Positions 1-64,000 of a stretch of DNA of 64,000 nucleotides are shown one piece after another. Position 1 is the first letter of the stretch, and the number at the start of each line of letters is the position of its first letter. Source of the stretch: Arthrobacter sp. SLBN-100 (GTDB taxonomy: Bacteria > Actinomycetota > Actinomycetes > Actinomycetales > Micrococcaceae); NCBI RefSeq assembly GCF_006715305.1, contig NZ_VFMY01000001.1:2976001-3040000 (forward strand), written 5' to 3'. The position numbers and the translations under genes are program-made. Below the pieces are notes generated by a model. It was not told the DNA's origin. It worked only from the letters and a program-made list of their open reading frames with translations, and made no database searches.

Positions 1-64
1 GAACGACACAGCCAACCCGCTCTTTGACTACGGATTCGGTCTCTCGTACTACAAGAACAGCTAA
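1..64 (+). CDS. Glycoside hydrolase family 3, C-terminal end (partial)
   Basis: Only the last 20 codons are present, read from base 2 to a TAA at 62-64. The peptide contains PLFDYGFGLSY, the conserved closing motif of GH3 beta-glucosidases and beta-xylosidases, where the C-terminal alpha/beta domain ends before any fibronectin III domain. The gene is cut by the window edge, so the substrate cannot be judged. It precedes an exported esterase on the same strand, which fits a polysaccharide-degradation setting. Confidence 0.75.
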   Translation, partial: NDTANPLFDYGFGLSYYKNS

Positions 65-227
65 AGACCAGAAAAGATAGCAGGCGGTGTCCGGGCTGCC
101 CAGACACCGCCTCGGCTTCACGGCACCGGTGACTTCCCCGCAGTTGGCGGCGCCGAAACTCCATTGCCCCAAGATTCCCCAACTATCGATCGATCCACCT
201 ATGCCGTTACGAACGAAGGAGTTCCCA

Positions 228-1490
228 TTGACCACCCCTGTGTCCCGCCGCACGTTCCTCACCGCTGGCAGCGCCGTCGTCGTCGCCAGCCTCGCCCCCA
301 CCGCTGCCTTCGCCGATAGTACAAGTAACAACCCGCCCGCTGGCTCCGCACCCTTTACCCTTACCGCGACCGTGCTGGACGGTGGAGAGCAGGTCACCTC
401 GGTGACCATCGACGCCTCCCGGCAGGGCGGCCTGGAGGAGGGTCCTGTGCCCACCTCCGCATTCACCGTCCATGCTCGGGGCACGAACCCACTCACTGGC
501 AGGGTGGCTTACGACATGGAGCGTCTCGTGACCGCGGCGCGGGCTGACAGTCGCGGTCGGATTGTCCTCGACCTCATGCACGGTGAGGGTGTCCCGGGCG
601 GTGCCACGCTGGATTACATCGTGAACGGTGGCCGCAACGTCATGCTTGACCTCGAATACACGATCACGCAGGTCGAGCCGCTCCCCCGTCACGGAAAGGG
701 TGCGCCCCAGATCAAGTCTTTCACCCAGGGCGCTCTCGTGGACCCCGAAGTGGACGCCTTTACCCACCATGTGGCAGCGCGCTCGGGCACCAACTATCGT
801 CTGTTCACCCCTCAGGAGCGGGGTCGCTCCCAGGGCCGTCCGCTCATTGTGTGGCTGCACGGCGGCGGCGAAGGCGGCCTGCTGACCGGCGGATACAACT
901 ACTACGACAATGAAACCCCGCTCCGCGCCAACCGCGGGGCTCTCGGATTCACGACGAACGAGGCACAGGATCTCTTCGGCGGCGCCTATGTGGTTGCCCC
1001 GCAGTGCCCCTCGATGTGGCTGGCGGACGGTCCCGCCTACGCACCTCTCATCTCAGAGATCATCGAGGAGGTATGCGCGACCCACATGGTGGACCGCGAC
1101 CGTATCCACGTGGTGGGTTGCAGTAACGGCGGCTACATGACCCTAAAGATGATCGTCGAGAACCCGAATGCTTTCGCCTCCGCGGTCCCAATCTGCCCCG
1201 TCGTCGTTCCGTTCAACTCCACCGGCCCCATGGTGCCCGACGAACAGCTTGCCGCGATCGATACCCCCACTTGGCTGATCACCGCCGCCGACGACACAAC
1301 CATCGACCCGCAGGCCAACACGGTGCATGCCCACGAGCTGATCCCCGGATCGATCATGAGCCTGTACGAAGACGTCACTTGGAACGGGTACAGATTCCCC
1401 GGCCACTGGTCGTGGATCTACGCCGCTCGCAACGACCCGTCGCACGCGGGTGTCAAACTGTGGAAGTGGATGGCTGAGCAGCAGCGCTGA
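228..1490 (+). CDS. Tat-exported alpha/beta-hydrolase esterase (PHB-depolymerase/Ig-N esterase type)
   Basis: Predicted secreted esterase of 420 residues. I chose the TTG at 228 because GAAGGAG lies 6 bases upstream and the protein then opens directly with a twin-arginine signal (VSRRTFLTAG, hydrophobic stretch, AFA cleavage site near residue 30). ATG at 201 is an alternative. The N-terminal part resembles the beta-rich Ig-like domain seen before esterase domains. The hydrolase domain follows, with an oxyanion-loop motif WLHGGGEGG, nucleophile GCSNG (Ser299), an Asp in TAADDT (355/356) and a His in PGHWSW (about 393). It follows a GH3 gene, so release of acetyl or aromatic esters from plant polysaccharide is plausible but inferred. 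Confidence 0.75.
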   Translation: MTTPVSRRTFLTAGSAVVVASLAPTAAFADSTSNNPPAGSAPFTLTATVLDGGEQVTSVTIDASRQGGLEEGPVPTSAFTVHARGTNPLTGRVAYDMERLVTAARADSRGRIVLDLMHGEGVPGGATLDYIVNGGRNVMLDLEYTITQVEPLPRHGKGAPQIKSFTQGALVDPEVDAFTHHVAARSGTNYRLFTPQERGRSQGRPLIVWLHGGGEGGLLTGGYNYYDNETPLRANRGALGFTTNEAQDLFGGAYVVAPQCPSMWLADGPAYAPLISEIIEEVCATHMVDRDRIHVVGCSNGGYMTLKMIVENPNAFASAVPICPVVVPFNSTGPMVPDEQLAAIDTPTWLITAADDTTIDPQANTVHAHELIPGSIMSLYEDVTWNGYRFPGHWSWIYAARNDPSHAGVKLWKWMAEQQR

Positions 1491-1572
1491 GAGACCCCAC
1501 CAAAAACAGGGCAAATGGGCTCTTCAGACATCCGGCGGGAAGCAGCACGGAGGGTGGGCGATCGGGTATAGG

Positions 1573-1628
1573 GCCGGGGTCCTCGATGATCAGGTGAAAC
1601 CAAGCCACTGATCATCGAGGACCCCGGC
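1573..1628. terminator. Perfect 20-bp inverted repeat between convergent genes
   Basis: Arms 1573-1592 (GCCGGGGTCCTCGATGATCA) and 1609-1628 are exact reverse complements separated by 16 bases. The repeat lies about 80 bases after the esterase stop and upstream of the convergent tetR end, so a bidirectional terminator is the simplest reading. There is no T-run on either side, and the perfect, long stem is unusual for an ordinary terminator, so a relic of a mobile element end is an alternative. Confidence 0.55.
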
Positions 1629-1664
1629 GCCTTCCGATGGGTGCCGTTTCCGGGTCATTAAGCA

Positions 1665-1683
1665 ATTGAAGCGCTTCTTCAAT
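1665..1683. other. Small inverted repeat ATTGAAG-N5-CTTCAAT
   Basis: Perfect 7-bp arms at 1665-1671 and 1677-1683, containing the GAAGCGCTTC palindrome typical of LacI-type operators. It sits 59 bases beyond the tetR stop codon with no gene start next to it. It may be a second 3' hairpin or an operator left from a lost gene. Confidence 0.3.
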
Positions 1684-1741
1684 GACCTCCTCAGGGCCGC
1701 CGGCGGGATATGGCAGGGCTCGTTGTCCTCGGGCCCATTGT

Positions 1742-2518
1742 TCACACCATTCCTCCGTCTTCCGCTGCCTGCCTGTCCCGCAGGGCGCCCAGCCCGGAGA
1801 TCAGCGCCTCCAGTCCCAGCTCAAATGCCACGTCAGCCGGCCGCCCAGGTGCGCCGGAAGCGCCTTCCCCGCCGCCGGCGGACAATGCAGCACTCCGGAC
1901 AGCAGCCGTGAAATTGGGAGTCGACTCTGCCATGGATCCGGAATCAAAGATGTCTTCCGGCGCCGTCACGTCATAAGCCGAGCCGAAGATGAAGGACTCC
2001 AGCGCCACGATGGACGAGACGACCCGCTCCTGGGGGAAGCCGGCGTCGAGGAAACCCTTGCTCACTGTCTCGTACATGGCCAGTGTCTGCGGCGCGTCGG
2101 TCACCGGGAGGACGGCAATGACGGGAATCAGCGGCGTGTGCTCGGCGAAGACGTTCCGGTAGCTCCAGGCCCAGCTGCGCACGGCATCTTCCCAGGGCGC
2201 GGCACCAAAATCGGACACATCCACCAAGGACGTGAGATGGTCCTCCACCAGGAGCAGGACGTCCCGTTTTGAGGCCACATGGTTGTAAAGGGCCGACGGC
2301 GCCACGTCCAGTTCCTTGGCCAGCCCCGCCATCGTCAGCCCGTCATAGCCCTTGCGGTTAATGAGTTCCAGAGCCGCAGCCGTGATCCCCGCCTTGTCCA
2401 GCAGTGCGGCGGAAGGCCTCCCTGCCCGCCTCCTAACGACGCTCCCGTTCCCCGCGGTGCGTCCCTCTACGGCTGGTACTGCCGGCATCACTGGCCTTTC
2501 TTTGGTGGTCACCTGCAT
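1742..2518 (-). CDS. TetR family transcriptional regulator, probably of putrescine oxidase
   Basis: A 258-residue repressor-type protein. A helix-turn-helix at about residues 60-80 (LTMAGLAKELDVAPSALYNHVASK) is followed by a ligand domain of the TetR_C type. I start at ATG 2518, preceded by GGATGGA; an upstream in-frame start at 2551 would place the operator closer to the coding region. It is divergent from the putrescine oxidase gene, and a perfect 9-bp inverted repeat lies between them, so autoregulation and control of the oxidase are likely; the inducer may be a polyamine (inference). The extra 25-30 residues before the DNA-binding domain look disordered. Confidence 0.85.
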   Translation of the reverse strand: MQVTTKERPVMPAVPAVEGRTAGNGSVVRRRAGRPSAALLDKAGITAAALELINRKGYDGLTMAGLAKELDVAPSALYNHVASKRDVLLLVEDHLTSLVDVSDFGAAPWEDAVRSWAWSYRNVFAEHTPLIPVIAVLPVTDAPQTLAMYETVSKGFLDAGFPQERVVSSIVALESFIFGSAYDVTAPEDIFDSGSMAESTPNFTAAVRSAALSAGGGEGASGAPGRPADVAFELGLEALISGLGALRDRQAAEDGGMV

Positions 2519-2568
2519 TATTCCATCCGGCACTTCCCGTCCCGCCCCCAAACAGCTATAGTTCTAAT

Positions 2569-2587
2569 AAATGAATGGCATTCATTT
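2569..2587. promoter_or_regulatory. TetR operator candidate between tetR and puo
   Basis: AAATGAATG-G-CATTCATTT: perfect 9-bp arms around one central base. It is 50 bases from the regulator start and 39 bases from the oxidase start, inside the only AT-rich part of the divergent spacer. The GAATGNCATTC core is typical of TetR/AcrR operators. Confidence 0.7.
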
Positions 2588-2626
2588 AGTGGTCCCCGTC
2601 ACCAGAGGGGCCGCAGAGAGGACATC

Positions 2627-4012
2627 ATGCTGAACCTGAACCGCGACGTCGTCGTCGTTGGAGCCGGGCCCTCGGGACTGACCGCTGCCCGGGAACTGAA
2701 GAAGGCCGGCCTGAGTGTTGCCGTCCTGGAGGCGCGTGACCGGGTGGGCGGGCGTACCTGGACTGACACCGTGGACGGCGCCATGCTCGAAATCGGCGGC
2801 CAGTGGGTCTCGCCGGACCAGGCAGTACTCCTGGAGCTGCTGGACGAGCTGGGCCTGCAGACCTACCCGCGCTACCGCCAGGGCGAGTCGATGTACATCG
2901 GCAAGGACGGCATCCCGGTCCGGTACGCGGGGGATAGCTTCCCCGTAGAGCCGGACACCAAAACAGAGATGGACCGCCTGACGGCCCTGCTGGACGGGCT
3001 CGCCGCCGAGATCGGCCCCACCGAACCCTGGGCCCATCCGAAGGCACGCCAGCTGGACACCATCTCCTTCCATCACTGGCTCCGGCAGCACTCCGCCAAT
3101 GAGGAAGCCTGCAACAACATCGGCCTGTTCATCGCCGGTGGCATGCTCACCAAGCCCGCCCACGCGTTCTCCGCGCTGCAGGCCGTACTGATGGCCGCCT
3201 CCGCCGGGTCCTTCACCCACCTCACGGACGAGGACTTCATCCTGGACCGCCGCGTGGTCGGTGGCATGCAGCAGGTCTCCCTGCTGGTCGCGCAGGAACT
3301 GGGGGACGACGTCGTCCTTAACTCCCCGGTGCGCACCATCAACTGGGGGCCGGACGCCGACGGCGGGCACCGCGTCACCGCCGTCTCGGAGCAGGCCACC
3401 GTCAACGCCCGGTTCGTGGTCATGGCCGTTCCGCCCAACCTGTACTCCCGCGTCTCGTTCAACCCGCCGCTGCCGCGCCGCCAGCACCAGATGCACCAGC
3501 ACCAGTCGCTGGGCCTGGTCATCAAGGTCCACGCGGTCTACAGCCGGCCGTTCTGGCGGAATTCGGGCCTTTCCGGCACGTGCTTCGGAGCGGGATCGCT
3601 GGTCCAGGAGGTCTACGACAACACCAACTTCGGCGATACCAGGGGCACCCTGGTGGGCTTTATCTCGGATGAAAAGGCCGACGCCGTCTTCGAGTTGGGT
3701 GCCGCCGACCGCAAGCGCGCCGTCCTGGAGTCCATTGCCGGGTTCCTGGGCGCGGAGGCACTGGAGCCCGACGTCTACTACGAGTCCGACTGGGGCGCGG
3801 AAGAATGGACCCGCGGCGCCTACGCCTCCAGCTACGATCTCGGTGGCCTCCACCGCTACGGCAAGGACCAGCACGCGCCGGTCGGCCCCATCTACTGGTC
3901 CTCCTCAGACCTCGCCGCTGAAGGCTACCAGCACGTGGATGGCGCCATCCGGATGGGCCGGCGCACGGCAGCCAGCATCTGCGAAGCAGCGAGGGTGACC
4001 GTTCCGGCCTAA
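2627..4012 (+). CDS. puo: Putrescine oxidase (flavin amine oxidase)
   Basis: Oxidises putrescine with oxygen to 4-aminobutanal (cyclising to 1-pyrroline), ammonia and hydrogen peroxide; a cytoplasmic FAD enzyme. At 461 residues it matches the length of the Kocuria/Micrococcus rubens and Rhodococcus enzymes. Recognisable stretches: the FAD Rossmann motif GAGPSG at residues 12-17 followed by ARDRVGGRTWTDT, EIGGQWVSPDQ, FIAGGMLTKPAH, LPRRQHQMHQHQSLGLVIKV, and the C-terminal FAD contact AEGYQHVDGAIRMGRRTA. ATG 2627 is chosen because GAGAGGA precedes it and the family begins a few residues before the dinucleotide fold. It is divergent from a TetR gene with a clear operator between them. Confidence 0.93.
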   Translation: MLNLNRDVVVVGAGPSGLTAARELKKAGLSVAVLEARDRVGGRTWTDTVDGAMLEIGGQWVSPDQAVLLELLDELGLQTYPRYRQGESMYIGKDGIPVRYAGDSFPVEPDTKTEMDRLTALLDGLAAEIGPTEPWAHPKARQLDTISFHHWLRQHSANEEACNNIGLFIAGGMLTKPAHAFSALQAVLMAASAGSFTHLTDEDFILDRRVVGGMQQVSLLVAQELGDDVVLNSPVRTINWGPDADGGHRVTAVSEQATVNARFVVMAVPPNLYSRVSFNPPLPRRQHQMHQHQSLGLVIKVHAVYSRPFWRNSGLSGTCFGAGSLVQEVYDNTNFGDTRGTLVGFISDEKADAVFELGAADRKRAVLESIAGFLGAEALEPDVYYESDWGAEEWTRGAYASSYDLGGLHRYGKDQHAPVGPIYWSSSDLAAEGYQHVDGAIRMGRRTAASICEAARVTVPA

Positions 4013-4038
4013 AGCAGGGGAGGGCGGCGGGTGGATTC

Positions 4039-4050
4039 TAAGCATGCTTA
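4039..4050. promoter_or_regulatory. Palindromic MarR-type site upstream of the PPOX gene
   Basis: TAAGCATGCTTA is a perfect 12-bp palindrome 54 bases before the PPOX start. The identical 12-mer recurs at 9945-9956 in front of the marR gene, and related half-sites occur at 9817-9846 and 12404-12424. This repetition is the reason for calling it a regulatory site. Confidence 0.6.
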
Positions 4051-4103
4051 CCAATAGGCTGGGCGGTGGGGAGCGTCCCCGTAGCAGACGAACGAGGTGA
4101 GAC

Positions 4104-4586
4104 ATGACTGACACCGGGAGCATCAGCAAGGTTACGGACATCATCAACGATTCCCACATCGGAATGTTGACCACCATCAATGAGCAAGGCGCGCTCGTCA
4201 GCCGCCCGCTCGCCGTCCAGGATGTTAAGGACGACGGCGACATGTGGTTCTTCACCGGCCTCGGCACCTCGCAGGTGGCGCATGTCCGGGTTGACCCGCG
4301 CGTCAACGTTTCCTTTGGCAAGAACACCGAGTGGGTTTCCGTGGCCGGCACCGCCGAGGTGGTGACGGACCGGCAAAAGATCCGCGACATGTGGAACCAG
4401 GCAGTTGAAGCGTGGTTCCCCGACGGCCCGGACACTCCTGAGGTGTGCCTGCTCCGCATCGACTCCGACTCGGCCGAATACTGGACCAGCCCCGGCGGGA
4501 CCGCCGCCACAGTATTCCAGTGGGTCAAGTCCAAGGTCACCCACAGCCGGATGAGCGTGGGCGAAAGCGGCACCGTAGAGCTGTAG
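4104..4586 (+). CDS. General stress protein 26-like PPOX-fold flavin/pyridoxamine-phosphate-oxidase family protein
   Basis: A 160-residue split-barrel protein of the pyridoxamine 5'-phosphate oxidase-like family (YdaG/GS26 group), which usually binds a flavin cofactor. Family signatures are IGMLTTINEQGALVSRPLAVQ near the N-terminus, DMWFFTG, and VNVSFGKNTEWVSVAGTAEVV, with a C-terminal part rich in acidic and aromatic residues as in GS26. The start has GAGGTGAG just upstream. No pathway partner is adjacent. A TAAGCATGCTTA palindrome in the promoter region links it to the stress island at 8-12 kb. True PNPOx activity is unlikely for this subgroup. Confidence 0.85.
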   Translation: MTDTGSISKVTDIINDSHIGMLTTINEQGALVSRPLAVQDVKDDGDMWFFTGLGTSQVAHVRVDPRVNVSFGKNTEWVSVAGTAEVVTDRQKIRDMWNQAVEAWFPDGPDTPEVCLLRIDSDSAEYWTSPGGTAATVFQWVKSKVTHSRMSVGESGTVEL

Positions 4587-4598
4587 GGAAGCCCCTAC
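4583..4598. terminator. Short hairpin spanning two convergent stop codons
   Basis: GTAGGG-AAGC-CCCTAC: a 6-bp stem with a 4-base loop. The TAG of the plus-strand gene is in one arm and the TAG of the minus-strand gene in the other. Possibly a minimal shared terminator; there is no T-run. Confidence 0.35.
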
Positions 4599-5194
4599 GA
4601 AGCCGTCAGGGCGCCGAGGACGGCGGGCAGCAGCACGTCGTCCCGGCCCCATGCCGGGTCCAGGATCTCCACGTACCAGGAGTCTGCCAGCAGCAGGGCC
4701 AGGTTGTCGTTGGTTTCCCCGGCCCAGTCCTGGATCTGCTCCTCGGTCACCGGGTTCTCGCTGGACCCCAGGACAGTCACCACCTCGCCGCCGTCCACCG
4801 TCACCGGGATGGCGGCGCTGCTGGACTCGCCCGGGGCATGGGCCACGGTCACCAGCTCAGACCGGGTGGACAGCGCCAGCAGCTGCGCAACAATCTCGGC
4901 ACTGCAGAACCCCGTGACGTACTGCCGCTGGGCCAGGCCGGCGGACCGCAGCCCCGGCTGGGACTCCTTCGTAAACAGCCCGCTCCTGTTCAAGGCAGCA
5001 AGCTCGACGGCGATGGGTGCGGTTTCGGCGTCGAAGCTGGCCGTGAAGGTGGCAGGCTGGAATTCACTGCTCCCTTCCAGCCAGCGCGCTGTCAGTTCGC
5101 CCGCAGCCGCCAAAGTGGTGGCCTGGCGCCAGGCGCCCCGGTCCTCCAGCCGCCTGCCGAACCGGTCACGGTCTTGCGTTTCTTGAAGCTCCAT
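4595..5194 (-). CDS. DUF6919-like hypothetical protein
   Basis: A 199-residue soluble protein of unknown function. The pattern WRQATTLAAAGELTARWLEG near the N-terminus, then ELAALNRSGLFTKESQPG and a following RQYVTGF, matches the DUF6919 proteins I know from Streptomyces and relatives. No catalytic motif is evident. ATG 5194 is used; a TTG six bases upstream is also possible and neither has a good ribosome site. Its stop is 9 bases from the stop of the convergent PPOX gene. Confidence 0.65.
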   Translation of the reverse strand: MELQETQDRDRFGRRLEDRGAWRQATTLAAAGELTARWLEGSSEFQPATFTASFDAETAPIAVELAALNRSGLFTKESQPGLRSAGLAQRQYVTGFCSAEIVAQLLALSTRSELVTVAHAPGESSSAAIPVTVDGGEVVTVLGSSENPVTEEQIQDWAGETNDNLALLLADSWYVEILDPAWGRDDVLLPAVLGALTAS

Positions 5195-5264
5195 CCTCAA
5201 ACGCTACGGTGCACGGCCGCTGGACTCCAGTAGCGGCGACACAGCGGTTAACGCGGATCAGCAG

Positions 5265-5864
5265 CTAATGCCCGCTGGCAGGGATCCCTGCCGCTTGCTC
5301 GGCAGCGGCGAGGGCGCGGCTGAAACGTTCGACGGCGGGCGGGTACCCTTGGTGCCGCGCGGCCTGCAGCTGCTCCGCCTCGCGCATCGCTTTGATAACC
5401 GCCGCGGTGTGCGGCAACCGTACGTCGGTCATGGCCGGGAAATCGATGCAGTAGGCGGGATCCAGCTCATAGCGGCGCCAGCGCTCCAGCAGCATGCTGT
5501 GCTCAGCCTGGGCTGCAGTATAGAGGGGCATGTATTCACGGCGTTGGCGCCGGTCCAGCAGCCAGGCGGCCAACCGCGGGCTGCCCCGGTAGGCGGCGAT
5601 GCCCGCTGCCACGGCCGCTCCGCCGAGGAACAGCCCCGCCCAGGCCGATGCGAGAGTCGGGATGAGCAGGGCGGGGATGGCTACCGCGGAGCCCAGGAAC
5701 AGGTCCCAGAAAAGCTGGTCCGATCGCTCAGGCTCCCTGCCGGCACCAGCCAGCTCCCGGCGTCGGACCTGGAACACGGTGGCGGCCACACTCACCACCA
5801 GCACGGATCCGCACAGCAGAAGGACCCACGCCCCCTGGAACAGGGATTCTGCGATGGCTGCCAC
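5265..5864 (-). CDS. Two-segment membrane protein of unknown function
   Basis: A 199-residue protein. The GTG at 5864 is preferred over upstream in-frame starts because GGAGG stands 6 bases before it and the protein then begins right at a membrane segment (SLFQGAWVLLLCGSVLVVSVAATVF). A second hydrophobic region follows at about residues 55-95 (AVAIPALLIPTLASAWAGLFLGGAAVAAG). The C-terminal half is soluble and helix-rich with YxxxxxAQAEHSMLLERWRRYELDPAYCIDFPAMTD, a stretch seen in uncharacterised actinobacterial membrane proteins. Longer frames would overlap the promoter of the divergent VOC gene. Confidence 0.7.
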   Translation of the reverse strand: MAAIAESLFQGAWVLLLCGSVLVVSVAATVFQVRRRELAGAGREPERSDQLFWDLFLGSAVAIPALLIPTLASAWAGLFLGGAAVAAGIAAYRGSPRLAAWLLDRRQRREYMPLYTAAQAEHSMLLERWRRYELDPAYCIDFPAMTDVRLPHTAAVIKAMREAEQLQAARHQGYPPAVERFSRALAAAEQAAGIPASGH

Positions 5865-6030
5865 CTTGCACCTCCACGTCCACAGGCCCGTGCTGTACGC
5901 CGGGCTGCTCCTTCCATTGGAGCGCCTTCCCGGGCCGCGGTCAATGGCCTCCACCAGTACCGGAGGCAGCCCTGCAGCAAGGGCACGGGAGCCTTCCCTC
6001 TCACGTAAGGAGCCACGTACCGTGGGACCC

Positions 6031-6411
6031 ATGAGACTCAAAATGTGCAGCATACACGTCAAGGACCCCGCGGCCGCCCATACCTTTTATACGGAAACCC
6101 TTGGCTTCGAGACACTGATGGCCATGCCGGAGTACAACCTGTTCATCATCAAGGACCCCGGCGCGGACCAGGGCTCAGTGGGCCTGCTGCTGGAACCCAG
6201 CGACAACCCGATCGCATCGGACTACATGAACGCGGTCTACAAGGCCGGACTGCCGGCCATTGTTTTCGGCGTCCCGGACGTGCAGGCGGAATACGAGCGG
6301 CTCACTAAGGCCGGAGTTGGTTTCCGGGGCGAGCCGGCCGAGGATCCGTCCGGGATCAGTGCGGTGTTCGACGACGGCTGCGGCAACTTCATCCAGCTGC
6401 ACCAGGACTGA
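6031..6411 (+). CDS. VOC/glyoxalase-fold protein
   Basis: A 126-residue single VOC-superfamily module pair (beta-alpha-beta-beta-beta repeats): HVKDPAAAHTFYTETLGFETLM at the N-terminus and DDGCGNFIQLHQD at the C-terminus. This group covers metal-dependent lyases, dioxygenases and resistance proteins, so the substrate cannot be assigned. The start is ATG 6031; there is no strong ribosome site in the 15 bases upstream, and ATG 6043 is an alternative. Monocistronic, closed by a hairpin at 6431-6479. Confidence 0.8.
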   Translation: MRLKMCSIHVKDPAAAHTFYTETLGFETLMAMPEYNLFIIKDPGADQGSVGLLLEPSDNPIASDYMNAVYKAGLPAIVFGVPDVQAEYERLTKAGVGFRGEPAEDPSGISAVFDDGCGNFIQLHQD

Positions 6412-6430
6412 CTTCCCCGGACACAACAGA

Positions 6431-6479
6431 GGCTTGTTCGCAGGTCCCGCCCATGAAGGTTCGGATCCGCGAACAAGCC
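6431..6479. terminator. Hairpin between convergent genes
   Basis: GGCTTGTTCGC (6431-6441) pairs with GCGAACAAGCC (6469-6479), 11 bp with a 27-base loop. It lies 20 bases after the VOC stop and 25 bases before the end of the minus-strand DUF5997 gene, so it can serve both. Confidence 0.55.
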
Positions 6480-6503
6480 CGGGTTTCGGAAACGCTCAGC
6501 GGG

Positions 6504-6899
6504 TCAGGCGCGGGCCCGCTTGGCGTCCTTCTTGGCTGCGTCTTCCTTCACGCGCTGTGCTTCTGCCCGGACGGCGGCGTGGGTGGCGCGCTCGGTGACC
6601 AGCCACGCCGGAGGAGCCTGCAGCAGCGCGGTGATTTCCGCCGTCGTCAGCGCTTCCTCAACACCGCCGCGTGCCAGCCCGCTGATGGATACGTTGAGCT
6701 TCTGCGCCACCACCGGGCGGGGGTGCGGGCCGTTGCGGCGCAGTTCGGCGAGCCATTCCGGCGGGTTTGCCTGGAGTTCGGCGAACTCCTCGCGGGAAAT
6801 GGTCGATTCCTGGAACTCCTGCGGTGTTGCGGGCAGGTAGATGCCAAGTTTCTTGGCAACGGTGGCCGGCTTCATGGACTGGGAGTTTGCAGAGGTCAT
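6504..6899 (-). CDS. DUF5997 family protein
   Basis: A 131-residue protein with the signature MKPATVAKKLGIYLPATPQEFQ near the start, ISREEFAELQANPPEWLAELRRNGPHPRPVVAQKL in the middle, and a basic Lys/Ala/Arg-rich tail. This is the DUF5997 pattern common in actinobacteria; the function is unknown. It is divergent from the LysR-substrate-domain protein with only 37 bases between the starts, and I recall the two as a recurrent pair. The middle motif looks like a small helical DNA- or RNA-binding fold, but that is inference. Confidence 0.8.
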   Translation of the reverse strand: MTSANSQSMKPATVAKKLGIYLPATPQEFQESTISREEFAELQANPPEWLAELRRNGPHPRPVVAQKLNVSISGLARGGVEEALTTAEITALLQAPPAWLVTERATHAAVRAEAQRVKEDAAKKDAKRARA

Positions 6900-6936
6900 G
6901 CTTCAAGGGTATCCGGGCGGACGGTACTGTGAAGAC

Positions 6937-7698
6937 GTGCCCACCGACAACGCCCCCCAGCCAGACGCCGCTCCACCGGGGTCTGCCGATCCCGCCGCGG
7001 CGGACGCCCCCCGCGTCCTCCGCATCGCCTACGTGGCGGGAGTGACGCCCGGCAAGTGGATCCGCCGGTGGGAGGAGCGGGTGCAGCACGTTCCGCTGCA
7101 GGCGTTTATGTCCGACGACGGCGCACAGGTGGAGGTGCTGCATGCTGGTTCCGCGGACCTCAGCTTTGTCCGCCTGCCCGTGGAGCGCGAGGGTCTCAGC
7201 GTGATTCCGCTGTACGAGGAGCAGCCCGTGGTGGTTGCCCCGAAGGGCCACGAGATTTCGGTGTTCGAGGAAGTGGCGCTCGCCGACCTTGAGCAGGAAG
7301 CCTTCCTGGACGTGGCCTCACTTGGTGGTCCGGAAGCGGCTCTGCAGGTGGTGGCCACTGGCGCGGGGCTCGCGATCCTGCCCATGTCAGTGGCCCGCCA
7401 CTTCAACGTCAAGGACACGGTGGCGAGGCGGCTCACCGGAGCGCCCGGCACCGAAATCGCCGTCGCCTGGCCCACTGACTCCACCGACGAGGTGATCGAG
7501 GAATTCATCGGGATTGTGCGCGGCCGGACCGCCCAAAGCTCCCGCCAGCCATCCGCCCAACCCGTCAAGGCCAAGAAGGATCCCAAACCGGACCGGCGCG
7601 GCACCGGCGCCAAAAAGGCGCCAAAGGTTGCCCAGAGGTACGCTCCCAACCCGGACAAGGGCCGCGGTAAGGGTTCGCGGAAAAAGGGCAGGCGCTAG
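6937..7698 (+). CDS. LysR-type substrate-binding domain protein without DNA-binding domain
   Basis: A 253-residue protein made of a LysR effector-binding domain (residues about 25-190: LRIAYVAGVTPGKW, SFVRLPVEREGLSVIPLYEEQPVVVAPKGH, VATGAGLAILPMSVARHF) and a strongly basic C-terminal tail ending GRGKGSRKKGRR. The usual N-terminal helix-turn-helix is absent and there is no room for it before the divergent gene. The GTG at 6937 gives an almost leaderless arrangement with DUF5997; ATG 6898 would overlap that gene. The Lys/Arg tail may contact nucleic acid (inference). A terminator follows at 7733. Confidence 0.8.
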   Translation: MPTDNAPQPDAAPPGSADPAAADAPRVLRIAYVAGVTPGKWIRRWEERVQHVPLQAFMSDDGAQVEVLHAGSADLSFVRLPVEREGLSVIPLYEEQPVVVAPKGHEISVFEEVALADLEQEAFLDVASLGGPEAALQVVATGAGLAILPMSVARHFNVKDTVARRLTGAPGTEIAVAWPTDSTDEVIEEFIGIVRGRTAQSSRQPSAQPVKAKKDPKPDRRGTGAKKAPKVAQRYAPNPDKGRGKGSRKKGRR

Positions 7699-7732
7699 GC
7701 TCAGCCCCTATTCGGCAGGAGTCCGAGACGCC

Positions 7733-7764
7733 GGAAGGCCGGCCCCGTGCGGAGCCGGCCTTCC
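7733..7764. terminator. Strong GC-rich hairpin terminator
   Basis: GGAAGGCCGGC (7733-7743) and GCCGGCCTTCC (7754-7764) form an 11-bp perfect stem with a 10-base loop, 34 bases after the LysR-like stop and 33 bases before the end of the convergent DUF3618 gene. Confidence 0.7.
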
Positions 7765-7796
7765 CTGAACCTCAAACGACCTGATGCCGTGTAGGC

Positions 7797-8459
7797 CTAG
7801 GTGTTCTGGACGTGGTCTTTGGCATCGGTGGCGCGGCTCTTGACGTCGGTGACGGCGCCCTGGCCTTCGGCTTTGACGTTCTGGACACCCTCGGTGGCGG
7901 TGGCTTTGACGTTTTCCATCACTTCCTGGGCCGGTTCCTTGAGGTCCTGGACCATGTCCTTGGCGGCGTCGGCGACCTGCGTGGCCAGGGGCTGCGCGGC
8001 GGTCTTGAGCTGGTCCGCTGCCTCGCGTTCCTTCTGGCTTGGCGGGATCAGGGACGAGACGAGCATCCCGGCGCCGAACGCGATCAGGCCGGCGGCCAGG
8101 GGGTTGCCCTGTGCTTTGGCCTTGACCTGGTCCGGTGCCTGGGAAATCGCGGTCCCGGCATCACTGAGTTTGGCGCCGACGTTGTCCCTGGCGTCGTGCA
8201 GGGTGTCGGTGGTGTGGTGCATGGCGCCGCCGGCGTGGCCGGTGCCCGAGTGGACTTTATCCTGGACGGTACTCGTGGCTGAGTCTGCTGCTCCCATGAT
8301 CCTCTCCTTCACCCCGGTGACGGCGTCTTTCACTTTGTCGGTCTGGCGGTGGACGACATTGGAGGGGGTGACCTTGTCGGCGACCGCGTCCACGTCAGTG
8401 CCCAGGCGGGCACGGGTGGCTTCTATGTCTGCACGGATTGCGTCCGGGTTATCGCTCAT
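7797..8459 (-). CDS. DUF3618 domain protein, membrane-anchored stress protein
   Basis: A 220-residue protein. The first 40 residues (NPDAIRADIEATRARLGTDVDAVADKVTPSNVV) are the DUF3618 signature. Long amphipathic, Ala/Asp/Lys-rich LEA-like helices follow, then a single hydrophobic segment at about residues 119-135 (PLAAGLIAFGAGMLVSSLI), then more LEA-like repeats (KATATEGVQNVKAEGQGAVTDVKSRATDAKDH). Third gene of a coupled operon; its start overlaps the preceding stop by 4 bases. Likely an envelope stress protein (inference from operon and composition). Confidence 0.82.
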   Translation of the reverse strand: MSDNPDAIRADIEATRARLGTDVDAVADKVTPSNVVHRQTDKVKDAVTGVKERIMGAADSATSTVQDKVHSGTGHAGGAMHHTTDTLHDARDNVGAKLSDAGTAISQAPDQVKAKAQGNPLAAGLIAFGAGMLVSSLIPPSQKEREAADQLKTAAQPLATQVADAAKDMVQDLKEPAQEVMENVKATATEGVQNVKAEGQGAVTDVKSRATDAKDHVQNT

Positions 8460-8887
8460 CGGTTTACCTCACCTGGTTTTAGGGTTGGGGGAATTTCAGA
8501 AAGTGTTTCACCGGTCTGGGGCATGCCCTGGATCTGCTTGAGTTCCTTGCGCCCGATCGAGGCCAGGATTGCGGCGATGATGGCCCAGATCACGGCGACG
8601 ATCACGGCGGCCCAGCCCAGCGGCATCAGGGCGTCCAGGGCGAACATCAGGGCCAGGGACAGGAAGACCAGGACGAGGTGCCCGGCGACGCCGGCGCCGG
8701 CGAGCATTCCTCCGCCTTTGCCGGCCTTGGTGGCGGACTGTTTCAGTTCGGCCTTGGCCAGCTCCACTTCCTGGCGCATCAGGGTGGACAGGTCCCGGGT
8801 CACATCACCCAGGAGCTCACCCAGCGACGCGTTGTCCGCCTTCTGATGCGCCTCACTCGGCGGCATCTCCGGAATCTGGCTACTCAC
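8456..8887 (-). CDS. Holin-X-like (phage holin superfamily III) membrane protein
   Basis: A 143-residue protein of the actinobacterial holin-X family. It has a conserved N-terminal segment SLGELLGDVTRDLSTLMRQEVELAKAELKQSATKAGKG, then two hydrophobic segments at about 60-85 and 90-112. Despite the family name these are mostly chromosomal envelope proteins and not phage lysis genes. It overlaps both neighbours by 4 bases (ATGA junctions), so translation is coupled across the operon. No phage genes are nearby. Confidence 0.85.
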   Translation of the reverse strand: MSSQIPEMPPSEAHQKADNASLGELLGDVTRDLSTLMRQEVELAKAELKQSATKAGKGGGMLAGAGVAGHLVLVFLSLALMFALDALMPLGWAAVIVAVIWAIIAAILASIGRKELKQIQGMPQTGETLSEIPPTLKPGEVNR

Positions 8888-9759
8888 AGCTGGCGTCCTT
8901 CCGTTGACCGATAGGTGCCGTCGGCAGCACGATAGCTGCCGTCCTCGTCGCGGTAGGGGTCATCCTCGAACCGGAGCGGGCTGTCCTCGGCTGTGCCGGA
9001 GGGGAGCGTGGTGGTGGATACCGGCGCTCCGGTGCCGACCACCGGCTCGTCAAACAGATCGTCAGTGCCGGCTGCGTACACTGTCTCCTGCCGCAGCGGC
9101 GCCACCGGTGCGGACTGGACCGGCCGCCGGGCCGGGGACTGTACGGCGCCCTGGGAACCGGTGGCCCCTGCGGTGAGACCGCGGGTGAGGCGGCCCGCCA
9201 GTACACCTGCGCCTGCTGCGAGCAGGAGGAAGGTGCCGGGGCGGTTCCGGGCGAACCTCTGGACTTCGCCGAGCAGGTCGCCCGGCTGCCTGTTCTCCAG
9301 CCAGGAAGCCACCGATTCGCTGCGCTGGGCGGCCTGCCGGATCAGGTCGCTGGCCATGCCCTGCTGGTCCGGCGCGTCCGCCATGCTCTGCAGCTGGCTG
9401 GAAATGGTCCTGATGCCTTCGGCTGCCTTCTGCTGCTGGGTGCCGGCCTGGCTGGTCAGTCCCGACCTTGCCTGGGACAGCAGATCCTGGGCGCTGTGCT
9501 TGGCCTCCGAGGCCACGTGGGCCGCCTCTTCCTTCGCCGTGTGGGCTACCCCCTGGGCTGCCGTGGCCGCGTGCCCGGCCACATGCGAAGCCTCTTCCTT
9601 GGCCGCCCCGGCCTTGGAGGTGCCGGCCGTGCCGGCCGTGCCGGTCGTGCCGGTCGTGGATGCGGTGGTATAGGTATCTTCAACTCCCACCTCGGAGGCG
9701 CCGTAAGGGTCCGGGATAGCAGGGTTGGGTGTCTGGGGCCATTGGTTCTCTGTCATCAT
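8884..9759 (-). CDS. Ala/Gly-rich membrane-associated stress protein
   Basis: First gene of the coupled operon; 291 residues. The N-terminus is low in complexity (TASTTGTTGTAGTAGTSKAG), followed by two near-repeats of AHVA-type helices (EEASHVAGHAATAAQG, EEAAHVASEAKHSAQD), a central amphipathic helical part (SLENRQPGDLLGEVQRFARNRP), one membrane segment GTFLLLAAGAGVLAGRLTRG at about residues 173-192, and a polar tail with repeats of the type DPYRDEDGSYRAADGTYRSTEG. I do not recognise a named enzymatic domain. Its promoter region carries several palindromic MarR-type sites. Confidence 0.8.
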   Translation of the reverse strand: MMTENQWPQTPNPAIPDPYGASEVGVEDTYTTASTTGTTGTAGTAGTSKAGAAKEEASHVAGHAATAAQGVAHTAKEEAAHVASEAKHSAQDLLSQARSGLTSQAGTQQQKAAEGIRTISSQLQSMADAPDQQGMASDLIRQAAQRSESVASWLENRQPGDLLGEVQRFARNRPGTFLLLAAGAGVLAGRLTRGLTAGATGSQGAVQSPARRPVQSAPVAPLRQETVYAAGTDDLFDEPVVGTGAPVSTTTLPSGTAEDSPLRFEDDPYRDEDGSYRAADGTYRSTEGRQL

Positions 9760-9816
9760 GCTCTCTTTCGCAAAGGGTCAGCTGGCGATCAAGAACCAGC
9801 AGTGCTGGCGGTATTT

Positions 9817-9957
9817 AGTAAGCAGGGTTACTACTTAGATACTAAGCACACTTCTCATTTGGATTGCAAGGGGGCGTGTTGGAAGTCTTGGGTTTAAGCG
9901 GCAAGCGGCGGGACGGATAGTAAGCCTACTTGCGAACAGGATGCTAAGCATGCTTAT
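9817..9957. promoter_or_regulatory. Cluster of MarR-type operator sites in the divergent spacer
   Basis: The 269-base spacer between the membrane-stress operon and marR holds four related sites: AGTAA-N6-TTACT at 9817-9832, CTTAG-N3-CTAAG at 9834-9846, AGTAAGCCTACTTGC (imperfect palindrome) at 9919-9933, and the perfect TAAGCATGCTTA at 9945-9956. The last is identical to 4039-4050. The shared half-site is (A)GTAAGC or CTAAGC. Two sites lie nearer the minus-strand operon and two nearer marR, suggesting control of both promoters and autoregulation. Confidence 0.65.
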
Positions 9958-10028
9958 TGTAGGTAGGTAGCGACGCATGAAGGGGTAATGCCACCCGCAC
10001 TTCGCCACTTACAGGAAGGCCGCGGCCG

Positions 10029-10562
10029 ATGACGAGCAACCTCGATCCGGATGCACGGAACAGCTACCGCCTTATTACGCTGGCGGCGCGCCTGGTCCAA
10101 CGGCGTCAGGATGATGCTTTGGCGCCCCTTGGCCTGACCCGGGCAGCTGTTATAGCCCTGGAAGGGCTGGCTGCCGGACCCCTTAACCAGGAGCAGCTTG
10201 CCGAAGTTGTCCGGGTGCAGAGCCAGACCCTGGGCAGGGTACTCACCCGGCTTGAGGGGTCAGGCCATATCAGCAGGACCCGCCAGTCCACCGACCGCAG
10301 GCAGTTTAGGGTCGAGCTCACCGATGTTGGCCGGGCAGCCCTCGAGGCGGCGCGGCAGGCGGAATTGGATGCTTATCCGGACGATCCGGAGATCTCCTGG
10401 AAGGTTCTGCAGGATGAACTCGCCAAGTTCATCCGGGCGCTGCCGCCCAGCCGGGATCCGGAAGTGGTTCCTTTTGTAGCCCCCGAACACCACCGCACCC
10501 CGCGCAGGTTGCCGGGGGCGCGTGGCCATGGCTTCCGGGGGCTGGACCATCCGCACCCGTAA
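10029..10562 (+). CDS. MarR family transcriptional regulator
   Basis: A 177-residue winged-helix regulator. The DNA-binding core spans about residues 38-100: LGLTRAAVIALEGLAAG, recognition-helix region EVVRVQSQTLGRVLTRLEGSGHISR, and a wing RTRQSTDRRQFRVELT. The last 35 residues (after RALPPSRDPE) are a polar extension beyond the usual MarR length. It is divergent from the stress operon with repeated palindromic sites between them, so it is the best candidate to bind the TAAGCATGCTTA motif seen at four promoters in this window. The ligand is unknown. Confidence 0.88.
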   Translation: MTSNLDPDARNSYRLITLAARLVQRRQDDALAPLGLTRAAVIALEGLAAGPLNQEQLAEVVRVQSQTLGRVLTRLEGSGHISRTRQSTDRRQFRVELTDVGRAALEAARQAELDAYPDDPEISWKVLQDELAKFIRALPPSRDPEVVPFVAPEHHRTPRRLPGARGHGFRGLDHPHP

Positions 10563-10632
10563 CAGCAGCGGATGCTGGGGCCGGCGAGCGGGGACCAGCT
10601 GCGAGGGGTGGCAGCAAGAGCCAGGAGCACGG

Positions 10633-10667
10633 TGAAGGGCAGGGCTTCGTGGCCCTGCCCTTCATTT
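10633..10667. terminator. Rho-independent terminator
   Basis: TGAAGGGCAGGG (10633-10644) pairs perfectly with CCCTGCCCTTCA (10653-10664), a 12-bp stem with an 8-base loop followed by TTT. It separates marR from the convergent stress operon ending at 10677. Confidence 0.8.
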
Positions 10668-10676
10668 GCGTGTTTA

Positions 10677-10991
10677 TCAGCTGTTGTCCTGGTCCTCGTT
10701 CGCCTGGGCCCCGGTGGTGTCGTTGTTGTCCAGCAGCCCACGCTGGGCCAGATCCGCCGCTTCTGACGCTTCGGCCGGCAGCGGATCCGTCGCCGGCGGA
10801 ACGTCACTGGGCGCATAGTCCGCAAGGCCTGCTGCAACCCGCTCCTGTTCGGCTGCTGCCGCGTAGGCGTCGTCGTCAATGTCCTCCGGCATTTTGCCGT
10901 GTCCTGTCCGCGTGGGATTCGGCAACGCATCCTCTTCGGGGATGATCACGCCGCCAGGGGCAAGGTCCTCGTTGTCATTTCCCGTTGCCAT
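10677..10991 (-). CDS. Small acidic hypothetical protein of the Balon-like operon
   Basis: A 104-residue, very acidic protein (MATGNDNEDLAPGGVIIPEEDA ..., ending TTGAQANEDQDNS). ATG 10991 is chosen because AGGAAGGA lies 5 bases upstream; the longer frame begins inside the spacer. The sequence looks disordered apart from DDDAYAAAAEQERVAAGLADYAP, which could be a helix. It is the last gene of a three-gene minus-strand operon, 43 bases after the release-factor-fold gene. Function unknown. Confidence 0.7.
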   Translation of the reverse strand: MATGNDNEDLAPGGVIIPEEDALPNPTRTGHGKMPEDIDDDAYAAAAEQERVAAGLADYAPSDVPPATDPLPAEASEAADLAQRGLLDNNDTTGAQANEDQDNS

Positions 10992-11034
10992 GATGTTCCT
11001 TCCTGTCGGTTCGTTTGCTGCAGGGGTGGATAAC

Positions 11035-12171
11035 TTACGACGACGGAACCGCCGGCCCAGTGGACCATCGCAGCAGGGCTGCCACATCGGCCCCGTCTGC
11101 CAGGACCCCGCCCGGGACGAGCAGGACGCGCGCGTCGGTCAGCGCGGCCGCCCGCAGCAGTGCTGCCGGGGCCGGGACCTTGCCCAGCACCTTGGCCCCA
11201 AGGGACTCCTCCTCCGCGGTGGCAATCCACGGCTCGGCGTCAAGTGCCAGCAGCGTCCGCTCCGAGAGGGCGCCGTCATCCAGGATCAGCACCTCCACCT
11301 GGGCTTGCTGAAGCGCGTGGACCACAGCCCCGATGCCGGTGGCGGATTCAGGGTTGGCCTGGCCTTCCTGCATGGCCAGCCGGTCCATGATGTCCTGCTG
11401 CTCGGCAGCCCACTGTTCAGCGACCCGCTGGTTTACCTGGTCTTCAAGGAGGCCCTGGTCAGCGCCCGCTGTGTGCGTGTGGGAATCGACCATCGACACC
11501 AATGCCTGGGTGGCCTTGGAGAGTTGCTCCTGCACCAGCCTCCGTGCATGGATGTCACCGGCAAGGACTACCAGCCGTGCGCCGCTGTTGCCCACCACGC
11601 GGTCGATCTCCTCGGCCACCTGGTCCGCGTTGCGGCGCCACACATCCTCGGTGTGGTGCTGAAAGCGAAGGTGGGCCCAGCCCCCGCCCTGAAACTTCTT
11701 GATGTGCTGGTTGTCGCCCTGGACTTCCTCGGTGCTCGCCGGAGCGCCGGCTCCCGCGTAGTACAGCCGGATCTCGCCGTGTTCCCGGCTGACTTCCGCA
11801 ACGACGTAGGGGAACTCCTCCGGCCGGTGTTTTACCAGCGGCAGGAGGTCGGGAAGGGGATCCACCGAAATCCGTTCCGGCAGCACACGCTCGCCCGGCA
11901 GCACCTCGTTGATCTCAACGTTTCCCTGGTGGACCAGGACGAACCGGGACACGGGGGAAGGGATGCCTGCCTCAGGCCGCAGTGCCTGTTCCACCGCATC
12001 AAGGTCAGCCGCGGAGGCTCCCTGCGCTTCCAGCGCGGCGCGGACATTGCCGGGCCGCACGTCGCCCGCTTCCAGGCTGTCCACAGTGCCTGTCCCCGCG
12101 TCCACATAGGCGGTGCACCAGGGGCCCGGGAGCCGGTACCGGTCCGCGTGCTCCTTCAGGCTTGTGGTCAC
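11035..12171 (-). CDS. Rv2629/Vms1-type (baeRF2) archaeo-eukaryotic release-factor-fold protein, Balon-related ribosome hibernation candidate
   Basis: A 378-residue protein close in length to M. tuberculosis Rv2629. It has the layout of the bacterial eRF1-like family 2: an N-terminal alpha/beta domain (WCTAYVDAGTGTVDSLEAG, SRFVLVHQGNVEINEVLPGERVLPERISVDPLPDLLPLV), a central part with the loop KKFQGGGWAHLRFQHHTEDVWRRNADQVAEEIDRVV, and a C-terminal L7Ae-like segment (QAQVEVLILDDGALSERTLLA ... ALLRAAALTDARVLLVPGGVLADGADVAALLRW). The canonical GGQ is not present. From memory, this family includes proteins shown to occupy the A-site of idle mycobacterial and Psychrobacter ribosomes. It overlaps the upstream small gene by 4 bases. 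Confidence 0.8.
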   Translation of the reverse strand: MTTSLKEHADRYRLPGPWCTAYVDAGTGTVDSLEAGDVRPGNVRAALEAQGASAADLDAVEQALRPEAGIPSPVSRFVLVHQGNVEINEVLPGERVLPERISVDPLPDLLPLVKHRPEEFPYVVAEVSREHGEIRLYYAGAGAPASTEEVQGDNQHIKKFQGGGWAHLRFQHHTEDVWRRNADQVAEEIDRVVGNSGARLVVLAGDIHARRLVQEQLSKATQALVSMVDSHTHTAGADQGLLEDQVNQRVAEQWAAEQQDIMDRLAMQEGQANPESATGIGAVVHALQQAQVEVLILDDGALSERTLLALDAEPWIATAEEESLGAKVLGKVPAPAALLRAAALTDARVLLVPGGVLADGADVAALLRWSTGPAVPSS

Positions 12172-12383
12172 TGTTCCTCCTCCTCGTCGCTGATGGCATC
12201 GGGGGAAGCGACCGGATTCAGGGCTTCCTGGACTTCAGCAGGATCCGTGTCGTCGGGGAAGGGTTCGGTCTCGCGCCATTCCTCCGCGTGGGGCGGTTGG
12301 TTTGCGTGGACCGCACCCTGGGTTTCGTGCTTCATCTGGTCATCCAGATTGGAGCCGTGTTTGGTGTTGCCGCGTTCAGCCAT
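12168..12383 (-). CDS. Small acidic conserved protein heading the stress operon
   Basis: A 71-residue protein starting MAERGNTKHGSNLDDQMKHET and ending DAISDEEEEQ. The opening resembles a family of small actinobacterial proteins that often precede a DUF2795-like domain, but that domain is absent here, so this may be a short version. The start has AAGGAGAT just upstream. Its stop overlaps the start of the release-factor-fold gene (ATGA), which implies translational coupling. It is probably disordered; no enzymatic role is visible. Confidence 0.75.
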   Translation of the reverse strand: MAERGNTKHGSNLDDQMKHETQGAVHANQPPHAEEWRETEPFPDDTDPAEVQEALNPVASPDAISDEEEEQ

Positions 12384-12403
12384 GACGATCTCCTTCGCTC
12401 AGT

Positions 12404-12424
12404 GAATTTAGTATCACAGGCTTA
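12404..12424. promoter_or_regulatory. MarR-type site within the promoter of the Balon-like operon
   Basis: Read on the minus strand, AGTAAGCCTGTGATACT starts with the same AGTAAGC half-site as the marR spacer (AGTAAGCCTACTT at 9919). TGTGATACT looks like an extended -10 element, about 40 bases before the operon start. A bound regulator would cover the -10/-35 interval. Confidence 0.5.
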
Positions 12425-12490
12425 CTAGTTCGTCATTTCACCGTAGCACCAGGACGCGGCCGTCAAAAGGGGCAGTGCTGGGGATCTCGC

Positions 12491-12826
12491 TCAGGCTGCG
12501 CAGGCATCCTTCAGGGCCTGGACAGACTCGGACGGCACCTGGTCTCCGGCCTCCGCAATTTCACCCAACGGCGTCGTAATTTCAGTGGGGACGCCCGCGG
12601 TGCGGGCGGCCGACACGAGCCCGCCGAGGGCCCGTTTGTCCTCCACGCTGACCAGTCCATCCTGGACCACGGCGCAAATCTGCCGGTTCACTTCCTCCGC
12701 GGCTGCCGTGGCCACCTTCGAAGCGGCGTCACTGGCCGCATTCCCGGCGGCTTCCTCGACGGCCCCGCAGCCGGCCAGCAGCAGCATCAGGGGGACGGCG
12801 GACAGGGCGGCAAGGCGGCGGTTCAT
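12491..12826 (-). CDS. Putative lipoprotein of unknown function
   Basis: A 111-residue protein with a lipoprotein signal: MNRRLAALSAVPLMLLLAGCG, lipobox LAGC with Cys at residue 20. The mature part is a small helical domain containing VEDKRALGGLVSAARTAGVPTEITTPLGEIAEAG and one further Cys pair candidate (Cys51 and the C-terminal Cys109). No family recognised. It stands alone, 34 bases downstream of the alditol oxidase gene on the same strand, so co-transcription is possible. Confidence 0.8.
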   Translation of the reverse strand: MNRRLAALSAVPLMLLLAGCGAVEEAAGNAASDAASKVATAAAEEVNRQICAVVQDGLVSVEDKRALGGLVSAARTAGVPTEITTPLGEIAEAGDQVPSESVQALKDACAA

Positions 12827-12860
12827 GGTTCCACCCTAACAATCCGCGGCCCCTGGGCTG

Positions 12861-14156
12861 TTAGCGGGCGCTCGCCGCCGGGACGCCGAGGATGGTGTCC
12901 AGGAGCCCGTTGCGGAACTTGCCCTCGGGGTCGTGGGAAGAGGCAAGGGACCGGAATCCGGCGAAGCGAGGGTACAGGGTCTCCCAATCGTGGCCGGCCG
13001 GGGAGAAGAGCTTGCCCCAGTGCGGCCGGGCACCGAAGGGCCGGAGCAGGTCCTCGAGTTCCGGGAGGAGTGCTTCCACCTCGGGCTGAAGCGGCTTCCA
13101 GGTGAAATGCAGCGCCACGCTCTGCTGCCGGTAGAAGGGGCTCAGCCAGAATTCGTCCGCGGCACCCGTACGGATTTCCGAGACAAACAGCAGGGGCGCC
13201 AGCCTGTCCGCCAGACCGCGGACTGCCTGAAGCGCCGCCGGCGCGTGCCCCAGCGGCAGGATGAACTCGCTCTGGAGCTCCTCGCCCTTGCTGGGAGTGA
13301 ACTCGTGCCGGAAATGCGCCAGCCGGTCCAGCCATTGCCCCGGCTCGTCCAGCTGGAGGGTGCAGTTCTCCGCCGACATGTCCGGCAGCGGGTGACGGGC
13401 GCGCGTGGCTGCCGTGGCGCCGAAGAGATTCGCCAGCGGAGGCTCCGTGTCCAGTGCCTTTAGCCATACCTGGCTGATCGTTTCGCCTGCATAGTCCGTG
13501 AACAGACTCACGCTGTAGGCGCTGGACATGATCTCCGGGAAGGCTGCCAGCGCCCGGTCCCACGGCAGGTTCTCCAGGACGCGCTGGCGCATCTGGAAAC
13601 TGGGCTGGACGGTCAGTTCGAGTCCGGTCACAATGCCCAAAGCGCCCAGGCCCACCACGCTGGCCAGGAACTCGTCCCCGTCCGCCCGGGTAAGGGTGAC
13701 CAGTTCGCCTGAGGGCCGGACCAGGTCGATGGACTCGACGGCGCCGGCGAGCGAGGGGTTGTTCACCCCGGAACCGTGGGTTCCCGTTTGTACTGCCCCT
13801 GCCACCGAGATGTGGGGCAGTGACGCCAGGTTGTGGATGGCCATGCCGGATTGCTCCAGCCTGCGGCACAAGGCCCCGTAGCTGACGCCCCCGCTGACCT
13901 TGACAGTGCTGCGTTCCGGGTCAACGACGATCTGCTGCGGCAGGGCATCGAGCAGCACATGCACCCCGTCGGTGTCCCCAACACGGTTGAAGGAGTGCCG
14001 GGATCCAAGGGCCTTCACCAGGGCTGCCCGCTCCACGATCCGCGACAGTTCCGCCACCGATTCAGGCCGCTCGATGAGGTTGGACGAGTATTCGAGGTTT
14101 CCTGCCCAGTTCTTCAATGAATCAGCTTTCCGGTGGGGGTGGGGTGGCTCACTCAA
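12861..14156 (-). CDS. aldO: Alditol (xylitol/sorbitol) oxidase, covalent FAD
   Basis: Oxidises the primary alcohol of alditols such as xylitol or sorbitol to the aldose with production of hydrogen peroxide. At 431 residues it corresponds to Streptomyces AldO (about 418). The VAO-type FAD domain is clear: the covalent-flavin histidine in LGSRHSFN (His54), ASLPHISVAGAVQTGTHGSG, and GLGALGIVTGLELTVQP. Substrate domain signatures AYSVSLFTDY, EFTPSKGEELQSEFILP, SEIRTGAADEFWLSP and FGARPHWGKLF align with AldO from memory. The first start is a TTG at 14156; a TTG 13 codons later, just before KNWAGN, fits the AldO N-terminus equally well. No signal peptide. Confidence 0.9.
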   Translation of the reverse strand: MSEPPHPHRKADSLKNWAGNLEYSSNLIERPESVAELSRIVERAALVKALGSRHSFNRVGDTDGVHVLLDALPQQIVVDPERSTVKVSGGVSYGALCRRLEQSGMAIHNLASLPHISVAGAVQTGTHGSGVNNPSLAGAVESIDLVRPSGELVTLTRADGDEFLASVVGLGALGIVTGLELTVQPSFQMRQRVLENLPWDRALAAFPEIMSSAYSVSLFTDYAGETISQVWLKALDTEPPLANLFGATAATRARHPLPDMSAENCTLQLDEPGQWLDRLAHFRHEFTPSKGEELQSEFILPLGHAPAALQAVRGLADRLAPLLFVSEIRTGAADEFWLSPFYRQQSVALHFTWKPLQPEVEALLPELEDLLRPFGARPHWGKLFSPAGHDWETLYPRFAGFRSLASSHDPEGKFRNGLLDTILGVPAASAR

Positions 14157-14157
14157 C

Positions 14158-14171
14158 TGTCAGCGCTCACA
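14158..14171. promoter_or_regulatory. LacI-type operator candidate at the alditol oxidase start
   Basis: TGTCAGCGCTCACA is a near-perfect palindrome centred on AGCGCT (one mismatched pair), immediately upstream of the TTG start on the minus strand. A TTGACA hexamer lies just beyond it. This is the shape of LacI-family operators in sugar genes, but no LacI gene is adjacent. Confidence 0.4.
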
Positions 14172-14264
14172 ATCGGCATGTCAAGCTGGCGCCACATGGC
14201 GTCGCGGCGCTTAGCAAACGGATTTCAGGGGCTGTTCCCCGCCTAATATCCATCGTTGTACATT

Positions 14265-14456
14265 GGGTTCATAACGCTTGCGGAAAATCCGCCCATGGGC
14301 TGGAACAGCTGGGACTGCTGGGGCACCACCGTCACCGAGGATGAGATGCCGGCGTGGACCGGTGCAGACGCCGGAAAGACCCGGCTGATGGGCGTGCCGG
14401 CACTGGAACTCGAGCTTCCGGCGCATGGAGTGCATTTCTGCCGGTTCACCCGGGTA
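14265..14456 (+). pseudogene. Internally deleted alpha-galactosidase (GH27-type) relic
   Basis: One frame reads LAENPPMGWNSWDCWGTTVTEDE, the hallmark N-terminus of clan-D alpha-galactosidases (PPMGWNSW). It runs within about ten codons into GVPALELELPAHGVHFCRF, which resembles the closing beta-sandwich strand of the same family (VxLPxHGxxLxRL). The roughly 350 residues between, with the catalytic Asp pair, are missing. The frame then continues without a stop into the next gene. It fills most of the otherwise empty 407-base spacer 14157-14563. Calling the second half the GH27 C-terminus is less certain than the first. Confidence 0.55.
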
Positions 14457-14563
14457 CGGACATCGATGAACCGCCGCTCAGCTGAAATTCATCGGCCGCC
14501 GCCGTTCGGCGTGCGCGTGAATCGTGGCAGAGTGGAATGCAGTCGAGTTGAGGGAGGAACTCA

Positions 14564-16912
14564 GTGTCTGATCTGGGAGAAGCAACCGCCAGCGTGTCTG
14601 AGGGCGATGCAGTAGAACAGGCCGGCGAAACCGGCAACGCGACTGGTCCGGAGGCTGTGGAGGTTACGGAACCTGCAGAATCCATGGAGGAGGCAGGGCC
14701 GGCGGAGGTGCCGGACGTTCCGGAAATCACTTTCGACGAAAAGTTCTACCCGGCACGGCCCAAGGCGCTGCGGCCAGTGGCCCGCCGTCGGCAGTACTTC
14801 GCCAACGCCCCCTCGCTGGAACTGGACGGCCTCAACCAAACCTACGTGGAGTGGCTGCGGAACCAGGCGATGCTCGGCGACGCCAACGTTATGGCCCGGC
14901 AACTCTCGGGACAGGCGAGCATGTGGCAGCACTCGTTCGCGCACCCCAACCCGCGGGCCGCCGTCGAACGCGCGTCCGTATGGTTTACCGCTTACCCGCT
15001 CTCCTACATGACCACCCCGGGACAGTCGTTCCTGGGGGCATTGGGCGACCCGGAACTGTGGAAAACATTCCGCGAGATTGGCATTCGGGCCATTCACACA
15101 GGGCCCGTCAAGAAAGCCGGTGGACTGGAGGGGTGGAGGGAAACCCCCAGCGTGGACGGCCACTTTGACCGGATCAGCATGGCCATCGACCCGCTGTTCG
15201 GCTCCGAGGACGAGTTCCGCCGGATGTGCGAGGTGGCCGGCGAACATGACGGCACCATCATCGATGACATTGTCCCCGGACACACCGGCAAGGGCGCGGA
15301 CTTCCGCCTCGCTGAAATGAACTACCGCGATTACCCCGGCATCTATCACATGATCGACATCCCGGAATCGGACTGGCACCTGCTGCCGGACGTCCCGCCG
15401 GGCGAGGACTCGGTCAACATCAGCCCCGATGCTGAGCTGGCGCTGCAGCAGGCCGGGTACATCATCGGCCGGCTGCAGCGGGTCATCTTCTACGAACCCG
15501 GCGTGAAGGAAACCAACTGGAGTGCCACCCGGGCCATCGTGGACACCACCGGCCAAAAGCGCCGCTGGGTGTACCTGCATTACTTCAAGGCCGGGCAGCC
15601 GTCCATCAACTGGCTGGATCCCACGTTCTCCGGCATGCGCCTGGTGGTGGGCGACGCGCTCCACTCGCTGCTTGACCTCGGTACCGGTGCCCTGCGGCTG
15701 GACGCCAACGGCTTCCTTGGCGTGGAAAAGAGCGCTGAGGAACAACCCGGCTGGTCCGAAGGACACCCGCTCTCCGAGGCGGCCAACCAGCTGATCGGCA
15801 GCATGGTGCGCAAGGTGGGTGGCTTCTCCTTCCAGGAACTGAACCTCACCATCGACGACATCAAGGCGACCTCCGAAACCGGGCCGGACCTGTCCTACGA
15901 CTTCATCACCCGCCCCGGTTACCACTACGCCCTTGTCACCCAGGACACGGAGTTCCTGCGGCTCACCCTGCGGCTCGCGATGGAAATCGGAGTGGACCAG
16001 GCATCGCTGGTGCATGCGCTGCAGAACCACGATGAACTGACATACGAGCTGGTGCACTTCGCCACCCGGCACAAGGACGATGTCTACCAGTTGGCCGGTT
16101 CGGAGCTGACCGGCGCCGAGCTGACCGAACACGTGCAGGAGACGCTGCGGAATGCGCTGACGGGGGAGAACGCCCCGTACAACGCCGTGTTCACCACAAA
16201 CGGTATTGCCTGCACCACGGTCAGTGTGATCACCGCGGCGCTGGGCATCAAGGACATTTCCTCCCTCACCGCCGAGCAGATCGACCTTGTGCGCGAAGCG
16301 CACCTGCTGCTGGCCATGTACAACGCACTGCAGCCTGGAGTCTTCGCACTGTCCGGCTGGGACATGGTGGGCATCACCACCCTGGACAGGGAGCAGGTCC
16401 GGGAGCTTACCGCGCAGGGCGACACCCGGTGGATTAACCGGGGCGCGCACGACCTGATGGGTACCAACGCTGAAGCCACCCTCTCGGCCTCGGGAATGCC
16501 CCGCGCGCGCAGCCTCTACGGTCCGCTGCCGGAACAGCTCAAGGACGAAGGGTCTTTCGCGCGGCGGCTCCAGAAAATCCTCAAGGTGCGTGAGGAATGG
16601 GGAATCGCCACCGGCCTGCTCCTGGACATTCCCGAGGTTTCGCAGCGGGGACTGCTGGTGATGGTGCACCGCCTCGCCTCCGGGCAGATCCAGGTGACGG
16701 TCCTGAACTTCTCGGGTGAGAGCATCACCGGCAGCGTCAACTCCAGCCACCTGGAGGCCGGTGCGGGGGTGCGGGATCTGTTCACCGAGGAGACCGTGGG
16801 CCAGGTTGATGACCTGCACAGCTTCTTTATCGAGCTGGGCGCCTACCAGGGAACGGCGCTGCTGATTGAGGAACCCCTTATCGAGGAGGAGGGCGCCCCG
16901 GCGGGCCTTTAG
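14564..16912 (+). CDS. GH13 alpha-glucan enzyme, trehalose synthase (maltose glucosylmutase) type
   Basis: A 782-residue GH13-fold protein with a GTG start preceded by GGGAGG. The first about 65 residues are acidic and probably disordered. The barrel carries the expected catalytic residues: nucleophile Asp380 in [12 protein letters not shown], acid/base Glu425 in GFSFQELN, and Asp490 in [11 protein letters not shown]. It belongs to a divergent subgroup commonly annotated as trehalose synthase in Arthrobacter, distinct from the about 570-residue TreS; interconversion of maltose and trehalose is therefore likely but not proven by sequence. A short C-terminal beta domain ([11 protein letters not shown]) ends the protein. 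No maltokinase neighbour is present. Confidence 0.72.
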
Positions 16913-17002
16913 TTCTCCGGGTCCTGTGCGGTTGGCCGGGCTCCTTTGATCAGCGGAGGGCCGATTATGGCTAGGCCCGCGGCCGCTGCTTTATTGCAGC
17001 GT

Positions 17003-17055
17003 GCCCGGCCACTGGGTCTCGACAGGCTCGGCCACCAGCAGGGGCACGGCCGGGC
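17003..17055. repeat. Stem-loop carrying a TCGACAGGCTC-type intergenic repeat
   Basis: GCCCGGCC (17003-17010) and GGCCGGGC (17048-17055) enclose CTGGGTCTCGACAGGCTCG and GCCACCAG. The inner sequence resembles the GGTTTCGACAAGCTCAACCACC element scattered between genes in many Micrococcaceae genomes (from memory). It lies 90 bases after the GH13 stop and touches the end of the convergent hydrolase, so it probably also terminates transcription. Only one copy is in this window. Confidence 0.45.
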
Positions 17056-17057
17056 GG

Positions 17058-17762
17058 TTAGGCCGTCCGGTCCACCGCCGCGAGAATCGCGCGTCCCAGT
17101 TCCGCCGGCTTAGTGAACTGGGGCCAGTGCCCGGTGGGCAGGTCCACGTACTCCACGTCCCGCATCCGGGCCAGTTCGGCAACGAAGGGGTGGCCGCCGT
17201 CGATCCACTCCCGAAGCATTGAAGACGGGAATTCGCAGGTGATCACCGTGGCCGGCACGTCGTAGCGGCGCTCGTCACCCAGATGCTGTCGGTCGTAGGC
17301 CACTCCTTTCGGCTGGGGGATGGCCCGAGCACGGAAGGCTTCGCGAAGCCCTTCGTCGAGGTCAACGAGGTCGGCGTCCTCGAACTCCTCCCACGGCGGA
17401 AGGGGCACGTCGTCGCCGTCGGCCGTTAGTTCGTCGTTGATGACGCCTCCTTCGCCGAGGGGGCCGCTGTCCACATACATGGCGCGCGCCACCCGGTCCG
17501 GCCGCGCATCCAGGGCGCCGTGGATGATGGCACCACCGCCGGAATGGCCCACCAGCACAACTTTGCCATCCAAAGCATCGACCGCGGCAACCACGGCGTC
17601 GATATGGTCGCGCAGCCCGATCCCGGTCCGGTCCGCGTCAACCGACTCCAGGCCGGGAAGGGTCAGCGGATGAGTCCGGTGGCCCGCGGCGTCCAATGGG
17701 GGTGTCACCTCCGCCCAGGAGGAGGCGTCCAACCAGAAACCGGGAACCAGGATGATGTCCAT
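17058..17762 (-). CDS. Alpha/beta-hydrolase (esterase family)
   Basis: A 234-residue cytoplasmic hydrolase. Signatures: oxyanion region LVPGFWLDASSW, nucleophile elbow VLVGHSGGGAIIHGALD (Ser in GHSGG), and a catalytic His in LPTGHWPQFTKPAELG. The length and layout match the salicylate-binding-protein-like/MhpC-type alpha/beta hydrolases. The substrate is unknown. ATG 17762 is taken. It is monocistronic, convergent with the GH13 gene. Upstream 163 bases to rsgA hold no gene. Confidence 0.85.
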   Translation of the reverse strand: MDIILVPGFWLDASSWAEVTPPLDAAGHRTHPLTLPGLESVDADRTGIGLRDHIDAVVAAVDALDGKVVLVGHSGGGAIIHGALDARPDRVARAMYVDSGPLGEGGVINDELTADGDDVPLPPWEEFEDADLVDLDEGLREAFRARAIPQPKGVAYDRQHLGDERRYDVPATVITCEFPSSMLREWIDGGHPFVAELARMRDVEYVDLPTGHWPQFTKPAELGRAILAAVDRTA

Positions 17763-17925
17763 GACGGCACCCTACTCCCCGGGAGGGACAAACCGGATGC
17801 GCGCTCCCGCCCACTTGCTTCCAACCGAGCCAAAAGCAGTTCCGGCTGCCGGCCCGGATTTCCAAGGTGGCTGAACCGGGGGTTTGAGGCACGACGGCGG
17901 CAACCGGGCGGGAGCGTACGCCGGG

Positions 17926-19095
17926 TCAGCGCCGCTTGCGTCCGCGCCCTTTCGTTCCGGCGCCGTCCTTCCACTCCGCCGTCTCGCGCTCCGCCCACCG
18001 CTGGGACTTTCCGGCCGACACCACCTTCTGGTGCCACTCCCGCTGGTAGGCGCGCTGGGCCGCGGCGTCGTTCCGGCGCGCCAGGGCGGCCAGTTCGCGC
18101 TGCAGCTTCAGGTAGTTGTGCCAGCGGCGCTCCTCCAGCACGCCGTCACTGATTGCTGCCTGCACGGCGCAGCCGGGCTCGCCCAGGTGGGCGCAGTCCG
18201 AGAACCTGCACTCCGCAGCCAGCAGCTCCACGTCGCCGAACATCTCACCGATGCCGTCCTCGGCGTCGAACAATCCAAAGCCCCGCACGCCGGGTGTGTC
18301 CATCAGCACCGTCCCGTTGGGCAGCGGCACCAGCTCGCGCGACGTGGTGGTGTGCTTGCCCTTGAAGTCCCCGGCACGCACCTCCCCGGTGTCCTGGACG
18401 TCCCGGCCTGCGAGGGCATTGATCAGCGTGGACTTGCCGGCACCGGATGGCCCCAGCAGGACGATGGTGCCGCCTGCCGGAATGTGCGCCAGGAGTTCGT
18501 CGATGCCGTCACGGTTCTCGGCGGAGGTGGTGACCACCTCCACGCCCGCCGCCTGCAGGATGACTTTGCCGACGACGTCGTCCGCCACCGCGGCGAGGTC
18601 CGCCTTGGTGATGATCACCAGGGGAGTGGCGCCGGAATCCCAGGCGGCCACGAGGGTGCGCTCCAGCCGGTTGTGCGTGAGGGGCCGGTCCACCGGCACC
18701 ACCACGCCCACCATGTCCATGTTGGCGGCCAGGACCTGCGCGGCGGAGGAGTCCTCGAAGGCCCGCTTGCGGCTGAGTTCCGAGCGGCGCGGAAGGACGC
18801 CCAGGATCTGGCGCCCGCCAGCCCGGTTGGGGCCCATCCACACCCAGTCGCCGGTGACTGCCGTTTCACCGGTGAGCGGGTAGGGCAGGTGCAGGAGGTC
18901 CGTGCCCGCCGCCACCAGCAGCAGGTTGCGGTCCACGCGGACCACCCGGCCGCGCCCGGTGGCGCCTGGGAGGGGATGGTTTTCGAAATGTTGGGCGATG
19001 GCAGGGGTATAACCGTAGGGGAACGCAGTGCTGTTGGAAGTGGTGCTGCCTAAGTGGTTTGTGCTGTCCAGGGCGTGGCCTGAAGAAGTGTTCAC
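17926..19095 (-). CDS. rsgA: Ribosome small-subunit-dependent GTPase A
   Basis: Circularly permuted GTPase that helps late 30S maturation and release of RbfA. At 389 residues it is at the long end of the family. Order of motifs: OB-like N-terminal domain (RVVRVDRNLLLVAAG), G4 TKAD at 163-166, G5 SAE at 191-193, G1 GPSGAGKS at 215-222, and G3 DTPG at 265-268. The C-terminal zinc site is Cys295, Cys300, His302, Cys308 in CRFSDCAHLGEPGC. This permuted order is diagnostic. GTG 19095 is chosen (CCGAGG eight bases upstream) over the upstream in-frame start. The C-terminus is basic (GRGRKRR). Confidence 0.95.
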   Translation of the reverse strand: MNTSSGHALDSTNHLGSTTSNSTAFPYGYTPAIAQHFENHPLPGATGRGRVVRVDRNLLLVAAGTDLLHLPYPLTGETAVTGDWVWMGPNRAGGRQILGVLPRRSELSRKRAFEDSSAAQVLAANMDMVGVVVPVDRPLTHNRLERTLVAAWDSGATPLVIITKADLAAVADDVVGKVILQAAGVEVVTTSAENRDGIDELLAHIPAGGTIVLLGPSGAGKSTLINALAGRDVQDTGEVRAGDFKGKHTTTSRELVPLPNGTVLMDTPGVRGFGLFDAEDGIGEMFGDVELLAAECRFSDCAHLGEPGCAVQAAISDGVLEERRWHNYLKLQRELAALARRNDAAAQRAYQREWHQKVVSAGKSQRWAERETAEWKDGAGTKGRGRKRR

Positions 19096-19383
19096 TGTGA
19101 TACCTCGGGGAAAAGCCCCCGGCGCACCGGCCACTGACGGCCTTGGTGTTCGGCGCTCCGCTGGTCAGGCGGCGCAGGTGCGGTACCGGGGAAGGGTTTG
19201 GATGGGTGCGGAGCGCTCAGGGCGCGCGGCTGTAACAATCATCAAAAACACCTCCCTCTCCCACGGTTGGGACGGGTACCGGGTCCCTTATGTTTTTTGT
19301 GTAGCAGTGGCTTCCGGCCGGCGCTTCTTACCAGGGCACCGATCCGGTCCCACTCTAGCCGCGGGCGGCGGTACCGGCAACGG

Positions 19384-19620
19384 TTAACGCTGTAGCTCCA
19401 GTGACCGCTTCTGCCGTGCCGAGATGCTCGAAACGTAGCCACAGTTGGTACAGGTGATCCGGTAGGACCGCGAGGTGGTGAACACGGGGATGAAGAACAG
19501 GGTGAACCTGGTGGCCCGCTCCTCAAGGTGATGGTGTACGAAGGACCCGCAGTTCTGGCAGGTGGCGGGCTTGCCGGGCAGGGCCTTGAGTACTGTCTTA
19601 AAACCGAAGAGAAGGAGCAC
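19384..19620 (-). CDS. Small zinc-ribbon protein
   Basis: A 78-residue protein with two Cys pairs, CQNCG near residue 21 and CTNCGYVS near residue 57, separated by a hydrophobic, Phe-rich segment (TRFTLFFIPVFTTSRSYRITC). This matches the zinc-ribbon/YIEGIA-like small proteins of actinobacteria that probably bind one zinc ion and may associate with membrane. GTG 19620 is the start, with GAAAGG upstream. Function unknown. The 288-base spacer to rsgA contains the rsgA leader and a T-rich tract at 19289-19300. Confidence 0.8.
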   Translation of the reverse strand: MLLLFGFKTVLKALPGKPATCQNCGSFVHHHLEERATRFTLFFIPVFTTSRSYRITCTNCGYVSSISARQKRSLELQR

Positions 19621-19761
19621 GGTATTGCCTTTCGGGATGGTCCTGCCGGCTATCAGACAACTTTAGCCCTGTACGCTCCACTGGGTTGTCCTGACAGGTT
19701 CCCGGACCGATGCAATACTTGGGGTCAACACGCTTTTCCGTATCGGGGGGATTTCGGTTAA

Positions 19762-20913
19762 ATGGTTCTGGATACCGCGACCCTGAGAATCGCGTTTGGC
19801 CTGATGGCCTTGGTTTTGGTGTTCCTTTTCTATTTCTCCGCATACCGGATCACGCGCTCGCCGTACAGCGGCTGGTGGTGCCTGGCGCTGGTGTTTTTCC
19901 TCTCCGGATCCGCGTGTTTCCTGCTGGACGGCACGCCGCACCAGGTCTGGGCCAACCCGCTGGGCAACGTCCTGCTGGTCCACGGCGGCGTGGCGGTCTG
20001 GGCAGGCGCGCGCTCGCTGCGGACAGTCCCGCCGATCAAATGGGCTTTCACCGGGATCCCGCTGGTCACCTTGGTCGCCTCCGTCCTGGACAGCCCGGCC
20101 ACCAACTCCTGGTCCGGCGGTCCCGTGTTCCTGGCGGCCATGAGCCTCACCGTCGGGCTCGCGTCCCGCGAGCTGTGGCGCCTGGAACCGGGATATTCGC
20201 GCGTCCGGATTCCCATGGCCGTGGCGGCCGGCGGCCTTGCGGCTTTCTATTTCCTCCGTTGGCTGGCTTTCCTCGGAGAAGGGCAGGATGGACCCACCTT
20301 CACCACGGTGTTCGGCTCCGCCGTCACTACCCTGGTGACCATGGTGCTGCTGGTGGTGGTCTCATTCAGCATGGCTGCCCTCAGCAGCGAACAGCAGACC
20401 AGGGCCCTGCGTGTTGTGGCCTCCCGTGACGACCTCACCGGGCTGCTCAACCGGAAGGCCTTCCTGGACCTGGCGGCAGAGCAGTTGGCGGACCGCAGCA
20501 CTACCCGCGGCTCCGGCACCCTCATCCTGGCGGACCTGGACCATTTCAAGTCCGTCAACGACACTTACGGCCACGCCGCCGGGGACGTGGCCCTGCAGTC
20601 CTTCGCTGATGCCTGCATCGCCACCGTCCGGTCCACGGACCTGGTGGGGCGGTACGGCGGCGAAGAGTTTGTCCTCTTCCTGCCCGGGACGAATGCCGAA
20701 CGGGCGGAAAACATTGCCGAGGAGATCAGCCGGCGGCTCGCCGCCGCCCCCACGGAGGCCGGGATGGAGATGCCCACCGTCAGTTACGGAATTTCCACCT
20801 ACGACGCCGGCACTACCGGCGTGGAAGGCCTCATCGCCACCGCGGATGACGCGTTGTACGTGGCCAAGTCACTGGGCAGGAACCGTACGGCCCGCAGCGA
20901 CAGGAGGCGCTAG
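19762..20913 (+). CDS. Membrane-bound diguanylate cyclase
   Basis: Makes cyclic di-GMP from two GTP. A 383-residue protein: the N-terminal about 215 residues contain six or seven membrane segments with no recognised sensor domain name. A GGDEF domain follows from about residue 222 (ASRDDLTGLLNRKAFLD). The active site is GGEEF at 299-303, intact. An RSTD sequence five residues before it supplies the RxxD inhibitory site, so product inhibition is expected. LADLDHFKSVNDTYGHAAGD is also canonical. No EAL domain or phosphodiesterase is nearby. It stands alone between minus-strand genes. Confidence 0.93.
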   Translation: MVLDTATLRIAFGLMALVLVFLFYFSAYRITRSPYSGWWCLALVFFLSGSACFLLDGTPHQVWANPLGNVLLVHGGVAVWAGARSLRTVPPIKWAFTGIPLVTLVASVLDSPATNSWSGGPVFLAAMSLTVGLASRELWRLEPGYSRVRIPMAVAAGGLAAFYFLRWLAFLGEGQDGPTFTTVFGSAVTTLVTMVLLVVVSFSMAALSSEQQTRALRVVASRDDLTGLLNRKAFLDLAAEQLADRSTTRGSGTLILADLDHFKSVNDTYGHAAGDVALQSFADACIATVRSTDLVGRYGGEEFVLFLPGTNAERAENIAEEISRRLAAAPTEAGMEMPTVSYGISTYDAGTTGVEGLIATADDALYVAKSLGRNRTARSDRRR

Positions 20914-20974
20914 GGGGCCGCCGGCGGAACCGGCGGAACCGGCGGCACCGCCCAGGGCCCGCACCTAAGCGCTG

Positions 20975-22507
20975 TCAGCTTCCGGCATTCAGCTTCCCGG
21001 CCAGCCGTTCGCGCATCTGGATGCTGGCGGAGTTCAGGCCGATCAGTTCCACTTCGCGGCCGTGGCGGCGGTACTTCTCCGTGACGGCGTCCAGCACCGC
21101 GATGGTGGAGGCGTCCCAAAGGTGTGAGGCGTGCAGGTCCACCACTACCCGGCTGATCTCCGGCTCCGCATCGAGGGCGTACTCGAATTGGGTGTAGAGG
21201 TCATTGGATGAGGCGAAGAACAGCTCGCCGTCCACAGTGTAGGTGGCAACGTTCTCGCCGTTGACCTCCAGCACCGTCCGCTCAACGGTGACAAAGTGCG
21301 CCACCCGCCGGGCGAACATGGCCATGGCGGCAAGCACCCCCGCGCCGACCCCGATGGCCAGGTTGTGCGTCGCCACCACTACCGCGACGGTGATCAGCAT
21401 GACGGCGGTTTCAGACTTCGGCATGGTCCGCAGTGTCCGCGGCGCGATGGAGTGCCATTCAAAGGTGATGGCGGAGACGAAGATCATCACGGCCACCAGG
21501 GCCGCCATGGGGATGAGACCGACCACGTCGCCCAGCACCACCACGAGCACCAGCAGGAAGACGCCGGCCAGGAAGGTGGATACCCGGCTGCGCGCCCCGG
21601 AGCCCTTGACGTTGATCATCGTCTGCCCGATCACCGCGCAGCCGCCCATGCCGCCGAGAAAACCGGTGACGATGTTGGCAACGCCCTGGCCCCACGATTC
21701 ACGGGTCTTGTTGGACCGGGTGTCGGTGATGTCGTCCACCAGCTTGGCGGTCATCAGGGATTCGAGCAGACCCACCAGCGCCATGGACAGCGAGAACGGG
21801 GCAAGGATTTGGAAGGTCTCCCACGTGGGCGGGACGTTCGGCAGGAAGAACCCCGGCAGGCTCTCCGGCAGCTGTCCCTTGTCGCTGACGGTGGGCACGT
21901 CCAGTCCTGCCAGTACGGCAACCGCGGTGAGCACCACGATGGCCACCAAAGGTGAGGGCACCGCCGTCGTCATCCTTGGCAGTCCCACCACGATCACCAG
22001 GCCGGCGGCGACGAGCGGGTAGACCAGCCAGGGGACGTTGATGAGCTCAGGCAGCTGGGCCATAAAAACCAGGATGGCCAGTGCGTTGACGAAGCCCACC
22101 ATGACCGAACGCGGGATGAAACGCATCAGCTTGGTGACGCCGGCAACGGCGAGGAGGATCTGGAAGACGCCGGCCAGGATCACCCCGGCAATCAGGTAGT
22201 CCAGCCCGTGGCTGCGCATGAGCGGCGCGATCACCAGTGCTACGGCACCGGTGGCAGCGGAGATCATGGCGGGCCGGCCGCCAACGAATGAGATGGTCAC
22301 CGCCATCGTGAAGGAGGCGAACAGACCGATCCGCGGATCCACGCCGGCAATCACCGAGAAGGCGATGGCCTCGGGAATGAGCGCCAGCGCCACCACCAGA
22401 CCGGCCAGGGCCTCAGTCTTGAGCCTTCGAGGGGAGCGGAGCGTGGCGCGCACGGACTGCAGTTGCTGGGGCAAGGGCGCCCTGTTCGCGGCGGTGGTGA
22501 CAGCCAT
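20975..22507 (-). CDS. SulP family anion transporter with STAS domain
   Basis: A 510-residue inner-membrane transporter. It has about 12-14 hydrophobic segments beginning with EALAGLVVALALIPEAIAFSVIAGVDPRIGLFASF, the SulP consensus region, plus TGFLGGMGGCAVIGQTMINVKGSGARSR in the middle. A cytoplasmic STAS domain occupies the last about 110 residues (YTVDGELFFASSNDL ... VDLHASHLWDASTIAVLDAV). ATG 22507 with GGAG upstream is used; the longer frame runs into the neighbouring promoter. The substrate could be sulfate, bicarbonate or another anion; the absence of a carbonic anhydrase or sulfur gene nearby leaves it open. Confidence 0.9.
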   Translation of the reverse strand: MAVTTAANRAPLPQQLQSVRATLRSPRRLKTEALAGLVVALALIPEAIAFSVIAGVDPRIGLFASFTMAVTISFVGGRPAMISAATGAVALVIAPLMRSHGLDYLIAGVILAGVFQILLAVAGVTKLMRFIPRSVMVGFVNALAILVFMAQLPELINVPWLVYPLVAAGLVIVVGLPRMTTAVPSPLVAIVVLTAVAVLAGLDVPTVSDKGQLPESLPGFFLPNVPPTWETFQILAPFSLSMALVGLLESLMTAKLVDDITDTRSNKTRESWGQGVANIVTGFLGGMGGCAVIGQTMINVKGSGARSRVSTFLAGVFLLVLVVVLGDVVGLIPMAALVAVMIFVSAITFEWHSIAPRTLRTMPKSETAVMLITVAVVVATHNLAIGVGAGVLAAMAMFARRVAHFVTVERTVLEVNGENVATYTVDGELFFASSNDLYTQFEYALDAEPEISRVVVDLHASHLWDASTIAVLDAVTEKYRRHGREVELIGLNSASIQMRERLAGKLNAGS

Positions 22508-22831
22508 GGTCCGGCTCCAATCGGGCATTGGAAGCGCGGCGGCCGGGGCCTGCACGCGTTCGCAAGGATGGGGGTGGTCGGGAAGGAAGGCGCTTCCTTG
22601 CGCCGGAACGGGAGGGCCGGCTCTCAGCAGGCGATGGCCGCCAGACTCCGGACCCTTCAACTTTACGCGGAGCCGCAACGGGACCTGCTCCCGGCCCTGT
22701 TGCGAAACTGTGGCATTCGGGGGGACGTCATCCGGGAGCACGCTGAACCGCGGCTGATAAAATGGCCAGGTTGCAGGGCGGCCTTTTCGCTCGTGCAGCC
22801 AGCGCCGTAACGAAGTAGGGGACCAACACAC

Positions 22832-24427
22832 ATGACGGCAGGCGGTGCACCCCCCGGGACGTCGGAAAGCCAGCCCGGCTCGCCGGCCAATCCGGTCGCC
22901 GAGCCTGCAAAGCGCCGGGCCTATGTGGCAACCGTTGAAGGATTCCTCGGCGCCCTCATGATGTTCGTCGGTTCGATCGGCACCGGCTGGATCGCCAACG
23001 GTTCGCCCATGATCCGCCAGCCCATCGTCATCGCGCTGCGCACCGAGGGCTGGGGCGTGACAGTGTCCACGGTGCTGCTGACGGTAGGCGCCATGGTGCT
23101 GATGCGTTCGTGGCTTCGGCTGGGGCAGCGGCTTTCCGACTGGGGCGCGTCGTCGCTGCGGTCAGTTGTTATCGCCATCTCCGCCTGGTCCCTGCCGCTG
23201 CTCTTCTGCGTGCCGGTCTTTTCCCGTGACGTCTACGCCTACACCGGCCAGGGCCGGCTGGTGATGGAAGGCCAAAACCCTTACCAGGTGGGGATCTCCA
23301 CGCTCAACAACTGGTTCGCGCTCGGCGCGGACCCGGCCTGGGCCGAAAACAGGACCCCCTACGGCCCCTACTTTCTCTGGCTGGCACGCGCCGTTGTCGG
23401 ACTGACCGGAGCCCAGCCCGACGCGTCCGTGCTGCTCTTCCGCCTCCTGGCCGGGGTGGGGGTCCTGCTCTGCGTTATCTACGTGCCCAAACTCGCGGAA
23501 CTGCACGGCATCAACGGGGCGCGCGCACTGTGGATCGCCGTGGCCAACCCCCTGTTCCTGATCAGCTTTATCGCCAGCGCCCACAACGACGCACTCATGG
23601 TGGGACTCGCCGTCGCCGGCGTCTACTTCGCGGCCACCCGCCGCTACCTGCTGGGCATCCTCCTGGTCACCGCGTCCATCGGCATCAAGCCCATTACCGT
23701 GCTCCTGCTGCCGTTCATCGGCGTGATGTGGGCAGGCCCCTCTGCCTCCTGGCCGCGCAAGTTCCTGATCTGGGGTGCGACGGCAGGGATCAGTTTCGGC
23801 GTGCTGGCCGTCAGCGGGATCCCGTACAACCTTGGACTGGGCTGGACCTGGGCCATCATGGACGCCACCCCCGGCTACACGGGCTACTCGCCGTCGGGTT
23901 TCCTGGGCCAGCAGGTGGAGTTCCTGGCGAATGTGCTGGGGCTGCCGGGGGGCACGTTCGCCACCGTGCTGCGGACCGGGATGAAGTATGCCGCCATCGG
24001 GCTGGTCCTGCTGCTGATGTTCCGTGGCGACTACTCACGGGCTGTGCGGCGGATGGCGCTGGCATTCACCGCCGTTGTGATGCTCTCACCCATCATCCAG
24101 CCGTGGTACATCCTCTGGTTCGTGCCGTTCCTGGCCGTCACCGGCATCCGGGACGACTGGCAGATCAGGTCCTTCTACGTGGGCGTCACGTTCTTTGTGG
24201 TGTTCGGGGCGCAGGACCAGCTCTCCGTGTGGTCCTTCGTGGAACTGCCCATCGACGCGTCCTCCCTGGCGTTCATTACCGCCCTGGCATTTACGCTCTA
24301 CCTTCTATTCCTCGACGTGCATACACGCAAGCTGCTCATCGAGGCCAAGCCCTGGGACCTGGCCAAGCGGGGCTGGAACTGGAGCCTGGACCGGTGGGAA
24401 AAGCACCAGAGGTCCCGGAGCAGCTGA
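22832..24427 (+). CDS. MptB-type alpha-1,6-mannosyltransferase (GT-C, polyprenol-phosphomannose dependent)
   Basis: A 531-residue integral membrane glycosyltransferase with about 12-13 transmembrane helices. The first extracytoplasmic loop carries the GT-C signature PVFSRDVYAYTGQGRLVMEGQNPYQVG, in which the Asp of FSRDVYAY is the expected catalytic/metal residue of MptA/MptB enzymes. NPLFLISFIASAHNDALMVGL is also typical. In Corynebacteriales MptB extends the lipomannan core; Micrococcaceae make related lipomannans. It converges with a pair of GT87-like membrane proteins, which supports a shared role in envelope glycan assembly. The N-terminal 28 residues are Pro/Ala-rich and cytoplasmic. Confidence 0.85.
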   Translation: MTAGGAPPGTSESQPGSPANPVAEPAKRRAYVATVEGFLGALMMFVGSIGTGWIANGSPMIRQPIVIALRTEGWGVTVSTVLLTVGAMVLMRSWLRLGQRLSDWGASSLRSVVIAISAWSLPLLFCVPVFSRDVYAYTGQGRLVMEGQNPYQVGISTLNNWFALGADPAWAENRTPYGPYFLWLARAVVGLTGAQPDASVLLFRLLAGVGVLLCVIYVPKLAELHGINGARALWIAVANPLFLISFIASAHNDALMVGLAVAGVYFAATRRYLLGILLVTASIGIKPITVLLLPFIGVMWAGPSASWPRKFLIWGATAGISFGVLAVSGIPYNLGLGWTWAIMDATPGYTGYSPSGFLGQQVEFLANVLGLPGGTFATVLRTGMKYAAIGLVLLLMFRGDYSRAVRRMALAFTAVVMLSPIIQPWYILWFVPFLAVTGIRDDWQIRSFYVGVTFFVVFGAQDQLSVWSFVELPIDASSLAFITALAFTLYLLFLDVHTRKLLIEAKPWDLAKRGWNWSLDRWEKHQRSRSS

Positions 24428-24445
24428 CCGGGCCTCCACCGCCGA

Positions 24446-25726
24446 CTAGGCGCCTGCGGGTACCGCAGCAGGCTTGCGGCCCAGCTCCGCCGTCCGCTTC
24501 ACCGACCACCACAGCAGGACCACCAGGAGCACGTTGCGGGTGGTGAGGATGGCGGCCATTACCGGGTGGGCGTGGATAAGCGGGGTGTAGAACAGCGGAT
24601 AGATCACGAAGGTGGTCATGGCGATCCCCATCAGCAGGGCCGCCGGGACCTTCCAACGGTTCCAATCGTGGGTGAGGCCGGCGATGATCACCGGCGCCAG
24701 CCAGATGATGAACTGCGGGGAACCTACCTTGTTGAACACGATGAACGCAGTAACCATCATGAGGGAGCCCTCAAGGAACAGTTCCTCCCGCTCCGCTCCG
24801 CGGTTCAATGCGCGGACCAGCAGGATGGCGGCAGCCACCGCGGCCAGGATCAGGAGCGGCTGCATCAGGAACGCTGCCGTGCCGGCCCCGGGACCGTAGA
24901 CCTCGGTGGAGTTGATGGCGGTGTTGTCCGCCATTTTCGAACCGGCGATGTTGAAGACGCTCAGCCACACCCATGGCGTGGAGAAGGTAGCCTCCAGCTG
25001 CATGCCGCGCTCGCCCTGGTTCAGGAGGAAGTCCAGGATGTGCCGCAGCCCGCCGGACAGCCAGGTTCCCAGCGCCACTGCGGCGGTCACCGCGACGCCG
25101 GCGAGGACCACCTGGGTCCGCTTCCGGCTCGCAATCACGATGGGCACCAGCACGGCCGCCGGCCACACCTTGATCCACGTGGCGATGCTGAGCAGGACGC
25201 CGGCAACGACGGGCCGCTGGGCCGCATAGAGCAGTGCGATCAGGACGATGGGAGCGGTGATGCCTTCCACTCGGGCGAAGCTGAGGTAGCCCATAAACAC
25301 GGTGAAGAAGAGCCACCACCAGGCCGGCGCGATGCCGCTTACCTTCCGCGGCCCGCGCGTCAGGAAAGCCAGCCCGATCGCGTTGAGCGCTGTGATGATC
25401 AGGAACCAGACGAGCAGGTACAGGCTTGGCCCGGCGATGTTCGCGAGGAAGATGGGGAGCTGGGCCAGCACGGGGTACACCCAGGGGCTGATTTTTCCGT
25501 CGAGGTCCTGCGGGTTGTAGCCGTCCCGGGCCCATTGGCGGTACTGCTCGGTGTCGCTGAAGGTGCCACCGTTGAGGAAAAAGGACGCCATCCAGCCCAG
25601 GAAGTAGAGATGGACGACGGCGAAGCCCCACCACACGCTGGATGGGCGGGCGAACCAGTCCACCACCTTGGCAGGAAGGACTTTGGTACGGACGGTGACC
25701 AGGCGGTCAAAGAACTTCGCGGAAAT
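24446..25726 (-). CDS. GT87-like membrane mannosyltransferase, second of a tandem pair, probable ATT start
   Basis: Multi-pass GT-C protein with a luminal motif NGGTFSDTEQYRQWARDGYNP and KVGSPQFIIWLAPVI, both typical of GT87/DUF2029 proteins related to PimE. The first standard start is GTG 25666 (406 residues), but the similarity to the upstream paralogue continues 20 codons further: FFDRLVTVRTKVLP here against FFGNLTRIRNVILP there. That frame opens at ATT 25726, directly after the upstream TAA, with AAGGAG 7 bases before it. I therefore annotate a 426-residue protein with an ATT initiation codon. The start is inference; the family call is firmer. Confidence 0.75.
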   Translation of the reverse strand: MSAKFFDRLVTVRTKVLPAKVVDWFARPSSVWWGFAVVHLYFLGWMASFFLNGGTFSDTEQYRQWARDGYNPQDLDGKISPWVYPVLAQLPIFLANIAGPSLYLLVWFLIITALNAIGLAFLTRGPRKVSGIAPAWWWLFFTVFMGYLSFARVEGITAPIVLIALLYAAQRPVVAGVLLSIATWIKVWPAAVLVPIVIASRKRTQVVLAGVAVTAAVALGTWLSGGLRHILDFLLNQGERGMQLEATFSTPWVWLSVFNIAGSKMADNTAINSTEVYGPGAGTAAFLMQPLLILAAVAAAILLVRALNRGAEREELFLEGSLMMVTAFIVFNKVGSPQFIIWLAPVIIAGLTHDWNRWKVPAALLMGIAMTTFVIYPLFYTPLIHAHPVMAAILTTRNVLLVVLLWWSVKRTAELGRKPAAVPAGA

Positions 25727-25727
25727 C

Positions 25728-27143
25728 TTAGGACTCCTTGAGCGCGGGAGCGGCTGCGGGTGCCTTTTTGCCCAGCAGGTAGAGGCGCCGGACGCTCCAC
25801 AGGAACAGGACCACCAGGAGGGTGTTGCGGATGGTCAGCACCAGGGCCATCCACGGGTTGTTGTGGCTGAGGGCGTCGTAGAACAGCGGGTAGATGAAGT
25901 AGGTGGCCACGGCGATGGCGATCAGCATGGCGGCGGGGACCCGCCATTCACGCCAGCTGTGGGCCAGCCCGACGGCGACCGCAGGGGCCAGCCACACCAT
26001 GAACTGCGGGGAACCCACCTTGTTGAACACCACGAACGCGGTGGCGAGGGTGAGGGCACCGGCCAGGAGCAGCTCGGTCCGGTCCACGCCGCCGCTGATT
26101 TTTCCGTTGTGCAGCGCCCAGAATGTCAGGCCGGCCACCAGCAGCGCGGCCAGGACCAGGAGGGGCTGCATCAGGACGGACATCAGCGCCGTGCCCGGGC
26201 CGTCCACCTGCATGGAGTTGATGTCGGTGTTCATGTACATCCGGGAGCCGCCGGCATTCAGGACGGACAGCCAGAGCCAGGGCGTGGTGAAGGTGGCCTC
26301 GAGCTGCATGCCGCGGTCGCCCTGCTGGGTGAGGAAGTTCAGCAGCCTGGAAACGCTGCCAACTGCTGCTGCCAGCGCGACGACGCCCGCCGTCGTCGCG
26401 ATTCCGGCAAGCACCACCAGGATCCGGTTCCGGACGACGGCGAACAGGGCCAGCATGATGGCGGCAGGCCAGACCTTCACCCAAGTGCCGGTGGCCAGCA
26501 GGATGGAGGCGATGAACGGACGGCCCACACCGTAGGCGAGGGCCACCAGGACCAGCGGTGCGGTGAGGCCGTCCACGCGGGCGAAGCCGAGCCAGCCCAT
26601 GAGGAAAGTGAACCCGAGCCACCACCAACCGGCTGGGATGGCGTTCTGGTCGCGGCCGCGGTTAGTCAGCTTCAGCAGGGCCCAGCCGTTGAGCAGGGTG
26701 GTCATCAGGACCCAGAGGAAGAAGAAAGGTCCCGGGCCCGCGATGCCGGCGATGGCCATGGGGATCAGCGCGAGGATGGGGTAGACCCAGGGGCTGGGGC
26801 CGCCGGTGAGGTTGGCGTCGTTAAAGCCGGCCATGGCCCAGTCGCGGTAGATGAACGTATCGCTGAAGGCTTCACCGCGCAGAGAGAGGGAGGCGGCGAA
26901 GACCAGGAAGACCAGGTGCACCACGATGAAGCCGCCGAGCAGTCCGCGCCCGGTGTTCAGCCGGTTCCGGACGGGCTCGGGAAGAATGACATTGCGGATC
27001 CGGGTGAGATTGCCGAAAAAAGCGTCCGTGGAAATGGCGGGATCCTTGTCAGGTCGTGGCACACGTATGGTGTTGTGCTGGTGGCGGGGTTCTGCCGCAT
27101 GGCTGGGTTCAGGGCATCGGAGCCGTTCAGGAACAGCGTCCAC
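25728..27143 (-). CDS. GT87-like membrane mannosyltransferase, first of a tandem pair
   Basis: Paralogue of the next gene, with about 10-11 transmembrane helices. Motifs: LRGEAFSDTFIYRDWAMAGFND, GPSPWVYPILALIPMAIAG, HNNPWMALVLTIRNTLLVVLF. In this family the Asp near FSDT is probably catalytic and the donor is polyprenyl-phosphate-mannose (inference). GTG 27143 gives 471 residues and could be leaderless (TAGAGT nine bases ahead); GTG 27062 is an equally possible start and gives 444 residues, since the first 27 residues look non-coding. The last codons contain the AAGGAG ribosome site for the following gene. Confidence 0.8.
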   Translation of the reverse strand: MDAVPERLRCPEPSHAAEPRHQHNTIRVPRPDKDPAISTDAFFGNLTRIRNVILPEPVRNRLNTGRGLLGGFIVVHLVFLVFAASLSLRGEAFSDTFIYRDWAMAGFNDANLTGGPSPWVYPILALIPMAIAGIAGPGPFFFLWVLMTTLLNGWALLKLTNRGRDQNAIPAGWWWLGFTFLMGWLGFARVDGLTAPLVLVALAYGVGRPFIASILLATGTWVKVWPAAIMLALFAVVRNRILVVLAGIATTAGVVALAAAVGSVSRLLNFLTQQGDRGMQLEATFTTPWLWLSVLNAGGSRMYMNTDINSMQVDGPGTALMSVLMQPLLVLAALLVAGLTFWALHNGKISGGVDRTELLLAGALTLATAFVVFNKVGSPQFMVWLAPAVAVGLAHSWREWRVPAAMLIAIAVATYFIYPLFYDALSHNNPWMALVLTIRNTLLVVLFLWSVRRLYLLGKKAPAAAPALKES

Positions 27144-27370
27144 TCCTGTCCAACTCTAATTCACGGTACTTTGGCGCCCGTAATTGCTCACCGTGCTCCA
27201 GCCGCCGCGCTCCTGACCTGCGGTTACTTTTTAGTTGATTTTTCAAGTTGCTGGCGCTGCACTGGTGGGGCATCATGAACTGGGCAGTAATATGCCCACC
27301 CTCGCCTGCAGCCTTGGGGAGCGCAGGTGTTAGCTCCGCCCCCTACCCCCAACCAACAAAGGCTAGACCC

Positions 27371-27574
27371 ATGAACTTTCCACTGACCCTCACCGTTGCC
27401 GACCGCGAGAGCATGGACAGCGAACTCGACGCCGCCGTGACGGCCGCCAAGGCGCACGCACTCGCCGGGAAGCGGCACGGCATCCTCGTCACCCGGCACG
27501 GCGTGGACAAGTTCACCGTTGCCCTGAGCGAGGCCGTTCCCTTCGGCCTCACCCGCGAACACCAGGCCTGGTAA
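27371..27574 (+). CDS. Small conserved protein, paralogue of the 61.1-kb gene
   Basis: A 67-residue protein. Residues 37-56 read HGILVTRHGVDKFTVALSEA, matching RGILVTKHGPGRFTVELNDQ in the small gene at 61068-61319, followed in both by VP(F/Y)G. So there are two copies in this window. No domain name is known to me. AAAGG stands 9 bases before the ATG. The preceding 227 bases carry only the leader of this gene and the start region of the divergent glycosyltransferase. Confidence 0.75.
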   Translation: MNFPLTLTVADRESMDSELDAAVTAAKAHALAGKRHGILVTRHGVDKFTVALSEAVPFGLTREHQAW

Positions 27575-27581
27575 GCGCTTC

Positions 27582-27625
27582 GCGCCTGGCGTTCGTGAAG
27601 GCGCCTGGCGTTTGTCGGCGCCTAG
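27582..27625. repeat. Imperfect tandem GGCGCCTGGCGTT repeats at a gene end
   Basis: GCGCCTGGCGTTCGTGAAG, GCGCCTGGCGTTTGTCG and GCGCCTAG follow one another between the small plus-strand gene and the stop of the convergent DUF3072 gene. Each unit contains the self-complementary GGCGCC, so the array can fold and may end transcription from both sides. Confidence 0.5.
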
Positions 27626-27882
27626 TTGTCTCCGGCGTTTCCGGAGCCGCTGCCGGACACTCTTCCGCTGCGCTCCTGCAGCCGGTCAATGTGCCTGGAT
27701 GCCTCCGCCTTGCTGAGATCAGCCGGGAGCTCTTCGCCTGCTTCCCGGGCCAGCGTATCGAGGTAGCTTCGCTGCGCCGCGGTCATGGGTTCGTCGCCTG
27801 TCACCCAGTCTTCCGGGTCTCTATTGAGTCCTGCATCCGGCTCGGGGGTGGGGCTGCCGATGGTTTCCTGGTTTTCACTCAT
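27622..27882 (-). CDS. DUF3072 family small protein
   Basis: An 86-residue protein. The second half, PMTAAQRSYLDTLAREAGEELPADLSKAEASRHIDRLQERSGR, is the DUF3072 signature, a small helical domain of unknown function. The first 40 residues are acidic and Pro-rich, and the C-terminal SGSGSGNAGDN is a linker-like tail. ATG 27882 is preferred because the longer frame runs through the hairpin of the upstream operon. Plasmid- and stress-linked copies of this family occur in actinobacteria, but no role is established here. Confidence 0.85.
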   Translation of the reverse strand: MSENQETIGSPTPEPDAGLNRDPEDWVTGDEPMTAAQRSYLDTLAREAGEELPADLSKAEASRHIDRLQERSGRVSGSGSGNAGDN

Positions 27883-27951
27883 GCCAAAAAGTCTAGGCTC
27901 CGGGACTGACAGGGCGAACCTGCTCATGGGTCCTGTACGGCACTTAACGAC

Positions 27952-27981
27952 GCTGGCCGCCCACTTGCGTGGACGGCCAGC
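27952..27981 (-). terminator. Hairpin after the tartrate operon
   Basis: GCTGGCCG (27952-27959) pairs with CGGCCAGC (27974-27981), 8 bp with a 14-base loop, about 50 bases beyond the glycerate kinase stop on the minus strand. Confidence 0.5.
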
Positions 27982-28029
27982 CTTGTTCAAAGTTTCTTTC
28001 TGCGGCGTCTGCCGGCTGTCCGCCGGATC

Positions 28030-29172
28030 CTACAGCAGGTTTTCGCCAATATCCCGCCCGATCCGGTGCAGCAGTGCTGCCGAGAGTTCCGGGTCCTTGG
28101 AGGAGTCCTGGTCCGTGTACTCGGCCAGGGTGTAGACCTGTGCCAGCGCCATCTCGGACCAGCGCTCCCGGGGGAGCAGTGAGCGGCCGGCGACGGCGAT
28201 GATCGGCCTGGTCCCGGAGCGGCGGGCGACGGCGGCGGGCAGCTTTCCGGCGAGCGTCTGTTCGTCGATGCTGCCTTCGCCCGTGATCACCACATCGCAG
28301 CTGTCCTTGCGGGTGTTGAAGTCCAGCAGGTCCAGGAAGTAGTCGGCACCGGAAACCTGCCGTGCTCCAAGCAGGAGGCAGGCATAGCCAATGCCGCCTG
28401 CGCTGCCTGCGCCCTCGTTTTCTGCCAGCGCCGCGGCGTCCTGGAACCCTGCTTCGGACATCTTTGCCACGAAATTCGCCAGGCTGGCATCGAGCGCGGC
28501 AACGTCCGCCCGGCCGGCTCCCTTCTGTGGCCCAAACACTGCGGGGGCGCCGTGCGGACCCCGGAGGGGGTTGTGGACGTCACTCGCCACGATAAGTTCC
28601 GTCTCGCCCAATTCCGGAAGCGCCGTCCGCTCGACGGCGTGGATCTCCGCCAGCGCCCGTCCGCTGCCCTGCAACGGACGCCCGGCAGCATCATAGAAGC
28701 GCAGACCCAGGGCGGTGAGCATTCCCATCCCGCCGTCCGTGCTGGCACTGCCGCCGAGCGCCAGGATGATCCTGGCCGGGTTGAGGCGGAGGGCGACCAG
28801 GACGGCTTCGCCGAAACCGCGGCTGGATGCCTCCAGCGGTTCGAGCTTTCCGCCGGCGAGCAGCCCCAGCCCGCAGGTGTTCGCCACCTCCACAACCGCC
28901 GTCACGCCGTCGAACGCGATGCTTGCCTGGACCGGCTGGCCCGTGGGGCCGGCAACGGTGCAGCTGCGGCGGCCGAAGCCGGAGGCGACGGCGGCATCGA
29001 CGCTGCCGTCACCTCCGTCCGCCAGCGGAAGCAGTTCGCAGTGGACCGCGCCGGTGGCGGAGCGGAGCCCCGAGGCCAGGGCGTCGGCCACTTCGCCGGC
29101 GGTAAGGCTGCCTTTGAACTTGTCCGGCGCAATGAGGGCGCGGACGGTGTGCGGGGCGGTTGCTGCGGTCAT
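28030..29172 (-). CDS. Glycerate kinase (GarK/GlxK family)
   Basis: Phosphorylates D-glycerate, giving 2-phosphoglycerate in this family, and feeds it to glycolysis. A 380-residue type-1 glycerate kinase: VRALIAPDKFKGSLTAGEVADALASGL at the start, LLPLADGGDGSVDAAVAS, LALGGSASTDGGMGMLTALG (the conserved Gly-rich loop), and CDVVITGEGSIDEQTLAGKLPAAVARR. ATG 29172 is one base beyond the TGA of the dctA-type gene, so translation is coupled. Downstream of a tartrate dehydrogenase that can yield glycerate, it completes a tartrate-to-glycolysis route. Confidence 0.92.
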   Translation of the reverse strand: MTAATAPHTVRALIAPDKFKGSLTAGEVADALASGLRSATGAVHCELLPLADGGDGSVDAAVASGFGRRSCTVAGPTGQPVQASIAFDGVTAVVEVANTCGLGLLAGGKLEPLEASSRGFGEAVLVALRLNPARIILALGGSASTDGGMGMLTALGLRFYDAAGRPLQGSGRALAEIHAVERTALPELGETELIVASDVHNPLRGPHGAPAVFGPQKGAGRADVAALDASLANFVAKMSEAGFQDAAALAENEGAGSAGGIGYACLLLGARQVSGADYFLDLLDFNTRKDSCDVVITGEGSIDEQTLAGKLPAAVARRSGTRPIIAVAGRSLLPRERWSEMALAQVYTLAEYTDQDSSKDPELSAALLHRIGRDIGENLL

Positions 29173-29173
29173 G

Positions 29174-30658
29174 TCAGACGGTTTCCGAGTAGGCGGGGCG
29201 GCGGTCAGTGGAAGGTCCGACGGCGGCGGGCCCGGATGGTGCCGTGCCGTCAGTTCCTGCATGCCTGGGTGCGTGGTGGCCGTACTCGGCGAGGTCGTCA
29301 TCGATGTCGGTGACGTCGTCAAGGCGGATGGGGTCCTCGGCGGGCATGGGCTCCACCGTTTCGCCAGCGAAGACGCGGCGGGCGCGGTCAACGTCCAGGG
29401 TATGGTCCCACCAGGCGATGAACAGTGTGGCTACGGCGTTGCCGGTGAAGTTCACCAGGGCCCGGCATTCGGACATGAACTTGTCGATGCCGAAGATGAG
29501 CATGATGCCGGCGGCGGGGATGGTGCCGATGGTGGTGAGCGTGGCGGTCAGGGCGATGAACCCGCCGCCGGCCACGCCCGCTGCGCCCTTGGAGGTCAGC
29601 AGCATCACGGCGAGCAGGCCCAACTGCTGGCCAATGGTCAGGTCCGTGTTGGTGGCCTGGGCGATGTAGAGCGCGGCGAGGGACAGGTAGATCGCGGCGC
29701 CGTCCAGGTTGAAGCTGTACCCGGTGGGGACAACCAGGCCCACGGTTTCCTTCTTGACGCCGGCGTGCTCGAGCTTGCGCATCAGGCCGGGCAGGGCGGG
29801 CTCGGCGGTGGAGGTACCCAGGATGAGCATGTACTCCTCCTTGAGGTGCCGGATCATCCGGAAGATGTTCAGCTTCAGGAAGGCCATCACTGAGCCCAGG
29901 ACCACCACCACAAAGAGGATGGAGGTGACGTAGAAAAGGGCAATGAGCCCGCCCATGCTGGTCAGTGATGAGACGCCGTACTTGCCAACAGCGAAGGCCA
30001 TGGCGCCGAAGGCACCCAGCGGGGCGGCCTTCATGATGAAGCTGAGGATCTTGAACATCACGCCGGTGAGCCGCTGCACGCCGTCAAGGACGGGTGCGCC
30101 CACCTTGCCCATGGAATTCAGGGCGATGCCGAAGACCACGGCGATGAAGATGATCTGCAGGATGTCGCCTTCAACGAAGGGGCCCACGATGCTGTTCGGG
30201 ATGATGTGCGTGAGGAACTGCCACCATTCCTGGTTGGCGCCGGCATCGATCAGCTTCGCCGCGGAATCGGACGTCTTGATGCTGCCGGCGTCTGCGTTGA
30301 CCCCATCGCCGAGGCGGAAGATGTTGATGGCCACCAGACCAAAGATCATGGCGAAGATGGTGCCGATCTGGAAGTAGGTCAGGGCTTTCAGGCCCGTCAT
30401 GCCGACCTTTTTCAGGTCGGCGACGCTGGCGATGCCGCCCACGATGGTGAGGAACACGATCGGGCCGATGAGCATTTTCATCGAGTTCACGAACGTGGTG
30501 CCGATGGGTTCCATGGCGATGCCGGCCGTCGGGGCCAGCCAGCCGACAAGGATGCCGATGACAATCGCTGTCAGTACCCAGAAGTAAAGTTGCCGGTACC
30601 AACGTGTTTTGCGGGCCGGCGCTGAAGCTGCCGTCCCGGCTGAGCTGATGTGATCCAT
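29174..30658 (-). CDS. dctA: DctA-type dicarboxylate/cation symporter
   Basis: Imports C4-dicarboxylates with sodium or protons. A 494-residue DAACS family protein with eight transmembrane helices and two hairpin loops: WYRQLYFWVLTAIVIGILVGWLAP at the start, MLILGTSTAEPALPGLM for the serine-rich HP1 (here the usual SSSE is TSTAE), VPTGYSFNLDGAAIYLSLAALYIAQA, and VAGGGFIALTATLTT. The C-terminal 60 residues form an extra polar tail. The ribosome site GAGGTAGGA precedes the ATG. Operon position next to tartrate dehydrogenase suggests tartrate as a substrate (inference). Confidence 0.93.
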   Translation of the reverse strand: MDHISSAGTAASAPARKTRWYRQLYFWVLTAIVIGILVGWLAPTAGIAMEPIGTTFVNSMKMLIGPIVFLTIVGGIASVADLKKVGMTGLKALTYFQIGTIFAMIFGLVAINIFRLGDGVNADAGSIKTSDSAAKLIDAGANQEWWQFLTHIIPNSIVGPFVEGDILQIIFIAVVFGIALNSMGKVGAPVLDGVQRLTGVMFKILSFIMKAAPLGAFGAMAFAVGKYGVSSLTSMGGLIALFYVTSILFVVVVLGSVMAFLKLNIFRMIRHLKEEYMLILGTSTAEPALPGLMRKLEHAGVKKETVGLVVPTGYSFNLDGAAIYLSLAALYIAQATNTDLTIGQQLGLLAVMLLTSKGAAGVAGGGFIALTATLTTIGTIPAAGIMLIFGIDKFMSECRALVNFTGNAVATLFIAWWDHTLDVDRARRVFAGETVEPMPAEDPIRLDDVTDIDDDLAEYGHHAPRHAGTDGTAPSGPAAVGPSTDRRPAYSETV

Positions 30659-30688
30659 GATTCCTACCTCGTTGTGGAATGTCCCTGG

Positions 30689-30763
30689 CGCGGAGGTCCC
30701 TTCCCAACGCTCGTAAGCTCGTGTCGGGCCCCTCGGGACGCCGCTTGGCTTGGGACCTCCGCG
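30689..30763 (-). other. Long-range stem-loop in the spacer between tartrate dehydrogenase and dctA
   Basis: CGCGGAGGTCCC (30689-30700) and GGGACCTCCGCG (30752-30763) are perfect 12-bp complements with a 51-base loop, filling most of the 115-base spacer inside the operon. On the transcribed strand no T-run follows, so an mRNA-processing or stability hairpin between the cistrons is more likely than a full terminator. The arm includes GGAGG, so it could also mask a ribosome site. Confidence 0.5.
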
Positions 30764-30773
30764 GAAAGACTAG

Positions 30774-31871
30774 CTAGACTGCGGCGGGTGCGAGGGTCAG
30801 TGCCTTGATGATCGCCTCGGTGACGTCGTCCGTGGTGGCGTGCCCGCCGACGTCGCGGGTCAGGTGCCCCGAGCCGGTGGCGGCCTCGATGGCGGCTTCC
30901 ACCTTGCGGGCTTCCTCGTGCAGGCCGAAGTGGTCCAGCATGAGGGCGGCGCTGGCAATGGCGCCGATCGGGTTGCTGATGCCCTGGCCGGCGATGTCCG
31001 GAGCGGATCCGTGGACCGGTTCGAACATGGACGGGAAGCGGCGCTCCGGGTTCAGGTTGGCGCTGGCGGCCAGGCCCAGGCTGCCGGCAAGTGCCGAGCC
31101 GAGGTCGGAGAGGATGTCCGCGTTCAGGTTGGAAGCCACGACGACGGACAGGTCCTCGGGCTTGAGGATGAACTTGGCGCTCATGGCGTCCACGAGGACA
31201 CTTTCGGTCTGGACGTCCGGGTAGTCCAGGGCCACGCGCTGGAAGGTTTCGTCCCAGAGGACCATGCCGTACTGCTGGGCGTTGGACTTGGTGACGGAGG
31301 AGACCTTCTTGACGGTGCGGGTCCGGGCAAGGTCGAAGGCGAAGCGCATGATGCGCTCGCAGCCCTTCTCGGTGAACAGTGCGGTCTGCAGGGCCACCTC
31401 GTTGCCGGGGCCGCGGCCACTCAGGTTGCGCCCGCCAAGGCCGGCGTATTCGCCCTCGCTGTTCTCGCGGACCACAACCCAGTCAAGCTCGGTGTTGTCT
31501 GCCTTGCGGAGCGGGGACTGGATGCCGGGCAGGAACTTCACGGGGCGGATGTTGGCCCACTGGTCGAAGTTCTGGGTGATGTTCAGGCGCAGGCCCCACA
31601 GGCTGATGTGGTCCGGGACGTTCTCCCAGCCGACGGCGCCGAAGTAGATGGCGTCGAAGTCCTTCAGGGCTTCCAGGCCCTTGGGGTCCATCATCTGGCC
31701 GGTCTTCTCGTAGTAGCCGCAGCCCCAGGGGAACTCGGTCCAGTCGAACGTGAACTTGCCGTTGGAGCTTTCGGCCAGGGCGTCCAGGACGCGGCGGCCT
31801 GCGGATACAACTTCCTTGCCCACGCCGTCGGCGGGGATTGAAGCGATGCTGAATTTCTGGGTGGCGCTCAT
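30774..31871 (-). CDS. ttuC: Tartrate dehydrogenase (TtuC/isopropylmalate-dehydrogenase family)
   Basis: NAD- and metal-dependent beta-decarboxylating dehydrogenase of 365 residues; family members oxidise tartrate or D-malate and can convert meso-tartrate to glycerate. Signatures: ASIPADGVGKEVVSAGRRVLDAL, FGAVGWENVPDHISLWGLRLNITQNFDQWANIRPVK (the tartrate-type substrate loop), VVRENSEGEYAGLGGR, metal-binding NLNADILSDLGSAL, and FEPVHGSAPDIAGQGISNPIGAI. ATG 31871 has GAGGAGG close upstream; the longer frame is untranslated leader. The following genes encode the transporter and glycerate kinase. Confidence 0.9.
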   Translation of the reverse strand: MSATQKFSIASIPADGVGKEVVSAGRRVLDALAESSNGKFTFDWTEFPWGCGYYEKTGQMMDPKGLEALKDFDAIYFGAVGWENVPDHISLWGLRLNITQNFDQWANIRPVKFLPGIQSPLRKADNTELDWVVVRENSEGEYAGLGGRNLSGRGPGNEVALQTALFTEKGCERIMRFAFDLARTRTVKKVSSVTKSNAQQYGMVLWDETFQRVALDYPDVQTESVLVDAMSAKFILKPEDLSVVVASNLNADILSDLGSALAGSLGLAASANLNPERRFPSMFEPVHGSAPDIAGQGISNPIGAIASAALMLDHFGLHEEARKVEAAIEAATGSGHLTRDVGGHATTDDVTEAIIKALTLAPAAV

Positions 31872-31987
31872 GCCAGCCTCCTCGTTGAGTGTTTGCAGTG
31901 AGCCTGTTAGCGCGGTCACACTGTCCTTCCTCTTTAAGTAGACGGCCCGCCGGCAGGCAGCGTCCAAGACTTAGTTTGGATACGCCT

Positions 31988-32004
31988 GATAGGCGCGGCC
32001 TATC
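31988..32004. promoter_or_regulatory. LysR-type operator ATAG-N7-CTAT upstream of tartrate dehydrogenase
   Basis: GATAGG-CGCGG-CCTATC is a perfect 6-bp inverted repeat with the T-N11-A form of LTTR boxes. It overlaps the stop codon of the lysR gene and lies about 120 bases before the tartrate dehydrogenase start. This supports a promoter for the catabolic genes inside or after the end of lysR. Confidence 0.5.
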
Positions 32005-32902
32005 TATTCTTCCTGGTTTCCGTGTGCCGGGCTGCCACGCCGAGGAAGGCTTTCGCTGCCGGGGTGAGGTTTTCCTTGCGGCTCAGGACGGCGACATCGA
32101 GGTGGTGCACCGGTTCGATGAGCAGCGTGCGGAGGCCCGCCTTGTGTGCTGTTGGCGCCCACGACGACGGCATCACGGCGTGGCCCACCCCCGCCAGCAC
32201 CAGCGGAAGGATGGAGGTCCGGTGGGCAACTTCGACGACGATTTCCACCTTGACGCCGTGCGCGAGGGCGTCGTCGACGAGCCAGCGCATGAGGGACCCG
32301 CGCTGGCTGGCGATGATGCGGTGCCCGCCGAGGTCTTCGCGCTGGATGGCTTTTCCGTCCGCGGGGAAGGTGTCTGCCCGGGTGTTGACGATGAGGATCA
32401 GCGGCTGGCGTTCGAGTTCCAGGACTTCAACACCGGGGACCCGGATGGGCGTGGGGGAGCCGGCCAGGCCGACCTCCGTGCTGCCGCTGCGCACGGAGTC
32501 GATGATTTCTTCAGGCGTGAAGGCGGCGCCAACGTTCAGGCGGACGGAGGGATGGAGCCTGGTGAACTCGGCGATCATGGACGTGAGGGGCTCGATCCCG
32601 GGGGAGGGCATGGTGATAATGTCCAGCCGCCCGCTGCGGACACCGCGCAAGGCCTGGACCGCGGACTGGGCGACGTCCAGGTCGCGCATGACCACGCGCG
32701 CAGGACCCACGAGCTCCCTGCCGGCTTCGCTGAGCACGGCTTTTCGTCCGATCCGGTGGAACAGCGGGACGCCCAGGTCTTTCTCCAGGCTGGCGATGGT
32801 CTGGCTCAGGGACGGCTGGGCGATGAGCAGGTGCTCCGCAGCCCGGTTGAAGCCGTCATGATCCACCACGGCGAGGAAGTACTTAAGTTTGCGGGTGTCC
32901 AC
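32000..32902 (-). CDS. LysR family regulator of the tartrate operon
   Basis: A 300-residue LysR-type regulator. The HTH is at residues 1-60: TRKLKYFLAVVDHDGFNRAAEHLLIAQPSLSQTIASLEKDLGVPLFHR. The effector domain follows from about residue 90 (GRLDIITMPSPGIEPLTSMIAEF ... VLAGVGHAVMPSSWA). GTG 32902 is preferred: AAAGGAG is 6 bases upstream. The frame stays open for another 473 codons upstream, but that is only the shadow of the divergent monooxygenase. It is upstream of and co-oriented with tartrate dehydrogenase, with an LTTR box between. Confidence 0.92.
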   Translation of the reverse strand: MDTRKLKYFLAVVDHDGFNRAAEHLLIAQPSLSQTIASLEKDLGVPLFHRIGRKAVLSEAGRELVGPARVVMRDLDVAQSAVQALRGVRSGRLDIITMPSPGIEPLTSMIAEFTRLHPSVRLNVGAAFTPEEIIDSVRSGSTEVGLAGSPTPIRVPGVEVLELERQPLILIVNTRADTFPADGKAIQREDLGGHRIIASQRGSLMRWLVDDALAHGVKVEIVVEVAHRTSILPLVLAGVGHAVMPSSWAPTAHKAGLRTLLIEPVHHLDVAVLSRKENLTPAAKAFLGVAARHTETRKNR

Positions 32903-33070
32903 GCCTGCTCCTTTTGCCGGTAAGCCTGACCGGGGGAACGGCAGACGGAAGAGGAGGCTGATGCACTCCTTCCATTTCCAATGTATCGCCCCCGGTGGGG
33001 CTTGCCGCAAGGCCGGGTGGGGGCCGGATAATCGCAAAGGCTTCAACCGGGAGAACGGGAGGACAGTGCG

Positions 33071-34567
33071 ATGACTGAGCATGCGGTAGTGATTGTGGGC
33101 GGCGGCCCCACGGGGTTGATGCTGGCAGGGGAGTTGGCGCTGGCAGGGGTTGATGCGGCCATCGTGGAGCGGCGTCCCAGCCAGGAGCTTGCCGGTGCGC
33201 GGGCGGGCGGCCTTCACGCCCGGACCCTTGAAGTCCTGGATCAGCGCGGCATCGCCGGGCGGTTCATCTCGGAGGGGCAGGTGGCCCAGGTGGCGGGGTT
33301 CGCGGGGACCCGCCTGGACATCAGCGAATTTCCCACCCGTCATCCCTACGGCCTGGGGCTGTGGCAGAACCACATCGAACGCATCCTCGCAGGCTGGGTG
33401 GGGGAGCTGGCCGTGACCTTCTACCGCGGCGAAGAGGTGACCGGCCTCGCGCAGGATAGTGCCGGCGTCGACCTTTACCTCAAGGGTGGCGGGACGCTGC
33501 GTGCGGACTACGTGGTGGGGTGCGACGGCGGCAGGAGCCTCGTGCGCAAGGCGTCCGGCATCGATTTTCCCGGCTGGGATCCCACCACCAGCGCGCTGAT
33601 CGGAGAGGTGGAGATGACCGGCGATCCGGAGTTCGGCGTGCACCAGAACGCCTTTGGCATCCACTCCTTTGGCCGGCGGGAGTACACAATCGTCGACGGC
33701 AAGGTGGTCTACGCGGACAGCGGGCCGGTGGGGGTGATGGTGACCGAGGAGCACGTGGGCCCGGCGAGGGAACCCACCCTGGCCGATCTCAGCGCAGCCC
33801 TCATTGCCGCCTGCGGCACCGATTACGGGGCCCACAGCCCTACCTGGATTTCCCGGTTCACGGACATGACCCGGCAGGCGGCCGCCTACCGCGAGGGGCG
33901 GATCCTGCTGGCCGGCGACGCCGCCCACGTCCACGCCCCGGACGGCGGGCAGGGGCTGAACATCGGGGTGCAGGACGCGGTGAACCTGGGCTGGAAGCTG
34001 GGGCAGGTTGTCAACGGGACAGCCCCGGAAACCTTCCTGGATACCTATCATGCCGAGCGCCACCCCGTGGCAGCCAGGGTGCTGCGCAACACCATGGCGC
34101 AGACTGCGCTCCGCCGCCCCGACCCGCGAATCAAGGCTGCTGGCGAGGTGGTTTCGGAGCTCCTCGGCATGGAGGAGCCGCGCCGGCGGTTCGCCGGGAT
34201 GCAGTCCGGCCTCGACGTCCATTACGACCTTGGTGCCGGACACCCGCTGCTCGGACGGCGGATGCCCGACGTCGACCTTGCCACTGCGGATGGTGCGCTG
34301 ACCGCCTATGCGCTGCTGCACGACGCGCGGCCGCTGCTGCTGAATCTCGGGGCGCCGGGCGTCTTCGACGGCATGCCGCGACCGGAACGGGTGAAGCTGG
34401 TTGATGCCCGGTACACCGGCTCCTGGGAGCTGCCGGTCCTCGGCGAAGTTCCTGCTCCTCCTGCCGTCCTGGTCAGGCCGGACGGATACGTCGCCTGGGT
34501 GGGCGGGGGAACGGATGCGGGGCTTGCCGAGGCTCTGACCACCTGGTGCGGACCCGGCCTAGGTTAG
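33071..34567 (+). CDS. FAD-dependent aromatic monooxygenase (group A, Rox/PgaE-like)
   Basis: A 498-residue flavoprotein hydroxylase with the three classical motifs: dinucleotide fold GGGPTG at 10-15, DG motif VVGCDGGRSLVRKASG, and GD motif GRILLAGDAAHVHAPDGGQGLNIGVQDAVNLGWKL. The C-terminal thioredoxin-like domain (LLLNLGAPGVFDGM ... VLVRPDGYVAWVGG) is typical of the polyketide and rifampicin monooxygenase group. A detoxifying or natural-product hydroxylase role is possible; the substrate cannot be read from sequence. Four bases separate it from an SDR gene, so the two are likely one operon. Confidence 0.88.
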   Translation: MTEHAVVIVGGGPTGLMLAGELALAGVDAAIVERRPSQELAGARAGGLHARTLEVLDQRGIAGRFISEGQVAQVAGFAGTRLDISEFPTRHPYGLGLWQNHIERILAGWVGELAVTFYRGEEVTGLAQDSAGVDLYLKGGGTLRADYVVGCDGGRSLVRKASGIDFPGWDPTTSALIGEVEMTGDPEFGVHQNAFGIHSFGRREYTIVDGKVVYADSGPVGVMVTEEHVGPAREPTLADLSAALIAACGTDYGAHSPTWISRFTDMTRQAAAYREGRILLAGDAAHVHAPDGGQGLNIGVQDAVNLGWKLGQVVNGTAPETFLDTYHAERHPVAARVLRNTMAQTALRRPDPRIKAAGEVVSELLGMEEPRRRFAGMQSGLDVHYDLGAGHPLLGRRMPDVDLATADGALTAYALLHDARPLLLNLGAPGVFDGMPRPERVKLVDARYTGSWELPVLGEVPAPPAVLVRPDGYVAWVGGGTDAGLAEALTTWCGPGLG

Positions 34568-34571
34568 GAGC

Positions 34572-35411
34572 ATGACCACCACCACCAAGACGGCACTTGT
34601 TACAGGAGCATCCTCAGGAATCGGGGAGGCGACCGTCCGGAAGCTGCAGGGCCTCGGCTACACCGTGTACGGCGCTGCCCGGCGCGCGGACCGGCTGCAG
34701 GAACTGGCGGCCCACGGCATCCGGCCGCTGGCCATGGACGTGACAGACGATGCGTCGATGAGCGCCGGTGTTGAGCAGGTCATTGCCGATACCGGCCGCC
34801 TCGACGTCCTGGTCAACAACGCCGGGTACGGCTCCTACGGAGCGCTTGAGGATGTCCCCATCGACGAGGGCCGCCGGCAGTTCGAAGTCAACGTCATCGG
34901 CGCGATCCGGCTGGCGCAGCTGGTCCTGCCGCACATGCGCACGCAGCATTCGGGCACCATCGTGAACATCACGTCGATGGGCGGCAAGATCTACACCCCG
35001 CTGGGCGGCTGGTACCACGGGACGAAGTTCGCCCTCGAGGCGCTCAGCGACTGCCTCCGCCTGGAGGTCAAGCCCTTCGGCATCGATGTGGTGGTCATCG
35101 AGCCAGGCGGCATCGCCACAGAATGGGGCGACATCGCGGCGGACAACCTGGAAGCGACGTCCGGGCGCGGACCCTATGCAGGGCAGGCAGAGGCTGTTGC
35201 CAGGACGTTGAGGGCGGAATCGACCGGGAACCGGAACTCACCGCCGTCGGTGGTGGCGGACGCGATCGGGAAGGCAGTCACCGCCGCGAAACCCAAGACC
35301 CGCTACGCGATGGGCTTCGGCGCCAAACCCCTGATTACGGCCCGCGGCCTGCTCGGCGACCGCCAGTTCGACGCTGTGATCAGCCGGGCCATCGGGCTGC
35401 CGCGCAGCTGA
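34572..35411 (+). CDS. Short-chain dehydrogenase/reductase
   Basis: A 279-residue classical SDR: NAD(P) motif TGASSGIG at 11-18, NNAG in VLVNNAGYGSYGALEDVPIDE, catalytic Ser in NITSMGG, and YxxxK at Tyr148-Lys152 (WYHGTKFALEALSDCLRLE). An Arg-rich segment after the first strand (AARRADRL) favours NADP. Family members annotated as oxidoreductases of unknown substrate share the FGIDVVVIEPGGIATEWGDIA loop. Four bases after the monooxygenase gene, and preceded by GGAG. Confidence 0.9.
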   Translation: MTTTTKTALVTGASSGIGEATVRKLQGLGYTVYGAARRADRLQELAAHGIRPLAMDVTDDASMSAGVEQVIADTGRLDVLVNNAGYGSYGALEDVPIDEGRRQFEVNVIGAIRLAQLVLPHMRTQHSGTIVNITSMGGKIYTPLGGWYHGTKFALEALSDCLRLEVKPFGIDVVVIEPGGIATEWGDIAADNLEATSGRGPYAGQAEAVARTLRAESTGNRNSPPSVVADAIGKAVTAAKPKTRYAMGFGAKPLITARGLLGDRQFDAVISRAIGLPRS

Positions 35412-35439
35412 GTGGCCAGCGTGCCCGGTCCGTCAATCG

Positions 35440-35829
35440 TTAGAGATGTGCATCCCTGACCTCCGGCGGTGTAGCGCCCTGGAGGACCCAGCGGTTGCCG
35501 TCCGGATCGGCGAAGTGGGCAAACAGCACCCCACCCATGTCCTGGACGTCGCTGATGTCCGCGCCCCGGCGGAGGAGTTCAACGCGCGTGGCGCCAATGT
35601 CCGGCACCACCAGCTGCAGCCCCTCCAGGCTGCCCGGCTGCATGGCTGTCATTCCGGTGCCGATAACGATTGACGCGGCCGAACCCGGAGGCGTCAGCTG
35701 GACCACCCGCATCCCCGGAACGTGCTCCACATCGTGGTCGAGCACGAAGCCGAGCTTCTCCGTATAGAAGGACTTTGCCCGGTCCACATCGGACACGGGT
35801 ACCTGCACAACCTCAAGGCGCATTTCCAT
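35440..35829 (-). CDS. VOC/glyoxalase-fold protein
   Basis: A 129-residue VOC protein: LEVVQVPVSDVDRAKSFYTEKLGFVLDHD at the start, GTRV-type second half, and FADPDGNRWVLQGATPPE at the end (the canonical DPDGN loop). The Glu and His usually binding metal are only partly evident. ATG 35829 is the first start that begins at the fold; the longer frame starts in the spacer. Convergent with the SDR gene. Function unknown. Confidence 0.85.
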   Translation of the reverse strand: MEMRLEVVQVPVSDVDRAKSFYTEKLGFVLDHDVEHVPGMRVVQLTPPGSAASIVIGTGMTAMQPGSLEGLQLVVPDIGATRVELLRRGADISDVQDMGGVLFAHFADPDGNRWVLQGATPPEVRDAHL

Positions 35830-36116
35830 TGGCTCACAGTATCCTGTGTGCCCTTCCCGGGCGGGCCTGGCGGGCGTAGGGGACAGCGCAGGGGAAGATG
35901 CTGGCGGTGCCAGGAGTCCGCCGTCGGTTCCCTCGGCCACCAGCAATACTCCCTATCCCGAACCGGCGCCATCGGCGCTGGTCAAGGGCCTCTTTCGTTA
36001 CTCCATGCTGCGGGTCATGACCCCGTATTGCCTCCGGCGTCAGTGCGTTTCAGCCGCGATTGAACAGACCGCTGAGCGGTGGCTGGTTGGGGTTACCGGT
36101 CTCGAAAGGAAAGAAC

Positions 36117-36637
36117 ATGACGGAACACTTCGATCTCACCCCGCAGCGCCTGCGCCACGTCCTGGGCCACTTTGCCTCCGGGCTGACCGTCATCACCGCG
36201 GCCACGGACAACGGCCCCGCGGGCTTCACGTGCCAGTCTTTCGCTTCCCTCTCGCTGGACCCGGCCCTGGTCACCTTCAGTCCGGCGCGCAGCTCCAGCA
36301 CCTGGCCGCAGCTGCACGACGCTGGCCGGTTCACCGTGAACATCCTGCCCGCCGAACACCAGCACCTCGCAATACCCAGTTCGCCCGGTCCGGCACGGAC
36401 AAGTTCGCCGGTGTGGACTTCACGGCGTCACCGCTGGGCAATCCGGTGCTGGACCAGACGCTGGCCTGGGTGGACTGCGAGCTGCATGAAGAGTACGACG
36501 GCGGCGACCACACCATCGTGGTGGGTGCTGTCCGCGCCCTGGGGGCACGGGAAGGCGCTGAACCGCTCATCTTCTTCAAGGGCAGCTACTTCGAAGGAGT
36601 AGAGTCCCCCACCAACCGGCTGGAGAAGGTCGCATGA
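36117..36637 (+). pseudogene. Flavin reductase family protein with a single-base frameshift
   Basis: The reading frame from ATG 36117 (GAAAGGA upstream) gives a normal HpaC/NTAB-type flavin reductase beginning: FDLTPQRLRHVLGHFASGLTVITA, GFTCQSFASLSLDPALVTFSP, FTVNILPAEHQHLA. At about 36369-36371 the sense jumps by one frame: after HL the other frame continues NTQFARSGTDKFAGVDFTASPLG, LAWVDCELHEEYDGGDHTIVVGAVRALG, then a stop at 36635. Restoring one base in CACCTCGCAATACC repairs a complete protein of about 173 residues. It is either a real inactivating deletion or a sequencing error. Its end overlaps the next small frame by ATGA. Confidence 0.8.
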
Positions 36638-36846
36638 CGGCGGCCGGATCCCGCTCCCGGGGCCGGGCCGGCGCCCGTCCCCGGCCGCCGCCGGACGCGT
36701 GGGCGCAGACCGTTGCCGGGCATGAGTGGTTCAGGGTTGAACCGCGCGGCGGCCTTGAAACCCTGGACGGACGGGTCTTCCACTACGCGCTGACCGAAAA
36801 AGCACCCGCAGCTCAGATAATTCCGGTCAAGGCGGCAGGCTCCTGA
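36634..36846 (+). CDS. Small hypothetical frame after the flavin reductase
   Basis: A 70-codon frame whose ATG overlaps the flavin reductase stop (ATGA). The start is Arg/Pro-rich, and the middle (DAWAQTVAGHEWFRVEPRGGLETLDGRVFHYALTEK) looks like genuine protein but I recognise no family. The position suggests translational coupling. It may be a real small gene or the remains of a larger one. Confidence 0.4.
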   Translation: MTAAGSRSRGRAGARPRPPPDAWAQTVAGHEWFRVEPRGGLETLDGRVFHYALTEKAPAAQIIPVKAAGS

Positions 36847-37231
36847 CGTGGTCCGCTTCGTCACTGCCTGTCGCCACGCTCCCACGATCCGGCCGTCCGC
36901 GAGGATCGCCAGCAAGTGGTCTTCCCGCAGGGCGAGTTCCGAAAGTGCCGCTCCGGTGCCCACGGAGGTGAATGGCGTGCCGTGCAGCGCGGCCGGCTCG
37001 TCGGCCGACAGCGGATCCCTTTCCAAAGCAGTTGCGCCGCAGCCAGGGCCGTGCCGGATGTCTAACCGATCAACAGTCCTTCCTCGCGTGCTGCCGGGGG
37101 GCGGTGAGGATCGACTCCCTGTCGGTGATGCGGCTCGGATCGGTTGGAAGCATAAATGTCAGACCCTACTCCTAGTCTGAAAGTGTCCCCAAGAGGAGGG
37201 GCCGGCCATGGTTCCGCGAAGGAGGTGCAGC
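36847..37231. other. Spacer with weak minus-strand coding remnant
   Basis: No intact gene. On the minus strand 36848-37026 an open stretch reads TSVGTGAALSELALREDHLLAILADGRIVGAWRQAVTKR, whose DGRIVGAWR resembles the C-terminal strand of winged-helix DNA-binding/glycosylase proteins, but nothing confirms a gene. The last part is the leader of the HNH endonuclease gene. Confidence 0.35.
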
Positions 37232-38698
37232 ATGGAGGTGCAGCCGTTCGTCACTGACGACGAGGCGTGGGTTCCGGCTGTCGAGTTCACGGACCGGGAG
37301 GATTCGCTCCTGGCCGGGACGGTGAGCTTTCCGGCTCCCGCCTTCCTGACCGCCGATGGCGCGATCCGCATGGTCCAGTCCGCTGACAGGCTTATCGCCT
37401 GGGCTACGGGCGTGAAGCAGGGCGCACTTGCCCGGGTCGAGGAAGCTGTTGCGGAAGAAGCTCCGGGGCGGCAGGAGAGCCAGCCGGTACGGTTTGGCGG
37501 GGACGAGGCCCATGCGCTTGCTGTCACCGAAGTGTCAACTGCCTGTGCCCTCTCGGAAGGAACGGCTGCCCGCTTGCTCAATGATGCGGCGGAGCTGACA
37601 ACGTCCCTTTGGGAGGTCCTTGAAGCGGTGGAGGCGGGCGAAATTTCCGACGCGCATGCCAAAATCATTGTCGACCAAGCCCGCTCCCTCCCTGCCGGGA
37701 AGGCCGAAAGGTTTGCATCGGTGGCGCTGCGGCGCACGCTGACTCGGCACGGCCGTAGGCGCACACCCGCTGAATTGCGCGTCTGTCTGCGGCGGTTGCG
37801 TGAACAGCTTCACCCTGAAAGCCTCGCGGCCCGGAAGGAGGCGGCCCAGCGTGAGCGCGGCGTGTGGTTCAGGGCCGAGCCGGACGGTATGTGCACGCTC
37901 TCGGCGTTCCTCACCGCGGAGGTCGGAATGGCAATCTATAGCGGACTCGATCGTGATGCACGGCTGGCCAGCGCGCGGGCAGCGGAGCTCCGGGACCTTC
38001 CTGGGCGCAGCGCTGCTGCTGAACCCGGAACTGCACCTGGAGCCGGCACTGCTGCGGATTCGCCTACGCTGTCGGAGTTTCGCGCCGAGGCGCTGGCCTA
38101 CCGCCTCTTTGGTGGCCCTGACGGGGTGGAATCCGTGGTGTTCCATCCTGAGATCGTGGTGACCATTCCGGTCGGACAGGTTATGGGCAGCAGCGCGGGT
38201 TCCGGCGGTGGTACGGTACCCGCTGAACCTGAGCTTGGAACGGCTGAACTCGAAGGGTATGGCCCCCTTGATGCTGGAACGGCCAGGCGCTTGGCGGCCC
38301 TGGCGCCTACCTGGTACCTGCTCTTCATGGACGGTACCACCGGGCAGGCGTTGGGCGTGGGGCGCCGGGCATATCGCCCACCGAAAGCGCTGCGCCGGTA
38401 CCTGCGGTGCCGCGACCGGACCTGTCGATTCCCGGGATGCACCCGCCGGGTCACCGTCTGCGAGCCCGATCACACCATTGAGTGGCAGGACGGCGGGACT
38501 ACCGACCCCGGCAACCTGGCAATGCTCTGCCGCAGGCACCACGCGCTGAAGTCCATCGGTGCGTGGAGCTATAGACACTCTTCCCCTTCCGGAGACCTTG
38601 AGTGGCGTTCACCCCTGGGCCGGCAGTACACCACCGAAGCAACGGACCTGGGAAAAGTGCTATATCCGCGCCAACAGCCAGAGCCACCGCCGTTTTAG
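37232..38698 (+). CDS. DUF222 / 13E12-repeat HNH endonuclease
   Basis: A 488-residue protein of the actinobacterial 13E12 family. The N-terminal about 330 residues are the DUF222 region (EVSTACALSEGTAARLLNDAAELT, GEISDAHAKIIVDQARSLPAG). The C-terminal HNH nuclease reads LRCRDRTCRFPGCTRRVTVCEPDHTIEWQDGGTTDPGNLAMLCRRHHALK: a zinc CxxC, the catalytic DH pair and the final HH are present. ATG 37232 is chosen because GAAGGAGG lies about 6 bases upstream; ATG 37208 lacks this. These genes are multicopy and mobile-like in Micrococcaceae, with an unclear role. Confidence 0.92.
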   Translation: MEVQPFVTDDEAWVPAVEFTDREDSLLAGTVSFPAPAFLTADGAIRMVQSADRLIAWATGVKQGALARVEEAVAEEAPGRQESQPVRFGGDEAHALAVTEVSTACALSEGTAARLLNDAAELTTSLWEVLEAVEAGEISDAHAKIIVDQARSLPAGKAERFASVALRRTLTRHGRRRTPAELRVCLRRLREQLHPESLAARKEAAQRERGVWFRAEPDGMCTLSAFLTAEVGMAIYSGLDRDARLASARAAELRDLPGRSAAAEPGTAPGAGTAADSPTLSEFRAEALAYRLFGGPDGVESVVFHPEIVVTIPVGQVMGSSAGSGGGTVPAEPELGTAELEGYGPLDAGTARRLAALAPTWYLLFMDGTTGQALGVGRRAYRPPKALRRYLRCRDRTCRFPGCTRRVTVCEPDHTIEWQDGGTTDPGNLAMLCRRHHALKSIGAWSYRHSSPSGDLEWRSPLGRQYTTEATDLGKVLYPRQQPEPPPF

Positions 38699-38765
38699 GC
38701 AGACGGCAGTCCGAGGCGGCTCTAGTCGGTGGTGGTTCTGGCGGCGCTGCCATTACCCTCGACTC

Positions 38766-38961
38766 CTTGAGTTCGCTCCCCTCGGAATCCGCGTCCTCGG
38801 GGTAGCCTCCACCTTCGTACCCGCCGAGGGCTATGTGGCCGCGGCGGCAGCCCACGTGCCAACGGAAGAATCCGGCCAGCGTTGTCCTCTTCTGCGCGAG
38901 CGACCTCTCCACCATCATGACCGGAAGCACCCTCCTGGCCGACGCCGGACAAACCATTTGA
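38766..38961 (+). pseudogene. Degraded C-terminus of a short-chain dehydrogenase
   Basis: Two frames together spell the end of an SDR. Frame one (about 38766-38880) gives EFAPLGIRVLGVASTFVPAEG; frame two (38875-38961) gives ASVVLFCASDLSTIMTGSTLLADAG followed by QTI and a TGA. The second is the textbook SDR ending (VLFLASDxSSxMTGSTLxVDGG). The Rossmann motif and catalytic Tyr are absent upstream, where the HNH gene now lies. It fills most of the 315-base spacer 38699-39013, which otherwise holds nothing. Confidence 0.7.
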
Positions 38962-39013
38962 GCCTCGGGCGGGACCGTACGGTAGGCGCTCAACCGGAAG
39001 CGGTGGCGGAGGA

Positions 39014-39736
39014 TCAGTCCAGGCGCTCGCCGGTGACATCGGCCAGGCGGTCCAGGAGTTCATTCTGGAACCGCTCGTCGCGGGCTGCATGATGCGGCTT
39101 CTCCCGGTTTTGGTGGAACCAGTAGCCCCCGCTGGTGCGCGCCGCCGGGTCATCGCTCGTGGCGAGCCACTCCTGGGTCAGGTGGCCGAGGCGCAGGTCA
39201 TCAGGTGCCCCAGCACCGCCCATCCGGGTGGGCACCCAGCCGGGATCGACCGCGTTGCTGAGGACGTCCGGCCATAAACGGGCGACGGCGGCTGCCACGG
39301 CTGTGAGGTAGAGCTTGCTGTCCGAGTAGGTCACCTTCCCCGTGTCCGCTTCGAGCCTGCTGAGGTCGGCGTGGCCGCCGCGGTGCATCCCGCTGCTGAC
39401 ATAGACCAGCCGCTGCGGGCGTTCGATGAGCGCGGTGAGGAGGTACGGGGCCACAACGTTCACCCGGAAGATGTCCGGGCTGTGCAGCACTCCCGCATTG
39501 TGGATGACGGAATCCATGCGACCGATCGCGTTGACTTGCCCGGCGACGTCACGCGTCTGTTCCAGGTCCGCCAGGTCGCCCACCACGGCTGCGGCCCCGC
39601 TGTCCACCAGATCCTGGACGGCATCCAGCCGGGCAGTGCTCCGTGCATGCACAACCACGTCGTGGCCGTTCTCCAAAAGTGTCCGGGCCGTAGCCCGTCC
39701 CAGCCCGTCAGCAGAGCCGGTCACAAATAGGCGCAT
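39014..39736 (-). CDS. SDR family NAD(P)-dependent oxidoreductase
   Basis: A 240-residue SDR: RLFVTGSADGLGRATARTLLENGH (GSADGLG cofactor loop), HARSTARLDAVQDL, VIHNAGV (HNAG in place of NNAG), VYVSSGMHRGG with the catalytic Ser, and YSDSK for Tyr-Lys. The C-terminus (ASTSDD-like ATSDDPAARTSGGYWFHQNREKPHHAARD) is like the plant/actinobacterial light-dependent-reductase-like SDR group that ends with an HQ..RxPHPA motif. ATG 39736. 30 bases downstream of the MOSC gene on the same strand. Substrate unknown. Confidence 0.88.
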   Translation of the reverse strand: MRLFVTGSADGLGRATARTLLENGHDVVVHARSTARLDAVQDLVDSGAAAVVGDLADLEQTRDVAGQVNAIGRMDSVIHNAGVLHSPDIFRVNVVAPYLLTALIERPQRLVYVSSGMHRGGHADLSRLEADTGKVTYSDSKLYLTAVAAAVARLWPDVLSNAVDPGWVPTRMGGAGAPDDLRLGHLTQEWLATSDDPAARTSGGYWFHQNREKPHHAARDERFQNELLDRLADVTGERLD

Positions 39737-39766
39737 ATTACTCCTCCTCGTGTCGTGGAAACTGAA

Positions 39767-40339
39767 CTACGGCAGTCGGCCCGGCCGCAGCAGGCTCGGC
39801 ACCCCGGCCTGCTCAGGATCCAGCGGGACAGGGCTGACCAGTACCGCCGGCCCGCGGTGCAGGCTGCCGCTGGAGAGTGCCCGGCAGCGGATGCCACCCC
39901 TGCCCCGCATCGCGGCGTGGGCTCCCGGCGCGAGCACCTCGTTCATCCAGGCGCACGGGTGCGCGGGCCGCCCGCCGTGGAACTCCACCATGGATTCCCC
40001 GGATTCGAGCGCGAAGTCCTGGCCCAGCAGCGGAGCCAGGTGGGCACCGCGCAGGATCACATTCCGCCGGGTGGCCAGGGGATCAAACGGCCCCGCCTCC
40101 AGCTCGGCGGCTATAGCCTCGAGGGCCTCGACGGCGAACAGGGTCACCGCAGCGTCCATGTGCGCGGCCTTTCCAAAGAAGCGGTCACCAACGATGCCCT
40201 TGCCCGCCACCACTTCAGCCGTATGGGCGTCCAGCGTCGGCACGTCCGCGGGGCCGTCCTTTGCCCGCCCAAAGTAGGCATGCCCCGGTGACACCAGCAG
40301 GTGCAGGATCTGGACGTCGTACCGGTAGTGTTCGGCCAT
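39767..40339 (-). CDS. MOSC domain protein (molybdenum cofactor sulfurase C-terminal type)
   Basis: A 190-residue single-domain MOSC protein. Typical features: HLLVSPGHAYFGR at the start, VAGKGIVGDRFFGKAAH (the GDR-like motif), NVILRGAHLAPLLGQDFAL, and HPCAWMNEVLAPGAHAAMRGRGGIRCRALSSG, in which Cys in PCAWM is the conserved candidate carrier cysteine. Family members act in Mo-cofactor sulfur transfer or in detoxifying N-hydroxylated compounds. ATG 40339 is the first start at the fold. Divergent from the next gene. Probably transcribed with the downstream SDR. Confidence 0.88.
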   Translation of the reverse strand: MAEHYRYDVQILHLLVSPGHAYFGRAKDGPADVPTLDAHTAEVVAGKGIVGDRFFGKAAHMDAAVTLFAVEALEAIAAELEAGPFDPLATRRNVILRGAHLAPLLGQDFALESGESMVEFHGGRPAHPCAWMNEVLAPGAHAAMRGRGGIRCRALSSGSLHRGPAVLVSPVPLDPEQAGVPSLLRPGRLP

Positions 40340-40402
40340 ACCGCCAGCGTAGTTTGATGTACGCGTAGGCATCGCTGATCGGGACTATTGGGGGAGCAGA
40401 AA

Positions 40403-40783
40403 GTGGAACCAATCGCTGTAGACGGCGGCAAGGGCACCGTAGAACTCGGCGCCGACGGAATTATTCACCTTGTCTGGCAACCCGGGATCGTTCTGGAAGG
40501 CGATGACGTGCACGCTGCCATGGCAAGGGTCGATGAAATTTCCGAAGGGTCCGAATACCCGATGCTGGTGGACATGGGGGTTACAAAGGCAGTGACCCGC
40601 CAGGCCAAGTCTGCCTTCCAGATCCCCTGTGCAGCTTCCCGAATTGCCTTGCTTGGCTCAAGTCCAGTGGACCGCATCATTGCCAACTTCACCATTGAAC
40701 GGCAGACACTGCCATGTCCCACACGCTTCTTCACTTCCCGTGATGAAGCACTGGTATGGCTTCTGCATCCCGCGGTTCCCTGA
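40403..40783 (+). CDS. STAS-like small domain protein (DUF7793-type)
   Basis: A 126-residue protein of alternating strands and helices: HLVWQPGIVLEGDDVHAAMARVDEISEGSEYPMLVDMGVTKAVTRQAK followed by ASRIALLGSSPVDRIIANFTIE and FFTSRDEALVWLL. This is the SpoIIAA/STAS-like layout I associate with actinobacterial DUF7793 proteins. No phospho-acceptor Ser is obvious. GTG 40403 is preferred, with GGGGGAG 7 bases upstream; a TTG at 40388 is the alternative. Function unknown. Confidence 0.6.
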   Translation: MEPIAVDGGKGTVELGADGIIHLVWQPGIVLEGDDVHAAMARVDEISEGSEYPMLVDMGVTKAVTRQAKSAFQIPCAASRIALLGSSPVDRIIANFTIERQTLPCPTRFFTSRDEALVWLLHPAVP

Positions 40784-40837
40784 CCGGCGGTGCGTCTGAC
40801 AGCTGACGCGGGGGTTTCATCCGCTGTTTTTCCGGTG

Positions 40838-41275
40838 TCAGTCCTTCTGCAGCTTCTCGGCGAGCATCACGAGGATTCCGCTGGGACCGCGGAGGTACGT
40901 CAGTTTGTAGACGTCGCCATAGGTTGCCACGCCGCGCAGCGGATGGCACCCGTGCCTGGCAGCTATCTCAAGGCTTTTGTCGATGTCATCCACCGAAAAG
41001 GCCACCCGGTGCATGCCGATTTCGTTGGGGCGGGTCGGGTGCGACTCGATTGCTTCGGGGTGGATGTATTCGAAGAGCTCCAGCTGGCCGTGACCGTCAG
41101 GGGTCTGGAGCATCGCAATCTTGGCGTGGTTGCCATCAAGCCCCACGGCAGTATCGGTCCACTCGCCGCTGACAGTGTCACGGCCGATAACCGTCAGGCC
41201 GAGATCTGTGAAAAAAGCGATGGCTTCCTCAAGATCGCGAACGGCGATACCAACGTTTTCCAGTTTGATGGCCAT
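40838..41275 (-). CDS. VOC/glyoxalase-fold protein
   Basis: A 145-residue protein resembling the methylmalonyl-CoA-epimerase/glyoxalase-like VOC group: KLENVGIAVRDLEEAIAFFTDLGLTVIGR, LELFEYIHP, NEIGMHRVAFSVDDIDKSLEIAARHG, and LRGPSGILVMLAEKL. Metal-ligand candidates are His in HRVAF and Glu in VMLAE. It is 2 bases downstream of the UvrA-like gene stop, on the same strand, so it is probably co-transcribed with it. Substrate unknown. Confidence 0.82.
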   Translation of the reverse strand: MAIKLENVGIAVRDLEEAIAFFTDLGLTVIGRDTVSGEWTDTAVGLDGNHAKIAMLQTPDGHGQLELFEYIHPEAIESHPTRPNEIGMHRVAFSVDDIDKSLEIAARHGCHPLRGVATYGDVYKLTYLRGPSGILVMLAEKLQKD

Positions 41276-41277
41276 GC

Positions 41278-43671
<2,394 letters not shown>

Positions 43672-43763
43672 CGGGTCTCCATCTGTTGGGCTGCGGTTTT
43701 TCGTGCCAGGGGAAGACTGCGCGGGCAGCTCCCCCTGGCGCCACTGGCTTCAATCCTCCCAAC

Positions 43764-44183
43764 TCAGGGCTGCTGGTTGATGCGGACGGTGTTGCCGGCC
43801 GGGTCGCGGAAGGCACAGTCGCGGATGCCGTAGGGCTGGTCCACGGGTTCCTGGACGACGTCGGCCCCGCTCGCCTCCACCGAAGCGAACGCGGCGTCCA
43901 CGTCCGGCGCGGACAGGACGACGGTGGCGTAAGTGCCCTTGGCCATCATCTCGGCGATGGTGCGGCGTTCGTCATCGGTGATGCCCGGATCCACGGCCGG
44001 CGGGTGCAGGACGATGGAGACGTCCGGCTGGCCCGCCGGGCCCACGGTGATCCAGCGCATGGTGCCGCGGCCAACATCGTTGCGGACCTCGAAGCCCAGG
44101 GCGTCGCGGTAGAACGCCAATGAGGCGTCGGGATCGGTGTGCGGAAGGAAGGTTGAGTTGATGGTGATGTCCATGGCAGTCAT
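43764..44183 (-). CDS. VOC family protein coupled to an AraC regulator
   Basis: A 139-residue protein: TINSTFLPHTDPDASLAFYRDALGFEVRND, RWITVGPAGQPDVSIVLHPP, and GIRDCAFRDPAGNTVRIN (PAGN loop). Start ATG 44183 overlaps the TGA of the AraC gene (ATGA), which decides this start over ATG 44174. Small AraC-VOC pairs are common in Micrococcaceae. Substrate unknown. Confidence 0.88.
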   Translation of the reverse strand: MTAMDITINSTFLPHTDPDASLAFYRDALGFEVRNDVGRGTMRWITVGPAGQPDVSIVLHPPAVDPGITDDERRTIAEMMAKGTYATVVLSAPDVDAAFASVEASGADVVQEPVDQPYGIRDCAFRDPAGNTVRINQQP

Positions 44184-44629
44184 GCTAGTTGCGGCTCCCG
44201 GGCGGGCGCTTCTCGATTCCTGACCGGTCTGGTGACCTGTTTCGCCACGCAGGCGGGGATGCCCGCCGTCGACACCGCTGCTTCCTGTTTGTAGACGCTG
44301 GGCGGCATGCCCACCAGTTCGGTGAAGCGGGTGCTGAAGGTTCCCAGCGAGGAGCAGCCGACGGCGAAACACACCTCCGTGACGGAAAGGTCACCCCGGC
44401 GCAGCAGCGCCATGGCGCGTTCGATGCGCCGGGTCATGAGGTAGCTGTAGGGCGATTCCTGGTACGCCGCCTTGAAGCGGCGGCTCAGGTGCCCGGCGGA
44501 CATGTGCACGCCGCGGGCCAGGGATTCGACGTCCAGCGGCTGCGCGTATTCCCGGTCGATCCGGTCCTTGACACGGCGAAGGTCCCGGAGTTCACGCAGG
44601 CGTGCATCGGAGACGGGGGCGGTGGTCAC
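44180..44629 (-). CDS. AraC-type helix-turn-helix regulator (short)
   Basis: A 149-residue protein that is mostly the AraC DNA-binding domain: KDRIDREYAQPLDVESLARGVHMSAGHLSRRFKAAYQESPYSYLMTRRIERAMALLRRGDLSVTEVCFAVGCSSLGTFSTRFTELVGMPPSVYK. Both HTH motifs are intact. There is no separate effector domain, and the C-terminal 30 residues are polar. GTG 44629 start. It overlaps and probably controls the downstream VOC gene. Confidence 0.9.
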   Translation of the reverse strand: MTTAPVSDARLRELRDLRRVKDRIDREYAQPLDVESLARGVHMSAGHLSRRFKAAYQESPYSYLMTRRIERAMALLRRGDLSVTEVCFAVGCSSLGTFSTRFTELVGMPPSVYKQEAAVSTAGIPACVAKQVTRPVRNREAPAREPQLA

Positions 44630-44697
44630 ACCTCAGATCGTGCTACGCCGCATGGAACTTGTCCAGACCCGGCAGCTCACCGGCGGAACCCAGCACA

Positions 44698-44737
44698 ATG
44701 CCGGGCAGGCAACGCTTTCGCGGACCCTGCCCGGCAT
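44698..44737 (-). terminator. Terminator hairpin of the sugar-oxidation operon
   Basis: ATGCCGGGCAGG (44698-44709) pairs perfectly with CCTGCCCGGCAT (44726-44737), a 12-bp stem with a 16-base loop, 37 bases beyond the stop of the last operon gene at 44774. Confidence 0.75.
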
Positions 44738-44773
44738 GGATGGCAGCTGCTTCAGGGCCGGCCCTGGACCTTT

Positions 44774-45901
44774 CTAGGAAGCGGCCTCCTGGGCCTGGAG
44801 CGCGTCCACGTCCTCGGTGAGGACAGTCAACTCGACGGTGTCCGGCCGCGCCACCGTGCTCTGGATACGTACTGCCGAGCCGCTGTGGGCTGATTCGAGC
44901 ACCGATTCCATGACTTCAAGGGCATGGTAGGCCAGCGTTCCGCCCGCGCGGGGCTCGGCGCCCTCGGGGGTGGAAGCGAGGTCGGCGATGCCGAAGCCGC
45001 GCCCGGCGTCAACGTAGCCGGCGGACACGGGGAGGGTCTCCCAGTCCTCGGCGCCCAAGGAGAACAGCTGGACCTCGCCGTCAAAGTGGTTGGGGTCCGG
45101 GACTACCAGCGATCCGCGCTCCCCGTGGATCTCGATGTTCGGCGACTTGGACTTCACGGCGTCGAAGCTCATGAACAGGGTGGAGAGTGCGCCGGAGGCG
45201 TGGGTCAGGACCCCGGTGACGTGGGAGTCGATGGCAACGGGGACCTTTTCGCCCTGGCGGGGGCCGGAACCGATGGTGCGTTCGTTGCGGGTGTGGCTCG
45301 CGGCGCCCACCACCGACACGACGGGGCCGAGCAGGGTGACCAGGGCGGTCACGTAGTAGGGGCCCATGTCCAGGAGCGGGCCGCCGCCGGGCTGGTAGTA
45401 GAAGTCCGGGTTCGGGTGCCAGCGCTCATGGCCGGGTGTCACCATGGTGGCTGAGGCGGAGATGGGTGCGCCGATCAGGCCGTCATCGATCGCCTTGCGG
45501 GCCGTCTGGATGCCGGTGCCCAGTACCGTGTCCGGGGCGCAGCCGACGGCGACGCCCGCCTCGCGGGCTGCGTCCAGCACGGTGCGCGCCTCCGCGGTTG
45601 TGGCGGCAAGGGGCTTCTCGCCGTACACGCTTTTGCCCGCTGCGATGGCCTTCAGCGCCACCTCAGCGTGCGCTGCGGGGATGGTCAGGTTCAGGACCAG
45701 TTCGACGTCGTCCGCCGCAAGGAGCTCGTCAACCGAGACAGCCCGGACGCCTTCGTACTGCTCCGCCACGGCCCGGGCACGTGCCATGTCCAGGTCCGCG
45801 ACGGCCACGAGTTCGAGGTCCTGGAGTTTGCGGAAGTTGGTGAGGTACTGCGCGATGATGGCTCCGCAGCCAACGATTCCTACTTTCAACGGCTTGCCCA
45901 C
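44774..45901 (-). CDS. Gfo/Idh/MocA oxidoreductase (ThuB-like partner of ThuA)
   Basis: A 375-residue NAD(P)-dependent sugar oxidoreductase: Rossmann motif VGIVGCGAIIAQY, VAVADLDMARARAVAEQY, the family EKP motif YGEKPLAATTAEA, and a C-terminal alpha/beta domain with GGGPLLDMGPYYVTALVTLLG. GTG 45901 is chosen (AAAGGGG upstream); the gene overlaps the thuA end by 16 bases, implying coupling. In Sinorhizobium the ThuA-ThuB pair converts trehalose-type disaccharides to 3-keto sugars; the same kind of reaction is inferred here. Confidence 0.88.
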   Translation of the reverse strand: MGKPLKVGIVGCGAIIAQYLTNFRKLQDLELVAVADLDMARARAVAEQYEGVRAVSVDELLAADDVELVLNLTIPAAHAEVALKAIAAGKSVYGEKPLAATTAEARTVLDAAREAGVAVGCAPDTVLGTGIQTARKAIDDGLIGAPISASATMVTPGHERWHPNPDFYYQPGGGPLLDMGPYYVTALVTLLGPVVSVVGAASHTRNERTIGSGPRQGEKVPVAIDSHVTGVLTHASGALSTLFMSFDAVKSKSPNIEIHGERGSLVVPDPNHFDGEVQLFSLGAEDWETLPVSAGYVDAGRGFGIADLASTPEGAEPRAGGTLAYHALEVMESVLESAHSGSAVRIQSTVARPDTVELTVLTEDVDALQAQEAAS

Positions 45902-46584
45902 AGCAGGCCCCTTTCGATGATGGTGCGGACGTTGGTGTCCTGGAGGATTTCGACCCGGTGGCCGGGGGTGGCGACGAAGATGCGGCCCTTGCCCCATTGA
46001 CGGGTCCAGATGGCGGGGGAGGTGACTTTGCGGTTCCAGGGGTCCCATTCCCGGACCTTCTGCGTGGTGGTGGCCAGGACGTCGATGTAGTCGTCGGAGA
46101 GGACCCAGTACTGTTCGGTGACCAGGTCGAAGTCCTGGATGCCCTTGGTGATGGGGTGCTCAGCGGCTGCGGGGATCATGTTCACGGTGTAGGGCACGTA
46201 GTTGTCCGACTGCTCGCCGATGCACTCGTCCGGGTGCTTGCCAGGGTGGCAGGCGAACTGGCCGCCGACCAGGTGGAGGTAGTCGGAGTTGTTCCGGTAG
46301 GAATCGGCAATCCCGCCGTGCCAGCCGGCCAGGCCGGTGCCGTTTTCGACGGCGGCGCGCAGCCCGGCGAACTCGTCCTTTTCGATGGTGGTCATGGTCA
46401 TGCACTGCATGATCAGGTCCACGCCTGCCATGTATGCGGCGTCGGCGTAGACCTTGGGTGATTCTTCGACCCGGACGTCGTAGCCGTTGTCCTTGAGGAA
46501 GGGGATGAAGAGCTCGGTGGCCTCGTAGGGCTGGTGTCCGTCCCAGCCGCCGCGGACCACCAGGGCTGTTTTATTTTCGGTCAT
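45886..46584 (-). CDS. ThuA family protein (trehalose-utilisation type)
   Basis: A 232-residue glutamine-amidotransferase-like fold protein: TALVVRGGWDGHQPYEATELFIPFLKDNGYDV, DLIMQCMTMTTIEKDEFAGLRAAVENGTGLAGWHGGIADSYRNN, GGQFACHPGK, and HPITKGIQDF with a final GKGRIFVATPGH. These are the core ThuA motifs; the family acts on 3-keto-sugar or glycoside intermediates. ATG 46584 is preceded by AAGGAA. It lies between the isomerase and the ThuB-like oxidoreductase in the operon. Confidence 0.9.
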   Translation of the reverse strand: MTENKTALVVRGGWDGHQPYEATELFIPFLKDNGYDVRVEESPKVYADAAYMAGVDLIMQCMTMTTIEKDEFAGLRAAVENGTGLAGWHGGIADSYRNNSDYLHLVGGQFACHPGKHPDECIGEQSDNYVPYTVNMIPAAAEHPITKGIQDFDLVTEQYWVLSDDYIDVLATTTQKVREWDPWNRKVTSPAIWTRQWGKGRIFVATPGHRVEILQDTNVRTIIERGLLWASR

Positions 46585-46614
46585 GGACTGGTTCCTTAAT
46601 GTAGGGCTTTGGGT

Positions 46615-47619
46615 TCAGCGGCTGGAGAAGGCGGCGTCGAACGCGGCTGCGGGCGGGGCGATCCGGGCGAGTTCCTGGACCATGGCCAGTGCCTGCGGGG
46701 CGCCGATGAGGCGGTCCATTCCGGCGTCCTCCCATTCGATGCTGGTGGGGCCGTCGTAGCCGATGGCGTTCAGGGTCCGGAAGATCCGGTTCCACTGCAC
46801 GTCCCCGTGCCCTGCGGTGACGAAGTCCCAGCCGCGCCGGGGATCCGCCCAGGCCAGGTGGGAGCCGAGGCGTCCGTTGCGGCCGTCAAGCTGGCGTACG
46901 GATTCCTTCACATGGACGTGGAGGATGTGTTCCGCGAAATCCTGCAGGAACATCACCGGGTCCAGGTCCTGCCAGATGAAGTGGGACGGGTCGAAGTTCA
47001 GCCCGAAGCTCTTGCGGTGCCCGATCGCCTCCAGGGTGCGTTTCGCGGTCCAGTAGTCGTAGGCGATTTCGGACGGGTGGACTTCCAGGGCGAACCGGAC
47101 GCCCTCCTCGTCAAAGACGTCCAGGATGGGGTTCCACCGGTCCGCGAAGTCCTGGTAGCCGGCGTCGATCATTGCTTCGGAGGCGGGCGGGAACATGGCG
47201 ACCGCCTTCCAGATGGAGGAGCCGGTGAACGCGGTGACGGTCTTCACGCCGAGGCGGGCGGCTGCCCGCGCGGTGTCCTTCATCGACTCGGCGGCCCGGC
47301 GTCGCACTCCTTCCGCTTCGCCGTTGCCCCAGATTTCCGCGGAGAGGATGCCCCGGTGGCGCTCATCGATGGGGTCATCGCAGACGGCCTGGCCGGTGAG
47401 GTGGTTGGCGATGGCGAAGACCTGCAGGTTGTTCTTCTCCAGGATGTCCAGCCGGCCCTGGAGGTAGTTGTCGTCCTCCGCCGCGCGGCGCGGGTCCAGG
47501 TGGTCGCCCCAGCAGGCAATCTCGAGCCCGTCAAAGCCCCACTCGCCGGCGAGCCGGGCCACCTCCTCAAAGGGCAGGTCGGCCCACTGGCCGGTAAAAA
47601 GCGTGATTGGTCGTGTCAT
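46615..47619 (-). CDS. Sugar phosphate isomerase/epimerase family TIM barrel
   Basis: A 334-residue xylose-isomerase-like barrel: ITLFTGQWADLPFEEVARLAGEWGFDGLEIACWGDHLDP, NHLTGQAVCDDPIDERHRGILS, and metal ligands in FALEVHPSEIAYD (Glu), FGLNFDPSHFIWQ (Asp/His), HVHVKES and SIEWEDAGM (Glu). Family members isomerise or epimerise sugars, and some cleave 3-keto-glycosides. ATG 47619 has AAGGAAA upstream. 35 bases follow the preceding oxidoreductase gene. With two Gfo/Idh enzymes and ThuA it suits an oxidation-lysis pathway for a glycoside (inference). Confidence 0.88.
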   Translation of the reverse strand: MTRPITLFTGQWADLPFEEVARLAGEWGFDGLEIACWGDHLDPRRAAEDDNYLQGRLDILEKNNLQVFAIANHLTGQAVCDDPIDERHRGILSAEIWGNGEAEGVRRRAAESMKDTARAAARLGVKTVTAFTGSSIWKAVAMFPPASEAMIDAGYQDFADRWNPILDVFDEEGVRFALEVHPSEIAYDYWTAKRTLEAIGHRKSFGLNFDPSHFIWQDLDPVMFLQDFAEHILHVHVKESVRQLDGRNGRLGSHLAWADPRRGWDFVTAGHGDVQWNRIFRTLNAIGYDGPTSIEWEDAGMDRLIGAPQALAMVQELARIAPPAAAFDAAFSSR

Positions 47620-47654
47620 CAGGTTTCCTTGGTTGTGCTGAAGCCGGACATTGC

Positions 47655-48848
47655 TCAGACTTTTTGCCACTGGCTGGAGTTGGCGGCGCTGGACTCCACG
47701 GCTGCCAGGACGCGCTGGACCTGGAGGGCCTCGGCGAAGGAGGGTTCCGGCTGGCGCCGTTCACCGATCGCGGTGACGAGGTCCACCACCTGGTGGGTGA
47801 AGCCGTGCTCGTATCCCAGTCCGTGGCCGGTGGGCCACCAGTTCCCTACATACGGGTGCTCGGGCTCGGTGACGAGGATCCGGCGGAAACCGGCGTCGGG
47901 GGACTCTGCCGCGTCGTAGAAGGACAGGACGTTCATTTCCTCGAAGTCGAAGGCCAGGGAGCCTTTGGTTCCGTTGACTTCCAGGCGCATGGCGTTCTTC
48001 CGGCCCAGTGCGTAACGGGTGGCTTCAAAGACGCCGACGGCGCCCGCGGAAGCAGTGCCGCCGTCGAACCGGGCGCTGAAGATGGCCGCGTCGTCCACGG
48101 TGACCTTTCCCCGGGGTGCCTCGCTGCCGACGTCGCCGTGCCCGCCCAGGCCAACCAGGTCACCCGCGAGCGGGCGCTCCGGGACGAAGGTTTGGAGCAG
48201 TGCCGAGACGCCGGTGATGTTCTGTCCGGTGACCCACTGGGCGGCGTCGATGCTGTGCGCCCCGATGTCACCGAGGGAGCCTGACCCGGACTTGCTCTTG
48301 TCCAGCCGCCAGGTCATGGGGGCATTCTCGTCGGACAGCCAGTCCTGCAGATACTGGGCCCGGACGTGCCGGATGTCCCCGAGCCTGCCCTGCTCTACAA
48401 ACCGCTTGGCCAGTGCCAGGGCAGGGGTGCGCCGGTAGCTGAAGCCGCACATCGAGGCGATGCCCTGCTTCGCCGCGGTCTCCGCGGCGAGGACCATCCT
48501 TTCGGCCTCGTCCACGGAATTAGCGAGGGGTTTCTCACACAGCACATGCTTTCCGGCTTCAAGGGCGGCAATCGCTATCTCGGCGTGGGTGTCGCCCGGC
48601 GTGCAGATGTCGATCAGGTCGATGTCGTCACGCTCGATCAGGCGGCGCCAGTCTGTCTCAACCGATTCCCAGCCAAGCTTGTCTGCTGCGGCCCGCACGC
48701 CGTCGGCATTCCTTCCGGCCACTGCGGTGAGCTGGGGCTGCAGCGGCAGGTCGAAGAACCGTGGTGCCGTGCGCCAGGCGTGGGAATGGGCGGCGCCCAT
48801 GAAGGCGTAGCCCACCATGCCTACGCGCAGGGGTTTGGTTTCGGTCAT
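47655..48848 (-). CDS. Gfo/Idh/MocA oxidoreductase
   Basis: A 397-residue NAD(P)-binding sugar oxidoreductase: VGMVGYAFMGAAHSHAWR (GxxGxxxxxxxH), LTAVAGRNADGVRAAADKLGW, LCEKPLANSVDEAERMV (EKP Lys), and the substrate His region GSLGDIGAHSIDAAQWVTG. The C-terminal half contains MRLEVNGTKGSLAFDFEEMN. It differs in length from the partner at 44774-45901, so two different oxidation steps or partners are likely. First catabolic gene after the permeases, 13 bases from the second permease. Confidence 0.9.
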   Translation of the reverse strand: MTETKPLRVGMVGYAFMGAAHSHAWRTAPRFFDLPLQPQLTAVAGRNADGVRAAADKLGWESVETDWRRLIERDDIDLIDICTPGDTHAEIAIAALEAGKHVLCEKPLANSVDEAERMVLAAETAAKQGIASMCGFSYRRTPALALAKRFVEQGRLGDIRHVRAQYLQDWLSDENAPMTWRLDKSKSGSGSLGDIGAHSIDAAQWVTGQNITGVSALLQTFVPERPLAGDLVGLGGHGDVGSEAPRGKVTVDDAAIFSARFDGGTASAGAVGVFEATRYALGRKNAMRLEVNGTKGSLAFDFEEMNVLSFYDAAESPDAGFRRILVTEPEHPYVGNWWPTGHGLGYEHGFTHQVVDLVTAIGERRQPEPSFAEALQVQRVLAAVESSAANSSQWQKV

Positions 48849-48861
48849 CGAAAGTTCCTTT

Positions 48862-49767
48862 CTACTTGCTGAAGCCGGCGGTGAGGCCGGCGAGCAGCTG
48901 GCGGCGGCCTATGACGTAGAGCACCAGGATCGGCAACGTACTGAGCACCACCGAGGCAAGCACGGCCGGGATGTTGACGCTGAACTCCCCCTGGAACGTC
49001 CACAAACCCAGGGGAAGGACCCGCAGGCCCGGGCTCTGGGTGAGGACCAGCGGAAGCAGGAAGCCGTTCCAGACATGCAGGCCGTTATAGATTGCGACGG
49101 TCACGATGGCAGGGCGGGTCAGCGGCAGGGCCAGCCGCCACATGGTCTGCCATTCACTGCAGCCGTCCAGCCGCATGGATTCGAACAATTCGTTCGGCAC
49201 GTCGCGGATGAAGTTGGACAGGATCAGCACCGTCAGCGGGATGGCAAAGGCGATGGATGGCAGCATCAGGGCCAGCAGGCTGTCGTACAGGTTTAGCCGG
49301 ATGATCATCAGGTAGATGGGGATAATCGTTGCCTGGAGCGGGATGGCCAGCCCCATGAGGAACATGCCGTTGACCAGCTTGAGGAACCTCCCGCTGCCGC
49401 GGACGATCGCGAACGAGGCCATGAAGGAAATCAGCACGGTGGGAATCACGGAACCGAGCGTGACGATGGCGCTGTTCATGAAGTACGTTGCGAAATCCTT
49501 CTCCAGAACCAGCTGGTAGTTCTCCAGCGTCGGTGACGTGGGCACCGCGAGGGGATTCTGGCCGAAGTAGCCGGCCTGGGTCTTCAGGCTGGTGATGACC
49601 ACGTAGTAGATCGGCAGGATGATGATGGCCAGCCAGATCCAGCCGCCCAGTCCTCCCGGGATGTTGAGCCGGCTCAGCCGTTGGCCGAGGCCCCGCTTGG
49701 GCCTTGAGGCGTTGGTGGGGGAGCCGGAGGCAGCCTCCTCCGTGCTGCTTTTCAATACGGTGCTCAC
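48862..49767 (-). CDS. Carbohydrate ABC transporter permease (MalG-like)
   Basis: A 301-residue permease with six transmembrane helices (GWIWLAIIILPIYYVVITSLK ... ASVVLSTLPILVLYVIGRRQLLAGLTAGFSK). The coupling loop ESMRLDGCSEWQTMWRLALPLTRPAI is the EAA motif that contacts the ATPase. GTG 49767 is one base beyond the TAG of the preceding permease. The 30-residue N-terminal stretch is Ser/Arg-rich and cytoplasmic. No ABC ATPase is in this operon. Confidence 0.92.
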   Translation of the reverse strand: MSTVLKSSTEEAASGSPTNASRPKRGLGQRLSRLNIPGGLGGWIWLAIIILPIYYVVITSLKTQAGYFGQNPLAVPTSPTLENYQLVLEKDFATYFMNSAIVTLGSVIPTVLISFMASFAIVRGSGRFLKLVNGMFLMGLAIPLQATIIPIYLMIIRLNLYDSLLALMLPSIAFAIPLTVLILSNFIRDVPNELFESMRLDGCSEWQTMWRLALPLTRPAIVTVAIYNGLHVWNGFLLPLVLTQSPGLRVLPLGLWTFQGEFSVNIPAVLASVVLSTLPILVLYVIGRRQLLAGLTAGFSK

Positions 49768-49768
49768 C

Positions 49769-50704
49769 CTACAAACCTTCCAATTGGCTGCCCTGCTTGT
49801 CCTTGCCGCCAAGACGCTGGAGGAACAAGGCAAGTGCAAGGCCAATGATGACGAGAATGACGGCGATGACGCTGGCAGGGCCCATCAGGTTTGCCCGGAA
49901 GCCCCGCAGGTACATGTCCAGCGCCAGGATCCGCGTGGAGTTTCCCGGTCCGCCGCCGGTGAGGACGAAGATCAGGTCGAAGTACGTCAACGATCCGACC
50001 ACCATCAAGGTGGACGAGGTGATGATGGTGTATTTCAACTGGGGGAGGGTGATGTGGAAGAACTGCTTCATGGTTCCCGCCCCATCGATCTGGGCTGCTT
50101 CGTAGAGCGATTTGGGGATCTGCCGCACGCCGCCCTGGTAAATGAGCGTATGGAACGGGACGAACTGCCAGGCGATCACGAAGATGACCAAACCCAGGGC
50201 CAGGTGCGGGACCCCCAGCCAGTCCTGGGCAAGGAAGGGCAGTCCAAGGCCGGTGGCCAGGCCGAAGTTCGGATCGAGCAGGGCTTTGAAGGCAATGGCG
50301 ACTGCAGCGGATGAGAGCAGCAAGGGCAGGAAATACAGGACTGCGAGGGCAGCCCGGTACCGCTGGCTTCCTGCGGTGAAGACCCCCAGGAGGAGGCTGA
50401 TCGGGGTCTGGACGAGCCAGGAGACGATCATGATCAGGAACGTCAGCCCCAGGGCGTTGTACAGTCCGGGGTCCGCGAGTACCGAGAACCAGTTGCCCAG
50501 GCCCGCAGCCCCGATGGCGCCGATGCCGTCCCAGCTGGTGAAACTCAGGATGAGTACACCAGCCAGGGGGACCACAGCGAAGACCACGAAGAAGAACAAC
50601 GCGGGCACTGTCAGCCACGCGAGTGCAGCCTTGCGCTTTTCAGTGTGCTCTGCGCCGGTTCTGGCGGTGGCAGTCCTGGGCGCGGTGGATACGGCGTTAC
50701 TCAT
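49769..50704 (-). CDS. Carbohydrate ABC transporter permease (MalF/UgpA-like)
   Basis: A 311-residue permease: about six transmembrane helices, the first being WLTVPALFFFVVFAVVPLAGVLIL, and the EAA loop KSLYEAAQIDGAGTMKQFFHITLPQLKYTI. ATG 50704 overlaps the stop of the binding protein (ATGA), which fixes the start. Partner of the MalG-like permease. Confidence 0.93.
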   Translation of the reverse strand: MSNAVSTAPRTATARTGAEHTEKRKAALAWLTVPALFFFVVFAVVPLAGVLILSFTSWDGIGAIGAAGLGNWFSVLADPGLYNALGLTFLIMIVSWLVQTPISLLLGVFTAGSQRYRAALAVLYFLPLLLSSAAVAIAFKALLDPNFGLATGLGLPFLAQDWLGVPHLALGLVIFVIAWQFVPFHTLIYQGGVRQIPKSLYEAAQIDGAGTMKQFFHITLPQLKYTIITSSTLMVVGSLTYFDLIFVLTGGGPGNSTRILALDMYLRGFRANLMGPASVIAVILVIIGLALALFLQRLGGKDKQGSQLEGL

Positions 50705-52029
50705 TTGCCGAGGGTGGCATTCATGTTCTCGGCGAACTGCTGCGGCGTGATCGACTTCAGAAACAGCTGGTCGATGTTGTTCAGCAGGGCCTCGGCGGCC
50801 GTGGGGCTCAGGGCCTGGTCCCATGACTGCTGGAAGTTGGGGGCACTCTTGGCCATGTCGTACACGAAGTTCAGGAAGTCCTTGTCCGGAGACGTGTTGA
50901 GCTTGTCTTCGATGCCGTTAACAATCGGCACGGATCCTGAATTGATGTAGGTGTCAATGACCGTCTCGGTCAGGATGCCGTCCTTGAAGAACTTCTTGGC
51001 CGACTCCTTTTCCTTGTCGCTGGCCTTCGACGAGATCGACATGTACTGGGCCGGGTTTCCCACGCCGTTCTTGGGGTCGCCCTTGCCGCCGGGAACCGTG
51101 GGGAACTGGACGAAGCCCAGTTTTCCGTCCTGGACGAAGTTCTGGCCATTCTTCTTCATGCCGCCGTAGGTCCAGGTACCGTGCAGCATCATCGCTGCCT
51201 TGCCCGTGAACAGGAGGGCCTGGTCAGCGTTGGAGTCTGCGGTGATCGAGGAGAAGCCCTTGATGAACCCTTCAGCTGAGACGAGTTCCTGGATCTTGGT
51301 GCCCGTCTCGATGACAGCTGGATCCAGCCAGGCATTGGGCTTACCTTCGAAGATGGCCTTGAATACGCCGGCGCCCCCGATGCGGTCCAACAGGTATTCA
51401 AGCCACATCATGGAGGTCCAGCGCGACTGTCCACCGAGGGAGAAGGGTGCCACTCCCATGTCGTTGAAGGTCTTGACCAGCGACATGACGTCGTCCCAGG
51501 TCTTCGGCGGCTGGACACCGGCCTTCTCGAACAGTTCCTTGTTGTAGAACAGCACGATCGGGGCGACGTACTGGTTAGGCAGGGCGTAGATCTTCCCGTT
51601 CACCGTGGCTGCACCGAAGGAGGACGGGAAGAATTTCTTCTTCAGGTCCGGGTTCTCCTCAAACCAGCTGGTCAGGTCATCCACCTGGTTGGCCTCGGCG
51701 TAGGTCTTCAGGGTGCCGCCGCCCCAGCCGTAGATGATGGTGGGGGCCTGGCCGGCGCCGATTGCGGTTTTGATCTTGGTTTTGTAGGCGTCGTTCTGGA
51801 AGTACGTCACCGTGATCTTGTCGTTGGGGTTCGCCGAACTGAACGCGTCCGCCGCCTTCTGCATGGTGGTCTGGTTCGGTTCACCTGAGAGGTACCACAT
51901 ACTGGCACCCCCACTGCCACTGGAGGCGCCCGGCCCCGATGTCCCGCAAGCGGTGGTCGCCGCGACGGCGAAGGGGGTAAGGGCAGCAAGGGCGAGGAAA
52001 GAGCGGCGGGAGGTCTGGGGCTGCTTCAT
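50701..52029 (-). CDS. Sugar ABC transporter substrate-binding lipoprotein, Tat signal
   Basis: A 442-residue binding protein. The signal MKQPQTSRRSFLALAALTPFAVAATTAC has both a twin-arginine motif and a Cys at a lipobox-like position (residue 28), so it is probably a Tat-exported lipoprotein. The fold is the MalE/UgpB class: FYNKELFEKAGVQPPKTWDDVMSLVKTFNDMG, QALLFTGKAAMMLHGTWTYG, GNPAQYMSISSKASDKEKESAKKFFK. First gene of the operon, divergent from lacI-type regulator with palindromes between. Substrate unknown, perhaps a disaccharide or glycoside. Confidence 0.92.
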   Translation of the reverse strand: MKQPQTSRRSFLALAALTPFAVAATTACGTSGPGASSGSGGASMWYLSGEPNQTTMQKAADAFSSANPNDKITVTYFQNDAYKTKIKTAIGAGQAPTIIYGWGGGTLKTYAEANQVDDLTSWFEENPDLKKKFFPSSFGAATVNGKIYALPNQYVAPIVLFYNKELFEKAGVQPPKTWDDVMSLVKTFNDMGVAPFSLGGQSRWTSMMWLEYLLDRIGGAGVFKAIFEGKPNAWLDPAVIETGTKIQELVSAEGFIKGFSSITADSNADQALLFTGKAAMMLHGTWTYGGMKKNGQNFVQDGKLGFVQFPTVPGGKGDPKNGVGNPAQYMSISSKASDKEKESAKKFFKDGILTETVIDTYINSGSVPIVNGIEDKLNTSPDKDFLNFVYDMAKSAPNFQQSWDQALSPTAAEALLNNIDQLFLKSITPQQFAENMNATLGK

Positions 52030-52093
52030 TGCTTCTCCATCTGAGTTTGCTTCTTTGCAAGTAATTGCGCGGAGCCGCTAGCTCCGCTGCCGA

Positions 52094-52109
52094 TTCGAAA
52101 CATTTCGAA
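52094..52109. promoter_or_regulatory. LacI-type operator O1
   Basis: TTCGAAACATTTCGAA: 7-bp perfect arms flanking a central CA. It is 65 bases before the binding-protein start on the minus strand, inside the promoter region. A related sequence occurs at 52237-52250. Confidence 0.65.
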
Positions 52110-52190
52110 CGGGTGATTTAGGTCACGGTCTAAACTAAAGCCCATGTTTGCTTGTCGTCAAGGGGAAGAGTGAGATTTTTCTGTTCATTT

Positions 52191-52205
52191 GGAAAGCGCT
52201 TGACC
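52191..52205. promoter_or_regulatory. LacI/CcpA-type half palindrome
   Basis: GGAAAGCGCTTGACC has the AGCGCT core of LacI-family sites with partial symmetry. It is midway in the divergent spacer. Weaker than O1. Confidence 0.4.
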
Positions 52206-52236
52206 ATGTGGCGCGGCGTTCTACAGAATGAGATCT

Positions 52237-52250
52237 CCGAAACATTCGAA
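52237..52250. promoter_or_regulatory. LacI-type operator O2, near the regulator gene
   Basis: CCGAAACATTCGAA matches 52095-52109 (CGAAACATTTCGAA) with one base missing from the spacer and one change. It lies 17 bases before the regulator start, suiting autorepression. Confidence 0.5.
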
Positions 52251-52266
52251 AAGATTGCGAATCCTG

Positions 52267-53310
52267 ATGGCAACGAAAATCTCCCAGCGGCCCAAGCCGA
52301 CTTTGGCTATGGTGGCGCGGCAGGCGGGGGTGTCGGCACCAACGGTATCCAAGGTGGTCAACGGCCGCGAAGACGTGTCTCCGGAGACGCGGGCCCGCGT
52401 GCTGGCAGCACTGGAGCAGGCAGGGTATCAATCCCCCCTGCAGCGACGTTCCGCCGCGGAGACCGGCACGGTGGTGGAGGTGGTCATCGATGTTCTTGAC
52501 TCCGCCTACATGATTGAGGTCCTCAACGGGATACTGCAGTTCGCCGCAAGTGCCGGCGTTGAGATCCTGGTCAGCGTCACGGGGCCGGCGCTCTCCAGCC
52601 TGCGCAGTCCCGAGCGCCGCGCACAGCGCATGCTGGACGAGGGCAGGGCAGGGATGATCGTGGTGACCTCGGCTTTCAGTGAGGCCCAGCTGCAGGCGTT
52701 TCGGCGCCGCAAGATTCCCGTCGTCGTTATCGACCCGCTCAATCCGCCGTCAGCGGATGTAGTCAGCGTAGGGGCGACCAACTGGGCCGGCGGCAAGGCC
52801 GCCACCGAACATCTGCTGGACTTGGGGCATCGGCGTATCGCTTACATCGGCGGCATCGAGAGGGCTGAATGCAACCAGGCCCGGCTGCACGGCTACATGG
52901 CCGCCCTGATGGCCCGCGGCATCACAGTGGACCCCCGGTACATCATTTCCGGCGGCAGGTTCCGTAGGGAGAGCGGGGTTGCCGGGCTTCAGGCCCTGCT
53001 GCAAATGGACCAGCTTCCCAGCGCGATCTTTGCCGCAAGCGACACGATTGCCTTGGGTGTTCTTGCCGAAGCGGGACGCCATGGCATCCGGGTTCCGGAG
53101 GACATCAGCCTGATCGGCTTTGACGGGACAAGGCAGGGTGAGGAATCCGTCCCGTCGCTCAGTTCGGTTGCCCAGCCATTGGAGGAGATGGGGCGGGCGG
53201 CGTTGCGGTCACTCCTTCGCCAGGCAGCGGGGGAAGTCCCGGATTCCCACCGCGTAGAACTGGCCACACAGCTGATCGTCCGGGGCTCCACGGCGGCTCT
53301 CGCAAGCTGA
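52267..53310 (+). CDS. LacI family transcriptional regulator
   Basis: A 347-residue LacI regulator: HTH at about residues 10-35 (PTLAMVARQAGVSAPTVSKVVNGREDVSPETRARV, hinge helix AALEQAGY), then the periplasmic-binding-like effector domain (VIDVLDSAYMIEVLNGILQFA, DLGHRRIAYIGGIERAECNQARLHGYMAAL, ISLIGFDGTRQGEESVPSLSSV). ATG 52267 is used; an upstream in-frame ATG at 52228 overlaps O2. It faces away from the sugar operon and probably represses it through O1. Confidence 0.93.
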   Translation: MATKISQRPKPTLAMVARQAGVSAPTVSKVVNGREDVSPETRARVLAALEQAGYQSPLQRRSAAETGTVVEVVIDVLDSAYMIEVLNGILQFAASAGVEILVSVTGPALSSLRSPERRAQRMLDEGRAGMIVVTSAFSEAQLQAFRRRKIPVVVIDPLNPPSADVVSVGATNWAGGKAATEHLLDLGHRRIAYIGGIERAECNQARLHGYMAALMARGITVDPRYIISGGRFRRESGVAGLQALLQMDQLPSAIFAASDTIALGVLAEAGRHGIRVPEDISLIGFDGTRQGEESVPSLSSVAQPLEEMGRAALRSLLRQAAGEVPDSHRVELATQLIVRGSTAALAS

Positions 53311-53326
53311 GCTGTAGCGTGGAGTC

Positions 53327-54067
53327 CTATCGCGCCGATTCAGCGGTACTGATGCCGGAGCGCCCGACTGGCTCTTCAAAGACCGGTTCGCCGCTGCTAA
53401 GGTCCACGTCCGACTCCCGGATGGCAAAACTCATGGCGGCTTCGGCAGCTTCTGGATCTCCCGCCACCACCGCATCGAGCACCGCCTGATGGTCCGGAAC
53501 GGGGTCGAGCCAGTCTGCGCCGGGGTGGTGCTGGATACGGTTTCGAGCATTGAGGGCGTGCACAATGACCACGTCCAGGCGCATCATCAGTTCGTTGTGT
53601 GTAGCCCGCAGCAGGTTGATGTGAAACTCCTGGTCTGCCGCTGCGAGCCGTTCAACATCGTGCCCTGCCTTCGCGAACTCCTCGAATGAGCGCCTGAGTG
53701 CCGCAATGTCCTCGGGCTTCCGGTACTGGGCGGCCAGTTTCGCCGCTGCCGGTTCGATGACGTCCCGCAACTGGGACAGTTCGGCCAGCAGGCGGTCATC
53801 GTCCCGCCGGGCCGAGCGCCGCCACATAATGACGTCGCTGTCGAGCAACTTCCAGGCGGTGCGGTCATTCACGATCGTTCCGCGCTTGGGCCACGAGTCA
53901 ATGAGCCCTTTCTCGCGGATGACCCGAAGCGCTTCCCGGATTGCGGTCTTGCTCACTCCAAATTCCGGCTCAAGGGAATCAACGTCAATGCGGGAGCCAG
54001 GAGGGTAGTCCCCGCGGACGATCCGGAGGCCGAGCATGTCGACGAGCTCCGAGTGAAGGTTGGTCAT
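53327..54067 (-). CDS. GntR family regulator, FadR/FCD subclass
   Basis: A 246-residue regulator. Winged helix at 5-70: ELVDMLGLRIVRGDYPPGSRIDVDSLEPEFGVSKTAIREALRVIREKGLIDSWPKRGTIV. The FCD effector domain has metal-site residues of the type D..H..H (DQEFHINLLRATHN, DHQAVLDAVVAGDPEAAEAAM). FCD regulators commonly sense sugar acids or their keto-deoxy derivatives. It is divergent from the sugar-acid operon at 54181-61143, which it most likely represses. It converges with the LacI gene by 17 bases. Confidence 0.92.
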   Translation of the reverse strand: MTNLHSELVDMLGLRIVRGDYPPGSRIDVDSLEPEFGVSKTAIREALRVIREKGLIDSWPKRGTIVNDRTAWKLLDSDVIMWRRSARRDDDRLLAELSQLRDVIEPAAAKLAAQYRKPEDIAALRRSFEEFAKAGHDVERLAAADQEFHINLLRATHNELMMRLDVVIVHALNARNRIQHHPGADWLDPVPDHQAVLDAVVAGDPEAAEAAMSFAIRESDVDLSSGEPVFEEPVGRSGISTAESAR

Positions 54068-54101
54068 GGCCCCACTTTACCCTGCCTCAAACCTTCTCTT
54101 G

Positions 54102-54119
54102 CTAATAAACTATTATTAG
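54102..54119. promoter_or_regulatory. GntR operator candidate CTAATA-N6-TATTAG
   Basis: Perfect 6-bp arms, in an AT-rich island at 54101-54126 that also includes likely -10 sequences for both directions. It is 35 bases from the gntR start and 62 bases from the binding-protein start. Confidence 0.55.
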
Positions 54120-54180
54120 TAATATATGTGGTGATGTGACTTGTCACTCACCTCGACGCACCGCTAACAAAGGAGTAGCC

Positions 54181-55443
54181 ATGCCATTACGTCCATTCCG
54201 TGGAGCGAGAACTGCTTCGGTCCTTGCCGTCCTAGCCGTCAGCGCTTCCGCCCTCGCCGGCTGCTCGTCCGAGCCAAGCGGTTCTTCCGCGACCCCCCAG
54301 GCGGCCACTATCACCTTCGCCGCTTCCACTCTCGGCGATCCCGGCCGCGGGCCTGGGCTTCAGAAGCTGATCGATGAGTACAACAACAGCCAGGACATCG
54401 TCACGGTCCAGCCGGCTTCAGTGCCTTACCCGACCTTTGGCCAAACCGTACTGACCCAGATGGGCGGCGGCGAAGGGCCGGACCTCGTCCGCTTCGACAT
54501 GCCGGAGTTCTCCACAGCCGCATCGTCAGGCCTGCTCGAACCCCTCGATGACAAGATTGACGCGGAAAAACTGAACCTCATCCCCGGCCCGGACAAGTAC
54601 CTCACCGTCGATGACCACCGCTACGGCGTGGTCTTCGAGAACTCGAACTACGCCATGTTCTACAACAAGGACCTGATCCCGGAGGCTCCCAAGACCTTCG
54701 AGGAGTTTGCCCAGACAGCCAAGGACATGACCAAAGGCGATATGTACGGTCTTGCTTTCCGTCAGACACAGGCCGAGGAAGCGGGCGTTTGGCAGGACAT
54801 CTTCAACTACGTTCTGGGTTTTGGGGGCGACTGGTCCGATGGCCAGAAGCTGACCATCGACTCGCCGAAGGTGATCGAGGGCCTTAAGGCATACCAGCAG
54901 CTCTATGATGCGAACGTTATCCCGAAGGGCGCCGATGCCGCGACGTTCCGCAAAATGTTTGCCAACGGCAAGGTGGGCATGGAACTGAACAACGGCGGCT
55001 ACGTCACCGCTACCAAGTCGGCCAACGCGAACCTCAACTTCAGCGTCGCCCGGATCCCGTTCCCTGAAAAGAAGCAGGGGGCGTTGCTGGCACCGATTAC
55101 GATCAATGCAAACAGCAAGCACAAGGACGCCGCGCTCGACTTCATCAACTGGCTGCTCAAGTCCGAGCAGCAGGTCAAGCTGCAGGATGTCCTGGGCGCC
55201 AGCAGTGTTGCAACGCCGACAGAGCGCAGCGCCGAGAGCCTGCAGAAGTTCCCGTTCCTTCCGGTACTCGACGAGCTGACTGACTCCGGCGTGCCGCAGA
55301 TTGTCAAGGGCTTCGGTCCCCAGACCGCGGACATCCGGCACATTGTTGTCAGTGAGGTCCTGGCCGCGCTTCAGGGCCAGCAGGATATGGCGACCGCGAT
55401 GGAGAAGGCCCAGAAGCAGGCGGAGGAGCTGGTCGGGCGATGA
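54181..55443 (+). CDS. Sugar ABC transporter substrate-binding lipoprotein
   Basis: A 420-residue binding protein, first gene of the plus-strand operon. Sec lipoprotein signal with lipobox LAGC (SVLAVLAVSASALAGCSSEPSG). MalE-type signatures: LIDEYNNSQDIVTVQPASVPY, NYAMFYNKDLIPEAPKTFEEFAQTAKDMT, LLAPITINANSKHKDAALDFINWLLKSE. ATG 54181 has AAAGGAGT 8 bases upstream. Its stop overlaps the first permease start by 4 bases. Substrate likely a sugar acid or oligosaccharide, by operon context. Confidence 0.92.
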   Translation: MPLRPFRGARTASVLAVLAVSASALAGCSSEPSGSSATPQAATITFAASTLGDPGRGPGLQKLIDEYNNSQDIVTVQPASVPYPTFGQTVLTQMGGGEGPDLVRFDMPEFSTAASSGLLEPLDDKIDAEKLNLIPGPDKYLTVDDHRYGVVFENSNYAMFYNKDLIPEAPKTFEEFAQTAKDMTKGDMYGLAFRQTQAEEAGVWQDIFNYVLGFGGDWSDGQKLTIDSPKVIEGLKAYQQLYDANVIPKGADAATFRKMFANGKVGMELNNGGYVTATKSANANLNFSVARIPFPEKKQGALLAPITINANSKHKDAALDFINWLLKSEQQVKLQDVLGASSVATPTERSAESLQKFPFLPVLDELTDSGVPQIVKGFGPQTADIRHIVVSEVLAALQGQQDMATAMEKAQKQAEELVGR

Positions 55444-56426
55444 CAGACCGCAGCCGGGGACCGCGCCTCTTGACGCGGTCCCCGGGGCTGGCCGGGCAAC
55501 CAGCCCCGAGTACCAACCGCCCCCTTGTGCCCCGTCGCCGCAAGAGCCCTGCGGGCAGCCGGTGGACGCCCTACCTTTTCCTGGCCCCCGCCGTCCTCTA
55601 CATAGTTGTTTTCCAGTTGGTCCCGCTCCTGCAGGAGGTCTGGCTCAGCTTCACCAAGACCACCCTGCTCAACCCAAACCTCAACGTCTGGGTTGGCTTG
55701 GCGAACTTTCAGTCAGTTCTCGGCAACCCCTCGTTCCGTCAAACGCTGCTCACCACCCTTGTCTACGTGGCAGCATGCGTTGTCGGTGCGGTGGGCCTGG
55801 GCCTGGTCGTGGCCCTGCTGCTGAACAGCCGGTTTCCGGGCAGAGCGGTAGCACGTTCTCTGGTCACCGTGCCGTGGGCAGCACCGGGAATTGCAGTTGC
55901 ACTCATTGCCACCTGGATGTTCAACCCCCAGTTCGGGATCCTTACGCGCCTGCTGCGCGGGATCGGAATCGACCCCGGTCCCAACGGCATCCTCGACAAC
56001 CCGCGGCTGGCGCTCGGGGCGATTCTCGTCACCACAATTTGGCAGCTGGTGCCGTTCGTGGCCGTCGTGCTCCTCTCGGCGCTGCAGGGGGTTCCGCAGG
56101 AGCTGGTAGAGGCAGCACAGGTCGATGGCGCCGGCCGTTGGATGACCTTTCGTGTGGTGACCTGGCAGGTCCTGAAGCCTTCCATCGGCCTGGTCGCCGT
56201 ACTCATGACCATCTGGTCACTGCGCCGCTTCGAGCTGATCTGGCTGATGACCCGTGGCGGTCCACTGGGCTCCACCCGCACCCTCGTGATCGACCTCTAC
56301 GCCCAAGCGTTTGAGTCCAAGCAGTTGGGGAACGCCGCGGCCATCGGCATGGTCGGCATCGTCATCTCCCTCATCGTCATCGTCGGCAGTCAACTGGTCG
56401 CCCGCGCGGCCGCCAAGGAGGCTTGA
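55440..56426 (+). CDS. Sugar ABC transporter permease (MalF-like)
   Basis: A 328-residue permease. The first about 45 residues are a cytoplasmic basic stretch, then six helices starting PYLFLAPAVLYIVVFQLVPLLQEVWLSF. The EAA loop is ELVEAAQVDGAGRWMTFRVVTWQVLKPSI. ATG overlaps the upstream stop (ATGA). Partner of the next permease. Confidence 0.92.
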   Translation: MTDRSRGPRLLTRSPGLAGQPAPSTNRPLVPRRRKSPAGSRWTPYLFLAPAVLYIVVFQLVPLLQEVWLSFTKTTLLNPNLNVWVGLANFQSVLGNPSFRQTLLTTLVYVAACVVGAVGLGLVVALLLNSRFPGRAVARSLVTVPWAAPGIAVALIATWMFNPQFGILTRLLRGIGIDPGPNGILDNPRLALGAILVTTIWQLVPFVAVVLLSALQGVPQELVEAAQVDGAGRWMTFRVVTWQVLKPSIGLVAVLMTIWSLRRFELIWLMTRGGPLGSTRTLVIDLYAQAFESKQLGNAAAIGMVGIVISLIVIVGSQLVARAAAKEA

Positions 56427-57259
56427 TGCGCCGCATACGCTTCGGAGTGACAGCCCGCACGCTCGCCGTCCTCTTCGTCCTCGGGATTTCCATCTTCCCC
56501 GTCTACTGGATGTTTGTGACCGCGCTGGCACCGGATGAGGAGCTCTTCGGGTCATCATCAATAAACCTGCTTCCGGACTTCTCCCGGTTCGGTGTTTTCG
56601 CAGATGCCCTCGCCGACGGCCAGGTCGCCGGCTGGCTGCTCAACAGCTTCATTGTCGCCGCCGGAACTACTGTTCTGTCCATTGCCCTGGGAATCCCCCT
56701 CGGATACGCCTTGTCCCGATTCACCTTCCGCGGTAAAGCCGCAGTTGGCCTGGCGCTGCTGTTCACGCAGATGCTCCCCGAGGCCCTGCTGGTTGTTCCG
56801 CTGTTCGCCATCTTCCGGCGGTTCGACCTGCTGAACTCGCTGCACGGGCTGATCCTGGCCGACACCGCTTTCGCGCTGCCCGTTGTCGCATTGATCCTCA
56901 AGGGCGCGATCGACGGCGTTCCGCGGGACCTGGACGAGGCCGCGCGTGTTGACGGCAGCCGCCCGCCCACCGTCCTCGCCCGCATCATCCTGCCGCTGAT
57001 CGCGCCGGCTATCGCCGCCGCCGCGGTTATCGCTTTCTTCAGCGCCTGGAACGAGTACGTCTTCGCGGTGACATTCGTGTTCGACAAATCGCTCCAGCCA
57101 GCTTCGGTGGGGGTGGCCGGCTTCATCGGCGAGCAGGACACCTCAATCCAAAGCATCATGGCCGTCGGCCTGCTCTTCACGCTGCCGGCCGTCGCCTTCT
57201 ACCTGTTCGCACAACGCTATGTCGTCAGCGGTATGACCGCCGGCGCTGTTAAGGGATGA
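56426..57259 (+). CDS. Sugar ABC transporter permease (MalG-like)
   Basis: A 277-residue permease: TARTLAVLFVLGISIFPVYWMFVTALAPDEELFG, EAA loop RDLDEAARVDGSRPPTVLARIILPLIAPAI, end VVSGMTAGAVKG. The ATG at 56426 shares its A with the TGA of the previous gene, and AAGGAGG precedes it, so it is favoured over the overlapping TTG at 56423. No ATPase gene follows. Confidence 0.92.
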   Translation: MRRIRFGVTARTLAVLFVLGISIFPVYWMFVTALAPDEELFGSSSINLLPDFSRFGVFADALADGQVAGWLLNSFIVAAGTTVLSIALGIPLGYALSRFTFRGKAAVGLALLFTQMLPEALLVVPLFAIFRRFDLLNSLHGLILADTAFALPVVALILKGAIDGVPRDLDEAARVDGSRPPTVLARIILPLIAPAIAAAAVIAFFSAWNEYVFAVTFVFDKSLQPASVGVAGFIGEQDTSIQSIMAVGLLFTLPAVAFYLFAQRYVVSGMTAGAVKG

Positions 57260-57269
57260 CATTCCACCC

Positions 57270-58457
57270 ATGAAAATCACCAACCTCGACACGGTCGTCG
57301 TCGACTTCTACCGGACGAACCTCATCTTCATCCGCCTGCACACCGATTCGGGTCTCACCGGCGTCGCCGAGGCAACCCTCGAAGGCCAGGAGCACGCTGT
57401 GCGCGGCGCCGTCGCGGTCCTCGCCGATGCTGTCCGGGGCAAGGATCCGACCCGGATCTCCCAGAACATCTACGAGCTTAACCGCGACGCCTACTGGCGC
57501 GGCGGGCCTGTGACCATGACCGCCCTCAGTGCCCTTGAAATGGCTATGTGGGACGTTTCGGCACGCGCGCTGGACGTCCCGGTGCACCGCATGCTCGGCG
57601 GCCAGGTCCGCGACAGAGTCCGCGCTTACGCCAACGGCTGGTTCTCAGGAGCGAAAACACCGGAGGACTTCGCCGACGCCGCCGTACAGACTGTTGCCCA
57701 GGGCTTCCGGGGACTCAAGTGGGACCCGTTCGAAGCCGCGGACCTCACCCTGGAGCCGCGGGACCTGCGGCGCATGCTTGAGCCCGTCGCCGCCGTCCGC
57801 GAGGCAGTAGGCGATGACATCGAGCTGTTCATTGAAGGTCACGGCCGTTTTGATGTCCCCACAGCTATTCGGGTCGCCCGTGAAATCGAGCAGTTCCAGC
57901 CGGTGTTCTTCGAGGAGCCGTGCCCGCCGGACGGGATCGATTCCCTCGTGGAGATACGTTCGAAATCGCCGGTAGCGATCGCCGCGGGGGAGCGCTGGTT
58001 CGGGCGGAACACCTTTGTCCCCGCGCTCGCCCGGAAGGCCGTGGACTACATACAGCCCGACGTCACGCACGCCGGGGGCCTGCTGGAGCTGTCGTTCATT
58101 TCCACGCTCGCCGCATCGCATTACGTCCCGTTTGCACCCCACAACCCCAGCGGACCACTCAGCACCGCGGCGACCTTGCAGCTTGGCGCGATGCTGCCCA
58201 ACTTCAGGTATTTGGAGATTATGGCCTCAGACGTGCCCTGGCGGAGCGAGATCTCCAATGAGCGCCTCCAGCTCACCGAGGACGGTGACATCCTCATCCC
58301 TGAGGGCGTGGGCCTGGGCATTGAACTCGACTTCGAAGCGATTGCCGAGCACCCGTACACACCGCATCCAATGCGGATCTTCAATGATGCGGTCGCTGAC
58401 ATCAGGCCGCCGGACGCCCGCTCCTACTTCAACCTCGAGCGCACGCACGTCAGCTGA
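57270..58457 (+). CDS. Enolase-superfamily sugar-acid dehydratase (mandelate racemase subgroup)
   Basis: A 395-residue member of the MR/galactonate-dehydratase group; such enzymes dehydrate aldonic acids to 2-keto-3-deoxy acids using Mg. Likely metal ligands are Glu189 in FIEGHGRF (where most dehydratases have Asp), Glu215 in FFEEPCPPD and Glu241 in AAGER. His191 and His291 (HNPSGPLS) are candidate acid/base residues. The K-x-K position reads LKWDPF (Lys150). The substrate cannot be fixed; arabinonate, xylonate or galactonate are candidates. Ten bases after the permease gene. Confidence 0.88.
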   Translation: MKITNLDTVVVDFYRTNLIFIRLHTDSGLTGVAEATLEGQEHAVRGAVAVLADAVRGKDPTRISQNIYELNRDAYWRGGPVTMTALSALEMAMWDVSARALDVPVHRMLGGQVRDRVRAYANGWFSGAKTPEDFADAAVQTVAQGFRGLKWDPFEAADLTLEPRDLRRMLEPVAAVREAVGDDIELFIEGHGRFDVPTAIRVAREIEQFQPVFFEEPCPPDGIDSLVEIRSKSPVAIAAGERWFGRNTFVPALARKAVDYIQPDVTHAGGLLELSFISTLAASHYVPFAPHNPSGPLSTAATLQLGAMLPNFRYLEIMASDVPWRSEISNERLQLTEDGDILIPEGVGLGIELDFEAIAEHPYTPHPMRIFNDAVADIRPPDARSYFNLERTHVS

Positions 58458-58462
58458 ACACG

Positions 58463-59932
58463 ATGATCACATCAGTCGAAGAGACAGACAAGCAGATTGT
58501 TGCGGCCCACACAGCGTATGAGCACTCCAGGGACGTTGAGCCACGGGTACGGGCCCGTTGGCTGGAGGAGGTGGCCTCCGGCCTGGAAACCCACGCTGAC
58601 GAGTTGGTGGCATTGGGGCAGGAGGAAACACACCTGGAGGAGTCGCGGCTTCGGTTCGAGTTGCGGCGATCCGTGTTTCAGATCCGGCTGTTCATGACGG
58701 AAATCATTCAGGGAGAACACCTGGGCGCAACCATTGACCACGTCGATCCCGCTTGGGGGATGGGCCCGAGGCCGGACATCCGCCGCGTTTCCGTGCCGCT
58801 GGGTGTGGTGGGTGTATTCGGCGCGTCCAACTTTCCGTTTGCCTTCAGCGTGATGGGCGGAGACAGCGCTTCCGCCCTCGCCGCCGGATGTGCCGTGGTG
58901 CACAAGATCCACGAGGGACACCTTCGCCTGGGAATACGCACCGGTGAAGTGGTTAGGGAGGCCCTGGAGGGAGCGGGCGCCCCCGGCGGTCTTTTTTCCA
59001 CTGTTGTCGGCCGGCAGGCAGCGGAGCTTGTGGTGGACCATCCGCTGGTCAAGGCCGTTGGCTTCACCGGATCAACCACCGGCGGGAGGGCGCTCTTCGA
59101 CCGGGCCTCCCGACGGCCCGTTCCCATTCCCTTTTACGGGGAACTTGGCAGCATCAACCCCGTCTTCGTCACGGAGCAGGCGTGGAATGCCAGGCGGGAG
59201 GAAATCCTGGCCGGGTATGCCGCCTCCTTCACGCTGGGGATGGGCCAGTTCTGCACGAAGCCGGGCCTGCTGTTTGCCCCGGTCGGCGATCGCGGAGACG
59301 TAAGCGAAATCCTCCATCAGGAACTGGCGCCGAAGCAGGCGAGCCTCCTGCTCAGCCCGAAGTTGCGGGAAGGATTCGACAAGGCGCTCAATGCAGTACG
59401 TTCAACGCCAGCTGTCGACGTCCTGGTCCCGGGGGATGATGCGGCAGCTCCCCGGCCCACCGTGCTGTTCACCACCGCGGACGAGGTCCGGCACCGCCCG
59501 GAAATCCTTGAACAGGAAATGTTCGGGCCGGCAACGCTGGTGATCGGGTATGCGCCCGGGGCGGACTTGCCCGCCCTGGCCCGCCTGCTGGAGGGACAGC
59601 TGACGGCAACGGTGCATGCGGACCCGGGCGAAGATGTCTCCGGGTTGCTGATTGAGTTGCGGGAGCGGGCCGGACGCTTGCTCTGGAATGCCTGGCCCAC
59701 CGGCGTCACCGTCACCTATGCCCAGCACCACGGCGGACCCTACCCCGCCACGACCGCCACCACTACATCCGTTGGAACCGCCGCGATCGGCCGCTTTATG
59801 CGCCCCGTCGCCTACGACTCGTTCCCGCCGTCGCAATTGCCAGCACCGCTGCGCGAGGACAACCCTTGGGAAATCCGACGGCGGGTGGACGGAATATGGG
59901 AACCAGCCAGCCATCGGGAGGACAACAAATGA
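58463..59932 (+). CDS. 2-oxoglutarate semialdehyde (2,5-dioxovalerate) dehydrogenase-like ALDH
   Basis: Aldehyde dehydrogenase of 489 residues, oxidising 2,5-dioxovalerate to 2-oxoglutarate with NAD(P) in the related pathway. Features: SVPLGVVGVFGASNFPFAFSVMGGDSASALAAGCAVVHKIH (KGSADH-type N-terminal signature), FTGSTTGGRALFDRAS, catalytic Glu227 in YGELGSINPVF, and nucleophile Cys264 in MGQFCTKPG. The GDSASALAAG motif is characteristic of the KGSADH class and differs from other ALDHs. Five bases after the dehydratase; its end overlaps the FAH gene by 4 bases. Confidence 0.88.
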   Translation: MITSVEETDKQIVAAHTAYEHSRDVEPRVRARWLEEVASGLETHADELVALGQEETHLEESRLRFELRRSVFQIRLFMTEIIQGEHLGATIDHVDPAWGMGPRPDIRRVSVPLGVVGVFGASNFPFAFSVMGGDSASALAAGCAVVHKIHEGHLRLGIRTGEVVREALEGAGAPGGLFSTVVGRQAAELVVDHPLVKAVGFTGSTTGGRALFDRASRRPVPIPFYGELGSINPVFVTEQAWNARREEILAGYAASFTLGMGQFCTKPGLLFAPVGDRGDVSEILHQELAPKQASLLLSPKLREGFDKALNAVRSTPAVDVLVPGDDAAAPRPTVLFTTADEVRHRPEILEQEMFGPATLVIGYAPGADLPALARLLEGQLTATVHADPGEDVSGLLIELRERAGRLLWNAWPTGVTVTYAQHHGGPYPATTATTTSVGTAAIGRFMRPVAYDSFPPSQLPAPLREDNPWEIRRRVDGIWEPASHREDNK

Positions 59933-61143
59933 CCGCTCCCACTTCACAGCACATCCTTCCCGCCGGCCCGGGAAATGCAGTCCTCGTCGGCCGCGCCTGG
60001 GATCCGGTGTCCCAAGGGCCGCGGGTGATCAGCGTCCGCGGTACCGAAGTCTTTGACCTCACCCCCGAGGTCCGTACTGTTGCAGAGCTCGTGGACCATC
60101 CGGACCCTTCGGACCTGGTGCTGCAAACGGCCGGCAGGCCCCGCTGGGACCTTGCCGAATTGATCGACGCCTCGTTGGACGGGGACCGTAACTGGCCCCA
60201 CCTGCTGTCTCCGATCGACCTCCAGGTAATCAAAGCCTGCGGAGTGACGTTCGTGGAGAGCATGATCGAGCGGGTCATCGAGGAACGGTGCGGCGGTGAT
60301 TTCAACCGGGCGGCGGAAGTCCGCAAGACCGTCGCCGAGGCTCTTGGGGGAAGCCTGGACACCCTGCGTCCCGGGTCGGAGGAGGCGCGGGAGGTCAAGA
60401 AGGTGTTGTCCGCCCAGGGGATGTGGTCGCAGTACCTTGAGGTGGGCCTGGGTCCCGACCCCGAAGTGTTCACCAAAGCCCCGGTGCTGTCCTCCGTGGG
60501 CTTTGGGTCCGGCGTAGGCATCCCGGGCTTCTCCTCGTGGAATAACCCCGAGCCTGAACTGGTGCTTATCGCCGACTCAGCCGGGAAGGTTCGGGGCGCA
60601 ACCCTGGGGAACGACGTCAACCTCCGGGACGTGGAGGGGCGCAGTGCACTCCTCCTCGGCATGGCCAAGGACAATAACGCCTCCTGTGCCGTCGGCCCCC
60701 TGATCCGGCTCTTCCACGAGGATTTCACCCTGGAGTCCCTGCGGACGGAGGAAATCACGCTCACCGTCGAAGGCACGGACGGCTACCGGCTGGAGGGCCG
60801 CAACAGCCTGGCCCGCATCAGCCGCCCGTTTGAGGAACTCATCGGTGCCGCCCGCGGGCGGCACCACCAGTATCCCGACGGTTTCGCCCTTTTCACCGGG
60901 ACCCTGTTCGCTCCGACTCAGGACCGCGATGCCGAAGGGCTCGGCTTCACGCACAAGCCCGGTGACGTCGTCACCATCAGCAGCCCGCAGCTCGGGGCAT
61001 TGATCAACCGGACCCAGAAGACCGAGGACATGGAGCCCTGGACCTTCGGGATCACCGCCTTGTTCAGCTACCTGACGCAGTTGGAGACGTGGGATTCACC
61101 ATCAAGGGCTGTGAACCGCACGGATTCCCACGTCTCCCCGTAA
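59929..61143 (+). CDS. Fumarylacetoacetate-hydrolase-fold protein, probable 2-keto-3-deoxy-pentonate dehydratase
   Basis: A 404-residue FAH-family protein. The fold signature PGFSSWNNPEPELVLIADSAGKVRGATLGNDVNLRDVEGRSALLLGMAKDNNASCAVGPLIRL carries the metal Glu residues (NPEPE) and Asp (GNDVNLRD). Sulfolobus 2-keto-3-deoxyarabinonate dehydratase has this fold, and the adjacent ALDH takes its product, so that reaction is inferred. ATG 59929 overlaps the ALDH stop. The last about 20 residues (after FSYLTQLE) do not look like the family and overlap a convergent small gene, so the original stop may have been lost. Confidence 0.85.
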   Translation: MTAPTSQHILPAGPGNAVLVGRAWDPVSQGPRVISVRGTEVFDLTPEVRTVAELVDHPDPSDLVLQTAGRPRWDLAELIDASLDGDRNWPHLLSPIDLQVIKACGVTFVESMIERVIEERCGGDFNRAAEVRKTVAEALGGSLDTLRPGSEEAREVKKVLSAQGMWSQYLEVGLGPDPEVFTKAPVLSSVGFGSGVGIPGFSSWNNPEPELVLIADSAGKVRGATLGNDVNLRDVEGRSALLLGMAKDNNASCAVGPLIRLFHEDFTLESLRTEEITLTVEGTDGYRLEGRNSLARISRPFEELIGAARGRHHQYPDGFALFTGTLFAPTQDRDAEGLGFTHKPGDVVTISSPQLGALINRTQKTEDMEPWTFGITALFSYLTQLETWDSPSRAVNRTDSHVSP

Positions 61144-61319
61144 GGGACCTGATCGTTCAGTTCGACGGTAAAGCGGCCCGGGCCGTGCTTGGTGACGAGG
61201 ATGCCCCGTACGGGGTTTTCCTGGGCCAGCGCCAGAAGCTGTTGGATGGAGGAATTCAGCTTCTCATCAGCCTCCGACCTGGTCGTGGCCACGATCGCCA
61301 GGCAGTGCGGTGTTCCCAT
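61068..61319 (-). CDS. Small conserved protein, paralogue of the 27.4-kb gene
   Basis: An 83-residue protein. RGILVTKHGPGRFTVELNDQVPYGETWE aligns with the small gene at 27371-27574. ATG 61319 is preferred, with AAAGGA 6 bases upstream. It converges on the FAH gene and overlaps its last 76 bases, and it sits upstream of a terminator serving the plus-strand operon. The C-terminal RFTALDGESHVSNCVR may be non-native, as the paralogue ends right after the conserved block. Confidence 0.7.
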   Translation of the reverse strand: MGTPHCLAIVATTRSEADEKLNSSIQQLLALAQENPVRGILVTKHGPGRFTVELNDQVPYGETWESVRFTALDGESHVSNCVR

Positions 61320-61340
61320 TGGAATTCCTTTCAGGGCCTG

Positions 61341-61376
61341 CAGGGGGCCGTGCGGTTTACGCACGGCCCCCTGTTT
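61341..61376 (+). terminator. Strong rho-independent terminator of the sugar-acid operon
   Basis: CAGGGGGCCGTGCG (61341-61354) and CGCACGGCCCCCTG (61360-61373) form a perfect 14-bp stem with a 5-base loop, followed by TTT on the plus strand. It also lies 10 bases before the end of the convergent GH3 gene, so it can stop both. Confidence 0.85.
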
Positions 61377-61382
61377 GTGGGC

Positions 61383-63746
61383 TTAGTTGTTCGGTGCCAC
61401 CGTGACGGCGCAGTGCAGGCTGCGGGTGTGGTCCACGGTCCGCGTTTCTCCCGTAAGGGTGATGCTGGCGCTGAGGCGGATGTCCCCGCTGGAAGCTCCG
61501 AACCGGAGTTCCAGGTTACCGGCCTCAACGATCCGCTTGCCATCCCGGCCGGTGAACGATGTGACGTCGGCGGGCACCGTGAAGGAAACCCGGGCCGAAG
61601 CTTTGGGCTCGAGCGGCACGCGGGCATAGCCCACCAGTTTCTGCACGGGGCGGACCACTGAGGCCACCGGATCGTGCAGGTACAGCTGGACAAGTTCGAC
61701 GCCGGCCCGGTCACCGGTGTTTGTCACGGTGATGCTTGCCTTTGCGGCGCCGTCCACTGCCACTGTGGACGGCCCCTCCAGTGCCAGGCCGCCCCATTCA
61801 AAGGTGGTGTAGCTGAGGCCGTGGCCGAAGGGAAAAGCGGCGGCAGGATCGATGTTGGAGACGCTGCTTGCCTGGGCCAGCGGGGGCGCCAGGTAGGTTG
61901 ACGGCTGGGCACCGGGCCTTGCCGGAATGCTCACCGGCAGCCGGCCGCTGGGGTTGACGCTGCCGCTGAGGATCTTCGCCACGGCCGGGCCGCCTTCCTC
62001 GCCGGGGAAGAACGCCTGCACGATCGCGGCGGCATTTTCGACGGCGGATCCCACGGCATAGGGACGGCCGGTGAGGAGCACCAGCACCACGGGCACGCCG
62101 GTTTCGATCAGCCGGTCCAGCAGTTGCTGCTGGACGCCCGGAAGCACCAGGGATTCCACGTCGCAGCCTTCACCGCTGGTTCCCCTGCCGAACAGGCCGG
62201 CGCGGTCACCCAGAACCGCGATGACGACGTCCGCGTCGCTGGCGGCAGCAACGGCGTCGTCAAATCCTTCGGTGGAAGCGCTGTCAATGGTGCAGCCGGC
62301 CGTCACGGTGATGGCGCTTTCGGGGAATTCGGCCCGCAGGGCCTGGGCCACGGTGGGCAGCTCAATGCCAACCGGGACGTCGGGGTGCTGCCCGCCGACG
62401 TGTGCCGGGAAGGAGTAGCAGCCGAGGAACGCCTGGGTGTTGTCCGCGTTGGGTCCGACGACGGCGATCCGGCCGGGATTGCGCAGCGGCAGGATCCCGT
62501 TGTTGCTGGCCAGGACGATGGACTGTTCGGCAATCCGGGCGGCCAGCTCCCGGTTGGCCCCGGTGTCCAGGGTGATGCTGCCTTCCAGGCCTGCAGCGTC
62601 CTCCGGGTCGGCGTTCTGGAGGGCCGGCGGAACAGCAGACCAGTCCTCATCCAGCAGGCCCAGTTCGATTTTCTGCACAAGCACCCTGTGCAGGGCGCGG
62701 TCAATGAGGCTGACAGGGACGCGGCCGGCCTCGACTTCGGTGATGAGGTGCTCGCCGAACGCGTGCACCGTGGGAAGTTCGACGTCGACGCCGGCGGCAA
62801 GGGCGGCTGCCGCGGCCTCACCGAAGGAGCCGGCGACGCCATGGAGGTTTTTCAGGAAGGCAACGCCGAAGTAGTCAGCCACGACCGTGCCGCTGAATCC
62901 CCACGTATCGCGCAGGAGGTCGGTGAGCAATGAAGCGTCGGCAGCCGTGGGCACGCCGTCCAGGTCAGTGTAGGCATGCATGACGGAGCGGACGCCGGAT
63001 TCCCGGACGGCCATCTCGAAGGGCGGAAGCAGGACGTCTGCCAGCTCCCGGGCGCCAACCGAGACCGGGGCAAGGTTCCGGCCCGCCTTTGAGGCCGAAT
63101 AGCCCACAAAGTGCTTCAGGGTGGCAACAATGCCGCTGCTTTCCAGGCCCTGGATGTATGCACTGGCGAGGGTTCCGATCAGGTAGGGGTCCTCGCCGAT
63201 GGTTTCCTCCACCCGGCCCCACCGCGCGTCGCGAACGACGTCCAGGACGGGGGCGAGGCCTTGATGTACGCCAAGTGAACGCATGTCGGCTCCGATTGCC
63301 GCACCCATCGTCCGGATGAGGCCGGCATCGAAGGTGGCGCCCCAGGCGAGCGGCACGGGGTAGGCCGTGGCCTGCCAGGTGGCGAAGCCGGCCAGGCATT
63401 CTTCATGCACCAGGGCCGGGATGCCAAAGCGGTTGGCAGCAGCAATGCGCTGCTGGGTCTTCTGAAGCGACAAAGCGCCCAGGGCCGGGTCCACCGGCGC
63501 GGTGCCGAACGGCCTGGTGAGCTGTCCCAGGCCGTTCGGAAGGATCTCGTCGAGGTCCACGGGCGGGTTCATCTCATTTTGGTGCGGTGCTACTTCGCCG
63601 CCCTCACTTGAAGCTCCGACCCAGACACCATAGAGTTGCGCGGTCTTCTCCCGGAGCGTCATGGCTGCGATGAGGCTGCCGGCGCGCTCCTCGGGGGTAG
63701 CGGCGGCGTTCCGCCAGGGGGCACTGTGGGTTCTTGTTTCTGTCAT
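61383..63746 (-). CDS. Glycoside hydrolase family 3 (beta-xylosidase/beta-glucosidase type)
   Basis: Intracellular glycosidase of 787 residues, with no signal peptide. GH3 barrel: GIPALVHEECLAGFATWQATAYPVPLAWGATFD, EDPYLIGTLASAYIQGLES, KHFVGYSASKAGRN, nucleophile Asp291 in GTVVADYFGVAFLK. C-terminal alpha/beta sandwich (VVIAVLGDRAGLFGRGTSGEGCDVESLVLPGVQQQLLDRL) and fibronectin III-like domain after FPFGHGLSYTTFEW. The HQNEMNPPVDLDEILPNGLGQLTRPFG insert is typical of the xylosidase-like subgroup. It is 2 bases beyond a sugar permease gene. Confidence 0.9.
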   Translation of the reverse strand: MTETRTHSAPWRNAAATPEERAGSLIAAMTLREKTAQLYGVWVGASSEGGEVAPHQNEMNPPVDLDEILPNGLGQLTRPFGTAPVDPALGALSLQKTQQRIAAANRFGIPALVHEECLAGFATWQATAYPVPLAWGATFDAGLIRTMGAAIGADMRSLGVHQGLAPVLDVVRDARWGRVEETIGEDPYLIGTLASAYIQGLESSGIVATLKHFVGYSASKAGRNLAPVSVGARELADVLLPPFEMAVRESGVRSVMHAYTDLDGVPTAADASLLTDLLRDTWGFSGTVVADYFGVAFLKNLHGVAGSFGEAAAAALAAGVDVELPTVHAFGEHLITEVEAGRVPVSLIDRALHRVLVQKIELGLLDEDWSAVPPALQNADPEDAAGLEGSITLDTGANRELAARIAEQSIVLASNNGILPLRNPGRIAVVGPNADNTQAFLGCYSFPAHVGGQHPDVPVGIELPTVAQALRAEFPESAITVTAGCTIDSASTEGFDDAVAAASDADVVIAVLGDRAGLFGRGTSGEGCDVESLVLPGVQQQLLDRLIETGVPVVLVLLTGRPYAVGSAVENAAAIVQAFFPGEEGGPAVAKILSGSVNPSGRLPVSIPARPGAQPSTYLAPPLAQASSVSNIDPAAAFPFGHGLSYTTFEWGGLALEGPSTVAVDGAAKASITVTNTGDRAGVELVQLYLHDPVASVVRPVQKLVGYARVPLEPKASARVSFTVPADVTSFTGRDGKRIVEAGNLELRFGASSGDIRLSASITLTGETRTVDHTRSLHCAVTVAPNN

Positions 63747-63748
63747 GG

Positions 63749-64000
63749 TTACTTTCCGCCAGCGCCCATGAGGCCCTGGACAAGCGCGCGGCGCGCGAAG
63801 AGGTAGGCGAGCAGTACCGGCACCATGGAGAGGGTCACGGCTGCCAGAAGTCCGGGGATGTTGACGCCGAACTGCGTCTGGAAGTTGAACAGGCCGAGGG
63901 TGACCACCCGGGTGGATTCGGACTGGGTCAGAATCAGCGGGAAGAGGAATCCGTTCCAGGCCTGGAGCGCGGAGAACACGGCGATGGTGGACAGGCCGCC
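63749..64000 (-). CDS. Carbohydrate ABC transporter permease, C-terminal part
   Basis: Minus-strand gene cut by the window end; 83 residues visible: STIAVFSALQAWNGFLFPLILTQSES ... VNIPGLLAAVTLSMVPVLLAYLFARRALVQGLMGAGGK. This is the last third of a MalG-like permease, with the NGFLFPLILT segment that follows the EAA loop. It resembles the permease at 48862-49767 (NGFLLPLVLTQS). It precedes the GH3 gene by 2 bases, so an oligosaccharide import plus intracellular hydrolysis operon continues beyond the window. Confidence 0.9.
   Translation of the reverse strand, partial: GGLSTIAVFSALQAWNGFLFPLILTQSESTRVVTLGLFNFQTQFGVNIPGLLAAVTLSMVPVLLAYLFARRALVQGLMGAGGK

Follow-up and report, generated by a model that had tools for sequence, protein, structure and literature searches.

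Few hibernation factors of the Balon type have been studied so far. According to the part of Helena-Bueno et al. covered here (PMC10901736), the solved relatives occupy the ribosomal A site, Msmeg1130 and Rv2629 lower in vitro translation about 15-fold, and the gene neighbours of these factors include RaiA, Hsp20, RtcB, and HdeD; the same part of that text places the mycobacterial copies beside hypoxia-response and multidrug-export genes. CBS proteins have been described as hibernation factors in Archaea, in the portion of PMC13324472 covered.

The window, i.e., the whole stretch of 64,000 nucleotides of the Arthrobacter sp. SLBN-100 genome analysed in this work, harbors a gene coding for a baeRF2/Rv2629-like protein (hereafter, the factor), flanked by genes coding for two small proteins, S71 and S104 (Table 1). 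Judging from its sequence, S71 is a candidate helper in ribosome hibernation. As far as our searches go, both the linkage of this better-conserved small protein to the factor and its kinship with the leaders of DUF2795 proteins are new: no description of either was found in the literature searched, which is a portion of the wider literature. Moreover, baeRF2 is not named in the literature searched, and the covered part of PMC13118837, a paper naming both ribosome hibernation and Arthrobacter, does not mention the genes of S71, the factor, and S104.

Table 1. Features of the locus, with positions in the window.
Feature	Position	Strand	Remarks
ALO (FAD-linked oxidoreductase) gene	12861-14156		upstream of the operon
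Small lipoprotein-like gene	12491-12826	-	named by eye; upstream of the operon
Possible promoter	12440..12466	-	TTGACG ... TACGGT, spacer 15 (short); by eye
Candidate operator	12408..12427	-	TAGTAAGC 12427-12420, GATACTAA 12415-12408; inverted repeat TAGTA-N9-TACTA
S71 gene	12168..12383	-	71-residue acidic protein with conserved core
Factor gene (baeRF2/Rv2629-like, release-factor fold)	11035..12171	-	378 codons, GTG start
Codons of the loop GGGWAHLRFQ (residues 162-171)	11659..11688	-	start of the long middle-domain helix 165-196 (sequence and DSSP)
S104 gene	10677..10991	-	104-residue acidic protein
MarR-family regulator gene	10029..10562	+	PF01047 39.6 bits, PF12802 36 bits, both above cut-off
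Word copies upstream of the MarR gene	9816..9925	+	TAGTAAGC 9816-9823 and 9918-9925; GATACTAA 9838-9845

Organization of the Locus

The preliminary description had placed the factor gene between two genes coding for small acidic proteins, within a coupled operon. The former statement agrees with the coordinates and with the pI values computed for S71 and S104 (4.17 and 4.05, respectively). The latter holds for one junction only: the S71 stop and the factor start overlap by 4 nt (GTGA, 12168-12171), whereas a gap of 43 nt separates the factor gene from the downstream S104 gene; thus, strict coupling concerns the S71-factor pair alone. The span 11035-12383 corresponds to this pair, and the S104 gene falls outside it. 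The MarR gene is convergent with the operon.

The conservation of the three-gene order across the Micrococcaceae, proposed in the same description as a check, did not emerge: order and content vary among the relatives, S71 being deleted in some of them and S104 absent or unlinked in others, which rules out the three genes as a fixed unit.

Family and Fold of the Factor

The factor had been assigned to the Rv2629/baeRF2 layout with a release-factor fold, and a search against the HMMs of these families had been suggested. The protein matches the whole Pfam baeRF_family2 profile (PF18844) at residues 121-271, with 146 bits against a gathering cut-off of 26.9, but its match to the NCBIfam model of the Rv2629 family ribosome hibernation factor (NF052289), by far its best NCBIfam model, reaches 199.9 bits over residues 15-369, below the equivalog cut-off of 320. 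The factor was therefore rejected as a certified member of the Rv2629 family; with the same model, nine other relatives scored from 72 to 279 bits, none of them over the cut-off. The comparison of the predicted structure with Balon, also suggested, was in agreement with the layout: the computed fold is an eRF1-like arrangement of three domains, nearest to the solved hibernation factors, and the six best entries in a re-examined Foldseek ranking are Rv2629, Msmeg1130, and Balon. The factor is a previously undescribed member of a known protein class.

A different set of observations concerns factor genes that are cut or matched in two to three pieces (L094, L098, L103, L111, G351, and G482), a condition possibly due to decay in some strains or to sequencing errors. 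One of them (L098) lies on a contig labelled as Vibrio cholerae strain 35D, where the presence of an actinobacterial-type baeRF2 gene is most likely the result of assembly contamination.

The Loop in Place of GGQ

The GGQ motif of eRF1 is located where the long middle-domain helix starts. The factor sequence contains neither GGQ nor NIKS, the lack of the former having been correctly anticipated, and the loop GGGWAHLRFQ appears, by eye, to be equivalent to the GGQ loop of eRF1. Among 236 distinct aligned rows of relatives (six of them without letters at this site), the W of the loop is kept in 209, and the second position after it is occupied by H in 113 rows, Q in 79, and E in 31. We tentatively align this position with the Gln of the GGxSQ motif carried by acVLRF1, as given in the covered part of PMC6514570; the factor reads GGWAH at the same site, with His in the place of Gln.

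These data bear on the possibility that the factor is a VLRF1/Vms1-type peptidyl-tRNA hydrolase rescuing stalled ribosomes, and not a hibernation factor. Several relatives are indeed annotated at source as "Vms1/Ankzf1 family peptidyl-tRNA hydrolase", about one third of the aligned relatives retain Gln at the GGxSQ position, and the middle domain of the factor exceeds the Pfam cut-offs of both acVLRF1 (PF18859, 41.9 vs. 27.1 bits) and baeRF10 (PF18854, 56.8 vs. 27.1 bits), while the stricter NCBIfam acVLRF1 model gave no listed match at E up to 1. However, the factor itself has His, and the alternation of H, Q, and E across the family makes an essential catalyst at this position unlikely, so that the family is read as non-catalytic; moreover, both the best structures and the best NCBIfam model point to hibernation factors. 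We consider a hydrolase very unlikely.

S71 and Its Linkage to the Factor

The S71 sequence has the core RGNTxHG..LDD.MKHE..G.........AEE.RETEP.PDDTD. Its acidic C-terminal end is encoded by GAGGAGGAGGAACAG, and these last codons look like they double as the ribosome-binding site of the factor. The predicted structure of S71 has helices at residues 11-27 and 49-54 only, with a mean pLDDT of 64.2 and a pTM of 0.28. Neither S71 nor S104 matched any Pfam or NCBIfam model, and the search of Pfam with relatives retrieved nothing except two weak matches under the cut-off.

The distribution of S71, the factor, and S104 was computed from profile matches in a drawn sample of 198 genomes of the genus, with distances taken from table positions and kinship left out of the counts. 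S71 was found in 38 genomes and the factor in 48, 36 harboring both; two genomes (G016 and G385) have S71 without the factor, and 12 of the 48 have the factor without S71. The count of 48 keeps the broken copies of G351 and G482 and excludes the weak matches of G342, G396, G409, G422, and G479 (E 3.6e-5 to 8.3e-5); with the weak matches included, the factor is present in 53/198 genomes and S104 in 33/198. In 35 of the 36 genomes with both genes, S71 lies directly upstream of the factor, on the same strand and at less than 200 bases. Starting from the factor in the named genomes, S71 is upstream on the same strand in 36 of 70 loci, including four from Microbacterium MAGs, and absent from the other 34. 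In these 36 loci, S71 overlaps the start of the factor match by 1-8 bases in 24 cases, is separated from it by 2-37 bases in ten, and by 131 and 207 bases in the remaining two. Among 297 genomes sampled from the order, a strong S71 match was found in four and the factor in 102; all four S71-bearing genomes have the factor, adjacent to S71 in two of them and at distances of about 40 and 53 kb in the other two. One genome of this sample, belonging to a different family (G073), carries the S71-factor pair.

S71 appears to be better conserved than its neighbour. When the four Microbacterium loci are compared with the remaining 32, the computed mean identity is 61% for the S71 core and 35% for the factor, and the divergences of the two genes correlate with each other (Mantel r 0.62, with none of 10,000 permutations as high).

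S104 gave strong matches in 32 of the 198 genomes of the genus, all of them factor-bearing, and is absent from 16 of the 48 factor-bearing ones; a weak match in G010 (E 1.5e-6), where the factor has no match, was excluded. In the 32 genomes, the S104 gene is directly downstream of the factor on the same strand in 25, directly downstream on the other strand in three, and elsewhere in the genome in four. Among the 120 relatives listed out of 317, the organism names are Arthrobacter, Pseudarthrobacter, Paenarthrobacter, and Specibacter, with the single exception of a MAG named only as an actinomycete.

In principle, such associations might simply reflect shared ancestry, some clades of the genus holding the block and others having lost it. 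The co-occurrence counts of S71 and S104 do come from one genus, with no genome tree, and the same ALO and lipoprotein-like genes flank the factor in 14 of the 70 named loci. Against this, the S71-factor pair is also present in the Microbacterium MAGs and in another family (G073), S104 stays in factor-bearing genomes even where it is unlinked (4/32), and the proximity of DUF2795 genes to the factor, described below, is seen in as many as four families of the phylum sample; descent alone seems to us distinctly unlikely.

Loss of S71 beside a Retained Factor

A sublineage that keeps the factor (L006-L013) has lost the S71 core in seven of its eight loci. In L006, L009, and L011, an in-frame fusion joins about ten initial S71 codons to the factor, and L007, L010, L012, and L013 retain a mini-frame, 18 or 19 codons long, whose stop overlaps the factor start; the ribosome-binding site and the start of S71 are kept in all seven. 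Two other loci without S71 (L126 and L169) resemble the mini-frame type, and in L094 the S71 start codon is changed. Since S71 has been deleted while the factor has been kept, the factor can do without the S71 protein in these strains; an essential role of S71 for the factor is thus rejected, and S71 is accessory, not essential. The preliminary description had linked both small proteins to the factor as possible cofactors: the co-occurrence of S71 and S104 with it is in agreement with the linkage, but the deletion of S71 and the absence of S104 from 16/48 genomes are not those of strict cofactors.

The conservation of the S71 start in the core-less loci implies, in turn, that part of the S71 frame serves the translation of the factor. 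S71 might then be a leader ORF only, providing the factor with its start site and ribosome-binding site, with an inert protein product, as the resemblance of its last codons to a ribosome-binding site and the fused or mini-frame remnants (together with the similar L126 and L169) would suggest. The S71 core is, however, more conserved than the factor between families, and it is also found apart from the factor: it follows an Hsp20 gene in G016, a genome without a factor match, adjoins ChaB in G134, and forms the leader in part of the DUF2795 proteins. An inert leader is therefore unlikely in our opinion, and we retain S71 as an accessory protein.

The DUF2795 Connection

The two partners of the factor had been presented as undescribed; for S71 this stands in part, in that its core corresponds to the leader present at the N-terminus of certain DUF2795 proteins (PF11387), which are known but uncharacterised. 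In the order sample, the only other matches of the S71 profile at E < 1e-5 were three, all leaders of proteins with a confirmed DUF2795 domain. Six DUF2795 leaders scored 22.8-45.1 bits with the S71 profile, whereas the best score per leader after shuffling (500 shuffles each, 3000 in total) was 7.6-14.5 bits. S71 differs from these proteins in lacking the DUF2795 domain, and some DUF2795 proteins, including the one encoded by this genome, have no S71-like leader; the latter protein gave no useful match in the PDB (best E 0.055). In the literature searched, DUF2795 has passing single mentions only, PF11387 is not named, and the covered text of Helena-Bueno et al. and of Burroughs and Aravind does not contain DUF2795.

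DUF2795 and baeRF2 genes are also found close to each other more often than expected by chance, although in the majority of genomes with both they are apart. Of 149 genomes sampled from the phylum, 17 have both, within 5 kb in four (0.07 expected, p ~1e-6) and farther apart in 13. In the order sample, the two genes lie within 5 kb in two of 25 genomes (0.08 expected, simulated p 0.003) and not in the other 23, and within 25 kb in six of 25 (0.40 expected, p 3e-6). All these expected numbers assume random placement and ignore kinship and broken contigs, and the distances were taken, here too, from table positions. Three of the six pairs within 5 kb have an S71-like leader (G513, G525, and G611), and none was found in the stretch fetched for the other three (G601, G205, and G326); in G525 and G601 the DUF2795 gene is divergent from the factor gene.

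Two of these loci have a peculiar gene content (names other than DUF2795 and the factor assigned by eye). The G513 locus (L237) carries, on one strand, ChaB-like, DUF2795 (with the S71-like leader), archease-like, RtcB-like, phosphoribosyltransferase-like, and baeRF2 genes, a run that would join RNA repair with ribosome protection. In the G611 locus (L240), DUF2795, CBS-like, DJ-1-like, and baeRF2 genes follow one another in a row, recalling the hypoxia gene set beside the mycobacterial copies.

The S71 core, shared with the leader of some DUF2795 proteins, might be a short peptide that docks onto a nearly invariant component of the translation machinery, a recurrent small accessory of Balon-type hibernation in Actinobacteria, either free (S71) or joined to DUF2795. 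This idea is speculative and, to our judgement, improbable, the more so since an S71-like leader was found for no more than three of the six DUF2795-baeRF2 pairs within 5 kb. In any case, the kinship of S71 with the DUF2795 leaders, together with the proximity of DUF2795 to the factor, provides a first lead on the function of DUF2795.

These neighbourhoods might otherwise suggest that S71, S104, DUF2795, and the factor belong to one stress regulon clustered in the genome, with no physical interaction among the products. Hsp20 and ChaB genes, as well as RtcB-, archease-, and CBS-like genes recognised by eye, are found next to S71 or DUF2795; S104 and S71 are sometimes far from the factor in genomes harboring it, and several genomes have a DUF2795 gene within 25 kb of it but not adjacent. 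On the other hand, a position directly upstream in 35/36 genomes and an overlap with the factor match in 24/36 named loci represent, for S71, a linkage tighter than a regulon needs. We regard mere co-regulation as somewhat unlikely.

The Promoter Motif and a Candidate MarR Regulator

A MarR-type site had been proposed on the operon promoter. The computed palindrome is real, and its words are also present ahead of the MarR gene. The 64 kb contain three copies of TAGTAAGC (0.17 expected), one at the operon promoter and two upstream of the MarR gene, and two copies of GATACTAA (0.11 expected), one per region. The region upstream of the MarR gene, with its motif copies, is conserved as well. Nine near loci, all keeping S71, have the TAGTAAGC/GATACTAA block in exactly the form seen in the window, whereas the block is altered in four aligned near loci without S71 (L051, L056, L091, and L094); it is intact in L169, which lacks S71. 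The site proposed, however, is present in nine of the 36 S71-bearing named loci, neither word lying within 250 bases before S71 in the other 27, and the regulation would therefore be a trait of the near relatives of the window and not of the family. The simplest reading of the motif is that of a candidate MarR operator. The scan for the sigma-70 consensus found no promoter.

Divergent from the MarR gene, three genes of the reverse strand (7797-9759) code for a DUF3618 protein, an Actinobacterial Holin-X protein, and a 291-residue protein without a Pfam match; with TAGTAAGC in the intergenic region, they may have their regulator in common with the operon.

A Proposed Role in Ribosome Hibernation

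We propose that this could be a stress operon for ribosome hibernation. Given the fold in common with the solved relatives, we infer that the factor, with its predicted three-domain eRF1-like fold of the Rv2629/Balon kind, most likely moves into the A site of 70S ribosomes that are idle or stalled; there, it would act without reading mRNA and without hydrolysing peptidyl-tRNA, blocking translation and shielding the ribosome until regrowth. S71, encoded by the same message and translated just before the factor, might bind something nearly invariant (the ribosome, EF-Tu, or L7/L12), as suggested by the lack of a confident fold together with a core better conserved than the factor; this better conservation would also suggest that its target varies less than the factor does, presumably the ribosome or EF-Tu. 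In this way S71 would tune how the factor is loaded or released, in an accessory capacity and without being a required subunit, and S104 would represent an additional acidic protein specific to the lineage. The MarR protein is the probable repressor of the operon in this genome and in its near relatives, acting at the promoter palindrome.

On balance, we lean towards this reading as a whole (hibernation operon, non-catalytic factor, accessory S71, and MarR repression) and hold it to be fairly probable. Counted against it were the score of 199.9 bits below the cut-off of 320, the Gln of a third of the relatives, the passing of the acVLRF1 and baeRF10 cut-offs, the losses of S71 and its presence without the factor in G016 and G385, the three of six DUF2795 leaders, and the operator words missing from 27/36 loci. 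Being co-translated with the factor and better conserved, S71 represents a testable candidate for the control of factor loading or release.

Comparison with Known Systems

The best match of the factor in both sequence and structure is Rv2629. With this protein and Msmeg1130 (8v9k, 8v9j, and 8v9l), the factor shares the three-domain fold over 333-356 aligned residues and the lack of GGQ and NIKS, the identity in the structural alignment being 23% with Rv2629 and 18% with Msmeg1130. Further features of hibernation factors of the Balon/Rv2629 type are an HP motif, a bL27 trap, and a beta loop that binds EF-Tu. With the Balon protein of Psychrobacter (8rd8, 8rdv, and 8rdw) the identity is 12%, and the factor scored 20.3 against a cut-off of 330 with the NCBIfam AOC03_06830 family, which we take to be Balon itself. 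The neighbourhood also differs: according to the covered part of PMC10901736, the mycobacterial copies have hypoxia-response and multidrug-export neighbours, whereas the factor of the window is accompanied by S71, S104, and the MarR regulator.
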